NCBI GenBank assembly: GCA_021234155.1
Contig: JAJEKV010000011.1
Coordinates: forward strand, 1,738,001 to 1,802,000
Reading direction: 5' to 3'
Source: Isoetes taiwanensis
Taxonomy: Eukaryota > Streptophyta > Lycopodiopsida > Isoetales > Isoetaceae
DNA length: 64,000 bases
Below the pieces are notes generated by a model. The model did no database searches. It saw only the letters and a program-made list of their open reading frames with translations, and was not told the DNA's origin. The position numbers were made by a program, and so were the translations under genes. The first letter of the stretch is position 1; the number at the start of each line of letters is the position of its first letter. This document shows, piece after piece, positions 1 to 64,000 of the stretch.

Positions 1-41
1 CTCAAGGCCAGGGCCGGCAGCACCAATGGGTACCTAGAAAC

Positions 42-2338
42 TTGTTTGGACGTGAACAGGACGACAACAATGAAGAAATGATGGTGCAGACAATTAATGC
101 AAGGCTCAGGCAAATGAGGAACCAGATGCACCAGCTGATTCACTGGGCAACCCCATTGATGAACGCTCAAGAATATGGACCACCACCACCACCTCCACCA
201 CCACTACCAGTGCAAGGCATTGAGGAGCCAGAAGGGGAAGACAATAAGGAAAATGTCAGAGACAGGAAGAGAAAAAGGAGAAGCAGAAAGAGCCCAACCC
301 CGGGGGGTGCACCTATCATATAGGGGGTACCACATGTGCGTGCAAGGGGTCGCCGAAAACCCCCTTGTATACGCCTTAGAAATCTTCCAAAAACCCCCAT
401 TTCAGCCACATATTGAACCAGAATCACCTAAAAAAAGCCCCCTCGGTAAGAGTATATGTATGGTTCAAGTCCAAAATAAACCCTTTTGGGTCACTCACAT
501 GAATTGTACGGCTATAACTATGTGAACCCCCCTTGAGCCCAACACCATCTAGCTCCAGCATATCAGACATTTCTGGCAGCCAGGACAGTTCTAGCTCAGA
601 GAGTGAGTTCGATACATCACAGATAAGGACCAAGGCAAGGAAGACAGATGACTATCAGAAGAAAGTGGATAGTGCTATGAGCAACGTATGGAAGACTAGG
701 AAGTTGGGTCAATTTTCACGGAAAGACATGTCGGGCATGGAGGCAGAAGCTTGGCTGGATGAAATGGAAGAGTTTGGTAATTCTTATGGCATGAAAGACA
801 AAGATATAGGGAAGGTTGCTACAGCCAACTTAATAGGACCAGCAAGAATATGGTGGAAAGGGTACGCGAAGTCCAATAAGCTGAGAAGAAATAGTTGCAG
901 ATTTAAGACCTTCAGCAAGGCCTTTCGAAAACATTATGTGCCAAGATCACACACTAGCAGGCAGATCCAGCAGTTCTACAGGCTAGACCAGGGGAACCTA
1001 TCAGTAGCCAAGTACATAGAGGCATTCATGAGACTCAGGCTCAATGTCCCCAGGATCTCTGAAAGGCAAGCGGTGGACGGGTACATTGAAGGGTTGAACA
1101 ACAACATCAAAAGACTAGTTCGAGCAATCAACCCAAGGACAGTCGGAGAAGCCGAGGACAAGGCTTTGAGTTTGGAGGAAGCACCAGTAATTCCAAGGCA
1201 GAAACAGTTACCATTCAAGGGTAAAACAATAGGGCAGTATCAAGGGCAGTATCAGAATAACCAATCAGCAACTACGCCAGCCGGAGGCCAACATCAAGGG
1301 AAAGCTCAGGGAAAGCCCTTTGGAGACCGTAGGCCACAAAATGGATTAGGGGGCAGTTCGCTCAAGCGTCTTTTAGATAGCATTCCAAGGGAAAAGAGGC
1401 AAGAATGCATTGAAAAGAAGTTGTGCTTTAGGTGCTTCCAGCCAGGGCACCGAACGCACGACTGTCCATTCGTCATGCAGGCAGCTTTGGCAGAGATTGC
1501 AGATTGGGATTCACCAACAGAAGGAGACAACGAAGAGGACGACCAACAGGAAGCGCAAGATTTCATAGATGGTGAGTGCCATATTTGTGCAGCTATTGAG
1601 TCAGGTGATGTTGAAAATCAGTCCACAGTCATTGCGGCTGAGGGAATCATAGATAGCAGTCCATGCCTAGTCTTGATAGATACAGGTAGCTCTCATAACT
1701 TTGCCTCTCCTAGGCTGGCTGCCCTAATGAAGAATAAAGTCTTGAAGTCTAAGCCAAGACCAGTTAGCATGGCAAGTGGTGCCATTCGCCACACTAAGGG
1801 GAGGAGGATCACGTTTGACATAGACCTTAGTGGAAGCAAGTGGCCGATGGGAGCAGAGGTCATGGATATTGGAAAGTATGACCTTATAGTAGGAATGGAG
1901 TTCCTAAAGCCAGCTAAAGCGATGATTGACTGCGAGCGCAACGAGATCTCTATGACGGCGCCAGACGGCAGCAGATTTATAGTAAAAGGTAAGAAGGTAG
2001 CTTCTCCTATGCAATGCATTTCTATAAAGCAGCTAAGGAAAAATATAGAAAGAAATAAGGTGGATTATATTTTGAGGTTAGATGCAATTGAATCAACTAA
2101 AAAGAAGGGAAGTAACCTAAGTGGAAATCAGTTGCCCAAGCCAGTAGCAAGGCTCATTAGGGAGTTCAATGATGTATTTTCGAATCAAATCCGGCAGCTA
2201 CTACCTTATAGGGGTGTAGAGTGTGAAATCACACTAGCTCCAGATGCTAAGCTTACCAGCAAGGCACTTTACAGAATGAGCACCCCCGAGTTGATTGAGC
2301 TCAAGAAGCAGCTGCAGGAGTTGCTTGACCTTGGATAA
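42..2338 (+). pseudogene. gypsy gag-protease polyprotein, split by a MITE
   Basis: The N-terminal part (42-301) is a coiled-coil-like leader with a polyproline stretch and a basic end. The second part (from about 546) holds a Ser-rich linker, a retrotransposon gag domain (motif GPARIWWKG near residue 100 of the second ORF), a CCHC zinc knuckle CFRCFQPGHRTHDC near residue 300, and an aspartic protease with the DTGSSHNF active-site loop and the later IVGME strand. It ends just after YRMSTPELIELKKQL, the usual start of gypsy RT, followed by a TAA at 2338. The two parts lie in different frames only because of the insertion at 302-534; subtracting 245 bp puts them in one frame. Function in the element: capsid/nucleocapsid and polyprotein processing. 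This copy is not expected to work as it stands. Confidence 0.85.
302..534. mobile_element. Small MITE inserted in gag, about 233 bp
   Basis: The insert begins with GGGGGGTGCACC and ends with GTGAACCCCCCTT, giving imperfect terminal inverted repeats (GGGGGGT-CAC). It is flanked by a near-perfect direct repeat, GAGCCCAACCCC at 290-301 and GAGCCCAACACC at 535-546 (11 of 12 identical). A target duplication of 9 bp or more fits Mutator-like elements best, although the G-run makes the exact border ambiguous. It has no coding capacity. Its presence explains the break between the gag leader and gag body. Confidence 0.7.
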
Positions 2339-2510
2339 TAATTTTGTATAAGTACAAATATAGCCTAAATTTTGACAATTAACTGTTTAATAGGAAGTTG
2401 ATCATTTAAATTAAATTAAAGTTGTATACTTATGATGTTTTTGCAGGGACAGTGTAAGTTCGTCACCTTAGCGCAATGTTGAGGACAGTATTGTCCTAAG
2501 GGGGGGAGAA

Positions 2511-4159
2511 CGTGACATTCCAGGGGAATATACGCCATAAATACGTATATTCCTGGACCCGTCACTATACAAGTCTACCTTTGTAGCCTTGTATACCTTA
2601 GAAAGTGGTAATGGATGCACATCTAAGTTAAATGCTTAACTTAGATAACCTTAGGATAAGGCCCATTTCCACATGGCCTTATCCTATTGGGCAAACTGCC
2701 ACACGGCCCCATCCCATTGGTGCCACGTGGCATCCCATGTGGACCCTAACCTATATTGGCCCAAACCCTAACCCTAGACCTCTTTTCCTGACCCTAGAAC
2801 CTGAAGACTCATCTATGCACTCGAAACCCCGTTTCGAGCACCGCTCGTCATAGCATAGCCTGGTGTAGCAGCCCCCGAAGTGTGTGCACGATCTAGGAGG
2901 GAGCACGGCTTCGACCACGTCAAAGAGCATGGAGACGCCAGGATTGGGAGGGAGTGCTTCTGGAGCAGGTAGGTGGAGTAGAGTTCGTAGTAGTTCATCT
3001 GGACGTTAGCACTCCAGATGGGTCTGTATATTGTATCTAGAGTAGAGCCACCCTAGAACCCTTGTTGAACATCTTGAACTCTAATCAAGGAACCCTAACT
3101 GTAAGTTAGATATATATGTTTAGGTTAAGATATTCTTATGATGTTTACCATGATATGATGGGATGTGATGATGGTTGATCATGTTTGCTCCTCTTGTATT
3201 GGGAAGGGGGGTAGAGACCTAGTAGCCTTACTTAGTAATGCTCCTAGTTAGACCCTTTAGTTCCTATTATTATGCGGCCTGTGCATAGAAACCCACCGGG
3301 CTATGGGAGCTATGATGTGACTCAGCACCACACAACGGGGCTAGAGGCAATACGGAGGGAGGATCCCTGCTGAGCGTGGCTACTGTGGATCCCATAGTGG
3401 GCTAGGCTTATGGTCGGTCACTTCGTGTGGGCCGGGCATGGGTCCGACACCCCCTGGGGCAATGGTGTCGCCCTACCTCTCAAGAGTTGCAAGCGTTAGC
3501 TTGGCTCTTGTTTGGGGAGGTAAGTCGGGGACGAATCCTGTGTTGCCACGACTCTCTAGGCGCCCGTGGAACCTCTAGACCCTGGGAAGGGGAGATGCAA
3601 CCCTTCCTGCCTCAACGGACCAGGGAGATGCAACCTGGAGTAGTCCCGATGGGTGATACCATGGGATTGCGTATCCGAAAGGCTAGAGTCATGCCAGAGC
3701 CCGATCTAGCTCATTCTGCAAAGTATGCACAGGAGGGGCGGATGGAGTGGTCAACCCTAGCCATTGTCTATAGCCAGCCCCACCATTGTTATGACTCGGT
3801 ATGCTCTATCTTGAGACCTATCCAGTCACTCGACCTCCTTATGAGTCGGAGCCACGGGTAGGAGCTCTCACGTTTTATGGCATATGATTATCTTCTTTGC
3901 AGATATAGATATGTGGATGAGCTACCCTTCGAGGTAGCATGATGTATTATTATTGCTAGTTCTGACGATGTTTATGCTTCCGCTATGATAGGAGTCCATA
4001 GTGGGAAAGGGCGCGCAAGACACCTTCGTGTCCCCTTCCCGCACTACGGTAATCCCAGAGTGCGGGATAGACGGAGGGCCCGTGCGGTCGAAGGACTGGA
4101 TGGGAGATTTCCTACGGAGTGTACAGCTGGGAGCCGTATATTTAGTAGGGAGCGTCACA
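2511..4159 (+). repeat. 3' LTR of the gypsy element
   Basis: The LTR follows a polypurine tract (AAGGGGGGGAGAA, 2498-2510) that is preceded by the wording GTTGAGGACAGTATTGTCC, also seen in the minus-strand relative near 39845-39865. It starts CGTGAC (expected TGTGAC) and ends GTCACA at 4154-4159. Its first half aligns by eye with the minus-strand LTR at 38292-39831, sharing for example CCACGTGGCATC, GTAGCAGCCCC and ACCACACAACGGGG. A further piece (about 3410-3570) matches the fragment at 35710-35880. No coding function is seen. The end is inferred from the inverted terminal bases only. Confidence 0.7.
2512..2565. repeat. Hairpin at LTR start
   Basis: GTGAC (2512) pairs with GTCAC (2561-2565), and inside it CCAGGGGAATATACG pairs with CGTATATTCCTGG, leaving a short loop. 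The equivalent position in the divergent minus-strand LTR (39778-39830) forms the same shape with different bases. Confidence 0.75.
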
Positions 4160-5936
4160 AGTACCCCGTCTTAATTTAAGTCGTTTGCATAAGATCTATC
4201 TGCCCGTCCGTTTGAGCTTGTCAACATAAAACCAGAGAGATGTATGTGCAGTTTAAGAGGGCTTTGACAAATCAACTTCTCATACAGCACCCTGCATTCT
4301 TTTGAGGCACCATGAAGTTGGCGGGGCTCAAGGTGCCTTTGGTACGGCTCATTTGCATTTAGTTGTCTCCACATTCACATTCAATATAAAATCGGAGACC
4401 TGTATTGAAAGAAGGCTTTGATAATCAGCTGCCCATGCAATGTCCTGCCTTCTTTAGCTATTCTATTGGCATTCAGTTGGCTCTACATTTGCATTTAAGT
4501 TTTTTTCATCTTATAATTAGGTATAACTTCTTAGCTGCCCCAATTGGAAGTTTGTGATTGAACTGCAGTCAATACCTCATACTAATTCTTTCTTCCAAGA
4601 AGGTAGTAAATCATGTCCAGGTTCTCTTAGCTAGCTTTAATATTGTTGCATGTGGACCATTTTCAAAGTTGGGATTCTGATCAATATTTTATTATTACCA
4701 TTTTATGCAGGGCAACAATTTATGTGTCTTGGAAAAATGCAAAAGATTGTTATCACATCATGAAGTTGATTTTTCCCAAGAGATATCATCACATCACCCA
4801 CGTTCCCAGTTCATCTTATCTTAATTTATCCATCTCCTTAGGGTCTTTGACAAATTTCTCTTTCAAAATTGATGCGCAAGGATAATATAAAGAAGAAAAT
4901 ACTAGAGGCTAGCCTCACACGATGAATTGTAGAGCATAAGGTTATGTATCAATTTTAGAAGCTCAATCAATAACGACATGTGTTTATAAAAGATGAATAT
5001 ATATCTCCATTTAGGATTTCACAAGTATATGATGTCTGAATTATATTTTTCCTGCTGGTAAGAAGAGGACACTTACAATTATGATTCATTGAGATTTTAA
5101 CTCTATTTGGGGCCCAGTAATGCCCAGCAAATCCATAGCTCAATAAAGGCTAATTAAAATGCAAAAGCTCATTTGTTTAAATTTACATACATTTTAATTA
5201 GCCTTTATTCTTACATGCAACACATGCCCTTTTACAGCTCATACAATTCTAGCATGGAAGAGAACAAATAGTTATAAGAAAATTATTAGCTTCATGCAAA
5301 ACATAAAGAGTATTTTCCATTCATTTGTGTTCAATTTGCTGGAGCAGATTCTTCCTTATAAAGTTCACCAACTTGGACAAAGCCCAGTTTATTATAGCTG
5401 GGCAATGTAAGCTAGCATGTTTTCCAGCAACATTATGGCAGTACAAATTTTTCTGTAGGACATATAGACAACCTGTTTCAACTACACAAATCTTTCAATA
5501 GGACATATAGACAACATTGAAGTCATATATGGGAAGAGTGTGCACCAATTGAGCTCAAACAACAAAAGGATATTCATTAAATATGGAACCAATAAAGTAT
5601 ACCTCTTTTTTAATATATATTATTCAGTTTTATAGACTCAACTAGGTTCTAGGTATAGGTCCATGCCTAGGCTTACAAGTTATCTTGAAAGTTGTAACAA
5701 TCGTAAGTAAATGCATAGTCTAGGCCTTCAATAAACAAACATAGTATACTACATATGCCTTCTTAGCATTTGCACTCCATCCTTTCATGACTATAGTAAA
5801 TGCATTTTACTCATGACTATGTTGAGATTCACATTTGCAACCAAATAAAAAGGTCTTTCATTATAATTGTCATAGGGTCCATGTTAGAACATTTTCTACG
5901 TGCTTATGTTTTTATACAGACCTTGCATAGGGTTAA
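4160..5936. other. AT-rich spacer, no gene seen
   Basis: No coding region is supported here. Two adjacent stretches, about 4200-4370 and 4371-4500, resemble each other imperfectly (both contain AGGCTTTGA-like and CATGCA/CATACAGCA-like segments before CCTGC.TTCTTT). A short phrase, AGGACATATAGACAAC, occurs twice, at about 5458 and 5500. The rest looks like unconstrained intergenic DNA. Confidence 0.5.
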
Positions 5937-6584
5937 ATGAGTAATTTCTTAGTATGTGCCCAATTCCTAGCAAGATATGGCGCACGCACCAAATGCACAG
6001 CTAGGAAGTTCAGCCGTAGGCGCACACCTTCTATGGCAAAGGCAGCAGAAGGTAGGAAGCAGATACCTGAGCATCTCAAGCCCCGGAGGGAGGAGGAGTC
6101 GTCTAGCTCGACAGACGACACCTTTCACGCCTCCCAAGAGAGGGATCAGAGTAGTTCTTGGGGGGAGTCCCAATGGACGGATGACACCGTCGCCCCTCAC
6201 CGGGCCGTCGGAAGCGGGGAGGATGAGCAAAGACCAAGATGCTTGGCGGGAAGAGCAAAGCAGCCCGGGGAGCGGCAAGGCAAGAGGAGGTCGGCACCTC
6301 CAGGAGGAAGAAAGGCAAGGGAACGTGGCCGAATGGCCGGAGGAGAGGGCCCAGAGGAAGAAAAGGGAGAGGGAGAAGGAAGCACGGAGAAGGGAGAAGC
6401 GGTCCAAAAGGGACCAGGACCGGCCAAGGGGCACGGTCCACATACAGGAACCTCGTCGGGAAGCTACCGATGTGGAGGAGGAGGACGACGAGGAGAGCGA
6501 AGAAGCCGAGCAGGACAAGCGAGTGGTGGAGGAGCGGAAGAGCAAAAGAACCAAAAGAGAAATGAAACCCTAAATTCATTTTAA
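5937..6584 (+). other. GC-rich charged ORF region, probable transposon debris
   Basis: This stretch is far richer in G and purines than its surroundings and is open in two plus frames and several minus frames, which is typical of compositional bias rather than overlapping genes. The frame starting near 5977 gives a very acidic/basic, Lys/Arg/Glu-rich product with coiled-coil character and no recognisable domain. A similar charged style is seen in the broken ORF at 17900-18960, next to an LTR primer site, so a gag-like leader of a retroelement is the most likely origin. It could also be a low-complexity host exon. No function is assigned. Confidence 0.3.
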
Positions 6585-7172
6585 TGTCACTTAATTTTAA
6601 AAATATGATGACGTCAGCGTGAGTCACAAATGAAATAAAAAATAAAAAAAAATAAAAATTTCCGTAGAGGACTCGGGGAGTTATACAGAATAAATTATTG
6701 TAGTCTAGAGATGAGAACCTTTGTATTTCTATTCAAAATATATACATCAAAAAGTTTTACAAAATGACTTTGAAGAAGACAAGCCGTCCCGTCAATTATG
6801 GTCTCCTCGTATCCGTCGTGCCAAGGCCAGGTCCTTTGGCATGATGGTAACCCTCTTAGCATATATAGCAAAAAGAACTGGTAATAGGTACTGTATCCCA
6901 ACTCCATTCCTTCAGCCTCAACAAACCCTTTTCATGCAAATTAGGCTGACCTCTAGGAGATTATTGGCCCTGACTTACATGCTTCTCTAGTGTGTTTCTG
7001 TTCAATTTGTTGTTGCAATACAAGTCTTATCTGATCTATTGACGTCTCTGCTTGGTATGATATATTTGTATTTCTCTGCATCAACTCTTTTGTTTTATTT
7101 GCATTAAATCTCTAGAAATATGCATTTGGATGCTACGTTTTTCAGAACCATGTTTCTTAGGTTTGTCTGACG

Positions 7173-7304
7173 CAGCAACGACATTCTTACTGGCTTTTTA
7201 TGCCAGCTTCATGCAATATGAAGGAACCTCTAGCCAAGTGCAGCGACATTCTTACCGGCCTTTAATGCCAGTTTCATGCAATATAAAGGAACTTCTAGCT
7301 GAGT
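7173..7304. repeat. Tandem duplication, about 67 bp unit
   Basis: The segment GCGACATTCTTACCGG...AAGGAACTTCTAGC at about 7240-7304 repeats the preceding AACGACATTCTTACTGG...AAGGAACCTCTAGCC with several substitutions. Confidence 0.75.
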
Positions 7305-8102
7305 GCGTTTATGATGAACTCCATCTCCTTCCTTGCTCCAAGATTGGTTGCGTATTGCTTTACTCTTTACTAAAATTATGGTCTCTTTACAATTTGAACA
7401 TGTGGATAGTTGCATTTCATTATGGGATAAGAGATTATTCATTTTGAATAAAGAAATTTTGTGTTGTGCTAACATTTGGTGGTCAGATCTCATCCTTAGA
7501 CATGGATTGTTGTTAAATGCCATTTTGAGTCACATGAAGAAAGAGATATGCTGAAGAGTTCTTATATTGCAAGGAAAATATCTACAAATGCTTGTCCAAT
7601 CTTATGGTTTGGAACTATTTGTTATTCCTTTTTATTGTGTATTGCCGTAGAAATAAAGAACTAGCCAGGCAAGGCATACTTAAATCTTTAACTTCTTGAC
7701 CTTTCATCTATTCTCATATGCTAATCATTGACTTCCACCTTGGATTTTTTCCTGCTTCTAGAAACACTTTTGGCCATGTAAAATTTAAGACTAGAATGCA
7801 TGTTGAAGGTGCTCGAAATTGATGGGACTTTCCTTCAATTGATCATGCTTAAGAAATGCATTTACAATGCACAGAAATTATTGCGTCCCCTGTTGATTTA
7901 TCTTCTATGCTTTGGTGAACCTATAGATGTTTCTGATATATTTTTTCAAATATACACTATAAGTTGAGGATTAAAACTGAGATTTTCGTGGTCTCATTCT
8001 CAAAATGTTGAAGATGTTTCTAACATTCATCTTGACTTGCATGGGATGGATCACAGGGACTGCCATGGAATATTTTGTAGGATATTGCATGATTTAATGG
8101 TC

Positions 8103-8215
8103 ACAAAAATTGGATTATGAATCATATTATATCTATTTATTTCACAAGCTTATAATACACATGGATTATGAATCATATTATATCTATAACCTGTTATTTC
8201 ACAAGTTTATAATAT
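8103..8215. repeat. Tandem duplication, about 58 bp unit
   Basis: The phrase GGATTATGAATCATATTATA followed by TTATTTCACAAG(C/T)TTATAATA occurs twice in succession. Confidence 0.75.
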
Positions 8216-8668
8216 TAACGCTTTAGTTTGTAAGAAAGTTACATGTTTATTCCATTCTCCTACTCGCTCTAACCATCCTACTCGCTTTTTCAGAAAAAAA
8301 AAAAACCCCAGCCACACATCTGACAACCATTGAAAATTTAAAAAATAGTTGGCCGTACAAGTGTCAACCAACGACAAACAACATGACATTTTGATTGCTT
8401 TTTGTTAACACAGTAAGAAAACAAGGGCCGTCCAAACAAATCATTGAATCCCAGCAATAACTTAGGGCCGTAGCAAGCGGAGCAGAACATCCTGTTGCAA
8501 CCTGGAGAAGGAAGAGAATATGAAGCACAGTAAAGAACATAAATCACAGAAACAAATCGGCCAGCTGCGGAGCTCCAAAAAGCTCCATATTAACGTAGTC
8601 TTTGCTTCTACGCTCTGTTCTGCTCCACCAATTCAGCTCACTCGTCTTCACAAGATGTCAGCTGTATC

Positions 8669-8784
8669 TGCACCGAAATCAAAACCCTGAGCTAGAAACA
8701 ATTCGTTCCATCAATTTCGAACTAAACTGCACCGAAATCAAAGCCCTGAGCTAGAAACAATTCGTTCCATCAATTTCGAACTAC
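8669..8784. repeat. Near-perfect 58 bp tandem duplication
   Basis: Two adjacent copies from CTGCACCGAAATCAAA to CATCAATTTCGAACTA differ at very few positions, so the duplication is recent compared with its neighbours. Confidence 0.85.
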
Positions 8785-9528
8785 TGAACTGCCGATTCTT
8801 CCTGATTCATAGCTGCCAATTCATAATCCTGCCGAATTCCAGTTCTGCCGATTCCCAGCTGTAGCTACACAAAAAAATCTCACTCCACAAGAAAAACCAC
8901 TGCTTTGATCAATCCTGAAGCACAGTATGGAGATCCTGAAGCACGGATATGTCTAATTCTGGCTCCTACAAATCGGCCGCCCAGCCCAATCCGGTCCCCT
9001 GTATCAGGCTTCCTATTTCGGCTGGGTTCAAATCGAGCCGTCAAGTAAAGACCATAGTAAGAAAAAAAGGGAAAATCCAACGGCCCCCAGATTTTTAAAC
9101 CAAAAAAACCAACAACACCTCTCGGTTTCGTCATTGGGGAACCTACTTGTAAGTTGTAGGAAACTGTAGGCTGAAAAAAATCATAATGTGATTTGTGAGG
9201 TGTAGGTAATTTTTCTAGAACATATCAAATGTTTCCAGAACCAAGGTTTTAGATTGTCTCTAAGAAAGAAACTAGCTGGCTGGATTGTGACACGTGCTTC
9301 CAAAGTGCGCCTCTTGGAAAAGGAAAGCTGGATTTCTTCACATGAACGTGTGAGAGATACTCTACATTCTTCTGTCTGTTTCATGCTAAACACATTGCAA
9401 GTATACGAGGCAAAGAAAAGTGGTCGATTCTTGCATTTTGCATCTGACACAAGAACATGAAATTTAAATATGCATCTCATTCTCTCATGTTTTTAAGCGC
9501 GCACACACATTGTAGTGAATATCTCAAA

Positions 9529-9642
9529 CATCTGCAGAAATCCGTGTTGTTATTCATCTCATACCTGCAGAAATCCGTATTGTTATTCATCTGCATAAAT
9601 CCATGTTGTTATCCATCGCCTGCATAAATCCATGTTGTTATC
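9529..9642. repeat. Four short direct repeats, about 28 bp
   Basis: The unit CTGCAGAAATCCGTGTTGTT with ATTCAT recurs four times with drift (CTGCATAAATCCATGTTGTT in the last two). There are no spacers of independent sequence, so this is a small minisatellite and not a CRISPR. Confidence 0.8.
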
Positions 9643-10142
9643 TCCTGTGACATCATCATTTACCATCATGTGCTAAAAGCTACATGGTTAAGCATCTTTG
9701 GGAAATCCAGCAAGCTCATACAACACTACAGATTTGTAGACTATATTCCTGCAGACAAGTAGCACTGCAGGCACGGATGTAATTTTATAGTGGAATATCG
9801 CCTACTTTGACATGTGCTTTCAATAATGGTTTCCTTTGTATATGTGTACAAGCAACGGGTTCTATTATCGATTGCAGGAACATGTACATCTTGCAACAGC
9901 AATGCTAAGAAGCATGAAGATCTTAGGCAACGTAAGATTTAGTTGTACAAGATTCTGAAAGGAAAGATGAAGAGGTCTAAAAATAAACGGGTGGAGAATT
10001 TCATTTAAAATGAAAGAAATGATCTAAGCATAGCGCTTTCTGTTAGAGCTCCAAAACTTTGCCAGAGAGTGTAGATCTGCAGTCATTTCTGTCTGAACTT
10101 GTAAATTACAAAACAACCCTTTTCTGAGTTACATTTAGGGCA

Positions 10143-10560
10143 CAGAAAAGGGTCTAGGAGCGCGATGCTGCCCTAAAAGGGTCTAGGGTTTAGCTAGAAT
10201 AGAACAAGGGTTAGGGTTGAATTGAATACCTCATGGGGCTCCTTTCTTCTCTGCTGGATTCAATCATCTGCGACATATTTTCTAAGCAGCTTGCAAAGGC
10301 CCTTGCACGCTGTGCTGTGAGTGTGTTTGCAAGCTATGGAAATCCTTAAGCAGAAAAGGGTTTAGGAGCGCCATGCTGCCCTAAAAGGGTCTAGGGTTTA
10401 TCTAGAAGAATTAGGGTTGAATTGAATACCTAGCATGGCGCTCTTTTCTTCTCTGCCGGATTCAATCATCTGCGACATCTTTTCTAAGCTGACTGCAAAG
10501 GCGCTTGCACGCTGTGAGTCTGTTTGCAAGCTATGGAAATTCTTATGCAGCCTAGTCGAC
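10143..10560 (+). repeat. Tandem duplication of the F-box gene 5' end, about 208 bp unit
   Basis: Copy 1 (about 10143-10350) and copy 2 (about 10351-10560) share the leader (AGAAAAGGGT.TAGGAGCG), the telo-box-like AGGGTTTA, the start-codon region and the codons of the F-box. Copy 1 carries two extra bases after GCACGCTGTG and reaches a stop soon after, so it cannot encode the F-box. Copy 2 is the intact one and opens the gene at 10435. Transcription from copy 1 would give a leader with an upstream start codon. Confidence 0.85.
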
Positions 10561-11661
10561 GCCCTCGATTTGTCGGATTCGCACCGTTTGTCGAAAAATA
10601 CTGTCTTGCTGACCCTTGCCCGCCATCCAAACATAAGAAGCCTCAAACTAGATTCCACTAGATTCCCTTTAGATTTCACCCTTGTTGAAAATACCCTTGA
10701 ATCCTTGGAATTATGGTGTTACCAAGGGCTTAAATCCACTTTGATCCATCCATGGTTAAGTTGCCAGAAACTTATGATTCTGAAGCTTCACTCTCCATAC
10801 ATCCACGACGAGGTTCCCTGCGGCTTGCCTTTTATGCGCACCTGTGTTTTAACTGATGTATGCATGATGAGTTCCAAGGCACTTTCTACATTCTTGCATC
10901 TCTGCCCTTCTCTCCAACGGCTTGAAATAGATTTTCATCAATGTTGCCCTCAAACTTATGGTCATGATGATGATGATGATGCGAAGATAGATTGTCCCAA
11001 TCTATTGTATCTTGAAGTTAAGGATGGCTACAAAAAAAAGGTACTAGTGGATTCACCAATCTTGAAAGAAATCAGTGTTTTCAATTCAACTGTGTTATTT
11101 GTATCTACACCAAATTTGGAAAAAGCCACCATCTCTACAATGGACAATCCATCTGTTGATTGGATTCTCCACACACGTGTTCAACATCTCCGAATTATAT
11201 CTCCTCCGAGATGCACATGGTTGCAAAAGCCACAGTTTATAGATGCAATTCAGTTTGTCCGTTCATTGGAGATAGATGTGCATTCTTTTCAGGTACCATC
11301 TTTACTGTAGTTCTTTAAGTATATTATTGTAATATTGAATACTTCTAATTTCTTGTTTTCCCATTTCGTATACTTCTAGTTTCTTATTTCCCAAATCGTC
11401 TTTTTTCTCTAGGTGGAGGAAAAACTCAACTTAAAAAAATCACATCTCCATCATCTTAGGGTCCTTGCTATAAATGTTAAAGTATTCAATGAGAATCTAT
11501 TAAGTGTCTTAAGAAAGTTGCTATCCGACTGCGTTGCCTTAGAGAATGTAGTTATACAATATACACACATTAGAGGGCGCATTAATCATTTACCTAAGTT
11601 CCTTGTCTTGCATAAGAAAGTCCACTTGAATGAGAAAGTTCCAATCATGTGGGACGGATGA
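10435..11661 (+). CDS. F-box/LRR-like protein (two exons)
   Basis: Exon 1 runs 10435-11292 and exon 2 11413-11661; the 120 bp intron has a GT donor after CTTTTCAG and an acceptor TTTTTTCTCTAG, both in phase 0. The predicted product is about 368 residues. Residues 2-40 form an F-box (SSLPDSIICDIFSKL, then ALARCESVCKLWK), which binds SKP1 in SCF ubiquitin ligases. The rest has irregular leucine-rich repeats (RSLKLDSTRF, LESLELWCY, LMILKLHSP, LQRLEIDF, LLYLEVKDG) and a C-terminal part like the FBD region of plant F-box/FBD/LRR proteins, so it probably chooses substrates. An Asp-rich run sits near residue 180. The upstream duplicated, frameshifted start is described separately. The family is firm; the substrate is unknown. 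Confidence 0.8.
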
Positions 11662-13689
11662 GGATTTTGAATTGTCCAAAACATGATAATTTTATTTCGT
11701 CATTTTCTATATTTTACCGACATCAAGGCGGTCGACAGAGTCATTCAAATAAGACTCTATAGATTGTGTAAGAAAGATAATGATAAAGGTGCAATGGCAT
11801 AAATGGGCTTACAAGATGGATATATCATGTTCTTTTCTTGCATGTTTTTGTGACAATCGACGTGCCAAACATGTTGCCTCTAAAAAATCATTACAATGAT
11901 TGAATGGTCTTTATCCCTAATCCCTAATATAAAATTGTAATACGGAAGATAAGGGATCAGCTCAAAATTATACAAATATTTTTAGAATATTTGAGCTTAG
12001 GATTGAATATGTATAAGAGTAACAAAAATTAGGCTTTTCGAGCTTAGGATTGAATACGTATAAGAGTAACAAAAATTAGGTTTCCCGAAATTGACACGTA
12101 TCAGTGAGATATGGTTCCAGAAGCTCAGATGGTCTAGAACTCCCCGGAAATTTAGAGACTTATTGTGGCAAGAAATAAAAGAGAAAAGGTGGGTGCTGTT
12201 GTGCTGGTATATTTAAACTTAATCCGGCAGTGCCGCTGCTACTGTTTGGAATCTGTAAAAAAGCTCAGAGAAACCTGGCTTAAATGAGAAGGAAGGTGTT
12301 AAGGCAGACGTAGAAATTTTGTTTTTTTCTTTGGATTCATGGGATCATCCAATTAACAAAAATATGCAGTGCAGGCAATGCTTGAAGCTGAAAGGCCAGC
12401 TTGATATAGCTATATAGCAACGTTGGTTTGCAATTTTAAACATCACCATATGTGTTGACTAACACCCCAAGCACGAATGCCTAGGGCGAACGGTTTTGAG
12501 GCCAAGATCAAGGAAAACCAACGGAAAGAAAAGGTTATTCTTGCTTTTATTAACATTTTGTAATGATGTTACATTTCCCACACTATATTGATAAAGATAA
12601 AAGATACGAAGAGAATCATTAAGACTAGAAGCACGAGTCCTCTGGTTAATGCCACTCACTTACTCACATCTAATGTTCGAGCAGTGTTTATTTTGCCCAA
12701 TTATAGACAAATGGCCTTTTCAAAACATTTGTGCTCGTTACTCCTGCCTTAGGGCCCAGGGTCTTTTACCGGAGTCCCTGTACCACATGGAAATACCAAC
12801 TGCAAGATTTGCCATTCTCATTGCTTTTACTAGAACTCAACTGGGGTGAGATGGCACCATATTCAGCAAAATGTTCAGATGCACCATCACTGCATCTGAA
12901 AAATTGAGTTTGTCCTGAAGTTTGTCGTTTAGGACGAAACCAAACAACTTCTAGTCCTCTTGCGCATTCAAACTGGCTATCTCAAAGCTTTTTAGGTTTC
13001 ACTGCTCTCATAGGAAGGCAATGAGTAAGAAATGCCATTGCAAATAGGAATGGATCTTCATTTGCTATGCCAGTGATTATTGACATAGAATAGGTCTGAA
13101 ACTCAGGACTGATGCTAATGGGGAGCCACCCTTAACCCAAGTCAGGTTAGACTTTGTCGAATCATTTTAGGTATATCGTTATTAACATCTGCATATATTT
13201 TTCCCGTATAGAATTTAACTACTAGCATTTAGAGTCACCTATCTTGTGACTCTAATAACGCATTTATTGCAATTCAATTTCAATTATAAACATTTGATCT
13301 CGATCTAACTATTACAAACAAAAACCACTCACAAAGGGAACACAAAAAGTCTATATGCAAATAGAATGTTACTTCGGGCTTTGACAAAGACAACATAAAA
13401 ATTAGAATTCGTCTAAAGTATGCTTAAGACAAATAATCCATAAGCCATCCCACCACACAGGGTATTGAGTTCAAATTTAAGATTCAATTCTTTTTGCACA
13501 ACATTAGTCACAATGCACACTCTACTTATGTGGGTTCAAAAATCTCTTAGCGTATAGAATTCCTTTCATATGTTGCGGCATCATTTTCTAGACTTCTCTA
13601 GAAATTGCTCAAGAATTCACATATATGAGCAGTTATTATGGAATCAAACGATTTTACAATTGATGTTTGTGGCGGCCTTGGCCGCCGCG
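11662..13689. other. Spacer with one tandem duplication
   Basis: No gene is supported. At about 11993-12090 a 46 bp unit (GAGCTTAGGATTGAATA.GTA then TAAGAGTAACAAAAATTAGG) is repeated in tandem. The phrase AATGATTGAATGGTCTTTAT near 11895 recurs at about 14938, straight after the LINE tail, so the two sites share an older repeat. Confidence 0.5.
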
Positions 13690-14925
13690 ATAAATTTCTT
13701 ATAAATTTAAACATGTTATCTCTGGCCAAGACTAAGGTGGTCCTCATATCATTCTTATGCCACCCTAGGCCTCCTTCACTCACCTATTGGGGGCAAATTG
13801 TGGAGGTGACACTAAGCTACAAGTATTTGGGAGTGGAGTCCCCTTCTTCACAATGTTGGGACACATCCATTTGATTGCAGGTGACGGTCGGCGGGAAAGC
13901 GCTCTATGCAATGTAGAACAACGGCCATAGGGCAGAGCGCTATGATTGGGGCCATCAACCACATTTGTATGACATAGAGCCGATGCAGAAAGCCTTCTTA
14001 GCATGGGCACTCGGGCTGAAATCCACAGTCCCATATCAAATCCTGCTGCAGGAGATGGGATTTCTGCCTCTTCAGAGGGCAGCCCTGGATAGACACATCG
14101 TCTATTTCCAGAAGGTTGTCAATATGGACGATGCTCGTCTTCGGCACCTGGCTTACATCGTAGCAACGGAACCGCATCGGCTCAAGGCCTGTTGAGAGGA
14201 CAAGAGAGCTCAGTGGTTGCCAAATGGAATGTGCAGGAGCACACGTGCATATAAGTCGACACAGAGGCAGACCATGATAGCCTGATGCATTACCTTGACA
14301 CTTGTTTCCTTGGCAAGTCTCGGGACCTTGGAGCAGGTCAGAACGGCATATTACAAAGAAAAAATAAACCCCACACTAGATCACAGCCCACAACGTTACC
14401 TGCGTTCACATCTGCCCATGAAAAGACGCAGGCTCATCACATCCATTCGCGCAGGTGCCCACCGTCTGCGAATTGAGACAAGCAAGTGGAATGGGGAGTC
14501 ATGCTAGGATAGGCTTTGTCAATGCTGCTAGATGGGAGCCATTGAGGATGAATGTCATATTTTTTAGAGCTGTCTGGTATATAATCGGATCTCGGCACGC
14601 TACACTCTCTTGGTCAGGCCATACCAGCTGCTACACATGATATTTGAGCATGACCTCAATGAGCACACTAGGATCATACATTTAGGAGGCAATGGATCTA
14701 CAGGAAATACTTCATGATATATGTATGTATATTTATACAGCTTGTCATCAGTCTTATTGCTGCCACGGTTTTTCCCTCGAAAAACCTTCAGGGCGGGGGT
14801 TTTTTAACCTGTGCAGCAATACGCCTGTTGCATTCTTGTATTGGGTCCCATAGGTCGATTGGCCTCTGTGGACGATAAAAACTCATTCAATTCAATTCAA
14901 TTCAATTCAATTCAATTCAATCTAA
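13690..14925 (+). mobile_element. LINE (non-LTR retrotransposon) 3' part, decayed
   Basis: Broken frames encode the end of a reverse transcriptase and its tail: the KYLGVE motif after TLSY near 13815-13835, then thumb/connection-like sequence up to about 14640, interrupted by stops and frame changes. The 3' end contains GGGTCCCATAGG..GATTGGCCTC.GTGGACGATAAA and finishes in a (TTCAA)n tail at 14886-14920. The same 3' wording occurs in the minus-strand element at 30261-31790 with a different tail. The copy is 5' truncated and cannot be active. Confidence 0.8.
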
Positions 14926-15445
14926 AACATCATTAGAATGATTGAATGGTCTTTATAAATTTAAATACAATAAAAGTAAGTTACAAGAGTCAGAAAAATG
15001 TATTGATCTCCTGATATGACATACTCTGGATACAAGCCACATTTGCAAACCCTTAGCAGTCATCCATAGTGCGAGTCATCTATCTAAAGTTATGTAATTG
15101 ATTATATTAATTGGAAAGATGTGGGTATGATGATTATTGCATCACAAGGTGGTGCTATTATTTTGTCGAGGAATGGAAAAGCGAGAAAGAGACGTCACAT
15201 GGCAATTAAAACTTCAACTATTAAGATATTTATGGATGCTATTATTTTTGGCATAGGTGATTATTTTGATATGGTGGTGAAGAAAGAGATGCCCGCATGG
15301 CAATTAAGACTTGAACTATTAAGAAATTTATGGAACCTTATGGTAATTCAGAATTGAACTATTAAGATATTTATGGAACCTTGACAAAGATTGAGATCCT
15401 AAAACGGCCTAAGTATCTTTACCTTTTTGAAAAGGCTCCTTTAAG
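14926..15445. other. Spacer with three imperfect repeats
   Basis: The phrase GAACTATTAAGATATTTATGGA (shown here by its first and last bases only in the other copies) occurs at about 15215, 15315 and 15355, the first two preceded by CATGGCAATTAA. No gene is supported. Confidence 0.5.
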
Positions 15446-15456
15446 GGGAAGAGATG

Positions 15457-15626
15457 GGAGCGCAGTAAATATCGGACGCTGACATGTTATACCCACGTGC
15501 ATATCCGTGTGTTTGACATGTTATAGCCACACCAAAAAAAAATTACACGGCGTTTTTGTGGATTTAGCGGATTTTTTGCCATTTAAGGCTGGGTATAACA
15601 TGTCAGCGTCCAACATTTACCGCGAT
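15457..15626. mobile_element. 170 bp MITE with long inverted repeats
   Basis: The left end GCGCAGTAAATATCGGACGC then TGACATGTTATACCCA is mirrored at the right end by TGGGTATAACATGTCAGCGT then CCAACATTTACCGC, about 37 bp per arm with few differences. The flanking direct repeat GGGAAGAGATG occurs at 15446-15456 and 15627-15637 (11 bp, perfect). Long arms plus a 9-11 bp target duplication fit a Mutator-like MITE. A third TGACATGTTATA lies inside the left half. There is no coding capacity. Confidence 0.85.
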
Positions 15627-15639
15627 GGGAAGAGATGTG

Positions 15640-16900
15640 CTTATTGCGATTCAAATCTTCCTCCTTCTATTTTTACAAATCCTTGCTTCTTTATTAATCT
15701 TTCTCTGGATAATGCGTTTATTTCTTAGAGAGGATTCTCTAAGGGTTGACCCTTTCAAATCCCTTCCTGCTTCAAATAACTTAAAGTTTGCACAGACTGT
15801 GTCATAATTTCTTGCTTCTGTGAGCTTGGACAGTGAACTTTAGCCATATGGGCTAGCTTTAGAATTTACAATGATGTTGTGTTAATTTATTAGACGATAG
15901 GATTATTGTTTGTGCGCTAGCCTTGCTTTTCGTAACAAGTGGTACCAGAGTATGGTTCTGGTTTGTTTTGAAGTTTATGTATATAATGGTTCTATATGGT
16001 TCAAGATCTGTGTTCAGATAAGAGATTTCATCTTAGAAACCCATAGCATCCTTAATATCTCCTTAATATCTGTGTCTTTTCTATCATAATACCTGTTGAA
16101 GTTTCAGAGATTGTTATTGTTATATTTATGAATAGGACTAGCCTTAAAACTTTCTGTTGTCAAAAAAGCATAAAATATTGGATATTTACTAGGTTCAAGG
16201 CATAAATGCTTTATATAGCTCAGGCATGAACCTAAAAGGATTTAGCCTTGTCAAAATTGACCCTGTCAATACTGCCACTTACCCATCTGGTCTTCAAAAA
16301 ATTGAACTAGTCTATTCACCAGTTGCTACAAAGCCTCCATATAATTTTTTAGTATGATACTGTCGAAACTAATTTCTATTGCTATATCGTTTGCAATAGT
16401 CGGATGTAAGGGTTTGATTAATCTTCCTTATAGTAACTCTTCTTGATGATCCCTTTGCTCACATCAATCGCTGCGAGCTGCATACGACATATTATTTAGT
16501 TTTTGAGTAATGGTAGATTCCCCGTTGTAATATAGACTTGCCGAATTTGCAAAATTAAAGTCTTAATGATCTGCCAAATATGTAAACTAGTCCAAGGTTG
16601 GGATTTTCTAGTAGCACTTTGCCATAGCCGAGACTTGAGAACACTGTTCTTAAAAGCAAAATTTTGATCCCAGCTGCACTGCGATCCTAGTTCAGACTAT
16701 TCAATGCCCTTAGAGATATTTTTGGAAAACCTTTAGGGTTTGTTTAAAAAAAATGAAAAAAGAAAAAAAGAGAGAATATATTCGAGAATTACTTAGTTGA
16801 AGCATTGGTAATTATTAGTATATTTCAGGAATAACTGCTTCAAACCTTAGAACTTTAACGGGGGCTTTTTGGGTATAGTGATAAGTTATTAGAACGGTTG
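15640..16900. other. AT-rich spacer; possible old LTR end
   Basis: No gene is supported. CGTAACAAG followed by TGGTACCAGAG at about 15934-15950 resembles an LTR end plus a Met-tRNA primer site, with one base unlike the usual TGGTATCAGAGC. No LTR or coding partner could be recognised, so this is only a weak hint. Confidence 0.3.
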
Positions 16901-16939
16901 TTCTATTAAAACGTTAAATGAGACATGGTATAATACTCT

Positions 16940-18960
16940 ATTTTGCACCTCCTGTGTATGGGGGTAAGGGGATAGAGACCTAAATGGTGCCTCACCCTTC
17001 GTGGCAAGTATTTATTTGATTATGATGCATGTTGCTTGTGCTTACATTTACGTGCTTTCACAGTGAGATCGGCCCTGGGGAAGATGGGGAAGACATGTCC
17101 TTCTTCCACATCAACTCTAGAGCACCATCAGTAGTCGATGCCACGTGGATGGCCTCCTGCCGATCTGCAAGATCGACATGAGGGGATTTCCAGATCTTAT
17201 ATAATGGGAGCATCATATAAGTTAGGGGGACATCATAATGGTATCAGAGCAATGACCTTGGCAGACCAAGATAAAAGGACCGGCATTCACCCGATGAGGA
17301 AGAACTAACCCAGTAGAACTTGAAGTTCGGAAAGAATCTCAAACTATGACCTCAAAAGTATGGGAATTTTTTTTTCCCATGAGCTAGGATTGTAGGGAGT
17401 GGTAATCTCTAGAGTAAACTGTTAGCTAACACTTGGATAGTTTAAGAAAAGTGAACAAATTTTTTCAAAAATTATAAAAAAATTCAACTCCATTTGGCCA
17501 AATACTCATGAGATATGTTAGAGCCCTAGTTGACCTGGTCAAATCCCCTTCAAGCGCACTTCGAGAGTATTTCTCCATTTGAGCACTTTAATGGTAGAAC
17601 CGAGCTTTAAAACATTGCTAAGAAACATGAAAATTGGAGCATATGCTCACGAAGTGCGTAATTGGTCTGTTTGACTGAGCCAAACGATGCTCAGGCGTAT
17701 TTTCTAACCGAATGTAATTTTTAGGACAAGCATACCAATTTATATTAAAAGTTATCTTTAGGAAACCCTATAAATGACAAGCCTATAAATTGAGACCTCA
17801 CTTTGAAAAATTAGGGTTTCATTTTTTTTTTCATTTGCTATTTTGTTGTTCCTAGCCGATTTTAGGGCATTAGATATCAGATTTCTTCATTTGTTTAATA
17901 TGGCTCGCACCCTTTGGAAAAGAAAAAGACCAATGCCCATGTTCGTGCAGTGGAGCATAAGGTCGAGGAGGCCAAGCAAGGCAAGGAGAAGCCAGGGACC
18001 AGAGAGGAGAGGAGACATCCTCAATGAACTCCGATCTCTCAAGAGACTCGAGAAGATGAGAAGACAGGAGCTTCAGGCAAAGCGAAAGGCCGAAAGGGAG
18101 CAGAAGGAGATTAATGGGAAGGCGACAAAGAACCAACAACCCTGCAAGAAGATGAGGAGGATGAAGACTATCGGCACCCCAGCATCATCATAATAGGAAG
18201 AGGCCCAGAGGGCATCCCCCCTCGTCATTTGACTCATCTGACCCTGAGTCAAAGAGACCTCCTCTTAGGAGATCGCACGTCAGGAGTGCCCAAAAAACCC
18301 CTACATGTCGAAGATCTTGACGAGACCGACCTCTTGAGTTAGGAGGAGGAGGCTCACATAGCCCAAGGAGGGGCCATCAGTACAAATGTGCGGCCCGAAG
18401 AGTAGGAGTTGCCGACACCATTGCCTTATCCCAAGTGGCCGGACGCAGAAAGGAAGAAAGGAGGCAAGAAGGCAAAGGACACCCATATTTTGAATGAAGA
18501 TAGGATCTACAAAAAGAAGATGGTGGCGTAGAAATAGTATCGAAAGATGTATAATGCCTACAAGAAGTACTACAAGGTCCATAAGGTGCGGTACACGGAT
18601 GACAATCCATTAGGGGGGCACCTGATGAACTGGAACTGCTCAGGAAGCCGGCATGACAGGATAGGAACTCAACATACTCCCGAGCCTTGAAGAAGATCCG
18701 CCATTACTAGCATATTCAGTGTTTTCTAATCCCCAAGACGAAGTTTGCACGCTTGTCCGAGAAATTTTGGCGGAGTTTGATGCAACCAAGAGCATCATGA
18801 ACGACATGCTGCTGGCATTGCAGGAAGCAGCCGAGATGGAGGTGGTCCAGCACTTTGAGGTCACCTTAGTGTGTACTTTGCAAGCTTCGAATTTAGTGTT
18901 CGTCTCCTTTATTTTTGCTTTAGTTTTGAACAAGCCGGAAGCTGGTTCCACCAAAAAAAA
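16940..18960 (+). mobile_element. LTR retroelement remnant with primer site and broken ORF
   Basis: TGGTATCAGAGC at 17239-17250 matches the usual initiator-Met tRNA primer site and follows sequence ending ACATCATAA, so the stretch from about 16940 to 17236 is probably an LTR end. Downstream, 17900-18960 contains a charged Lys/Arg/Glu-rich ORF (17900-18193) and then a plus-strand frame with several stops up to 18960 that still reads as protein-like (PKWPDAERKKGGKKAKD, then DEVCTLVREILAEFDATKS near 18740). No gag, protease or RT domain could be identified. A promoter-like TATAAAT lies at 17769, about 200 bp after a palindrome at 17500. The family is unassigned. Confidence 0.45.
17500..17572. 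repeat. Palindromic W-box hairpin, copy 1
   Basis: AAATACTCATGAG ... TTGACCTGGTCAA ... CTTCGAGAGTATTT: the outer arms AAATACTC/GAGTATTT and the centre TTGACC-T-GGTCAA are self-complementary. The centre holds two inverted TTGACC W-box cores. Confidence 0.7.
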
Positions 18961-19614
18961 AAATAGTAACCTGGCGATCTATATGTTGTTGAATAACAAA
19001 AGTAGCAAATTTCTGGAAAATTTATAAAAGTGCCGGGGAATTTTATTAGGGTAGTAGAGTTAGACTTTCACTTTACTTTCAAAAACGCTACTAATGATGA
19101 CCATACGAGGGGGGGCAATGCAGTTCGTAGGCTCATCAGTTAGAGAATAGGAAGAGGGCCCCAAAAAGCAAATAGAAAGTGAGATTATCAGCTAAAAGCA
19201 AAAGCATATAGCAGGGGCGCCTCCATCCAAATCAATTGATTCTAAACTAGTTTACCTTCAAAATTTTGAAATTGATGGCATTTTACCTGTTAATTTATAA
19301 TGGAAACGGGGTTTCCGGTTCAAGTCTGTAAGTTCCAGTAGTTGCTTATTGAAGGCGGCAATTTCTCTGGTAGACTTAATTGGGGATTTTGAATCATGCT
19401 TACATGTCGAGATACATGCAGTTGCACTTCATTAGTAGGCTTAACTTTTTGTAAACCATGTATAAAAATTTGATCCTTGTATAGGCACATTTCTAGGTAA
19501 TATAAATTAAAGTTTTGTGCATAGATTTGTGCATATAATTTCCTTGTTAAGTTCAATAAGCTAACTTGTAATTTATTTAATGTCAAAATATTAAAACTTA
19601 AATGAGTTTTTGGT

Positions 19615-19687
19615 AAATACTCAAGAAGTGTGCCAGACGTAAGTTTGACCTGGTCAAACTCCATCTGGATGCACTTCGAGAGTAAAT
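19615..19687. repeat. Palindromic W-box hairpin, copy 2
   Basis: This has the same design as at 17500: AAATACTCAAGAAGTG at the left, TTTGACCTGGTCAAA in the centre, and CACTTCGAGAGTAAAT at the right. Confidence 0.75.
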
Positions 19688-19815
19688 GCCCTGTTGGTCG
19701 ATTTTGATGTAGAAATTTTGAAAAATAGATATGTATATAGGCTAAACAAAGTGAGTAGAGCAAGAACATGCCTTTTGTTTTTCATTTTGACTTCATCTCC
19801 CCACTCAAAATGCTC

Positions 19816-19887
19816 AAATACTCACGAGGTGCGCCAGACGCATGTTTGACCTGGTCAAATCCATCCAGGCGCACTTCAAGAGTATTT
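19816..19887. repeat. Palindromic W-box hairpin, copy 3
   Basis: AAATACTCACGAGGTGCGCC pairs with GGCGCACTTCAAGAGTATTT around the perfect core TTTGACCTGGTCAAA. It lies about 180 bp upstream of a TATA-like box (TATAAATAG, 20069-20077) in a probable LTR. Confidence 0.8.
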
Positions 19888-20068
19888 CAAATTTTGAATT
19901 GCCATAACTTGATCTAGAAAACTCTAAATGAGATGACATTTTATTGCATTAGAACCTTTAAACTGTCTAAAACTTGTTTTTGACATTCAATTAGCTTAGA
20001 AACACTATCTTTTGCTCCAAAATGACCAAACTTCTCTAAACCCTAGAATCCCAAAATTAGAGTTTGTC

Positions 20069-20589
20069 TATAAATAGAAGCATAATCCCATTACACCCTC
20101 ACAAGTTTGCTCTCCTTACATAGTTTTCAGCGGTGAAGTAAGTTGAGCCTATAAATGAGTTCATGTGCATGGACCTTGTAATTTTTGAAACCTTGCTTTA
20201 TAGGAGAAGTACTTATTACTATTCAAATGAGGAGGTTATGGCTAAAGTCTTGGAGCCAAAACCACATCAAACATGACACAGGGTCAACCGTCGGTAACCC
20301 GACTCCAAATCGGTCGGGTTGCTCCATTATAAAGTTAAGAAGTATTAACAGGTAAAAGAAAGTGATCTGATCTGGTGTCAGATCAATCAGTTGTGAAGTT
20401 CTAACTGAATGTTTTTGCTTGGGCTTTCGGGGTTTACAGATACTATAGTTGAATCATTCCCTTTTCTACAGTAATTTATATTGTCTGGTGCTAGATACAT
20501 TATCAACTTTGATCCTCCATTATATTTTTCCTCAAATAAAGTTGTAGGAGATTATTTGCACATCTTTTATCTAACAGTAGTATCAGAGC
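20069..20589 (+). promoter_or_regulatory. Putative LTR promoter and primer-binding site
   Basis: A TATAAATAG box at 20069-20077 is followed about 500 bp later by CTAACA (ending 20576), one base, and then TAGTATCAGAGC (20578-20589), a one-mismatch copy of the initiator-Met tRNA primer site. The copia-type gag starts 100 bp further on, so this is best read as the end of a 5' LTR and its primer site. Confidence 0.6.
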
Positions 20590-20691
20590 AGGGCAATGCC
20601 TAGCCGTTTTGGTGCAAGTCTTTTAAGCACTGTAGAAGTTTTCAAGGGGGGAGTTGGTTTTCAAGTGTGAAAATATTCAATCAAACACATC

Positions 20692-21178
20692 TTGGAGGTT
20701 GAAGAATTGTGGGGCCTAGTAGATCCAGAGAATGAAGGAACTCAATTTGAGTTAAATGCTGCAAGCAGGTTAGAGAGTTCTGTTAATGTGGCTACTAACA
20801 ATGCCAATGATGACACAGGGGAAGCTGGTGCTGCAAGAGCAGTTGTGAGGCTTGATGCAGGGAGATCTGCATATGCAAAAGTTAAGAGGCCTAGGGGATC
20901 ATAACGTGTAAGATGAGTTCTACAATTAGACTCAAGCTTAGAAACAAAACACCTCGGGAGATGTGGAGTTTTCTTCTTAAGCACTATGAACAAAAAACCT
21001 CCTAACAAATTGATCTACTGGAAGAGGAGTTAAGAGGTCTAAAACTGCAGAAGGATGGAGATGTCTCTGAATTCTTCAATAATTTTGACAACATTATAGT
21101 TGATCTGTCTGGTGAAGGCGTACACGTTTCAAAGAGAAGCAAAACAAGAGAAGAAGCAGAAAATGTACTTAGAACTAA
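20692..21178 (+). pseudogene. Copia-type gag fragment (UBN2-like)
   Basis: The first frame (20692-20904) is an acidic leader. The frame then shifts and continues with TPREMWSFLLKHYEQK, LLEEELRGLKLQKDGDVSEF and FNNFDNIIVDLSGEG, the pattern of the UBN2/gag domain of Ty1/copia elements (W..L...YE..., L..EL..LK....SV.E....F). It ends abruptly at about 21178 where a dispersed repeat begins. It lies 100 bp after the primer site at 20578, which supports the same element. No zinc knuckle, protease or integrase is attached, so it is a truncated copy. Confidence 0.6.
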
Positions 21179-21181
21179 ATA

Positions 21182-21297
21182 TGTAGCATAATAACAGGGG
21201 GTTTCCTTTAGTATTTTTGTACAGTTTTTAATATGGTTTTGCTATGATTTGTAGGAAGTATTTGACAAGGTCTACTAATTAGTACATCTAGAGTGCA
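21182..21297. repeat. Dispersed repeat, copy 1 (partner at 38165-38290)
   Basis: Starting ATGTAGCATAATAACAGGGG and ending GTACATCTAGAGTGCAC, this about 116 bp segment matches the reverse complement of 38165-38290 with moderate divergence. The flanks differ at the two sites. Confidence 0.7.
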
Positions 21298-21544
21298 CAC
21301 CATTTTTTCTTCTTCTATCTCTAAATTTTGCATATGTTTCTAATGGTTTCGTTAGGTATGTATTTTTGTTATGTGTATGTATTTGTGGAAATTTCATGCA
21401 AGCATCGAGCCCTTGTGTTTTAGGGCAAGCTTCCGGAACTATTGTTTTCTTTTCATGCAAGGATCGAGGACCTTAGCTCAGGGTTTTCTAGTGTGAAGAA
21501 GCGGTCCAGAAGCAGTGGTCATCTTTACAGTCAAAATCCAACCA

Positions 21545-24500
21545 ATGCCATACCCCATCTTCTGTCTGCAAGAATCTGTTTATAAAACTAGAGCTGCTCG
21601 GATCAACAACTTCGCTCCCAGCAAATGCCTTTTCCCTTCAAGTCTTTTCGCAAAAAGACATCTCCTCTTCTGTCAACACCTCAGAAAGCACTCCAAGCGA
21701 TATGATTTCATCTTCAAATATGAAAAAATGCACCACGGTAAGATCTGCATCTCCGCTCTCTTATTCAAAACAGGGGTTGGATCATATCATACAGCAGCAA
21801 GTAATCCAAAACAAATGATTTGCGTGATCGTGAATCTAGATGAGGATAAGCGATTGTGTTTTTGGAGTTGACCCTAATGTTTAAAGGTTCTTGCATTATT
21901 TTATCTGATCTTATTATCTGCAAAGTCAGAATTATCTATGGTGGATGCTGTGGTAATGTGGAGCTACAATTATTGCTTGGATTTATGGTTGGAGTGATTC
22001 TCAACCTGATTCCGAGGAGCAGGTATGTCTTGCTCTCTTTACTTAACAGTTGAATGTTTGTGATACCAATCGCAGACTTCTATGCAGCATGATGATCCAT
22101 CATGTTATACAACACATTTCTAAATCTCTTCAATAAACTGTTTTAATTTGGTTAATAATGATAGTGACAAAATTACATTTATTACGGTTCTTGATGCATG
22201 TATCAGCATTTGTGCTCCAGCACAAGGGAAGTGCATTCATTCTTCTATTATCCTTTATGGATTAGGGTTAAATATAGCAGTTGGCAGTGCTCTTGTCAAT
22301 CTATATGGCAAATGTGGATGCCCTGAAGGACGCTTATGAAGTATTTGAAAAGATGCCACACAAAAATGCGCTTTCATGGAATACAATGATGGCGTCATAT
22401 TTCCAGAATGGTGAGCATAAGTCTGCTTTGTTGTTGTTTCATGAGATGCGTGTGGAAAACACAGAGCCAACCAAGCTTACATTTATAAGCATGCTTGATT
22501 CTTGCATAATATTGCCCGAAGGGAAGTTAACCCATGCAAATATTCTGTGAGCGCAGGTGCTTTACATCAGATGTCTTAGTGAGAACATCCCTTGTGAATA
22601 TGCATGGAAAATGTTGTTGTTGTTTCATGAGATGCGTGTGGAAAACACAGAGCCAACCAAGCTTACATTTATAAGCATGCTTGATTCTTGCATAATATTG
22701 CCCGAAGGGAAGTTAACCCATGCAAATATTCTGTGAGCGCAGGTGCTTACATCAGATGTCTTAGTGAGAACATCCCTTGTGAATATGCATGGAAAATGTT
22801 GTTGTTGTTTCATGAGATCCGTGGTGGAAAACACGAGCCCAACCAAGCTTACATTTATAAGCATGCTTGATTCTTGCATAATATTGCCCGAAGGAAGTTA
22901 ACCCATGCAAATATTCTGTGAGCGCAGGGTCTTACATCAGATGTCTTAGTGAGAACATCCCTTGTGAATATGCATGGAAAATGTCAAAGTTTGAAGTGTG
23001 GCTTTTTAAAGGATGCATGTGCGATTTTGATATAATGAATGATCGAATGTGTGGTGTCATGGACAACTATGTTGGCTGTATATTGTCAATATGGCTATGG
23101 CATGCATGCAATGAAAATCTTTAGTCGGATGCAGTTTAATGGTGTATAAACCTCCTTTCAGCATGCAATCATGCTGGAAAGCAAGATGAGGACCATCATT
23201 TCTTTGTTTCTATAGCCACTCATCATTTCTTTGTTTCTATGGCCACCGTCAATGGCATCACAGTAGGATTAGAACACTATGCATGCATGGTTGACCTCTT
23301 AGGTCATGTTGGTTGGCTCGATGAAGCAGGAGATTTGATTAAGGAAACAAAGGAAACAAAATCCAAATGGGTTGGAAACAAAGGAACTCTGGGTGGATTT
23401 GTCTTTAGAGTTCCTGGTCCCTAATATTATACTACATATTCTGAGGTTAGCCTATGGATTTGGAGTGTAATTCAGTCCATAAGAAACAAGCACTTCTTTA
23501 ACTATTTGGCATATTTTAAAATACTCCCTATAACTTGAGTATGTGATTTGGCAAATTTTAAACTACTTTTTATAACTTGAATATGTGGTGCAGCACCTCA
23601 GATTTTTTTCAATGCGTTTATCTTGTTTTCTTTGTCTGATTTTGTTAGGGCCCGAAGGGCCCAAAATTTTTTTTTTAAACTACCAACATATAACTAACAT
23701 TAACATTATTAATACAAACCATTGCATCCAACACATTTAAATGAAAATCCCCCTGAAACCCCCTTTGGTTTGGGTGCATATTCACACGGGGGGTTACTCC
23801 GGGCACCGAGAGCTGTTGGATGGGCATATTTGCCCCTTATTCCTTGATCTGGACCGTATATAGCAATCCTCATTTGTGGGGTATGCCTGTACAAATTTTT
23901 GTATACTGTATATTGAGGTTTGCAAGATACTATAAGATTTGAGGGAATGTACTTAATGGTGTTAATTTTATACATGTATTGTAAGTTTTTAGGGGCTCTC
24001 GCTGCCCTACGTAACCCCCCGTGTGAATATGCACCCAAACCAAAGGGGGTTTCAGGGGGATTTTCATTTAAATGTGTTGGATGCAATGGTTTGTATTAAT
24101 AATGTTAATGTTAGTTATATGTTTGGTAGTTTAAAAAAAAAATTAACCAAAGGAGGAGATGAATCTGCTGAGATATTATACGCAGGAAAGAAGAGCAAAG
24201 AAAATGGCTTCTGCTGCCATGAGTCAGGGCACTTCAAAAAGGAATGTCCTAAGCTTAATAAAAATGATTTCAGTTGTTTTGATTGTGGAGGAAATGGGCA
24301 TACAACAACAAGGTGTTCTCCAAAAGAGACTATGGCAAAGGGAGAGGAAAAGGGAAAGACGCCCGAGGAGGAAAGAGTTATGCTAACAGGGGTCGAGGAG
24401 GAAGGAAGCCCACAACAATAAATCTTGCACAAGAAAATGAGCAAGAGGAGAAAGAAGCTGAAGATGAAAACGAGGTAAATTATGTGTTTACCGTTCTTAA

Positions 24501-27500
24501 CAAATTGATGGAGCTAACAATGGTTGTGACACACTTATAGTTGATAGTGGAGCTGAGAGATCAGTAGTTCAATCTACTAATCTGCTCAAGAACGTCAAGC
24601 AAAGCAACTCAAGGAATATTCAAGTAGGGAATGGGCATGTACAATCAATTGAAGGGAGTGGCCTGCTGCAACTTACATATTTGCAAGGGAATATTATTGA
24701 TGTTGAAAATGTTTTGTGTGTGCCAAGCATTATAAAAAATCTGATTTCTATTAGTCAGTTAGTTGACTTGGGTTATAGAGTTAATTTTGACTTCAAGGCA
24801 TGTAAAATCTTTTTGGGAGATGAATTAAAGTTTTTGCCTCATAGATGTGGAAACTTGTTTCAAATGGAAGGCAACACTTGCTCACATTAGAGGAAAAATG
24901 AGATCACATTTTGTCCCATTAAGGGATGCTTAAAATGCCATGTCAGCTTTTTAAACTGTCCAATAAGAGAAGAGCTCCAGTAGCCTGTAATTAGTGCAGC
25001 TGCAACTAACTTCTGTAGTATCATTTTTTCATTATAACTTTTGATCCAGAACTCCGATTCAAAAACTTTTTGTAGCAATGGGTTCATCTTCACAAGATCT
25101 ATCTAGTGATAACCCATTCATACATCTTTTACGATATGAATATATAAGAAATAAGCAAAAAATCATATTTTTTTAAGGTTAACGCATATGACCATATTGA
25201 AATACATCATAACCATATATCATTGGAAAGATCTTTTCATTCCGCATCTAATGCAACAAACGCGGGCAACATTTTGACAAGTGGATCAAAAGTTATGGGG
25301 GAAAAACAACAACAATGAAGTTGTTGGTGCTACATTAATTGCAGTTAATAGAGGGTAGCCATTCCATTTCTTATGGGGATGAAATGAGATCTCAAATTTT
25401 CTCTAATGAACATAAATTCAGTAACTAGGAATGAGTTGGAACTGTGGCATAATAGATTGGGGCACACCAATAGCAATAACATAAAGTTCTTGGCTAAAAA
25501 GGGCTGGATCAATTGTAATGACCTCAAGTTGGGCAAATTCATATGTGCGGGATGTATGCGAGGAAAAATAACAAGCTGCCATTCGGGACTAAATATAGGG
25601 CCAAGGAAGTACTAGAATTAATCCACATAGATTTATGTGCCTCCCCTGAATGTGAGAAGTAGGTCCAACAAGAGATATTTTATATCTTTTATTGATGACT
25701 ACAGCAGAAGATGCTTTTGCTACTGTCTTAGAAAAAAATCGGAAGCTATTGTAGCATTAAAACACTTTGTGGCAGAAGCAGAAAGACAAACATGAAAAAA
25801 AAGTCAAGTGTATTAGGCCTGATCGTGGAGGGGAGTACTTGTCAAAAAAATTAAAACATTTCTGTATTTCAAATGGGATAAAAAAGCAACTAACCTGCAG
25901 GTATAGCCCTCAACAAAACAGTGTGGCAGAAAGGAAAAGCAGGACGATTATGGATGCGGTACGAACCATGATAAAGAATAGTGGCCTACCAAATCACCTT
26001 TGGAAAGAAGCACTGAAGACGGCTATTCGCATTCAGAACATGCTACCATCAGTTATACTGCAAGGTAATGTACCTCTCAACCTATGGTTAAATTCAAATG
26101 AAGTTCTACATTATGTCAGTTTTAAAAGATACGGGTGCTTAGCCTATAGTCACGTACCTTCAAAACTTAGAAAAAAATTGGATAATAAAGCCATAATTGG
26201 TTTTCTTGTTGGATATGACACTGAGTCAAAAGGCTATAGAATTTATGTCCTACAAACTAAGGAGAACATAGTAGGAGAAAGACTCAAGCAGAGAGGCTAG
26301 CCGAAGATCTGAAAATAAATATGGAAGAAATGAAGCTGGAAGGAGCAAAAGGGTGGAACATCTCGAATTCACACATGATCAGATCTTAGCAATCATGGAT
26401 GGATGACGTTGTATTGCCAAATTCATAAAAGATGTTCTAATGTGTGAAGAAAAGAAAAAACGGATTGATGCAATGCAAGATGAGCTAGACTAATTTATGA
26501 GACCAAAGTGGTGTAGCTATCTCCTGCTATCCAAAATATACAAACAAAATAATAAGTTAACAGAACTTATAGTGAAAATATAGAGAACGGAAGTGTTTTT
26601 AGGTGTGCAGGAGCTAGGACAGAACTATTATTTCCATCAAGCAAGCAAGAATCTTCTTTGATCCCTTCTGATGAGGAGGAATTTGAAGAACGCCTTAGAG
26701 TTATTAAGAGGTTATTGCTTGGTTACTATCTTCTCTGTCAAGTACATAGATATCTGAATGTCTCTATGACATTGTTTCTATTAGATGGATATCATTTTCT
26801 CATTTACTCAAGTGTAAACTCAAGTGCATAAAGGATACTTCCTGCCCTCACAATTAATATGCTTAGCCCTCAGAGACAGTAATGCGTAACTGGAGTTAGA
26901 GAGATTTGTGTTATCCCCAGCATTACCACGTCTACAACAGCAGAGGTCAATCGAGCAAAGATCCTAGCAATGTGCTTTACGCCAGGGGTGAAGTTTACTA
27001 TTCACACAACATTTTGTTATTTATAATTCTGTGTTATGTTTTCTACACCTGTCCTAAGGTCTCTGGGCAACGGAAATCATTTGTGTTTCTTGCTTTGCAT
27101 AGGAAATTTTCACAAATCATTTTATCTTGAAAAGGTTACTGTTTGACAATATGAACTGTTACTCTCATATCATGTCTGCAGAGGTGAAAATAGAAACAAA
27201 GGAACAACAAAAGTTTGCTCCAATAGATTATGACAGGCTTCCGGCAACCAACAACGATTGGATGAAAAACATTTATCTTAAGGCATGACACATTTGACGT
27301 CACTGGTACAGTCGATATGACTTCTGTTTAACCTCTTATCTTATTGTCTTTGTGATAGATAGGTGCTGCAATTGGAGCAGTTGGGGTTATTGTAGCTTTT
27401 GGGTTTGGGGATTTTCTTCCCTCTGAAAGGGATTTCACAAATTTTTCTGGAGGAATTCATAACAAGAGGCTCAAAACAGACAAAATATTCAATGAATTCT

Positions 27501-27502
27501 AA
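21545..27502 (+). CDS. Predicted four-exon gene, small organelle-targeted membrane protein
   Basis: Exons proposed from splice sites and phase: 21545-21737 (donor CACCACG|GTAAGA, phase 1), 26611-26699 (acceptor TGTGCAG, donor TTAGA|GTTATT), 27184-27282 (acceptor GCAGAG; the donor is GC, AAG|GCATGA), 27359-27502 (acceptor GTGATAG, stop TAA). All junction phases agree, giving about 174 residues. The N-terminus is rich in Ser, Arg and Lys with few acids, like a plastid or mitochondrial transit peptide. An acidic region (SDEEEFEERL) and APIDYDRLP follow, then one hydrophobic span (IGAAIGAVGVIVAFGFGDFL) and a polar tail. I do not recognise the family; a single-pass organelle membrane protein is the inference. 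Intron 1 is 4.9 kb and full of transposons and a PPR pseudogene. The GC donor and the start codon (another ATG is at 21515) are the weakest points. Confidence 0.5.
21950..23340 (+). pseudogene. PPR (PLS/E type) pseudogene inside an intron
   Basis: Broken frames show PPR repeats: ITFITVLDACISICAPAQGK, then SALVNLYGKCG, then AYEVFEKMPHKNALSWNTMM, LLLFHEMRVENTEP and LTFISMLDSC, and later an E-domain entrance (GLEHYACMVDLLG, then WLDEAGDLIKE at about 23260-23340). Frameshifts occur near 22315 and in-frame stops in each repeat of the triplicated part. There is no DYW end. It lies in the same orientation as, and within, the large first intron of the gene starting at 21545. It resembles the intact PPR genes at 54446-60360 in style but is a separate, dead copy. 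Confidence 0.8.
22429..22985 (+). repeat. Triplicated 185-186 bp PPR-repeat unit
   Basis: Three consecutive copies begin TTGTTGTTTCATGAGAT and end GAATATGCATGGAAAATG (CATGAGAT at 22440, 22626 and 22811). The first period is 186 bp (62 codons) and the second 185 bp. Each spans most of one PPR repeat plus the next linker. Copies are almost identical, so the expansion is more recent than the loss of the gene frame. Confidence 0.9.
23648..24144. mobile_element. Harbinger/Tourist-like MITE, copy 1
   Basis: GGGCCCGAAGGGCCC opens the left end after a TTA. The left arm (23648-23797) and the right arm (24011-24144) are inverted copies of each other over about 130 bp, almost identical (ACACGGGGGGTTAC against GTAACCCCCCGTGT, ACCAAAGGGGGTTTC against GAAACCCCCTTTGGT). 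The right terminal GGGCCC block is missing. A second copy is at 35883-36392. TTA/TAA targets with GGGCC ends fit the PIF/Harbinger superfamily, of which a transposase lies at 27896-29208, though a direct link is not shown. Confidence 0.8.
24145..26300 (+). pseudogene. Ty1/copia nucleocapsid-protease-integrase remnant
   Basis: The order is that of copia elements. Two zinc knuckles come first (CCHESGHFKKEC, whose first Cys of the CCHC set is replaced, and an intact CFDCGGNGHTTTRC). Then come an RG-rich stretch, a protease with IVDSGAERSVV near 24540, the pre-integrase HHCC motif (LWHNRLGHTN ... CAGCMRGK, 25440-25570), and an integrase core (FIDDYSRR, RPDRGGEYLS, SPQQNSVAERKSRTI) up to 26300. 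No RT/RNaseH follows. Frames change at about 24420, 24540, 25615, 25660 and 25790. A MITE at 24890-25403 separates protease from integrase, and a Harbinger-like MITE abuts the 5' side so that its open frame runs straight into the zinc knuckle. The copy is inactive. Confidence 0.85.
24890..25403. mobile_element. MITE inside the copia element, TA target
   Basis: Ends GAGGAAAAATGAGATCACAT and (reversed) GAGAAAATTTGAGATCTCAT are imperfect inverted repeats of about 34 bp. The insert is flanked by TA on both sides (24888-24889 and 25404-25405), the target of Tc1/mariner (Stowaway-like) elements. It is 514 bp, AT-rich, with no coding capacity. It falls between the protease end and the pre-integrase HHCC motif. 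Confidence 0.65.
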
Positions 27503-27895
27503 GGTTTGAGTCAAAGATTTGAATTGTTTGGATCTGCAAGTCTTGCACTGATAAATGTACAGATTGACTTAGCATGTTTCTTTTACATTCTCTATGATGG
27601 TAAAAGCTTTTGTGAAAGCAAATTAGGAACATAATTCCTTATGTAAATATTTGAGATTGAGGTGCCCAACACCGAGACTTTTTATGAATCCTCTTCTATA
27701 GTCTTCACAGTTGCTGTTGCTGACCTTACAGGCGGAGATATATATTCTCAATTCGACCTAGCCAATTTAAATTATTCTAACACTTGGTAAGTCATTGGAT
27801 ATCTCATGTATTTGATGTGAAATATGCATTTATTTACCTCGGTTGCCCATTCTCATGTGTTCTATTCTATTTTGTCTTAAGGATTTTGTTTCTCA

Positions 27896-29208
27896 ATGGA
27901 TCCAAGCACTCGACAAAAACTTCTACAAATATGCCAAATGTTGCAGTTGTTCATAATGCTGGAAATGTTAAGGCCGAGCGAGGCACCACCATCCAAGAGA
28001 TACATGTATGCATGTGTGCAAGTACTCGAGTTGGTACAGAAAATGAGTTTCATGACAAGGCAACAGAGGAGTTGTTGGGTGTACAAGCGCATAGAAGGAT
28101 ACTATGAAAACATCTTGTCACATAGTCACACAGATAGAATGTTTCGTCAGAAGATGAGGGTGTCACGGGCAACTTTTGAATGGTTGTGCGGTGTATTACA
28201 TCCAGTGCTAGTGAGGAAGGACACTCATCTAAGGTTAGCTTTGGAAGTCCCAAAAAAAGTGGCTATCACATTGACTCGTCTTGCAAGTTGTTCAACACTT
28301 CCAATGGTAGCAGAATTATATGGAGTTGGAATCACTACAGCTTATAGATGTGTTGTAGAATTTTGTCAGACAGTTAAAATAAAGAGGGATGTGTGTCAGG
28401 CCCTCCATGAGTACTTGTAAGAAATATGCAGCTGGATTCGAGGCCAAGCATGGCATTCCCAATGTGATTGGGGCAGTGGATGGTAGTTACATTCCCATAA
28501 CGGCTCCTATAGAGCATGCTCCTGATTATTACAATAGGAAAGGCTTTCACTCCATTCTTTTACAAATCATTGTTGATTCCAGATGTCTGAAATGGGATTA
28601 TGATGTTGGTTGGGCAGGAAGTATGCACGATTCGACATTATTTCAAAGAACATCTGCGTGCACCAAATTTACATCTGGAAAAATGGGCAACTATTGCATA
28701 TTGGGTGATGCAGGTTATAATGCTAGGAATTGGTTGCTGACCCCGTATTTGAATGTAGGTCCAGCATTTACTCCAATACAGAAACACTGGAATTTCATTC
28801 AGTCTAGCACCAGGATGTCCATGGAGAGGGCATTTGGTATACTTAAAGCTCGTTTTCGTATATTATTGAAGAAAATGGAGATGCGTTTGAAGCATGTTCC
28901 GCTAGTTGTTTCAACGTGTCTAGTTCTACATAGCTTATATATTATTTCATAATGATGCTTTTGATGAAATTTGGATCAGGGAAGCTCAAGAGGAGTTACA
29001 AGAATGTAGGGATAATGCTGCTAGAGACGCTTTACGAGAATTTGGTGTGGCTTCTGATGGTGTTGCAAATGCTTCACATTATGATGTTCAAGAGGAGGTG
29101 GTTATATTCGATTATCTATTGGAGGATACTGCAAGAAGGGACGCATTAGCTAGAGCTTTGTATGAAGTAAACAAATGTAGTGGAATTGCAAACATGGAGG
29201 AGGATTGA
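27896..29208 (+). pseudogene. PIF/Harbinger (HARBI1-type) transposase, frameshifted
   Basis: The product matches the DDE_Tnp_4 family in order: an N-terminal segment with SCWVYKRIEGYYENIL, FRQKMRVSRATFEWL and LYGVGITTAYR, then the catalytic core with the first Asp in GAVDGSYIPI, the second in AGSMHDSTLF, LGDAGYNARNWLLTPY, and the Glu in RMSMERAFGILKARFRIL, then CLVLHSLYII and an acidic tail ending at 29208. The three catalytic residues are kept. The frame breaks near 28420 (between EYL and KKYAAGF) and near 28945 (after LYII), each by one base, so the protein is disrupted but young. Its usual MADF/Myb partner protein is not visible nearby. Terminal repeats were not found. Confidence 0.85.
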
Positions 29209-29302
29209 TATGGATTTGTGCTGTAACTATATAAAGTATTGCTACGTTGAATTAAAATGTAAAGGACATGTCTCATGTCACGTAGTGGAAAATGTAAACT
29301 TT

Positions 29303-29422
29303 TAAGACATGTCTTATATTATTGAGACATGTCTTATTTGTTATAATGAAAAAATGATAAAAATAAGACATGTCTTAAACATGATGTGGCATCATAAAAT
29401 GGTGTCATATAATTATATGACA
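29303..29422. repeat. Cluster of short perfect palindromes 3' of the transposase
   Basis: TAAGACATGTCTTA occurs at 29303-29316 and 29364-29377, with close variants near 29324 (GAGACATGTCTTA) and 29264 (GGACATGTCTCATG). TGTCATATAATTATATGACA (29403-29422) is a perfect 20 bp palindrome. They begin within 100 bp of the transposase stop, so subterminal transposase-binding sites are possible. Confidence 0.7.
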
Positions 29423-29429
29423 GTCCTAA

Positions 29430-30139
29430 AATGTGACTGTAGTAGAAAATCACCCTTAATGTACATAATCATACATCATGTACACCAAGACAACTAACTA
29501 TACAGTTATTAATGGATACTTCATTTAAGTACAACTGTTTTCTGTTTCATCACAATCTGCAATAGAAGAGATGCTTTGCCAAAAATAGAATTGCATGTCG
29601 AAGCTATCTATTCGACAAAAAATAGAAGGCTATGCGACATGACCCCGCTAAAACAAGACCTTTGCCAAGAGAAAAGGGACGAAAGATAGCTAGTGCAAAC
29701 CTTATGCCCGTGACATCTCAAAGGTTTGCCAAACTTAAAATGGAATGGAAAAGGGAACAGAAGGAAGTAGTAGTAGTGTTTATTACGAACCAACCACTGC
29801 ATGAGCAACCAAGAAAGAAGGGAAATATATTTATAACAACATCATAGCGTACATACCAACCAATATATTAGAATATAGCTAGTTTAATAATGTTTGCTCT
29901 AAGATCTGGGTCCCTTGTAACAAAATCCTATGGGACCACGAGTAGGAAAGTCATAATTAACATGGTTATGTGGCCATACAGTTATGAAGTGAGTGGTTAA
30001 AAAATTTGATGCAACTCAGTCTTGCCATCAAGGCATGTCTTAAAGTGAGTTTGCTAGACACTTCACCTAGAAGGACCAAGATGAGAGCCCAAGAATTCAA
30101 AGCATTTCTTATTGTTTTCTTTTGATGCATTCTTATTTC
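29430..30139. other. Spacer, no gene seen
   Basis: Small ORFs on both strands show no domain. No repeat of note was found in this stretch. Confidence 0.5.
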
Positions 30140-30195
30140 TTTGTTTAGGTCTTATAGGCCTCTTGGTCTCCATGGATAATAAAATTTAATTCTAT
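30140..30195 (+). mobile_element. LINE 3' end fragment
   Basis: GGTCTTATAGGCCTC then TGGTCTCCATGGATAATAAA resembles the 3' ends of the LINEs at 13690-14925 and 30261-31790, with a degenerate AATTCTATTCTG tail. Only the terminal 50-60 bp is present. Confidence 0.55.
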
Positions 30196-30260
30196 TCTGA
30201 TTTTCTCAATGTATTCAATGGAATGGTAGAAAGAGCATGGATTCAATGGAAGAAAGAGAG

Positions 30261-31790
30261 GAAGGAAGGAAGGAAGGAAGGTACTTTTATCGTCCACGGA
30301 GACCAATCTGGCCTATGGGACCCAATATAAAAACGCAGTGATTTTATTACCGCCTCTGGATTAAAACCCCACCGGAAGGGTTTTCGAGGAAAAACCGCGG
30401 GCGAATCACCTATTGACAAACCGTGCTAATCATATAAAATGCAAACATCCCAATATATACAAATATGCACCACCCCCAGAAGTGCCTAGTCACGGACACC
30501 AAAGGGGGGCAAATGTGACCTCGCAGTCCAAACCTCCGATGTATGACCCCGTGGCACGCATCGACGGCGGTGTGTTCATCGAAATGCAAGGGCACGTCCG
30601 CCGCATTTTAAGGGAGCCGATCCGCCCGGATCCGACCAACACCGGGCAACTCGGAAAGTGTGAGACTCATCCTCAATGGCACCCGCTTGTCGCCTTGACC
30701 GAGCTCGCCCCTGGCGGGGGCTCCCCAATCCACCGCCTGCCTCGATCGCGAAGATGGTGGGCACCGTATGAATGGAGGCAATGAGTTCAAGGCTTTCTCG
30801 GGCGTACCGGGAACGCAGTAGAGCCGTGGGCCCCGGGCTAACACGGGTTGATGTGCTCCTTGTAATGGGCCATTTTGACTGCTCTAGAGCAATGGGGTCC
30901 CGAGCTTGCCAAGGAAACAAGCATCTAGGTACTCCCCCGCAGTCCCACGATCGACATTGCGCCCAGACAGACTTGTGCTCTGCCGCGTTCCATCTGGCGA
31001 ACCACTGATCTCTTTACCCCTCCAACAGGCCCTAAGCCGCGGACTCATGGCCACAAGTAAGCCCGTCAAGGGAGCCGAGCATCACCCATAGTAACCACTT
31101 TTCTCGAAAATAGACGATGTGTCTATCATACGCCACCCATTGGCAAGAATCGGCCTTGTGAGAATCGATAGGGGCTGAAGGTTTCAAGTGCAGTGCCAAA
31201 AATGCCTTCTACGCACTGCTCCAAGTCATTCCAGTTAGCCAAAGAGGCAATAGGGCCCCAAACCGACCCGTCTGAAGGGCAGATGGCTCGACCGGTGCGA
31301 GAGATGTGACCGATGGCCCCAATCATATAGCTCTGCTGATGATCATTGTTCCGCATGGCATAAAAGCGCTTTCCTTTCTTTGTCACCCAGCGGATAGACG
31401 CCTCCCGCCAGAGCGAGGAGGGGAACTCCACCCCTAGGTACTTGTAGGTGGGCGGACGCCCACAAAGCATCCCCCGATATGTGAGTGCGCGAGGCATGGG
31501 GTGACGTGAAGAGGATATGAGAACCACCACGGTCTTGGCGGATTGACGCGCATGTCTCAGTAGCCCGACAAAATGTGTCTAGGGCATCCGGTGAGATCTG
31601 CATAGCTTCGGGGTGTGGGCGTGAGGCCAACATCGTCGCATAGATGAGTGGCGGATGACACAGTGCAAAAGTCGTATGCCATCCCCCATGCTCGATGCCG
31701 TGGCTCTAACCGATCAATGTAGAGGCCAAAAAGTGTTGGCGAGAGGGGGCAACCCTGCCGGAGATCCTAGTCTACAAGCAACATACGAGT
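30261..31790 (-). mobile_element. LINE 3' part with RT fragment
   Basis: Read on the minus strand, the region starts near 31790 with RT sequence (LYIDRLE after a degraded GCPLSP-like motif), continues through KYLGVEFPSS near 31430, and ends with TATTGGGTCCCATAGGCC, TCCGTGGACGATAAAA and a (CTTC)n tail at about 30261-30281. Several stops and frame changes make it non-functional. It is more GC-rich than its surroundings. The same family as 13690-14925, but the simple-sequence tail differs: CTTC here, TTCAA there. The 5' end is truncated. Confidence 0.8.
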
Positions 31791-32285
31791 CCCTTTGCTT
31801 AAGAATTCGGATTAAAACTCGGATTAACAATGATGTAGACATGCAACAGATGCAATTAATTGCCCAACCTTTGTGCAGATGGTGTTGCCACTATCCCATA
31901 TCTTCATATCCTAGTTTATAACACACCCTGGCTGGCATTGTTGGTGAGTGTTTAATGCCCCCAGTAGCTCTCAAAAACTCTGCCTCCAAAACGCTCGCCG
32001 TAATGCCCTGTTGGATCGTCTATCTAGGAGGAAAATCTGGTCGGTACCATTCCCTTTGACGATTTTCCGGTGTGGGTTAGTTGGATTTGCAAAATTGAAG
32101 TTGCCAATACGTTGGTGTGGATGAGATGCCCTGCATGTTTGATCACCCCTTTTTTTCTGTTTAGAATCTGGTTCTGAATTGAAGCAGGTCTGCTTTTGCA
32201 TGTAACATGCAATTGTAATGGCAGGAAATAGCTTTTAACTCGATCGGATTACTGGATAGCATTCGTACCCAATCTTAACAAGCAG
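31791..32285. other. Probable promoter and leader of the dehydrogenase gene
   Basis: No ORF with support is present. The gene starts at 32286, so this stretch should contain its 5' UTR and proximal promoter. I could not place a clear TATA box or transcription start. Confidence 0.4.
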
Positions 32286-34506
32286 ATGAGTCCGCCAATG
32301 TCACAAAAAGTTATGGAGAATGGGCATTGCAATGGCTATGTCCAGTATCAGGAGAAGGTTTTAGAGATTAGGAAGCTTTTGGGTAAAGGGGATGACGATC
32401 TGCTAAAAATCGTGGGTATTGGAGCAGGAGCTTGGGGAAGCGTTTTCATTGCAATGCTGCAAGAAGCTTATGGGCATATGAGGGATTTGATTCAAATCCG
32501 AGTATGGCGTAGAGGTGGAAAAACATTAGACAGGCCCGCTGCTGAGCATCTGTTTGAAGTGATAAATGCAAGGGAGGATGTTCTAAGGCGCCTAATTCGC
32601 AAATGTGCATATCTTAAGTATGTTGAGGCCAGACTTGGTGACAGAGTTCTGTTTGCAGACGAGGTTTTAAGAGATGGGTTTTGTGTTAACATGCTTGACA
32701 CTCCTCTATGCCCTTTGAAAGTCGTAACCAACCTGCAAGAAGCTGTTTGGGACGCCGATATTATCATTAACAGCTTGCCTTCTACCGAAACCAGGCCTGT
32801 TTTTGAAGAAATAGGACGTTACTGGAGAGAACGAAGGTCTATGCCTATTATTATCTCACTTTCTAAAGGAGTCGAAGCTTCTCTCTCGCCAGTACCGCAT
32901 ATTGTTACACCTACCCAAATGATTCAGCAAGCAAGTAATCCATCAGATTTTTTTGTTTTTGAGTTCTAAGGAACAATGTGGGTCCTAAATTATCTTAACA
33001 GATACCATTATAGAACTTTGATAATTGTTTTTTATTCAAGGGACCCTGTGTTTGATTCATGGGCCCCAGGTCTTTTATCCTCTCATGAAACCTAACTATT
33101 CTATGTTAATTATGTTGGCAGCAAATGTTCCAGTTGACAATGTTTTATATCTGGGGGGTCCAAACATTGCTGCAGAAGTCTATCACAAAGAATATGCAAA
33201 TGCACGTATTTGTGGTTCAGAGAAATGGAGAAAGGCCTTGGCACAGTTTTTGAGGCAGCCTCATTTTACAGTTTGGGACAACAGTGATCTTGTTACTCAT
33301 GAAGTGATGGGAGGCCTGAAGAATGTTTATGCAATTGGTGCAGGTATGCATTTTTTTCGTAACAACCAACATGTTGGTTGAAGCACAAACACTGCAGTGT
33401 CTAGAAACATTTGATTGGATAGCATATTGGTTTAATTCTCTATGATACAAGCAATGTATCTAATTTTTTTCAGAAGGTTTATTATTCGGAATGTTTGAAA
33501 TCTAAAAACTTAGTTGTGTATCATCCAACAGCTGCTTTTTCTTCAATGATTTCAGCAAGTCTGCTTACAAAGGCTCCTGTGAAATTTGAGTTTGCATTTC
33601 TGAAATCAACTTTATGTTTGCACACAGGGATGGTTGCAGCTTTGACAAATGAAAGTGCTACTAGTAAAGCTGTATACTTTGCACATTGTACATCAGAGAT
33701 GATTTACATCACTCATTTTCTAGCTGAAGAACCAGAACGCTTGGCTGGCCCCTTGCTGGCCGATACATATGTTACCTTGCTGAAAGGGCGCAATGCTTGG
33801 TATGGACAAAAGCTTGCAGATGGTGAACTCCATCCAGATATGGGTGATAGTATTCAAGGGAAAGGAATGATACAGGTGCATTTTTAGTTTATGTATCAGA
33901 TTTCTATGTCTTGGAATGAAAGGATATTAATTATTGTTGTGCATTGGGTTATCTAGGGCATTTCAGCTATTGAAGCTTTTCATGAGTTGTTGCGACAGCC
34001 AAGTTTAAGTGTCCTGCATCCAGAGGGAAACAAACCCGTTGCACCCATTGAGCTATGCCCTATACTGCAGACGTTATACAAGATTCTTATAACTAGGTAG
34101 TATTGGGCGCTTATGCTGGTTTTCCAGGCTACTGATTTGTACTATTCATTATGTATTTGTTTTGACTTTTTTAGGAAAACAATTTGGCACTTTTACTTTG
34201 TACTTTGTCTATATGTCAAGCATAGTTCCACTGGATGAAAATATATTCAGCCTAGATAAGCTCTGCGTCATCTTACTGCCTCTTTATGCTCCAGCGTTTG
34301 GGACTTGATGAAATTACGTACTTGATTGCAGGGAGTGTGCCATCAGTGCCATTTTGCAAGCTCTACGTGATGAAAACATGTATGACCCCAGGCGGCGCAT
34401 AGAAATTGCACAAGATAAGGCTTGCTATATGCCTCAGCTCTTGGGAGATCTGCAACCACAATCTGCTACAAGGTTGAAGATTCCATGCAGTCCGATATTG
34501 GTGTAA
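32286..34506 (+). CDS. GPDHC1: Cytosolic NAD-dependent glycerol-3-phosphate dehydrogenase
   Basis: The enzyme interconverts dihydroxyacetone phosphate and sn-glycerol 3-phosphate with NADH, feeding glycerolipid synthesis and redox balance in the cytosol. Exons: 32286-32934, 33122-33343, 33628-33875, 33957-34096, 34332-34506; every junction is GT-AG and the phases (1, 1, 0, 2) close to one frame of 477 residues, close to the usual length of plant GPDHC proteins. Visible landmarks are the Rossmann motif [11 protein letters not shown] (residues 45-55), [17 protein letters not shown], the catalytic-lysine region [37 protein letters not shown] and [11 protein letters not shown]. The start was chosen because the N-terminus agrees with plant homologues and no longer open frame exists. 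The C-terminus (ARLKIP-like tail) is slightly longer than in flowering plants. The gene looks intact. Orthology to GPDHC1 rather than its paralogue is inferred. Confidence 0.93.
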
Positions 34507-35339
34507 GGTACTTTGGTGGCTACTGCCTGTCTTTCAAGGGCTGAAATCTGAAGTTGAGGATATTATTGTGAAAATTTTATAATCTGTTCCTGTTAAGTAA
34601 TGCCATAAACTAGTTTGCACCAGCAATAAGTACGGTTGCTGGATCTACTAGGAAGAGTCCTTCAGATATCACTCTTTACGAGTGTAGTCGTCTTTCGGCA
34701 ATTTCTTATATTCAAGTTCTAAGCAAAACTGCTGTAAAGAGTTATATATACTTTTTATTTTGCATATTGTTAGCATCCTTCTCGATGAATGGATTGCATA
34801 ATCATGATTCTTTATAATAATTTCACGTGATGTGAGAGGGCCAGGTCTCTTTCTTTGGCCAAATTCCTGATGCTATTCTAGAGGCTCATGCTTCTTGTTA
34901 ATGTAAATACTTACAATGATTAAGCATGCAGACGTGTCTATTGTATGCTGACATGTCTATTGTAATGACATGGCATGTTACGTTCACATCTTGTTAGTAG
35001 TTCCTTCTACAATCATTTGCTCGCTGATTTGTATGCATTGCATCTTTCTTCAATTCTCTTCATATCTTCAATTCTCTTCTTATAAAGATTATGTTCTAGC
35101 AAGAGGAGAGGAGAAAGATTTGGGAAGGTCTTGCAAGGTAATTGGAATCCTGTAACTCCTGATGGACAGAAGAAGGATTTTTTGCTCTCTAACATTTAAG
35201 AATCAAGAGCCCGCATCTTTCACAAAGGCTCTAAAGGTTCTGCAACTCTAACTCGCATCTTTTACAAAGGCTCTAAAGGTTTTGCACCTCTAACTGTTGG
35301 AGAGAAGAAGATCACCAATTAGCCATTTAAGCCAAGATG
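34507..35339. other. 3' flank of the dehydrogenase gene; small repeats
   Basis: This contains the 3' UTR of the dehydrogenase gene and spacer. A 45 bp unit (CGCATCTTT.ACAAAGGCTC then TAAAGGTT.TGCA) is duplicated in tandem at about 35207-35297. No other gene is supported. Confidence 0.5.
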
Positions 35340-35725
35340 CAATGCCGTCGGCTAGAAGACTGCATAAATTGGCAAGATTATCTCCAAAGACTTGAGGTAT
35401 TGAGAGCAAAGTTTTTGGAATTGAGAGAAAAGTTTTTGGAACTGGTGCTAAGATGGATGAGGTCAAGTTAATACTCAATGTTTTAAATGGATTTTCAAGT
35501 GCTTATCAAACTATTCAAGATCATCACAAGTTAAAGGCCAACATCAAAATATCTTCTAGTCAACTTGAACCTCGGTTATTTGGTAGGAAAAAAAAAATGA
35601 GAAAAAATGAATTCTAACTATTCTCAAGTTAGGACTTGTCCTATTGGTAAAAATAAGTATAGGGACCTTTTTACTTACTATTGTCATAGCAAGAAGGGAC
35701 ATATACTTTTCCCGAAATGTAGTGG
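35340..35725 (+). pseudogene. Copia gag fragment
   Basis: A broken frame reads KMDEVKLILNVLNGFSSAY, then IKISSSQLEPRLF, and ends near 35720 with a zinc-knuckle-like YYCHSKKGHILFPKC, the order seen at the end of Ty1/copia gag proteins. Frameshifts lie at about 35590-35650. It runs into a gypsy LTR fragment at about 35725 on the other strand, so it is a nested relic. Confidence 0.5.
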
Positions 35726-35880
35726 CTCTATGGGCAGCTAGAGGATCGTGGCAACACACGTCCTTACCCGATTGAACTCCCCGACACAACAGCCAGGCCG
35801 ACACCTGCTGCTCTTGAGAGTTAAGGCGACACTATTGACCCGAGAAGCATCGGACTCATACCCGGATCTTTCAAAGTGAC
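35710..35880 (-). repeat. Gypsy LTR fragment
   Basis: The reverse complement matches part of the LTR at 2511-4159 (about 3410-3570): GTGTTGCCACGA, CTCTCAAGAG, TGGTGTCGCC-like and GGTCACTT segments in the same order. It is truncated on both sides. Confidence 0.7.
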
Positions 35881-35882
35881 AG

Positions 35883-36392
35883 ACCAACATATAACAACCA
35901 ACATATAACTACCATTAACAACCAACATATAACTACCATTAACATTAATTAACACAACCATTGAATCCAACGCATTTAAATTAAAATCCCCCTTAAACCC
36001 CCTTTGGTTTGGGTGCATATTCACACGGGGGTGACTCCGGGCAACGAGAGCTGTTGGATAGGCATATTCACCCCAAATTCCTTAATCTACACTGTACGTA
36101 AAGTTCCTCGTTTGTGGGGTATGCAAGTACAAAATTTGCTATACTGTATAATAAGATTTGCAAAATACTATAAGATTTGAAGCAAAATACTATATGGTGT
36201 TGATTTTGTACGCGCGAAATGTAATTATAAGGGCTCTCGCTGCCCTACGTCACCCCCCGTGTGAATATGCACCCAAACCAAAGGGGTTTAAGGGGATTTT
36301 AATTTAAATGCGTTGATTCAATGGTTGTGTTAATTAATGTTAATGGTAGTTATATGTTGGTTGTTATACTAAAATTTTGGGCCCTTCGGGCC
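35883..36392. mobile_element. Harbinger/Tourist-like MITE, copy 2
   Basis: The right end GGGCCCTTCGGGCC is followed by TAA (36393-36395). The long inverted arms (ACACGGGGGTGAC on the left, GTCACCCCCCGTGT on the right, and the AACCAAAGGGG blocks) match copy 1 at 23648-24144. The left terminus is lost and replaced by three tandem copies of ACCAACATATAAC. It lies next to a truncated gypsy LTR. Confidence 0.8.
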
Positions 36393-38164
36393 TAAAAAAA
36401 AACAAACATATGTAAAAACATGTGAAACATGCAAAACCGTGACAAGATGTGTAATATTTAATATGCAATATCTAATATGTGTCGGGGTTGATGCGAACAT
36501 GGATAACAAACCTATTCACAATGTCATATAACAACAATGTTTTAAGATATACATCAATAAATAAAATGCCTTTTGGAACAATGGATATGAAGAGTAACTG
36601 CAATATCTAAAATATTTGTGCATGCAATCCAATCCATGTGCACAAAATTCGCTGAATGCAGTGCCGAGTTATAGCCATTTTTCTTTTTGAACACCATGCT
36701 ACAAGCCTTTGCATATATTTAAAATTCTGGCTTTCTAGCTGCAAATATTTGCAACAAATAATAATTGTATAAGGCAATTGAAATATCGCCACGATTGTCA
36801 CCGTGAGAAGGAGATAACGTGGCAAAATAAAGGGAAGAACCATGGAAGTGGACATACCCATGGAAGAAAAGAGAAGATTGTCGTCGCCTTATGGGCAAAA
36901 CCAGAAAAGAAATATCAATGGTGACAAGGAACGGGCTACAACAATAGCGGTTGAAGAAGAAACTTTAGGAATAAAGGTGCAAGCCGAGATTGGAGAATAA
37001 AAACAATTGAAGAATAAAAAAGGAACTAAAGGGAAAGGAATATGTGGAATTGCAAAAGAAATAACTAAGGCAAGGGATAAAGGGAAGACCAGATTGGGAA
37101 CCATTGGAAAGAAGAAAATTGTTGACATGGATAAATTGTAACAAAAGGGGAAATATTTGGGGCAAGAATTCTGAACGGACGGGAGCTCTTGGCCGGACTG
37201 ATTACGTGAAAAGCAATGGCAGGATTGCATGCTCAGGATACGCCTCAGCTTACTGCCGATAAGGAAAGGGCTTCGCTGAAGACGGCTACAGATTGGTTGT
37301 CACAGATCACAAGCGGTCCGATCAAAAGCCGACTTTGATTAAAGGAAAAGGGAAGGATCGCTTTTAGGGAATCAAAAGTAAATCGTGGCTGATGACTCGC
37401 ATCGAGAAAAACCGCAGTAAGAAGCGGCCGGATTTGACTAAATAAATCGAAAATCTGCTTTCAAAAGGTCGTTAGGGTTCAATCTTGGTGAGATTGGGCT
37501 GTGCAGCCGATTAAGATAATCAAAGGCCATTCAGGATCGAAGAGTCAAGAGCAACCAAAGTGTTAACCAAAGGCGTAAGAATTTGGAGCAGGTAGGAATC
37601 GAGAATCGGGCCATCTGTGGTAAGATTTGATCATCTAAGAACCTACCATCTAAGAGCTATGGAGGTGCTAACATAAAAACCAACGATCTGCTTTGCCTGA
37701 ACCCCAAGAACCTACCATCTAAGAAAAAACCGAAGAGCCCTAAAACTACAGGCTCCACCGAGGAACCAAGCACCGATGAACCAGCTCCCACAAGCACAAG
37801 CAAATAGAAGCATGCATCTGCACAAAACCGGAAGGCCTCTGCTCTCCTGGAACTGCCCTGCATAGAAGTTGATTTATCCACGGTCCAGTAGCACAAGCAA
37901 ATAGAAGCATGCATCTGCAAAACCGAAGGCCTCGCTCTCCTGGAACTGCCCTGCATAGAAGTTGATTTATCCACGGTCCGGTAGCACAAGCAAATAGAAG
38001 CATAGCTCAGCCTAACAAAAGCTAGAGACCTTCTCCATTCTATCGGATTAGCTTCTATATTCTACACAGCCTAGCATGTTCAGCCCCTAAAATAAAAAGA
38101 GGGCTTTTGTTGTGAGCCCTTGGATGTTGGACCATTGAAAAAAAAAAGCTAAATCAACGACTAA
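36393..38164. other. Spacer with a decayed ORF and a tandem duplication
   Basis: From 36842 a plus-strand frame opens with MEVDIPMEEKRRLSSPYG, reaches a stop at about 36998 and continues open in a neighbouring frame to about 37140; it is Lys/Glu-rich and unrecognised, perhaps another transposon leader. At 37791-37985 a 95-98 bp unit (AAGCACAAGCAAATAGAAGC, then CTCTCCTGGAACTGCCCTGC, then TCCACGGTCC) is duplicated nearly perfectly. No gene is supported. Confidence 0.4.
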
Positions 38165-38290
38165 GAAATGGTGCACTCTAGATGTACGCATTAGTACATC
38201 CATTCAAATACGCCATGAAATCTTAGGAAAACCTTTGTGAAAAGCGTACAAAAACACAAAGAAAACCCCCTGTTATTATGCTACATATGT
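38165..38290. repeat. Dispersed repeat, copy 2
   Basis: The reverse complement matches 21182-21297 (ATGTAGCATAATAACAGGGG at one end, GTACATCTAGAGTGCAC at the other). It adjoins the broken end of the minus-strand gypsy LTR. Confidence 0.7.
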
Positions 38291-38468
38291 CCCTAGTAGC
38301 CACGTTCAACAAGTACCTCCCTTAGGTTTCCCACTGACCCCGTTGTGTGGTGCTCAGTCACTCCATAGCCTCCGTAGCCCGTTGGGCTCTATGTACATGC
38401 CACACATAATAAGAATTAACGGGTGTAAACTAGGAGCATCATCTAAATAATAGCTACTAGATCTCTAC

Positions 38469-38988
38469 CAGGGTTGCCCTTAAGGGGCTATTTATAGCCA
38501 AATGGCTATATTTTGAATATTTTCAAAAATGAGATACTAAATCTGAATAGGTTACTATTGAAAATAAATTATATTCTTTCGCCAAAGTTTTACCATTTCG
38601 TCCGCCCGCCTTTCTTAAATTAGCCATGCATTTTTAAGCTCAGATCTAGAGTTTCGCCTCCAGTTCCATGGATCTAAGTGTTTAGGATCATAGATTATCC
38701 CCTTAACAACATTGTAGATCAAGTAATTGTTTGCTAGCTCTAGTGGACCATAGTAGAATACTAAAAAAATCAACAACTACTCAAATTTTGCAAAACATAA
38801 TAGGTTTCCTTAATCTTGTAAGTTATTTATTTCAATTACCACATTAACGTTGGCAAGGTTCGCCAGAGTTTCTATGAAACAGTTCAAGTCGCAAAAAGTA
38901 ATCGCCTACAAAATTAATATAGAAAGCTTATGATTCGCCTCGCCTTCTAAATCACGCCTATGCAGATATGGCCTTAAGGGCAACCCTG
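38469..38988. mobile_element. hAT-type MITE with perfect 17 bp TIRs and 8 bp TSD
   Basis: CAGGGTTGCCCTTAAGG (38469-38485) is exactly inverted at 38972-38988 (CCTTAAGGGCAACCCTG). The 8 bp ATCTCTAC occurs directly before (38461-38468) and after (38989-38996) the element. CAGGG ends and an 8 bp duplication are hallmarks of the hAT superfamily. The 520 bp interior is AT-rich and non-coding. It sits inside the minus-strand gypsy LTR and is therefore younger than that LTR. Confidence 0.92.
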
Positions 38989-39542
38989 ATCTCTACTCAT
39001 CAACATAACATGATAAATAATAAGAATAACATCTAATCCTAATTACATGCATCTAGCTTACAGTTAGAGTTCATTGATTAGGGTTCATGTTTAGAACTGT
39101 GGGTTCTAGAACAAGTCTACTAGAGATAGAAGATGCTAATTCATCTGGAATACTAGCTTCCAAATGATCTACTAAAGAATCTACTCAAAATACCTACTCT
39201 TGAGGAACTTCTGCCACCTCCCCAGGTCTCCATCACCTTGCAGGTGTTTTGGGGTAGATTCTGCCTCTCTTGATGCGCACACGCTCCTGGGGCTGCTACA
39301 ATAGGTGGTACTGCAACAGACGATCCTTGAAATGGAGTTGCAATGAGCTGGGGTCAAGAATTGCTTGGAGCCAGAAAGTGGTTTAGGTAGGTTAGGGTTA
39401 CATGATGCCACGTGGCTCCAATGGGATGCGTCTGCATGGACCTATAAGATGCGGCCATGTGGAAATGGCATCCTTCATGTGGTTGGCCAAGTTATATGGC
39501 TAACTTGGCCATGCTCCCTCTCCACACTAATGTATACAAGTC

Positions 39543-39543
<1 letters not shown>

Positions 39544-39621
<78 letters not shown>
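39544..39621. repeat. (TAGA)n microsatellite
   Basis: About 19 uninterrupted copies of TAGA lie inside the gypsy LTR. The related LTR at 2511-4159 has no such run at the matching place. Confidence 0.95.
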
Positions 39622-40080
39622 TATTTTAACGTCACGCCACTAGGCAGCATCCAACTGGACATGTGACCACACACCACACTACATTGCTTAGTTGGACCCT
39701 GCCCCCAACCACTTTACATTGCGTCTGTGGGTTTTGACACCCAACAATTCAGAGTTCTATTAATGTAGGCTGGTATAGTGACGTGGCCTAAAATATATGT
39801 ACTTATACTTATATTTTAGGGGAACGTCACATCTCCCCTTCTTAGCATAATATTGTCCTCAGCATTAGATTAAGGTGAAACGAGTCTGCATCAACCTTAC
39901 AACCATAACAATGTGGAATACACATTTAAAATCTTATTATAGCAAATAAACTTCCAACATTTAATTTTATCGATAAATGTAAAAACTTTTTTTATATAAT
40001 TACACAAAATTATATTGCCTTAATGAGTTTATCATTATAATATCATAGCCACATAACAACATAATTAGGACTTATAATTA

Positions 40081-42247
40081 AAGACAAAATCTATAACTCC
40101 TATCTCTCCTATGATGTGCTGCCACACGCTCACCTGGGCCTCTTTGTCGTTCCCGTCCGTGACGAGCTTACCTTGACATTGCTTCATAAATTCTGGGTGT
40201 TGTTTAGCCGGATCTGACTTTAGTACCCCTATTGCATGTTCCACTAGCAAGTGCTTCCACTTGACCAAATATTGAAGGAACTGAGAACTTATCTTCTTGT
40301 ATGCCTTATGAAAAAGGCTTTTAGGAACAATCTCAAGTTGTTTCTTTGTCATCTCCAACAAGTTGGAGTCTCCAATATATCCTCGGGATTAGGAGTATGC
40401 TTCTTAAGAAGGCTTGCATGGAAGATTTTATGGACCTTCAAGTGAGTGGGGAGGTCTGGCTTGTAGGATTGAGTACCTGCTCTTTGGATTATTTTAAATG
40501 GTTCTCATGTGCCGTTGGAACTCCAAGAGGAGCTAGCAAAAATCAAAATTCCTTTAAGTCTGGCAACTATTTTGAAACTGTGTCCTGCTCTCAAGGACCA
40601 GTTGCCCCTTCCCACGGTTTTGGTTGGGGCAGTTGCTACCTCCACACCCACGGTACATGCCACGGTGGGCAATCAACAAGTCAACCATGTTCAAATTGAC
40701 GGGGGTAGTGCTCTCAATCTCATCACGGATAAACTCCGCAAGCAAATGGGCATCAAACAACTTTATCGTGCCCCATATGACATCAAATTGGCTAATGGGC
40801 CATATCACGCGCCCTCAAGGCGTCACGCCTCTTCTTCACATCAATATAGACGATCTCAGATTCCCCTTGGAATTTGGTGTTTGGAAAGCAGGGGAAGATC
40901 CAGGTGATTATGAAATGTTGGTCGGCAGACCTTTTCTCCGTCAGGCCAAAAGTATCCATTACTGGGCCACGGACCAGCTATACAAACTCTACCAAGTGAA
41001 TATAGTCCTCCCACTTTGACTGCTTGTTCCACATGTAGTTTCTCAACATATCCTCTAATAATTGGTTGATACGCTCTATTTGTCCATCTGTTTGGGGATG
41101 ATACGTGTTGAAGCTTAATTTCATCCCTATGGTGTCGAAGAGATCCTTCCAGAAAGCACTCATAAATTTCAGATCCCTATCACAAATAATTTTTATTGGC
41201 ATCCCATGCAACATGAAGATCTCTTTTACGAAAAGAAAGGCGGTATCAAGGGCTGTAACTGTGGTTCGGCATGGTAAAAAATGTGCCATCTTGGATAGCT
41301 TGCCGACCACTACCATTAAGGCATCGTGGCTCCTTGCCATTCTTGGGGAGGCCTATTATGAAAACATACTCACTACTTCCCACTTGGCATTATAGCACCG
41401 CCAAGGGTTCCAAGGCTCCCAGAATTCAGAGTACTGGCATAGTTGGCACTCTTGAATGTCCCTTGCTATATGCTTCTTCATTCTTGGCCAAAAGTAGCTA
41501 CTTCTAATCTTGAAGTATGACTTCATGAACCCTGTAAAGACAACAATAGGGCTATTATGCGTATCATGTAGAATTAGCTTCCTTACTCCTGACGCTTCTA
41601 GTATGCATAACTTATTCTTATGATATAGGAGAATTCCTTCCCTCTTAAAATGATTGAAGGCTTCCTGTTTTTTATCCCGTCCTTGCCTCCTTGTAAAGAC
41701 TAGCCCATACATCCTTGAACTCAAAGCTTGACAGAATGGCTTCCTCGATCTTCTTGCCAAATTCACTAGCCAAGGTCGAAATGGTGTTGTCGTGCACTCT
41801 TGTCTCCAAAGGCCGTCGAAAAAGTGCGCCCGCAACCATCTTCAGCTTCTCCAACTTATAGACTATCTCGAAGTCATACACCTCAAGGAACTCCATCAAT
41901 GGCTGCGTCTTAATATATTGAAGGCTTTGGTGATTGGTATCCAGCTAGAGCATCCTCTCAAGATAATAACACTTCCAAATTCTTAAGGCTCTCACAACTG
42001 CGAGGAGTTTCTAGTCGTGGGTTGGGTAGCGCTGCTCTGCATTATTCATCTACTTTGAACCATAAGCTATAACCCTTCCCTCATGCATTAAAACACCCCC
42101 CGTTGCAATCTTGCTTGCTTGCATCTGTTGCCACCGACTTGTCTCTGTTTGGATCGGGTAGGATAAGTACAGGTGCTATAGTCAATGCTTCTTTGAGCTT
42201 GTCAAAAAAGGCATGGTATTCTGAATCCAGTGTGCAAACCAATCCTT
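40081..42247 (-). pseudogene. Gypsy pol (RNaseH-integrase-chromodomain), broken
   Basis: Read on the minus strand from about 42247: the end of RT (FDKLKEALTIAPVLILPD), RNaseH (ATDASK, then the GSK..NNAEQRYPTHD and DTNHQSLQYIKTQ region near 41930-42060, with stops), the integrase zinc-binding segment and core (VVVGKLSKMAHFLPC, ICDRDLKFMSAFW, YHPQTDGQIERINQLL, 41000-41340), then LPTHLKVHKIFHASLLKKH near 40420 and a chromodomain-like QYLVKWKHLLVE near 40270, ending at 40081 about 250 bp before the LTR. Stops and frameshifts are common, and 40500-40990 is foreign. Gag, protease and most of RT are absent. The LTR relationship to the element at 1-4159 suggests the same family. Confidence 0.85.
40500..40990 (+). 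pseudogene. Retroelement protease fragment in opposite orientation
   Basis: The plus strand reads PLELQEELAKIKIPLSLATI and then VQIDGGSALNLITDKLRKQM, an aspartic-protease loop with DGGS in place of DTGS, followed in the next frame by EDPGDYEMLVGRPFLRQA, the usual second part of such proteases. It lies between the integrase core and the integrase C-terminus of the minus-strand gypsy pol and has the opposite orientation, so it arrived by insertion or local inversion. The different active-site wording from the DTGSS at about 1680 indicates another gypsy family. Confidence 0.65.
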
Positions 42248-42249
42248 GA

Positions 42250-43609
42250 CTTTCTTGTGCTTTGTGAGATCCCAAAGAGAGTTGCCTACTTAGCGTGACT
42301 GCCAAAGCCAAAGCTAAAAAAGACGTAATAGAAGGAGGAGACTCCATCGCCTTACCAAGCATCGAGGGAGTAGAAATAGAAACGGACGCACGTGTCAAAC
42401 AAATGAAGAAATAGATTGCGGCGCAGAAAAATTGAAGTGGAACAAAAATGGAAAATAACAAAGTCAATTATATATGTAGAGATAGATATAAAAAAAGCTT
42501 AATAAAGTTACTCAATGTGAAAGATTCTTGCAAGTTTTTCACTGGATTGCATTATTTTCTGAACAATCTATATAGTGTGTTAAAGTCAACTATCATCATG
42601 ACTATTGATAGAGCACTTCATAGCATATTATAATGAGTTCAACCCTACAACGGCACCAAAAATAAAACAAAAAAAGCAATCCCACAAGAAAAATCCTTAA
42701 AAGCATATTGCACTAGAGTAGCTCATATAGCATCTGCCATGCCTAGTCAATAAGTGCTCTAGCTGTACTCATGGTGACCATTATAATGATGGCTTGACTT
42801 ACGGAAGGCCGATGACGTCTCTGGACCATGATGTTAAGCCACAAATCAATGCACCAACTTATACTCCCCACAAATCAATGCACCAACTTAGGATTAACAT
42901 TATTGGAACCATCAAGTATAGAAACAAATTCCCCTAGTCGACTAAATACCATAGTAATTTATGTATTTTATTTGAAATACCCTTGAAGATTCATGGATCC
43001 CGCAACTCCCACTGCCTACAATTTTTTTCCCTCCACACAAAACTCACTTCAGGCTGTCTGATACACGCTTAAAATTTGCGCACAAACTCTCAAAATTCGA
43101 TTCTTGCCTTGCTTTGCCTAGTTGAATGTCTGTCAGAGTTTGTTTTTGCCAGGGCAAGTGCCAGAACATGGTTCTTTTGCCAGAACAGGGTCTTTGCTGC
43201 AACTCAAAACCAATAGCAGGCTTGTATGACCCCCCTTCTACAGTATTTCTTGGAGGCTATCCACATGTTATGACACCTCGGCTAAAATTAATATGTACCG
43301 TCGAATGTAAAGAGTGGTGGAGAAAATTAGAAAACGAGAAAAATTGTGCTACCCCAACAAACTCTTGTTTCTTGCAAGATGTTTTTGCCTAGAGCAATCA
43401 ACCACTCGAGCTTGTACTGAGAGGTAATCCTTAAGGATCCTCTCCTAGCTTTATTACGCCTTCATCAAACGAGTTAGGTTTACCGGCATCACAATCTCGA
43501 CCCATCAAGAAAAAAGTTATTTGATCTTTGCACCAGAAGGTCGGTGCCATTTTGTCACGAATAGTGAATGAAGTCCATCATTTCCAAGCATTGCCCGTTT
43601 CCTTTGTTG
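42250..43609. other. Spacer; possible tRNA primer-site motif on minus strand
   Basis: The minus strand at 42646-42665 reads TTTTTGGTGCCGTTGTAGGG, like the TGGCGCCGTTG primer site used by some plant gypsy lineages, but no LTR could be recognised next to it. Nothing else is supported; ORFs here lack domains. Confidence 0.3.
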
Positions 43610-43815
43610 AACTCTTTAGAGAATGGATGGTACGATCTTGTGCAAAGGGAATTTATTGAGTACGCTGATACAGAAGAAGAAGAAACTACAATGATTTCCA
43701 TGAGCATTTTGGTCAGTAGGGTTATTTTTATTTCTCTAACACATGATATTCCATGTTGTAGGATCTTATTAATGCAAGAAATGATCCAGAAGAAGCAAAT
43801 TCAGAAACCTACACT
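43610..43815 (+). pseudogene. RNA polymerase II subunit 2 (RPB2)-like fragment
   Basis: The frame reads NGWYDLVQREFIEYADTEEE, then ETTMISM, and after a 50 bp GT..AG stretch (43712-43761) DLINARNDPEEANSETYT. In RPB2 the same order (G-W-.-D-L-V, IEY.DTEEEETTMISM, DL..AR..PEE, Y.THCEIHP) precedes the hybrid-binding region. Sequence before and after does not continue as RPB2; after YTLHRYL it turns into unrelated but protein-like text (GDPRDVVPNDGFPFRVRED). About 60 codons were captured together with an intron-like gap, which points to copying of genomic DNA and not mRNA. It is not a working subunit. Confidence 0.65.
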
Positions 43816-46052
43816 CTACATAGATATCTTTACCCTGGCTTGGGGGATCCCAGAGATGTGGTCCCAAATGACGGATTTCCTTTCAGGGTCCGAGAAGATG
43901 GGATCACGCAGTAAGCACACCTTATTGCATAGTAACTGTGCAAAAATCCTGCCCCTTATAAGGAAGACTAGGGAAAATTTGGAGTGGGTTTGTCTCGTAT
44001 GATCCTCCACGGAATAAGATGGGATCTGTTCGTGAGTGGTCTGAATCGACGGGAAGTTGTAAAATCTTTCATACGTTACAAAACTGAAGCAGCCTTGTTA
44101 AGAAACATTGTTCACATATTGAGTAGTGCATATGGAGTAAAATTTTATAAAATCCATCATTTAGAGCATGGGTTGACAAATCATTTCGGGATAAATTGCC
44201 TACTATTGTATAAGATGACAACTTTAGAGAGGCTAGAGATGCCAATCAGATAGTATTCTCCTCTTATCAAGTCTAGGAATAAATGTTTCATTTTATTATA
44301 TGTCAGTTAAAGGCCAAACGTTTTGCATTCAAAACAAAGGGGACTACCACGAGAAATACATTATAAACATAGCAATATTTCGATAATGCACTGGTTTCTA
44401 TCTCAATGTGTGTATTTTTGTATCTAGTTTCGTTATCCTTACTAATGCGTGAGTGACTATTTTACTAGAAAAAAATGATTTTGACTATGGCAAAACACTA
44501 TCTACCAATGGTAAACAGTTTTCCTTGGACATGTCTTATCTTTTCATGGAAAATGTCAATCTGAGTTCCTAGCTGGCCAACATTTTACTAATTTTCCCTT
44601 TTTAAACCAAGTGTTCCACTATAATGAGAAGAAAAAATCATGTTTTTTTGTTGATTCTACTCGCCATTACTGGATAGTACATGCAAAATAAATTTTAAAG
44701 ATTTTTTTGGTTAGCAAACACATGCTGGAAGAAGTGTCAAATTCAATTGTACAAGAGTTGTTTTTTCTTATCTAATCTAGAGGTAGCTTCTATAGAAAAC
44801 TAAGATTCTATTTTTACATATTGCAGTTTTTTTGGTTGATATACATTTGAAAGGAAGCAACCGCCTGCTTTAGATTAGATGTGGCAACAGTTCTGGATGC
44901 CAAGTGCGAAGAAAATATAGTTTAGGAAGCTCACTCCTCTATGGTACAATGCCACGTGTGATTGAAAGGTGTAGTTGACCAACTACAAATCCACAATTGA
45001 GTATTCAGTTATTTGCAAATTTTATCCTGATTATGGTAATTGACAAAGGTATGGAGGAATTGGAAATGCACGATTTAATTCAGGTTGCAATTGCAAGAAC
45101 TCTTGCACAGCTTTGAAGGAAGTTTAGAAATTCAAAACGCAAATGTGGGGCAGGGCTTCAAAAGAGCTTCTAAGCCTTCACACCCTTTCTCGTTGCATCA
45201 GCTGATTTAATATTTAATATATAAGGATTGAAATACAACTGAGCTTGGACCCCCATTAGCCTAGATTCCATCATTGTGAGTTCGACTTTACTTTCTTTCA
45301 AAACGTGTTTTAGATTGTTAACTTTCAAGGACAAGGGCAATGTTCAATTTACCAATTTGGGTCGTATCATTGCGAAAAATAGTGTATAGCATAAAGATGA
45401 TAGGGAAATCACAAAATAACTTGCATAAACACAATGAAATGCACCCCCTACACCTCAGGGGAAGGAATACAAGATGAGTGCATCAAATATGTAGCATAAA
45501 AATGAGAGGTAATCACAATGCAATGTGAAAACATGTACAAGATCAAATAGGTTGCTTTAACATTGATCATCGATCAAACAATTATAAATACAAATGACTG
45601 ATCTAAAGTGCACCTAACAAGCTCCATGAAGGAAGTCTTACTAGGCCATCATTTCCTCATCATCTAGTATGAAATATATATGAAGCATCCAAGGTTTTGT
45701 TGCATGCCATAACATTATCTAGTCTTTTCTATATTGGCTTGTATTAGTAGAGTAGTTGATGATGACAAAAGAAGTTAGCATTTTCCATGTTTTCAATCTC
45801 ATATTTGATGCAATTTTATGTTTATGCTTTTGAACGCGCCATGTTTAGATGACTCAACTATCTCATACAGTGTCAAAAGTGTTACTACCATCATCAATTT
45901 ATCCTTGACTAAACCTTCACACAAGCATTAAAGAATACCGCCTCTTTAAGAGAATTATACTAACATAGAAGTTTTATAGACAAATTCGTGTAACATGCTT
46001 AATAGTCCTATGAAATAAATAAAAATCAATGGACCTACTCTAAAAATGCTTG
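43816..46052. other. AT-rich spacer, no gene seen
   Basis: Short ORFs only, without domains. No repeat or RNA gene was recognised. Confidence 0.5.
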
Positions 46053-47498
46053 TGATATGGTCTGTAGGGTATGGGATAAAGCCTTGGAAAGGTTGGGCCC
46101 CATTGGATAATGATTTCCTTGAAAAATTTGGCCATCTGATGTATTGGTTTATCACTAGGGATGACATTGTATAACATTTGGTATCAGAGCTAAGATTTAA
46201 TTCCTCATGGCAACATTAGTGTATTCCACATGCTTGAGGGCAAGCATCTCGAGGAGGGGAAGGAATTGATATTGTATGTGGGGTATGGGATAAAGCCTTG
46301 GAAAGGTTGGGGCCCATTCGATAATAGTTTCCTTGAAGGATCTGCCTTTCTAGTGTGTTGGTTATCACTAGGATGACAATGTACAACATTTGGTATTAGA
46401 GCTAAGGTTCAATTTCTCGTGGCAACATTGGTGTGTTCCACATGCTTGAGGGCAAGCATCCCGAGAGGGGGAGGAATTGATATGGTCTGTGTGCCTAGGG
46501 GTATGGGATAAAGCCTCATAGAGTGGGGGCTCATGAAGGATCCGTCCTTTTGATGTGTTAGTTATCACTAGAGGTGCTAGTGCATAACATTTGGTATCAG
46601 AGCTAAGGTTTAATTCCTCGTGGCAACATTGGTGTGTTCCACATGCTCGAGGGCAAGCATCTCGAGGGGGGAGAGGAATTAATATAGTCTGTGGGGTATC
46701 GGATAAAGCTTTGGAAAGGTTGGGGCCCATTGGGTAATGGTTTCCTTGAAGGCTCTCCCCTTTTGGTGTGTTGGTTATCATTAGGGATGACAGTGTACAA
46801 CATTTGGTTTCAGAGCTAAGGTTCAATTCCTCGTGGCAACATTGAGATGTTCCACATGCTTGAGGGCAAGCATGCCTAGGGTTATGGGATAAAGCCTCGT
46901 AGATGTTGGGGCTCACTGGATAATGATTTCCTTGAAGGATCTGCCCTTTTGGTTTGCTGGTTATCATTAGGAATGACAGTGTACAATATTTGGTATCAGA
47001 GCTAATGTTCAATTCCTCACGGCAACATTGGTGTGTTCCACGTGCTTGAGGGCAAGCATCTTGAAGAGGGGGAGGAATCGATATGGTCTGTGGGGTATAG
47101 GTTGGGGCCCATTGGATAATGATTTCCTTGAAGGATCCGCCCTTTTGATGTGTTGTTATCACTAGAGGTGCTAGTGCATAAGTACATTTGTGGGGGTATA
47201 GGATAAAGTCTCATAGAGATTGGGGCTCATGAAGGATCCGCCCTTTTGGTGTGTTGGTTATTACTAAAGGTGCTAGCGCGTAACATTTGGTATCAGAGCT
47301 AAGGTTGAATTTCTCATGGCAACATTGATGTGTTCCACATGCTTGAGGGCAAGCATCTCAAGGAGGGGAAGGAATTGATATGGTCTGTGGGGTATGGGAT
47401 AAAGCCTTGAAAAGTTTGGGGCCCATTGTATAATGATTTCCTTGAAGGATCCGCCCTTTTGGTGTGTTGATTATCACTAGGGATGATAGTGTACAACA
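46053..47498 (+). mobile_element. Tandem array of TRIM retrotransposons (8 LTR-like units, 6 primer sites)
   Basis: Units of about 200-215 bp repeat head to tail. Each has a 112-124 bp LTR-like block starting TGATATGGTCTGTGGGG and ending GT(A/G)(T/C)A(T/C)AACA, two T's, a Met-tRNA primer site TGGTATCAGAGC, about 75 bp of spacer (TCGTGGCAACATTGGTGTG, GAGGGCAAGCATC) and a polypurine tract (GAGGGGGGGAGGAAT). LTR blocks start at 46053, 46267, 46478, 46680, about 46871 (5' end lost), 47079, about 47190 (joined to the previous block) and 47376. Primer sites lie at 46179, 46391, 46592, 46805, 46991 and 47287. The last block ends at 47498 with no primer site, as a 3' LTR should. Flanks GCTTG/TCTTG could be a worn 5 bp target duplication. 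There is no coding capacity. Confidence 0.88.
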
Positions 47499-50400
47499 TC
47501 TTGTGCTATTACAATATCCTTCTTTCAATGGAACTCCTCGCCACTGTTCCACCTTTTCCCCAAGCTTGCCTTACTGTTAGTTTTTTTTTTTTTGTCTCTC
47601 AAGTTCAGTGCTTATTTATTCGTCTTTCAACAATTTGAGATGAGTCTCCACAATTTGTTCAAGCTTTTCAGTTTCTTGAAAAACTTTGCATTCAATTTTA
47701 GCTAGAAATTTATCCTTTGAAGTGGTTTGCAGCTATAATTTAGTCAAAAGCTCGTTCTGCACTATAACTTCAAAATAGATGTGAAACACTTTCTCTATTA
47801 TCAGTAATTCATGCAATGATATGGACAATTTGTCAAGGTACTCTTATTCTCTTGCTTAATGGACACTGCAAATTAGTGCCACATTTGATTCAACCCAAGA
47901 ACTGCAAAATGCGTGTCGTCAAGTTGCCATGACAACAAATATGGAACCTTATGTGTTGAAGAGTGACAACACTAGATAAACTGTGAAATGCTTGAATGAT
48001 AGTTGCTCTTAGAGGATGCATGTCTCATATACTCTTGGGAGCAATAATTTTTTAAATAGAACCATGCAGAAGGACATGCACATCATTCTGCATCATCCGC
48101 TCTGTCGATGCCCCAAATTCTGCAACAAGCACAATCTCAACCGTCCACGTGGTAGTGATCTATGACTGAAAGTAGGCGTCGGGTCCTTTGTGTGGGCCAG
48201 AAAATGGCCAAGAGAGAGGGCCTTTCCCCTACATGAAAGATCACTTAGGTTTTCTCGCATCCTCCACCATAAGAAACTAAGGTGTGCCCAAAATAACAAC
48301 TCAAACAAGGTGCTGCGCACGGAGGGTTGCCCTCCAGTTTCTTGAGGGTGACGTGGCCTAAATCAAACCGTGAAGTCATGTTTTCACAATCTATATTTAA
48401 ATTAAGGTAGACCCCTACCATGTTCTTAAAATCAGTTTGTAGGTCCCCTACATTCATGTACAAGCCCGTTCAGTTCACTGGACGTTAATGAAAATACTAT
48501 GAACCAAGAAAATCATGGAGCAGAGAAGACTATGCTAACCGCCACAAGAATATAGTTATCAAGCATAGCCATGTGGATGGTGGTAATTTTCTTACAAGCT
48601 CTTGCTTTGTAGTATTTTAAGTTTAAGAAAATAAAGATTCCTTTCCTGGAGATGGCTTTTGATGAAAATCTGAAGATTTGTTTGACTTGGCGGACAGTGA
48701 AATCTACCCTTAGGAAAATATAAAGCTAATGGCTAAATTCTCCACTCAATACTGGTCCTTTAGTTCAGTTATACAACACCTTGACAGTGGTGCACAATTG
48801 AGCATTGCATGAAAACCTTGGTAGAAATGGCTATTTTGTTTGGATGCACGACGGTTGCATTGCTTATTCAGGGTTTGTTTGGGGAACTCAAACGAAGTAG
48901 CCACTACTCTCCGGTTAAAATGAAATATCAAGCCTATGGTAATCATAATAGAATCCAGGATTTGACTATCATTTGTATCATGCACCAAGTCCTACAGGAT
49001 TAAATAAAATATCAAGCTCATGGTAATCACAATAGAATCCAGGATTTGGCTATCATTTTGAATCAAGTATTAAATATTAGCTCTCATTCCATAGAAGACG
49101 TTTTTGCATGTGTTTTTTTCAATGCAGAAGTGATAGCTAGATTACTAAGTAGCATAAAATTAACCAACTTTCAGGACTATTAATCAGTGGATGTTTGTGT
49201 ATGCAAATAAGTTATTGTTTGTAAGATCCAAATATAGGTTTCGAATTCAAAATACAAAGAATTATCATGTAACAAGCTAGAGAGAATTTTGGACTAGAAT
49301 TATATAGCAAATAGTTGTAATACTAGGTAACATACATATCATAATATATATATACAAGTTTTTGTACTATGAATGGGTTCGTGAGCTATGATTTATGAAG
49401 ACGCGGAAATAAAATCTTGGCTTAAATGGATTGGAATACACTGAAAGAGTCGAATTTAGTGGAATCCTCATACAACGATTGAAGATCTAAGCGGATTAAG
49501 AAATCCTAAAGGATCTAGAAGAATCTTCAAAGGATCTTAGACAGTCTAAGGATATATTAACATCCCTTTATAATTCTCATTCTTTCAAATTCCATAAAGA
49601 TTCCAACATTATCTAGAAACATTTGCATTTGTCACTGTTATTCTATTCTACATAACCTTGGATTTGTTTTTGAGGCCACAGGTGTTTCGACACATGTTAT
49701 ATTGCAAAATAACATTCTCACCGAGAAAATGTTACCTTTTGGGAACTGGCAATTTCTATACAAAAGATTGTCTACGCATTGGGTGGGTACATGCGCATAC
49801 TATAAACATAAGTTCGTACATGCACATACTATAAACATAGGTTCGTACATGCACATACTATAAACATAGGTTCGTACATGCACATACTATAAACTAGACG
49901 TGGCCTTCCTCTCTTGTTATTCAATTCCTGAAGGCTTTATAAAACATGGATCTAGCATTATTTTGCTTCCCTAGAAGGCAAAAACTTTTAAAATCAATTT
50001 GTTTTGTGCGTTTACATAGTTGCTTAAATTTGTCATTTTCAAGTCCTTATAGCATTTCCTTGGTCCTTTCTTATGTTGGATTTGCCTTGTAAATTTTAGT
50101 GTATTGCATCTTTCACTTCCTAATGGACCCAAAAGCAAAAGCAACGTGTACTATCATAATTGACAATTTGAATGACAATTTTCGTTGAAATGTGATGTTT
50201 TCTTAACTTTTTCGACGTTATAAATCCATATTTTCACCTATAAAAAACTTTTTGTTGATCAACAAGCAACAAAGCCACATATCACATATCAACTAGACTA
50301 TTACTTCTTTTGAAAGGAGTAACAAACCTACAAAATTACCCGTGACCTTTGTCCCCACAACCTTTATGTATTACCAAACCATTTGACTACCACCACAGTG

Positions 50401-51029
50401 AGTCTATACCCCTTACAAATTCAAGGCTAAACTACGACCGCAAAGAATAAAAGCTCCTATGATCAAGTGAGTAGATGTTAGCCTCCAATAAAGGGTATGA
50501 TAGAGACCACCTTGCCTTAAGTTGCATCCAGGTTTATTAACACTATTCAAGTTCCGTGCTCACAAATTTCCTGACCCTTGCAACTGCAAACATGTTCCAA
50601 ATTCCCTTCTTACCTTTATTTACATTAAAAAGGGATAATGAAAAGGACATTTTGGCTTCAATTGCCAAGACCTTCTCCACAAGCACCAACTAATACCAAA
50701 GATATCAATCGCAACCTTCGGGACGCACAAAGATTCGGGGAATAACGGCTAGCAAATCAATACAAAGGCAAAAACAAATGCTTCATGCTCAACGGTCCAA
50801 TATATGACGCCGTCAACTGCTGGAATCCTAGCACGATTTGTCAGTTGATACTTTGGACCCAATTGCTTACCAATGATTGACATCTGAGTCATGTTACACC
50901 AGATGAAGTTGTGAGATGCTTCATCATATATGCAAGGAAAGCATAAACAAAAAAAAACTAAGTAATGATTACATAGGTCCTTTCGCTTGGTGCAAAAGAA
51001 TGATTCCATTAAGGATCAAAAAACGATGC
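47499..51029. other. AT-rich spacer with two minisatellites
   Basis: No gene is supported. A unit of about 86 bp (AAATATCAAGC.CATGGTAA then AATAGAATCCAGGATTTG) is duplicated at about 48919-49075. A 29 bp unit is repeated nearly four times at 49787-49895. ORFs are short and domain-free. Confidence 0.5.
49787..49895. repeat. 29 bp minisatellite, 3.75 copies
   Basis: GTACATGCACATACTATAAA then CATAGGTTC repeats with starts at 49787, 49816, 49845 and 49874; only the first copy has two changes. There are no independent spacers. Confidence 0.92.
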
Positions 51030-51032
51030 ATT

Positions 51033-51110
51033 TGCTGCTTGCACAACCCATAATCTTAGGGTCTTGTCATTGAATCCAGTCAAGAATATACTTGCAAATG
51101 GCATGCCATT
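51033..51110 (-). pseudogene. Possible WD40-repeat exon remnant
   Basis: The minus strand reads ASIFLTGFNDKTLRLWVVQA, which has the end of a WD40 blade (GxxDKTLRLW). Only one blade is seen and neighbouring frames do not continue it, so it may be a single exon of a decayed or fragmented gene. A chance match is possible. Confidence 0.3.
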
Positions 51111-52679
51111 GCAAACATTGCAGGGAAGTAATTCTCAAATACACTGAAATTATCATTATAGACATCAAGATAGACGTTTGCAATTAATCATGCTTACATC
51201 ATCATTTGTTAAGCAGCCTTTCACTTTGAATCCTTTAGCTTTAGTTAGTCTCTTTTCGGTTTGAGATGACTTGAGTAAAAGTGCATCCTCAACAATTTTC
51301 CCCGCAAAAAACCTAATAAATTGGTTCCCACAAGCATTAGAAACATGCCAACCAACCATTTTACCTCAACTATAGGACGGATAGTGCTATCCTCGCATCT
51401 ATTAGCACACACCATCTTGACAGATTCTCCATTGAAAATAATATACGGATTTGCAAAGACATAATCCTTCATCTTCAATAGCAAGATCAAATGAAGGGAA
51501 ACAAACGCCCTCATTTTGTTCCCCGCACTTGCACATCAGGGCTATGGGGATCTAAATGCAAATTTGGAACTCAGTTTCAGGTCCATTTTGAACCTAATTC
51601 GTATGACGGCTACTCCATATTTATGGAGATATTCGGCACATTTCTTAGAACAATAGCTTTTGAAGACGATAAAGCATTTGAAAATGACGATTTCTCACTT
51701 GAAGATCCAGACATGGCATTTGGAGGAAGCAAATGCATCCAAAGAAGCCGGTGATTGCGAAAGCATGAAGCGCCTGAAAGGAAAGGTCTATTTGGCATTT
51801 TAAGAACAAAAAGTGTTACGTCTAGAATAAATATGCCTATCTACATAACATAGAAAGAAGAGAATAAGTTAACATGCAAAGTTTTCACAGAGTGTTATGC
51901 ATGTGATAGAGGTAGAGAAAAGACAAACAAATATGCTTGCATGTGCCATCTTGTCTATTGCTTCACCACCATGAGCGGAGTCAACCTAGCTTTGCAATCT
52001 CTATAGATGGGAACGATGAGGTTATAGAACCCCCTATTATTCTCCCAAAATGGATACTCCATCCGCTAAATCCTTGCATGAGAAGTCCAGACCGCACACA
52101 TTTTGTATCGTAAGTAAGTCTTTGCGATCATCAAAAACTATTTTTACTTGATGTATGCGACAACTAATACCAATTTTTCTCGAAACATCATATTTCACAC
52201 TATTGAACACCCTACACAATTGAATACCTTCCCAATAACACAAACCCAACAAGTTGCAAGTGAAAAGAGTCACAACCAAAGACATTGGTAAATATCGTAA
52301 AACAAAAGAACCCAATTTACTTGGAGTCTCCTTCGTTACAACAAAACCTATCATCATAACAAAGATTAAACAATATAGAGATTAAAGATCATGCAACCTT
52401 ATAACTATCCGGGTGGACCCAAACAACCCCTTTTGCAAAAGAGCAAATGCACAAGAAACTCACATCTAAACTTAGACATAGATATCACGTAAAATGAAAG
52501 TACGGGGCATAATATGACACTTATAGCGGCTTGCATGGCTCAATTACAAAACGAAAATGATCTCGGAACATAAAAGCACCTAGCAAAAACTATCTATTAA
52601 ACTATTAGTGCATATTTTTGAATGTGCCGAGACTTACAAAGAACGAAGTCCGAAGACTATTTTCCTTTAGAACATCAAT
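51111..52679. other. Spacer with weakly protein-like minus-strand frames
   Basis: Minus-strand frames at 51165-51514 and 52037-52357 are open for 60-106 codons and read more protein-like than their neighbours, but I recognise no domain and cannot join them by splice sites. They might be remains of one minus-strand gene together with the WD40-like and kinase-like pieces. Confidence 0.25.
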
Positions 52680-53090
52680 AAGAGGCCCGGATCCGATGAT
52701 GTGGCCTCATCTTGTATGAATGCCAAAACTTCCACGATTCTCCTCATGGATGGACGATGACCGGGTTGACTTGCAAACAATCGGCGACCAGTGCCACCAA
52801 CTTTGTCGCCCGAATAGGATAAAGTCCTTTCAGTTCTGGATCAAACAAAAGGAAAAGACTATCGGTGTCATGCAAAGAACTTCTTCACCATTTGATAAGG
52901 TCCTTTTCTGCACTTGATAAAGTCTCGTCCATGCGTTACTTTACAATAGAGTCGTGAACTAAAGGAATATGAAAAGGATTGGTTGCTACTCAATACCAAG
53001 TAAACATGTTTAGCACAAGAATGTTTCCTAGACAGATTGGAAGCTAAGCCATAGGCATAATTGCCTTTGTAACTAGATAAAGCCAAGGCG
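52680..53090 (-). pseudogene. Receptor-like/cytoplasmic Ser/Thr kinase C-lobe remnant
   Basis: Read on the minus strand, one frame gives AEKDLIKW, a stop, then DTDSLFLLFDPELKGLYPIR and ATKLVALVADCLQVNP; a one-base shift then gives GHRPSMRRIVEVLAFIQDEA. This is the subdomain X-XI pattern of plant RLCK/RLK kinases (LVDP.LEG.YP...A......CL...P..RP.M..VV..L). Further upstream a YGLASNLSRK segment near 53040 may be the worn DFG loop. The stop and frameshift mean it is not functional. The N-lobe is absent. Confidence 0.55.
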
Positions 53091-54445
53091 AGTCACAAGT
53101 AGTTTACCAAGATGTCTGAGTTTGTCCCAGTTGTGCTTCTCCAAAAGCCATAGCCCGTTAGCTTTGCATGAAACTCGTCATCAATCTGAATGTTATGCAC
53201 TAAATTCTCTAAATAAAACCTGCAAGGTTCCAAGGAAACATAATGCAGCTTTTGAGAATACAGCAAAACGATCGAGGCTAGCGAAAGGTTTACCTTGGTT
53301 GGTGCATTCTCGTGTAAGTAGGTTAAGCCATATGAGCCTTGCTTCTACGCTAATTCTGATTCTAACTAAAAATCCAAGTATGAATTGCACACTCGGAGTA
53401 TGGGAAAAATCGTGCAGTCAGGAACTCTCCATCCTCACGTCGGCTCCCGCTTTTTCGACTCATTTCTCTCATGCCGATGGCCTCCATGCATCCAAACTTC
53501 CGGTTAGCCGGTATGCACAGCAGCCGCCTGGCAACAGGGATGACCTAACATTTACAGCTTACAGCAGGTTTTTAGCAGTTTTTGGCATATTCTAGGTATA
53601 TGCTAGCATATACCATGAATATGCCAAAAACCCACATAAACAAGGGATTGCCCCCCTAGGGGCAACCCAAAAAGCATATGAGACTTTATCCTATTGGAAA
53701 TTCAACATCTAAAGGTGACAAACCGAACGTGGTCTTAAACCCAACCAAGATAAGCACAAGCTCCATGAAGTGGAATATGAAGAGGGAATCATATGCCCAT
53801 CTAAGCATAAGACTTGGGTTATGAAGGGTCAGATTGGATTTATAGGGATAAACAAAGATTGAAGTTCCTCCATAGTGAGAGAACTATATTTCAGAGAAAC
53901 GAATTGAAAATTATGACCATTCATATCTTAAAGCCATTCCTTGCAAGATGCTTAGATTTGCAAGAAAATACACATTCGAGATGTTGACCATTGAGATGAA
54001 GAGAGAGAAATGAACATAGTGAGAATAATAAAAGGAGCATAGGAAGACATCCCTGACAATGATCCATATAGAAAAAGTGTGCATTTATTCATCGTACATT
54101 GAATGCAACTTCCTTAAGTTTCTGTAATTAATTCTGAATTTCTGTAGCTTCTTTGACTTTAGATTTTTTGAGAGGCTTGCCGGTTTATTCACCTCAAAAT
54201 TTGGCCATTGCCTTCTAAAAGGCCAATGAATAATAGCTGGCAAATGGATGTAACCAAGTTGCTAGCTGTTGGATTATCATTTCCAATCCAAGGCTATCCT
54301 ATCCTGGGAATGGTTACATGCCAGATTAAGATCCTGAATGAGGAGGCATATACTTGGCTATTGCACATGCCAAATATCATATGCAGAATTTTCTTTCGCA
54401 AGAGCACCACCTTTAATTATGTTTGTGTCTCCACAGTAGCCGCTC
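53091..54445. other. Spacer downstream of the PPR genes
   Basis: A 157-codon plus-strand frame (53122-53595) has no recognisable domain and biased composition; I do not call it a gene. The stretch contains a striking palindrome at 53579-53630 and the probable 3' UTR of the PPR gene that ends at 54446. Confidence 0.4.
53579..53630. repeat. 52 bp near-perfect palindrome
   Basis: TTTTTGGCATATTC at the left equals the reverse complement of GAATATGCCAAAAA at the right, and the centre TATATGCTAGCATATA is a perfect 16 bp palindrome. Only two adjacent positions per 26-base arm do not pair (TA against AT). There is no loop. Confidence 0.92.
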
Positions 54446-57163
54446 TCACCAATAATCTCCACATGAACATTTCCCATCTCCAAAGTGATGAAAGCGATTA
54501 GCATCTCTCATAATGATTTGCCGTCCTTCTATCTTTGAAATTAACTTTGTCACTGTATGGCAGTCGACACAGACCCTAAGATTCTTGACAATGCGTAGAG
54601 TGGTTCCACTGGAAGTAGACAGGAGCCCAAAACTTATTGCCAGTTTCTCACTATGATAACCAAGCAACGTTTCTTTGGTCTCCTCATCCAGATCATGCAA
54701 AACTGATGATGTATCAGGCACATACCCACACGCATCTAATTGCCTATTCAAAAGTTTCAGCCTCGCATAGATGGCTTCCTTCATTGGATGGGAGTCATCA
54801 CCAACCAGAAAGGTATGAACCTGATTACCAATCTCAATTGAACTGCACCCCGGTTCCTTCTTTATGCCTCTTTCCACCATAAGCTTTCTAATACGTGCAA
54901 CATCCACCCATCTACCAGCTCTAGCATATATGTTGGACAAAACAACATATGCGGCAGGATTATCTGGGTCCAACTTGAGGACCTGTTCTGCAGCAATCTC
55001 ACCTCTTTTAACATCACCGTGAATCCTACAAGCAGCTAGGAGAGCCATCCATACAACAGCTATATCTTCATAAGCTGTATCCCTAATGAAGGCATGCGCC
55101 TCTTCCAACTGTCCTGCACGACCCAGAAGATCAACCATGCAGCCATAATGTTCAGCTGTCGGTATGATGCCATAATCTTTGACCATTGCATCGAAATAGC
55201 ATTGTCCCTTATTAACAAGGCCTGCATGACTACATGCATATAAAATATAGACAAATGTGATATTATCGGGCTTCAGACCCTGCGATATCATTTGCTGAAA
55301 CAAATCCAGTGCCTCCTTACCAAATCCATGTTGTGCATACGATCCAATCATTGTACTCCAGGTCACAACATTGCGTTGATGCATTTGATCAAATACTTTT
55401 CGCGCATCCTGCAAGCTACCACATTTAGCATACATGTTAATCAGGGCAGTACCAATCATGATGTCTGATGAATATTCATGAGATACAATCATGTCATGGA
55501 ACAGCTTTCCAGCGTTCAAAGAGGATATGCTTGCACAAGCATCAAGAGCAGCAAGGAAAGTGATTGCATCTGGCTGTGCATGCGCGCATTCCATTTGCTG
55601 AAAGAGTTTTAGGACTTCTCTGCCATGCCCATTCTGGGTGCACACGGAAAGCATGGCATTCCAAGATGCCACAGACCTTTGAGACATTTTATTGAATATC
55701 AATTGTGCATGTTCCAAGCTACCACAATTACCATACATATTTATCAAAGCATTACTGACTATCATATTAGCCGTGCATTCATTATTGACAATAATAACGG
55801 CATGAATCAATAAACCATTTGCTAAATCACTGATACTACGGCACGAACTTAGGGCATTAATGTAGGTCACCTGGTTCGCCCTGACATCTTCAAGCTGCAT
55901 ACAACGCAAAAGTTGAAGGGTTTTGCCAGAGTGATTCTTATACGCATATGCTGCAACCATGGCATTCCAAGATATAATATCTCGTTTAAATAATCTGTCA
56001 AACACAGTAGATGAATATTCTCCATTTCCCGACTTCCCGTACATGTTAATAAGAGCATTTCCAACAGTGCTATCTAATTGATAGCCAGATGCAATGATGC
56101 AAGAATGGACCATCTTGCCATCTGCCTTACCAGAACATGCCGCCAGAGAGTTAATGAAGGTCACGCTATCTGCTCTTACATCACCTATTTGTAATTCAAG
56201 TAAACATTCCAGTGATTGTTTGGCATACCCTGCCTTTGCATATGCTGCAATAATGGTGTTCCAACATATAATATCTCTATGCTCCATCTTGACAAACAGG
56301 GTATGTACATCCATTAGACTCTGACAATAACCATACATATGGAGCAAGGAAGTTATCAAGACCATGTCTGATTGCAGCCGACCATGCATAATGGCAGCAT
56401 GGACAAACTTTCCCAAAGCCATCTTAAATGAGCATAGTCTAAGAATGTTAAGGAACGTTACTTTATTTGGCTCCATACCTTTTTCTTGCATCTGCCATAG
56501 AAGTTCTAAAACATTATCACTGCCATGCTGAGCATAAATTGCTATTATAGCATTCCACGAAACTATATCCAATTGGGTAATCTTGTTAAAGACCGCATGC
56601 GCATTGATGATACCTCCACATCTCCCATACATGTTCGCAAGAGCAGTTCCAACAACAACATCTGACTCATACATCGTGTCAGCAACGTGAGCATGAATCC
56701 GCTCAGCTTCTTCCAGCGATGATAAGCTAGAGCATACATATAAGATAGCAATTACACTTGACCTATGCAATTTAATTCTTCTTGACCACATTTGTTCAAT
56801 CAAATTCAATGCATTGTTCAAATAACCACATCGAAAAAGCGCTACTATCACAGTATTCCAAGAGTTTATACTTGGATTTACCATTTGAGCAAACATTTTT
56901 GATGCATGCCCGATGCTGTGCCATCTGCAATACATCTCCATAAGCTGGACAAGTATGTTCTTCTCAAGCCCATATTTAATGCTATCAGCGTGTAACTGCT
57001 TACCTTTTGCTAGTGAATTAAGTTCAGCAAAGCACCACGCATTTCTTGTAATCTTCTGCGCGCATTCATCATGTGCTAGGTGCTGAATACTCCTCTCCAT
57101 TCGTATCTCTGGAAAAATATATTTGTAATATCCAAGGGTCTGGTCCTTTCCTGATCCACACAC
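54446..57163 (-). CDS. PPR protein, PLS class with complete E and DYW domains
   Basis: An intronless frame of 905 residues. PPR motifs run from about residue 50 to 680 (for example SWNTVIVALFRCGYLNNALN, SWNAIIAIYAQHGSDNVLEL, VTFLAALDACASISSLNAGK, NMYAKCGSLQDARKVFDQM). The E1/E2 region follows (AEHYGCMVDLLGRAGQLEEA, LSNIYARAGRWVDVARIRKL), then the PG box EPGCSSIEI and a DYW domain with HSEKLA (the HxE zinc/catalytic motif), CVDCH, and the terminal CSCGDYW. DYW domains are cytidine deaminases that edit C to U in organelle transcripts; in ferns some act in the reverse direction. The final DYW tripeptide is intact. The first Met is a guess: MERSIQHL at residue 22 is an alternative, and no clear transit peptide is seen. 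Its 5' end lies 237 bp downstream of the next PPR gene on the same strand. Confidence 0.9.
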   Translation of the reverse strand: MCGSGKDQTLGYYKYIFPEIRMERSIQHLAHDECAQKITRNAWCFAELNSLAKGKQLHADSIKYGLEKNILVQLMEMYCRWHSIGHASKMFAQMVNPSINSWNTVIVALFRCGYLNNALNLIEQMWSRRIKLHRSSVIAILYVCSSLSSLEEAERIHAHVADTMYESDVVVGTALANMYGRCGGIINAHAVFNKITQLDIVSWNAIIAIYAQHGSDNVLELLWQMQEKGMEPNKVTFLNILRLCSFKMALGKFVHAAIMHGRLQSDMVLITSLLHMYGYCQSLMDVHTLFVKMEHRDIICWNTIIAAYAKAGYAKQSLECLLELQIGDVRADSVTFINSLAACSGKADGKMVHSCIIASGYQLDSTVGNALINMYGKSGNGEYSSTVFDRLFKRDIISWNAMVAAYAYKNHSGKTLQLLRCMQLEDVRANQVTYINALSSCRSISDLANGLLIHAVIIVNNECTANMIVSNALINMYGNCGSLEHAQLIFNKMSQRSVASWNAMLSVCTQNGHGREVLKLFQQMECAHAQPDAITFLAALDACASISSLNAGKLFHDMIVSHEYSSDIMIGTALINMYAKCGSLQDARKVFDQMHQRNVVTWSTMIGSYAQHGFGKEALDLFQQMISQGLKPDNITFVYILYACSHAGLVNKGQCYFDAMVKDYGIIPTAEHYGCMVDLLGRAGQLEEAHAFIRDTAYEDIAVVWMALLAACRIHGDVKRGEIAAEQVLKLDPDNPAAYVVLSNIYARAGRWVDVARIRKLMVERGIKKEPGCSSIEIGNQVHTFLVGDDSHPMKEAIYARLKLLNRQLDACGYVPDTSSVLHDLDEETKETLLGYHSEKLAISFGLLSTSSGTTLRIVKNLRVCVDCHTVTKLISKIEGRQIIMRDANRFHHFGDGKCSCGDYW

Positions 57164-57399
57164 AATGACGAGCTTATAACACCCAAAACATAAACAAATA
57201 TCATAAATAGATACAAAAGATTAGATATCTAGGTAAATTCTAGGTTTCAATTCATTTAGTAAGGACAAAAATATAAATGCGTGCATGTAGAACACAATGC
57301 ATATCATACCTCACAACTCATTCCCTACTAGTTTTGCTTTTCCATCGGTATCCTTGCTAAAGGCTCTCAGCTAATTTAGACCGACCATCGGTTTGATCA

Positions 57400-60360
57400 T
57401 TATGCCAGATTCACATGAATGTTGGACAATGTAATAAATGCTGCAGCATGTAATGGATCAAACTCGAGCACTAATTCTGCTGCATATTTCCCACGCTGCA
57501 TATCCCCATGCATTCTGCATGCTCCAAGAAATGTGACACAAACTAAAAGATTAGGCCTAACAGGCATCTCATTGAAGAAATCGTCAGCCTCGTCCAAACT
57601 TCCAGATCTCCCTAAAAGATCCAAAAGGCACCCAAAACTTGCTATTGCTGGTACAATGTTATAAGTTTTGCTCATCAACAAAAAATACATAATTCCTTCA
57701 TCTATTTTACCAGCATGACTGCAAGCGGACAAAACACCAATAAAGCTTATGCTATCTGGCTTTACTGCATCCCTGTGCATATGCCAAAAGAGATTGAGAG
57801 CTTCATCCCCATAACCATATTGAGCATAAGATACAAGTATTGCATTCCACGACATGACATTACGATCAGACATGTTATCAAACACCTTCTGTGCATCTGC
57901 AATACAACCACATTTACCGTACATGTTCACAAGAGCAGTCCCCATAACCACATCAAGCTCAGGTTGTGAACAGATTACCAAGGTATGAATTAGTTTGCCC
58001 TCCATGAATGCCGCTATGCTAGAACATGCATCAGCAGTGTTAATGAAAGAGATCATGTCTAGCTGTAAACCTTCCTGACGGGCTTCTCTAAAGGACTGCA
58101 GAGCTTTCATATTTTGACCGTTGTAAGAGTATGCTGCAATCATGGCATTCCATGATCCTACATTCCTCTGATGCATACATTCAAACACTATAGTAGCATC
58201 ATCTGCACTTCCAGACCTTCCGTACATGTTTACAAGGGCATTTCCAACAACAGTATCCAGTGTAAACATCTTGTCGACCATGTATGCATGTATCAATTTA
58301 CCCTCTGCCAGAACTCCGGAGTGAGAGCATGCATTAAATGCGGCAATAAATGTGATTGTGTCCACACAGGTGCCCACTGAGAACATGTGATGAAAAATTT
58401 TAAGTGCTTCCTTCTCATGTCCATTCTGGATAAAAGCCGCAATCAAGGCATTCCATGATATAACGTCCCTCAGTCGCATGCTGTCAAATACACTTTGTGC
58501 ACCTGACAAGAACCCACATTTTCCATACATGTTGATTATGGCATTGTACAGAATTATATCAAATTGGACCCTGCTATGAATAATAAAAGCATGCATTAGG
58601 ATACCCGCTGTTAGAGAAATGGGATCACTGAATGTTCCGAGGATACATACAAAAGTAACCTTATCTGGGACTGCCCCAGACAATACCATTTGCTGAAAGA
58701 GCTGAAGTGCCTCCCTAACATGCCCATGTTTCATATGTGCTGCAACAATGGTATTCCATGACATTAAATCAAGTTGATCCATATTAAAAAATACTCTGCA
58801 TGCATCATCCAAGTTGCCACAATTGCTATACATGTTGACCAAGGCAGTCCCCACATACTCGAGAACATCAAACATACACTCGATTGAAAAAGCATGAACA
58901 AGTTTTCCATCCATTACATCCACTGGTGCGCAACATGCCTCTAAACTAGTCATAAAGGTGATATTGTCTGGCTGCAATCCGACCAAAATTAACTGGTGGA
59001 AAAGCATCATAGTTTCTTTTCTAAATCCCTGATGGGCATATGCTGATAACATAGCATTCCACATGACTATGTTTTCATTGGCACCTTTGTCAAACACCAT
59101 GCGTGCAGCGCTCACGTTGCCACATTTGCTGTACATGCTGATAAGAACTGTTCTAACAAGGTCAATGGTGTTGAAGTTATTTCTAATTGTGTGTGCATGG
59201 ACCAACTTGCCAGCTTCTAAGCTAGTAGACGCATCAATCATATTAATGAAAGTAATTTCATCTGGGCTTATGCATTCTTCTTGCATGGCCTCAAACAATT
59301 CAAATACGTGCTTGGAAATTGTAGAGCGAGAATAAGCACCAATCATGGAAGTCCACGAAATAACATTCTTTTTGGGCAATTTATCAAAAGCCGCATGTGC
59401 ATCTTCAAGACTTCCACATTTGCTGTATGCAGTAATTAGGGCTGCTATGACAGCACTATGTGATTCATAATCGTTATAAACAATGTACTTAGAGATGTAC
59501 CGAATTTCTTGTAGTGTCATAGGACAAGATAGAGCTGTTATAAAAGAGATCCTATCTGGTTTTATGCATTCGTGTACCATTTGGCAAAATAGTTCAAAAC
59601 TATTCCTTGCATCCCCATGTTTGACATATGTTCCGAGCATTGCATTCCAGGATATGACGTCTTTTTCTGAAATTTTGTCAAATACAGCTCGTGCTTTCGC
59701 ATGGTTTTTGCATCTTCCATATATATTAATTAGAGACGTTCCTACAACGGCATCTGATTCGTAGCCAGTGGCATATGCATGGGCATGTACGACCTTAACT
59801 TCAGCTGGGGTTATTGAATAAACATGCGCATTCAAAATGGTAATGAAGGTAACTTTATTTGCTTGTATCTGTTGTTGCCTCATTTGTGCCAGAATTTGTA
59901 AGGCATCCTTTCCCTGGCCATTCTGGACATATGCAGAGATAACCCGGTTCCATGAGATAACACTTGGGTTATGCACGTTGTCAAATGCTTCACATGCGTC
60001 TTGTAAGCTCTCACACTTGTGATACATTTCTACAAGCCGATCCCCTAAGTTTGAGTCTTGTTGGAGGGCGCATTTGATAATATGAGCGTGAACTATTCTT
60101 CCTTCTAGGAATGCTTTGGCACTGCCGCAACTTCTCAACAGGCAAACATAGTCTGATAGTTTTACGTGAATATGTTCTTGATTTAAACATCGAATTGCCT
60201 CTTTTATTCGTCCTTGCCTGGCTAAAGTCCTAACATCTCCAACGCTTTTTACAGTAGTAGCTAAAATTGAAACGTTTCCGATACCCCTCTTACTACAGAC
60301 ACAACAAAAATGCGACCAACCCTTACTTCTGTCTACAAACATAAAGAAGTATTGAAGCAC
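57400..60360 (-). CDS. Large PPR protein, PLS class ending inside the E domain
   Basis: An intronless frame of 986 residues. After a basic, hydrophobic N-terminus that could be an organelle transit peptide come more than twenty PPR motifs (SWNRVISAYVQNGQGKDALQ, VTFITILNAHVYS, SWNAMLGTYVKHGDARNSFE, SWNTIVAAHMKHGHVREALQ, SWNAILVSYAQYGYGDEALN). Near the end E-type sequence appears (ASFGCLLDLLGRSGSLDEAD, VTFLGACRMHGDMQRGKYAA, AAAFITLSNIHVNLA) and then a stop, exactly where LSNIYA.AGRW would continue in the neighbouring gene. E2, the PG box and DYW are missing and not visible in the 237 bp before the next gene. It may bind RNA and recruit a DYW protein in trans, or be a recently truncated gene. 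Confidence 0.88.
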   Translation of the reverse strand: MLQYFFMFVDRSKGWSHFCCVCSKRGIGNVSILATTVKSVGDVRTLARQGRIKEAIRCLNQEHIHVKLSDYVCLLRSCGSAKAFLEGRIVHAHIIKCALQQDSNLGDRLVEMYHKCESLQDACEAFDNVHNPSVISWNRVISAYVQNGQGKDALQILAQMRQQQIQANKVTFITILNAHVYSITPAEVKVVHAHAYATGYESDAVVGTSLINIYGRCKNHAKARAVFDKISEKDVISWNAMLGTYVKHGDARNSFELFCQMVHECIKPDRISFITALSCPMTLQEIRYISKYIVYNDYESHSAVIAALITAYSKCGSLEDAHAAFDKLPKKNVISWTSMIGAYSRSTISKHVFELFEAMQEECISPDEITFINMIDASTSLEAGKLVHAHTIRNNFNTIDLVRTVLISMYSKCGNVSAARMVFDKGANENIVMWNAMLSAYAHQGFRKETMMLFHQLILVGLQPDNITFMTSLEACCAPVDVMDGKLVHAFSIECMFDVLEYVGTALVNMYSNCGNLDDACRVFFNMDQLDLMSWNTIVAAHMKHGHVREALQLFQQMVLSGAVPDKVTFVCILGTFSDPISLTAGILMHAFIIHSRVQFDIILYNAIINMYGKCGFLSGAQSVFDSMRLRDVISWNALIAAFIQNGHEKEALKIFHHMFSVGTCVDTITFIAAFNACSHSGVLAEGKLIHAYMVDKMFTLDTVVGNALVNMYGRSGSADDATIVFECMHQRNVGSWNAMIAAYSYNGQNMKALQSFREARQEGLQLDMISFINTADACSSIAAFMEGKLIHTLVICSQPELDVVMGTALVNMYGKCGCIADAQKVFDNMSDRNVMSWNAILVSYAQYGYGDEALNLFWHMHRDAVKPDSISFIGVLSACSHAGKIDEGIMYFLLMSKTYNIVPAIASFGCLLDLLGRSGSLDEADDFFNEMPVRPNLLVCVTFLGACRMHGDMQRGKYAAELVLEFDPLHAAAFITLSNIHVNLA

Positions 60361-61084
60361 TTACGAGGTACAAAAGACTTTATGATCCTCATCTTCCTTT
60401 CCGATGGGTAGACAACTTCGATTTCTTCATTTGCTCAAGCTCGGGCTTTGCATACATGCTGTTGCGTTTCCCCTGATGATTAACTTTTAACTCCTCGTTT
60501 AAACAATTGTTTGGCAGACCGTCTCGCTAGGAACATTATTCCGAATTGAATATACTCGAATCCCAGAATCAGCTCCATGTTTCAAATTTGGTTTTGATCA
60601 CCTACTTTTCTGCTCTATGTCTCTCTGCCTCTTCCCGGACTCCCGAATATGTCTCTCCTATTCAAGGGCTTATTTGATAGCAGGATCGAATCTTGAACAA
60701 ATGCCTGAATAGAATGGTTCATGGTCCTATCAATTTCTGATTGGTAGGATTTTATATATTTTAAACGATGAAAACCTTTGGGTTGTTAGGCTGATGTGGC
60801 GCAATCTTAACGGTTGATGATTCCATCTCGTACAATAACCAACGGTGCCATAGCCTACAATAACAACCTACAATATCGCATTTTTAAGGGATCCCGATTT
60901 CGGGTTGGATTGGAGAAGGGGTATTACACTTGGGGAATAGGGGTATTAGCTTCCGAGTTTCAGCTCTCTAGGTTATAACAAGGGTCATGTTTGTGATCTT
61001 GCCTGAAAAATTACGGTTTGTTCTATCACATCAAAAATGATGCCCACGTCCTCCTTAAAATACCCCCTTTTGGAAATGGGGGAT
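60361..61084. other. 5' flank of the PPR genes
   Basis: No coding region is supported. This is the upstream region of the minus-strand PPR gene starting at 60360 and probably includes its promoter. No clear TATA box could be assigned. Confidence 0.4.
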
Positions 61085-61740
61085 TGATGAGTAAAGAATA
61101 ATTTCTTGAGGAGAAGGGGATTCTAGTTCTATGTTAGGGGTACTGAGGGAGTGGCACGGGGATTGCAATTTAGAACATGGGAATTTTCTCTAAAAAATGA
61201 AGAATAGGGGATGAGGAGAGATGAGATAGTCAGGGGTACTAGGGGTAATGAGAGAGTAATAAGGGGACTGCAATTTAGAACATGGGGATTTCTACTTAAA
61301 AAATGAAGAATAGAGGATGACAAGAAATTGGGTAGTCAGGGTTAGTAGGGGTAATGAGGGAGTAATGGGGATTGCAATTCAAAACATGAGGATTTTCTGT
61401 GGAAGTGAAGAATGGGGGATGAAGAGAAATAAGAGGATGACTGAGAAATGGGAAAATCGAGTTAGTAGGAGTAATAAGGGAGTAATGGGGGATTTTAATT
61501 TAGAAGATGGGAATTTCCATGAAAAAAATGAAGAAAGGGGGGTGACGAGAAATCTGGTAGTCAGGGTTAATAGGGGTAATGAGGGACTAATGGGGGATTG
61601 TAATTTAGAACGGGGGATTGCAATTTAGAACCGGGGATGAGTAGAAATGAAATAGTAGGTCTAGTAGGGGTAATGAGGGCGTAATGGGGGGATTGCACTT
61701 TAGAATTGGGGGATGAGGAGAAATGGGATAATCAGAGTTA
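61085..61740. repeat. G-rich minisatellite, about 105 bp unit, six copies
   Basis: The core GGGGTAATGAGGGAGTAATG then GGGGATTGCAATTTAGAAC recurs with anchors (CAATT) at about 61165, 61270, 61374, 61495, 61600 and 61694; each unit also contains AAAAAATGAAGAA.AGGGGATGA. One unit has a 16 bp insertion and the fifth carries a 20 bp internal repeat. The plus strand has G-runs spaced six bases apart. ORFs through it are repeat translations. Confidence 0.88.
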
Positions 61741-62345
61741 GACAAGGGATGTCTTGTTAAGGTCGTTTTAGGTCATTGGGGGTGAAATCGCCATAAGATG
61801 CCTGCATTTGATTGGTTTTGCCAAATGGACGAAAGAAGAAATTGATGAGAGTTGCTTGGTTTAAGCTTCTATTAATTGGATCTCTCAAGAATAGGTTGTT
61901 GCCTAGTATTGGTCTTTAGGGACCTTATAGTAGCATGATTATAGTAGGCCTTTTAAATAACCTTTACTTATAACTTTCGGCAACCATGGGTTATATTCAT
62001 GCCAAAATAGTAGTTATTAATCTTACTTGGGGAACTCTGACCATGCATGGTCTATTTGAAAATTGCCATGGCAGGACTGCTTTCTAGCTTAGTCCTTATC
62101 TTGTTATGCTTCATAGGGACCTTGAGTGGAGACATGGTCTTAGCTAGGAATGGTTTAAACATTACCAACCGTTACACAACTAATTTGGCATTATTAATAA
62201 CTTGGGGGATGTTGGTTGGCTTCTGACATGTTATACAAGTATATCTCATTTCAAATTATTGTGATCTTCAGGATGATTAAAATCAATATGTCTCAATTTG
62301 TTTGCTGTGCAGGCACTTGGCATGGCTTTAAGTCATTACTAAGAT
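61741..62345. other. Spacer, no gene seen
   Basis: No supported coding region. It may contain the promoter and leader of the gene proposed from 62346; an acceptor-like TTTGCTGTGCAG at about 62310 allows an upstream non-coding exon. Confidence 0.4.
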
Positions 62346-64000
62346 ATGGAATCCAAAAGAAGATATACAGGAAAATGCCTAGCCACAAGTCATAGTACAC
62401 CACATTCTGCATATGTTTGGGAATCTCTGTTGCCATATGAGGCAAGAATCGCGACCACTTCCATGTAAGTCCCTTCACGCCAAGACCAAAGATTGATTAA
62501 TTGGCAGGCACACTATTACATTTATAAAAACATTGAACATAAGGGAATATTCCACAGAATATGGGCTTTTTGGTCGAAATACCACAGACCTAATTTTGAG
62601 TGGAAGTAAAACCTAATGGTTCCGGTTGACTGGACGTCTATGACGATTTCTCTGATGCGGGATGCTTAAAATGCTAAGCATTATCCACATGATTAGGATG
62701 CTAAGCATTTCTGCTAGCACGTATCAGGGTTTGCCCTATATAGCGAAAGGAATGCAGTGTGTCTCTTGAAAAATCAGGGCGACTAGAGGGCACCCTTGGC
62801 AACGAGCAGTTTGATAAGCTTATAGAGATTCTTAGGATCCTTAGTGGCATCTACAGTCGCAGGTTTTTGCCATGTGCTACAAATATGATGATATCGTCCA
62901 GTCAAATCAGGTTTGGCTTATGCCTTGGGTTTCACACTAATTTCTCCTCTTTACATCATTAATCTGCAAGCAAGTTCATTAGTGCTAATATGTTCTTGTC
63001 ATTTAAGTAGATGTTTTCTGTTTTATTGTTCTACTATCCACGATCTCTATTCAGTTAATCTACTTAAATTGCCTTCTGCCTTGGTCAAATCTCTGATCAT
63101 ATCCAGCCAAACCATGTCTTCCATAACACTAGGGATCGTTTATTATTTTGGCCTTTTGATTTTAGTTTCGGAAACTTCTAACTCTGTTGTTTGTCTGAGT
63201 TAAATTACTTAATTGATTCTGCTCGATATTCTACTTGGAGATTAGGTGAACTTTTGGTTCAATGGGGTTTTAGGATATGATATCTTCTAAATCATTAATA
63301 TGGCACTTGTGCTTGCTATAGCAAAATGATGTATGGACTATGTTTTGGCTATGTTGTAATATCCAGTAGTTACGGTTGTCTTAGCATATGTGTTTCCTTC
63401 TAAAGCCACAAAGTTGTACCAATTTATTGAAGTGCTTTTGAAGTCCTAAATTGCTGCAATAGTTTCCTAACTTTCATGCTTCAATCTTTGGTATCTACTC
63501 CCTGACTTGGTATCTACTCCTTGACTAGTTGTATTATGACAATTCGTCTTATTATCTTACATGCACTCTTAGATCTACTTAAGTATGTCAGTTATGGCAG
63601 CCACCATGCTTTGCATTTGATAAATCTATATGCACTTGCTATTTCTGCTTAATTATAAGCTGATATTGTTATCCAACTTCACTCCCAGATTTGCAAGATA
63701 ATGTGAAATAAAGGATAGTGATGTCTAGTTCCTAAATGGGCTTATCCAGTTTGGTCCTTAGACTCAATTCTCAGCATGATTGTCAAGTTATATCATTTTG
63801 GGAAAAGGTACAATGATTAGAATTTTAGATTGTATGGGAAACACCCTGTAGGCAGCATGTGTCGCAGGGCAATATGCAAATATTTCATTAATTGAACAGA
63901 GGAATTTTAGCATCGCTTTGTGAAGCATTGTTGCAGCCTTGAAGGATCCTGAACTTGATTGTCTGATCATGGTTACAAACTTGCACTATTGTAACTACTA
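62346..64000 (+). CDS. 5' part of an unidentified multi-exon gene
   Basis: Exon 1 is proposed at 62346-62464 (ATG, MESKRRYTGKCLATSH near the start, donor TCCAT|GTAAGTCCC, phase 2) and exon 2 at 62758-62862 (acceptor AATGCAG, then SLEKSGRLEGTLGNEQFDKL, donor GTCGCAG|GTTTTT). Phases agree across the first intron and the joined frame is open for 74 codons. A later candidate exon lies at about 63937-63970 (acceptor ATTGTTGCAG, LKDPELDCLIM), but its phase does not join directly to exon 2, so at least one exon is missing. I do not recognise the family. The gene would continue beyond the window. Confidence 0.35.
62863..63936. other. AT-rich, probable intron
   Basis: No supported coding exon. T-rich and lacking repeats; it would be intronic if the gene call from 62346 is right. 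Confidence 0.35.

Follow-up and report, generated by a model that had tools for sequence, protein, structure and literature searches.

How did a chain of non-coding repeats with a long terminal repeat (LTR) at each end come to stand head to tail at one site in the genome of Isoetes taiwanensis, and from how many element lineages were its LTRs drawn? The chain, ~1.4 kb long, occupies positions 46053–47498 of the window, a 64,000-nt stretch of contig JAJEKV010000011.1, and a preliminary description made from the letters alone had read it as a concatemer of a miniature LTR retrotransposon (TRIM). A profile search resolves it into eight LTRs and six internal segments in one orientation on the plus strand (L8I6), with LTRs of 103–124 bp and five intact internals of 89–90 bp; blastn gave seven LTRs and six internals, missing LTR7. 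The array opens with an LTR, whose first letters are TGATATGG, and closes with one ending ...ACAACA, whose terminal CA at 47497–47498 is followed by TCTTG and by no primer site. The eight LTRs, their sharing between neighbouring units and the LTR at either end are thus as first described, but alternation is not strict, because LTR6 and LTR7 abut.

From left to right on the plus strand, the a-type LTR1 (46053–46176), a member of an array-private clade, is followed by internal 1 (46177–46266), with a tRNA-Met primer site at its 5' end and a polypurine tract at its 3' end, and then by LTR2, also a-type (46267–46388), and internal 2 (46389–46477), whose primer site has one change. LTR3 (46478–46589) is b-type, with a 17-nt deletion and a 7-nt insertion common to other loci, and precedes internal 3 (46590–46679), the a-type LTR4 (46680–46802) and a truncated internal 4 (46803–46870) without a polypurine tract and with one primer-site change. 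LTR5 (46871–46988), a probable mosaic of a b-like 5' part and an a-type 3' end, has lost its 5' end and is followed by internal 5 (46989–47078). LTR6 (47079–47182), of the ordinary family type, has an internal gap; it runs into the b-type LTR7 (47183–47285), which lost its 5' end at this junction and whose first ~10 nt are a junction remnant. Internal 6 (47286–47375) and the terminal, a-type LTR8 (47376–47498) complete the array.

Four of the six internals keep the 12-nt primer site TGGTATCAGAGC unaltered, and I2 and I4 each show one change in it; all six begin with TTTGGTATCAGAGC or with a variant differing at one position. The tract lies directly before the next LTR in five internals and is lost in I4, so that of the two signals originally ascribed to every internal only the primer site is universal. 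Two deletions had been suspected within the array, and both scars are real: at ~46870/46871, where I4 meets LTR5, the tract and the LTR start are gone, and at ~47182–47193, between LTR6 and LTR7, ~4 nt of internal are left. The early estimate of ~120 bp for the LTR agrees with the 122 bp of the family, and the absence of coding capacity is borne out by a 90-bp internal. An antisense open frame of 264 aa crosses the array on the minus strand (window 46368–47162); it is probably due to chance, and Pfam returned nothing for it at E 0.001. Elsewhere, the window carries a retrotransposon frame encoding gag and protease of the Ty3 type (533–2338, plus strand), a 29-bp tandem repeat of 3.7 copies (49787–49894) and two long frames for PPR proteins on the minus strand (54446–57163, with a DYW domain, and 57400–60360).

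Could such a structure be an ordinary minisatellite whose likeness to a TRIM is fortuitous? Tandem Repeats Finder does describe 46693–47059 as two copies with a 186-bp period, yet relatives of the array are dispersed through the genome as individual elements. A search of the 1.66-Gb genome returned at least 54 matches, the array included (40 of 1239 candidates scored), and 597 places match a 31-nt core of the LTR at ≤1 mismatch, while the reversed control has none. The monomer measures 334 bp (LTR, 122 bp; internal, 90 bp; LTR, 122 bp; L021 is an example). The first search yielded 18 monomers, of which 11 are flanked by exact 5-bp target duplications; in 11 the two LTRs are identical (L025, not a monomer, is excluded). 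Our second sample, meant to be less biased, comprised the first 40 loci not yet fetched among the 100 exact core matches listed of the 597, and being drawn from these it leans to young copies; it contains 26 monomers, five solo LTRs and nine partial or complex loci, with L079 and L087, which have common flanks, not independent of each other. Exact 5-bp duplications flank 12 of the 25 monomers with both ends readable (15 match at ≥4/5 bases) and three of the five solo LTRs, as against 1.9% exact and 3.1% ≥4/5 matches when the sampled flanks are paired at random. Solitary LTR-internal-LTR copies, whose lack was to have spoken for a minisatellite, are thus common, and with their exact duplications they leave that explanation virtually no chance of being right. 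The array belongs to a genuine transposable element family, a TRIM.

Other places in the genome have parts of this structure. Seven (L114–L120) carry the same tract and LTR start and have no match to the TRIM LTR at E 1; two of them, L116 (C1069:3795800–3796700) and L117 (C952:12328900–12329800), have weak similarity to the TRIM internal (E 4e-4 and 9e-8) and perhaps represent a related family. L107–L109 have only the LTR end and the primer site in common with the TRIM. At C233:105–144 kb and C1094:1.67–1.70 Mb (L118) the tract-plus-LTR-start motif occurs several times in a short stretch; its spacing on C233 is often a multiple of ~2 kb and perhaps reflects another element's tandem repeat.

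A primer-site match to the 3' end of a tRNA is expected once CCA has been added. A pattern written for the plant initiator tRNA matches the genome at 102 places with ≤3 mismatches, while its reversed control matches nowhere, and ARAGORN called tRNA-Met (CAT) at both of the loci retrieved. One of these, L121 (C971:1145400–1148000), holds three tRNA-Met genes within 2.6 kb, and positions 6–25 of the internal profile fall antisense on the last 20 bases of all three. Each score is weak (E 0.2–0.4) and the genes are near-copies of each other; we base the primer assignment on the identical, exact register at all three. Compared by eye, the 3' end of the L121 tRNA with CCA added agrees over 16 nt with the majority primer site of the family. 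The primer site thus suggests that TRIM reverse transcription would be primed by initiator tRNA-Met. Matches to this isoform cluster at C971:1.132–1.225 Mb, C534:306–322 kb and C1021:5–49 kb, often ~650 bp apart.

The array is flanked by GCTTG on the left (46048–46052) and TCTTG on the right (47499–47503), which agree at four of five bases in plus-strand reading. This agreement is in keeping with the original suggestion of a single worn target duplication, and we regard such a duplication as possible. Neither flank led to a second copy of the site in the plant's own genome (11 of 11 candidates, and 40 of 1687 candidates scored), hence no empty site is available from which to read the original target. 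Window positions 48303–48700 are a repeat with up to 99% identity elsewhere in the genome (40 of 1687 candidates scored).

To characterize the LTRs we compared those of the array with 237 LTRs from other places. Position 110 is A in LTRs 1, 2, 4, 5, and 8 and position 111 is C in LTRs 1, 2, 4, and 5; either state occurs in only one of 229 LTRs elsewhere. The 20-nt end motif of the a-type has three matches in the genome at ≤1 mismatch, all in the array (LTRs 1, 4, and 8), with LTRs 2 and 5 differing more from it. LTRs 3 and 7 have a different 5' half with the 17-nt deletion; their b-type core is present at seven other places, and they have a five-site haplotype together with this deletion in common with LTRs at other loci. 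The 7-nt insertion of LTR3 recurs in five of the 237 outside LTRs. In LTR5 a b-like 5' part is joined to an a-type end, which makes it look like a mosaic of the two types. LTR6 combines states that are ordinary for the family and has diverged less than any of the other seven, at 4/104 sites from its nearest outside LTR; in the same columns LTR8 differs from full-length family LTRs at 8/104 sites, LTR4 at 14/104, LTR2 at 15/103 and LTR1 at 16/104. Each of the four possible pairings of a 5' part with a 3' end is represented in the eight LTRs; at least one recombination, or else recurrent mutation, is needed to account for this.

A tree of 64 LTRs over 105 columns, from which the deletion columns and LTRs 5 and 6 were omitted, places LTRs 1, 2, 4, and 8 in one array-private clade (support 99/93) and LTRs 3 and 7 in another together with 13 b-type LTRs of other loci (97/87). 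The 17-nt deletion, although kept out of the tree, agrees with this grouping. An AU test of the six window LTRs as a single clade gave a borderline p of 0.0565, which is no rejection, with the bootstrap not settled. With the reservation that this test imposes, the groupings show several LTR types in the array. Because LTRs 3 and 7 fall into an outside lineage, LTR5 resembles a mosaic and LTR6 is ordinary, more than one element lineage probably contributed LTRs. The internals give a more uniform picture: all six have T at position 15, found in 12 of 130 others, so that they look to be of one origin or homogenised. Near neighbours have rare states in common, LTRs 1 and 2 at position 83 and LTRs 2 and 4 at position 60. 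LTR1 and LTR8, at the two extremities, differ at 18/123 sites as against 15 in three other a-type pairs, and this distance gives no sign that the two ends of the array were made together. The a-type LTRs differ among themselves by 12–17%; their mean corrected distance (LTRs 1, 2, 4, and 8) is 0.154, against a median uncorrected LTR-LTR difference of 3.2% in the 26 sampled monomers, which argues that the array is old on what is a relative scale of dating only.

Do other chains of the family tell how such structures form? Among the first 20 array-like loci retrieved (L001–L020), four (L005, L006, L016, L019) have exact outer duplications; L016 and L019 have common flanks, leaving three events. 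L006 is a plain L3I2. In L005 and L016/L019 an LTR is joined straight to another LTR with loss of ends, a joint that would be expected from end joining before integration but also from later deletion. Identical LTRs within arrays (LTR1 and LTR3 of L001; LTR2 and LTR3 of L004) point to recent exchange in place. Joining before integration and exchange in place are thus probably both at work in the family. Two candidates for a long helper element were discarded: L060 looks, from its LTR pairs only, like a 6.95-kb duplication that holds a TRIM, and L061 like a ~4-kb tandem duplication of a TRIM 3' part with its flank.

A search for elements with the LTR end and primer site of the TRIM but another internal led to L122 (C1078:12363400–12371200), a copia element in which both LTRs (~715 bp) end in a TRIM internal and a TRIM LTR. 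RVT_2 and SH3_retrovirus domains were found in two of the three pieces tested. The two joints coincide in a 20-nt stretch of LTR end plus primer site, from which a simple element on C1037 differs at one base. This element, the nearest relative of L122, has simple LTRs of ~508 bp with two differences in 507 positions; its first LTR is immediately followed by a primer site. The TRIM piece is absent from the LTR end at all 10 related copia LTR places examined (five contigs, the C1037 pair included). Nor did a literature search, by title and start of abstract, find a report of copia LTRs that terminate in TRIM sequence. The two LTRs of L122 differ at 39/500 sites in their upstream part and at 3/203 in the TRIM part (Fisher 0.0007); this contrast argues that the TRIM part did not simply arise together with the remainder and speaks against a single reverse-transcription origin. 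The flanks have ATATGT in common by eye, six bases rather than five. As read from its sequence, L122 shows different elements joined at a common primer site. Two further places have related features. At L123 (C1100:4086000–4091000) a TRIM internal and LTR are followed by a primer site and unrelated sequence, with one TRIM LTR in 5 kb; at L130/L131 (C907:44074150–44079800) both LTRs of a copia element are followed by a primer-site-like internal start, as in a tandem copia array.

The history that we favour, and consider likely, is that of an old, eroding tandemly arrayed TRIM (TA-TRIM) with mixed LTR lineages that integrated once, was lengthened in place and suffered two deletions. The TRIM would have integrated with 5-bp target duplications by means of another element's enzymes, probably those of a copia, and the 4/5 match of the flanks makes one integration the most likely case. 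The LTRs of the second lineage and the ordinary LTR would have been either joined in a multimer before integration or acquired by later exchange with other copies, an order and a route that we infer. Recombination among the array's own LTRs may then have lengthened it, giving rise to the private clade and the mosaic LTR, and the array suffered its two losses of sequence. The private clade and the mosaic LTR5 indicate exchange inside the array, and the small divergence of LTR6, given where it stands, is better accounted for by later exchange than by a single founding multimer. Of the earlier idea of one insertion that expanded, the single insertion is likely; expansion from a lone monomer accounts poorly for LTRs 3, 7, 5, and 6, which are of several types. 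Transposition of the finished array was not seen either: the I4–LTR5 junction occurs once in the genome at ≤3 mismatches, and a truncation in L008 that resembles it has different breakpoints.

How strongly do the data speak against simpler histories? Were the array derived from a single monomer purely by unequal crossing-over in place between identical LTRs, all LTR types would have arisen within it. The private clade of LTRs 1, 2, 4, and 8, T15 in all six internals, the rare states of near neighbours and an AU result that leaves one clade possible would agree with such an origin. However, the two LTRs of a monomer are identical at birth, so that exchange in place alone should not import a foreign lineage, and LTRs 3 and 7 are linked to other loci by their haplotype and deletion, as is LTR3 by its insertion; we judge this origin distinctly unlikely. 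At the other extreme, a mixed multimer might have been built before integration, through template switching in the course of reverse transcription or by linkage of extrachromosomal DNA molecules, and have entered the chromosome in one piece with every unit already present. Mixed and mosaic LTRs are what this would produce, L005 and L016/L019 combine exact outer duplications with end-less LTR-LTR joints, and the copia element with a TRIM internal and LTR at the end of both LTRs is joined at a common primer site. Against this, the a-type clade, private to the array, suggests that lengthening happened at the site, and LTR6 suggests later exchange; the composite's LTRs are far more diverged upstream than in the TRIM part, and the LTR-LTR joints may also be later deletions, so that insertion as a finished whole appears unlikely. 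A broader proposal is that multimers of the family are made off the chromosome by joining different elements at the boundary of LTR end and primer site, whether by template switching or by recombination involving one-LTR circles; the array would then be a fossil mixed multimer and the TRIM-copia composite a product of the same reaction. We put this forward tentatively, as having a small but real chance of being correct; if true, the joints would record which elements, the TRIM and its likely helper, were packaged together.

Judged from the portions of three papers that describe them, the array is a further example of known TA-TRIMs (PMC4717578, PMC4528315, PMC7215508). Its eight shared LTRs around six internals exceed the minimum of three LTRs, separated by internals, that marks such an array. 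TA-TRIMs such as Zma-SMART are likewise head-to-tail arrays of short non-coding LTR elements with shared LTRs; the account given of them lists 129 subfamilies in 35 of 43 plant genomes and examples with one outer 5-bp duplication (PMC4717578). By description, the named examples there reach L5I4, whereas the present array is L8I6, with two deletions and LTRs of at least two lineages. The maize TRIM Wukong is described with arrays of up to seven LTRs, whereas ours has eight that are strongly diverged; its authors favour recombination between elements and note a copia-like relative (PMC4528315). Cassandra has the same alternation of LTRs and internals and the primer site TGGTATCAGAGC, with arrays of up to 13 LTRs by PCR, and both in-place recombination and template switching are proposed for it; as characterized there, its units are almost identical, in contrast to the 12–17% among the a-type LTRs (PMC7215508). 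Cassandra carries a 5S rRNA-like sequence in its LTR; no counterpart is seen here, as window 44000–50000 gave no Rfam match at the gathering score. Tandem LTR-retrotransposons of rice likewise have shared internal LTRs and one outer duplication, and in the first case LTRs only 85–89% alike are nevertheless read as one insertion; in that account they are not called miniature, and gypsy is noted as more prone to tandem arrangement (PMC11899658).

Taken by itself the array is unremarkable, a decayed member of its kind. Whether tandem LTR elements originate by exchange in place or as ready-made multimers was left open in the 2025 rice study (PMC11899658), and distinguishable LTR lineages are markers by which the two can be told apart. 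The same genome also contains LTR copies in the hundreds, a TRIM-copia composite and arrays whose target duplications are exact. The mixing of TRIM lineages in one array thus bears on how such chains form.
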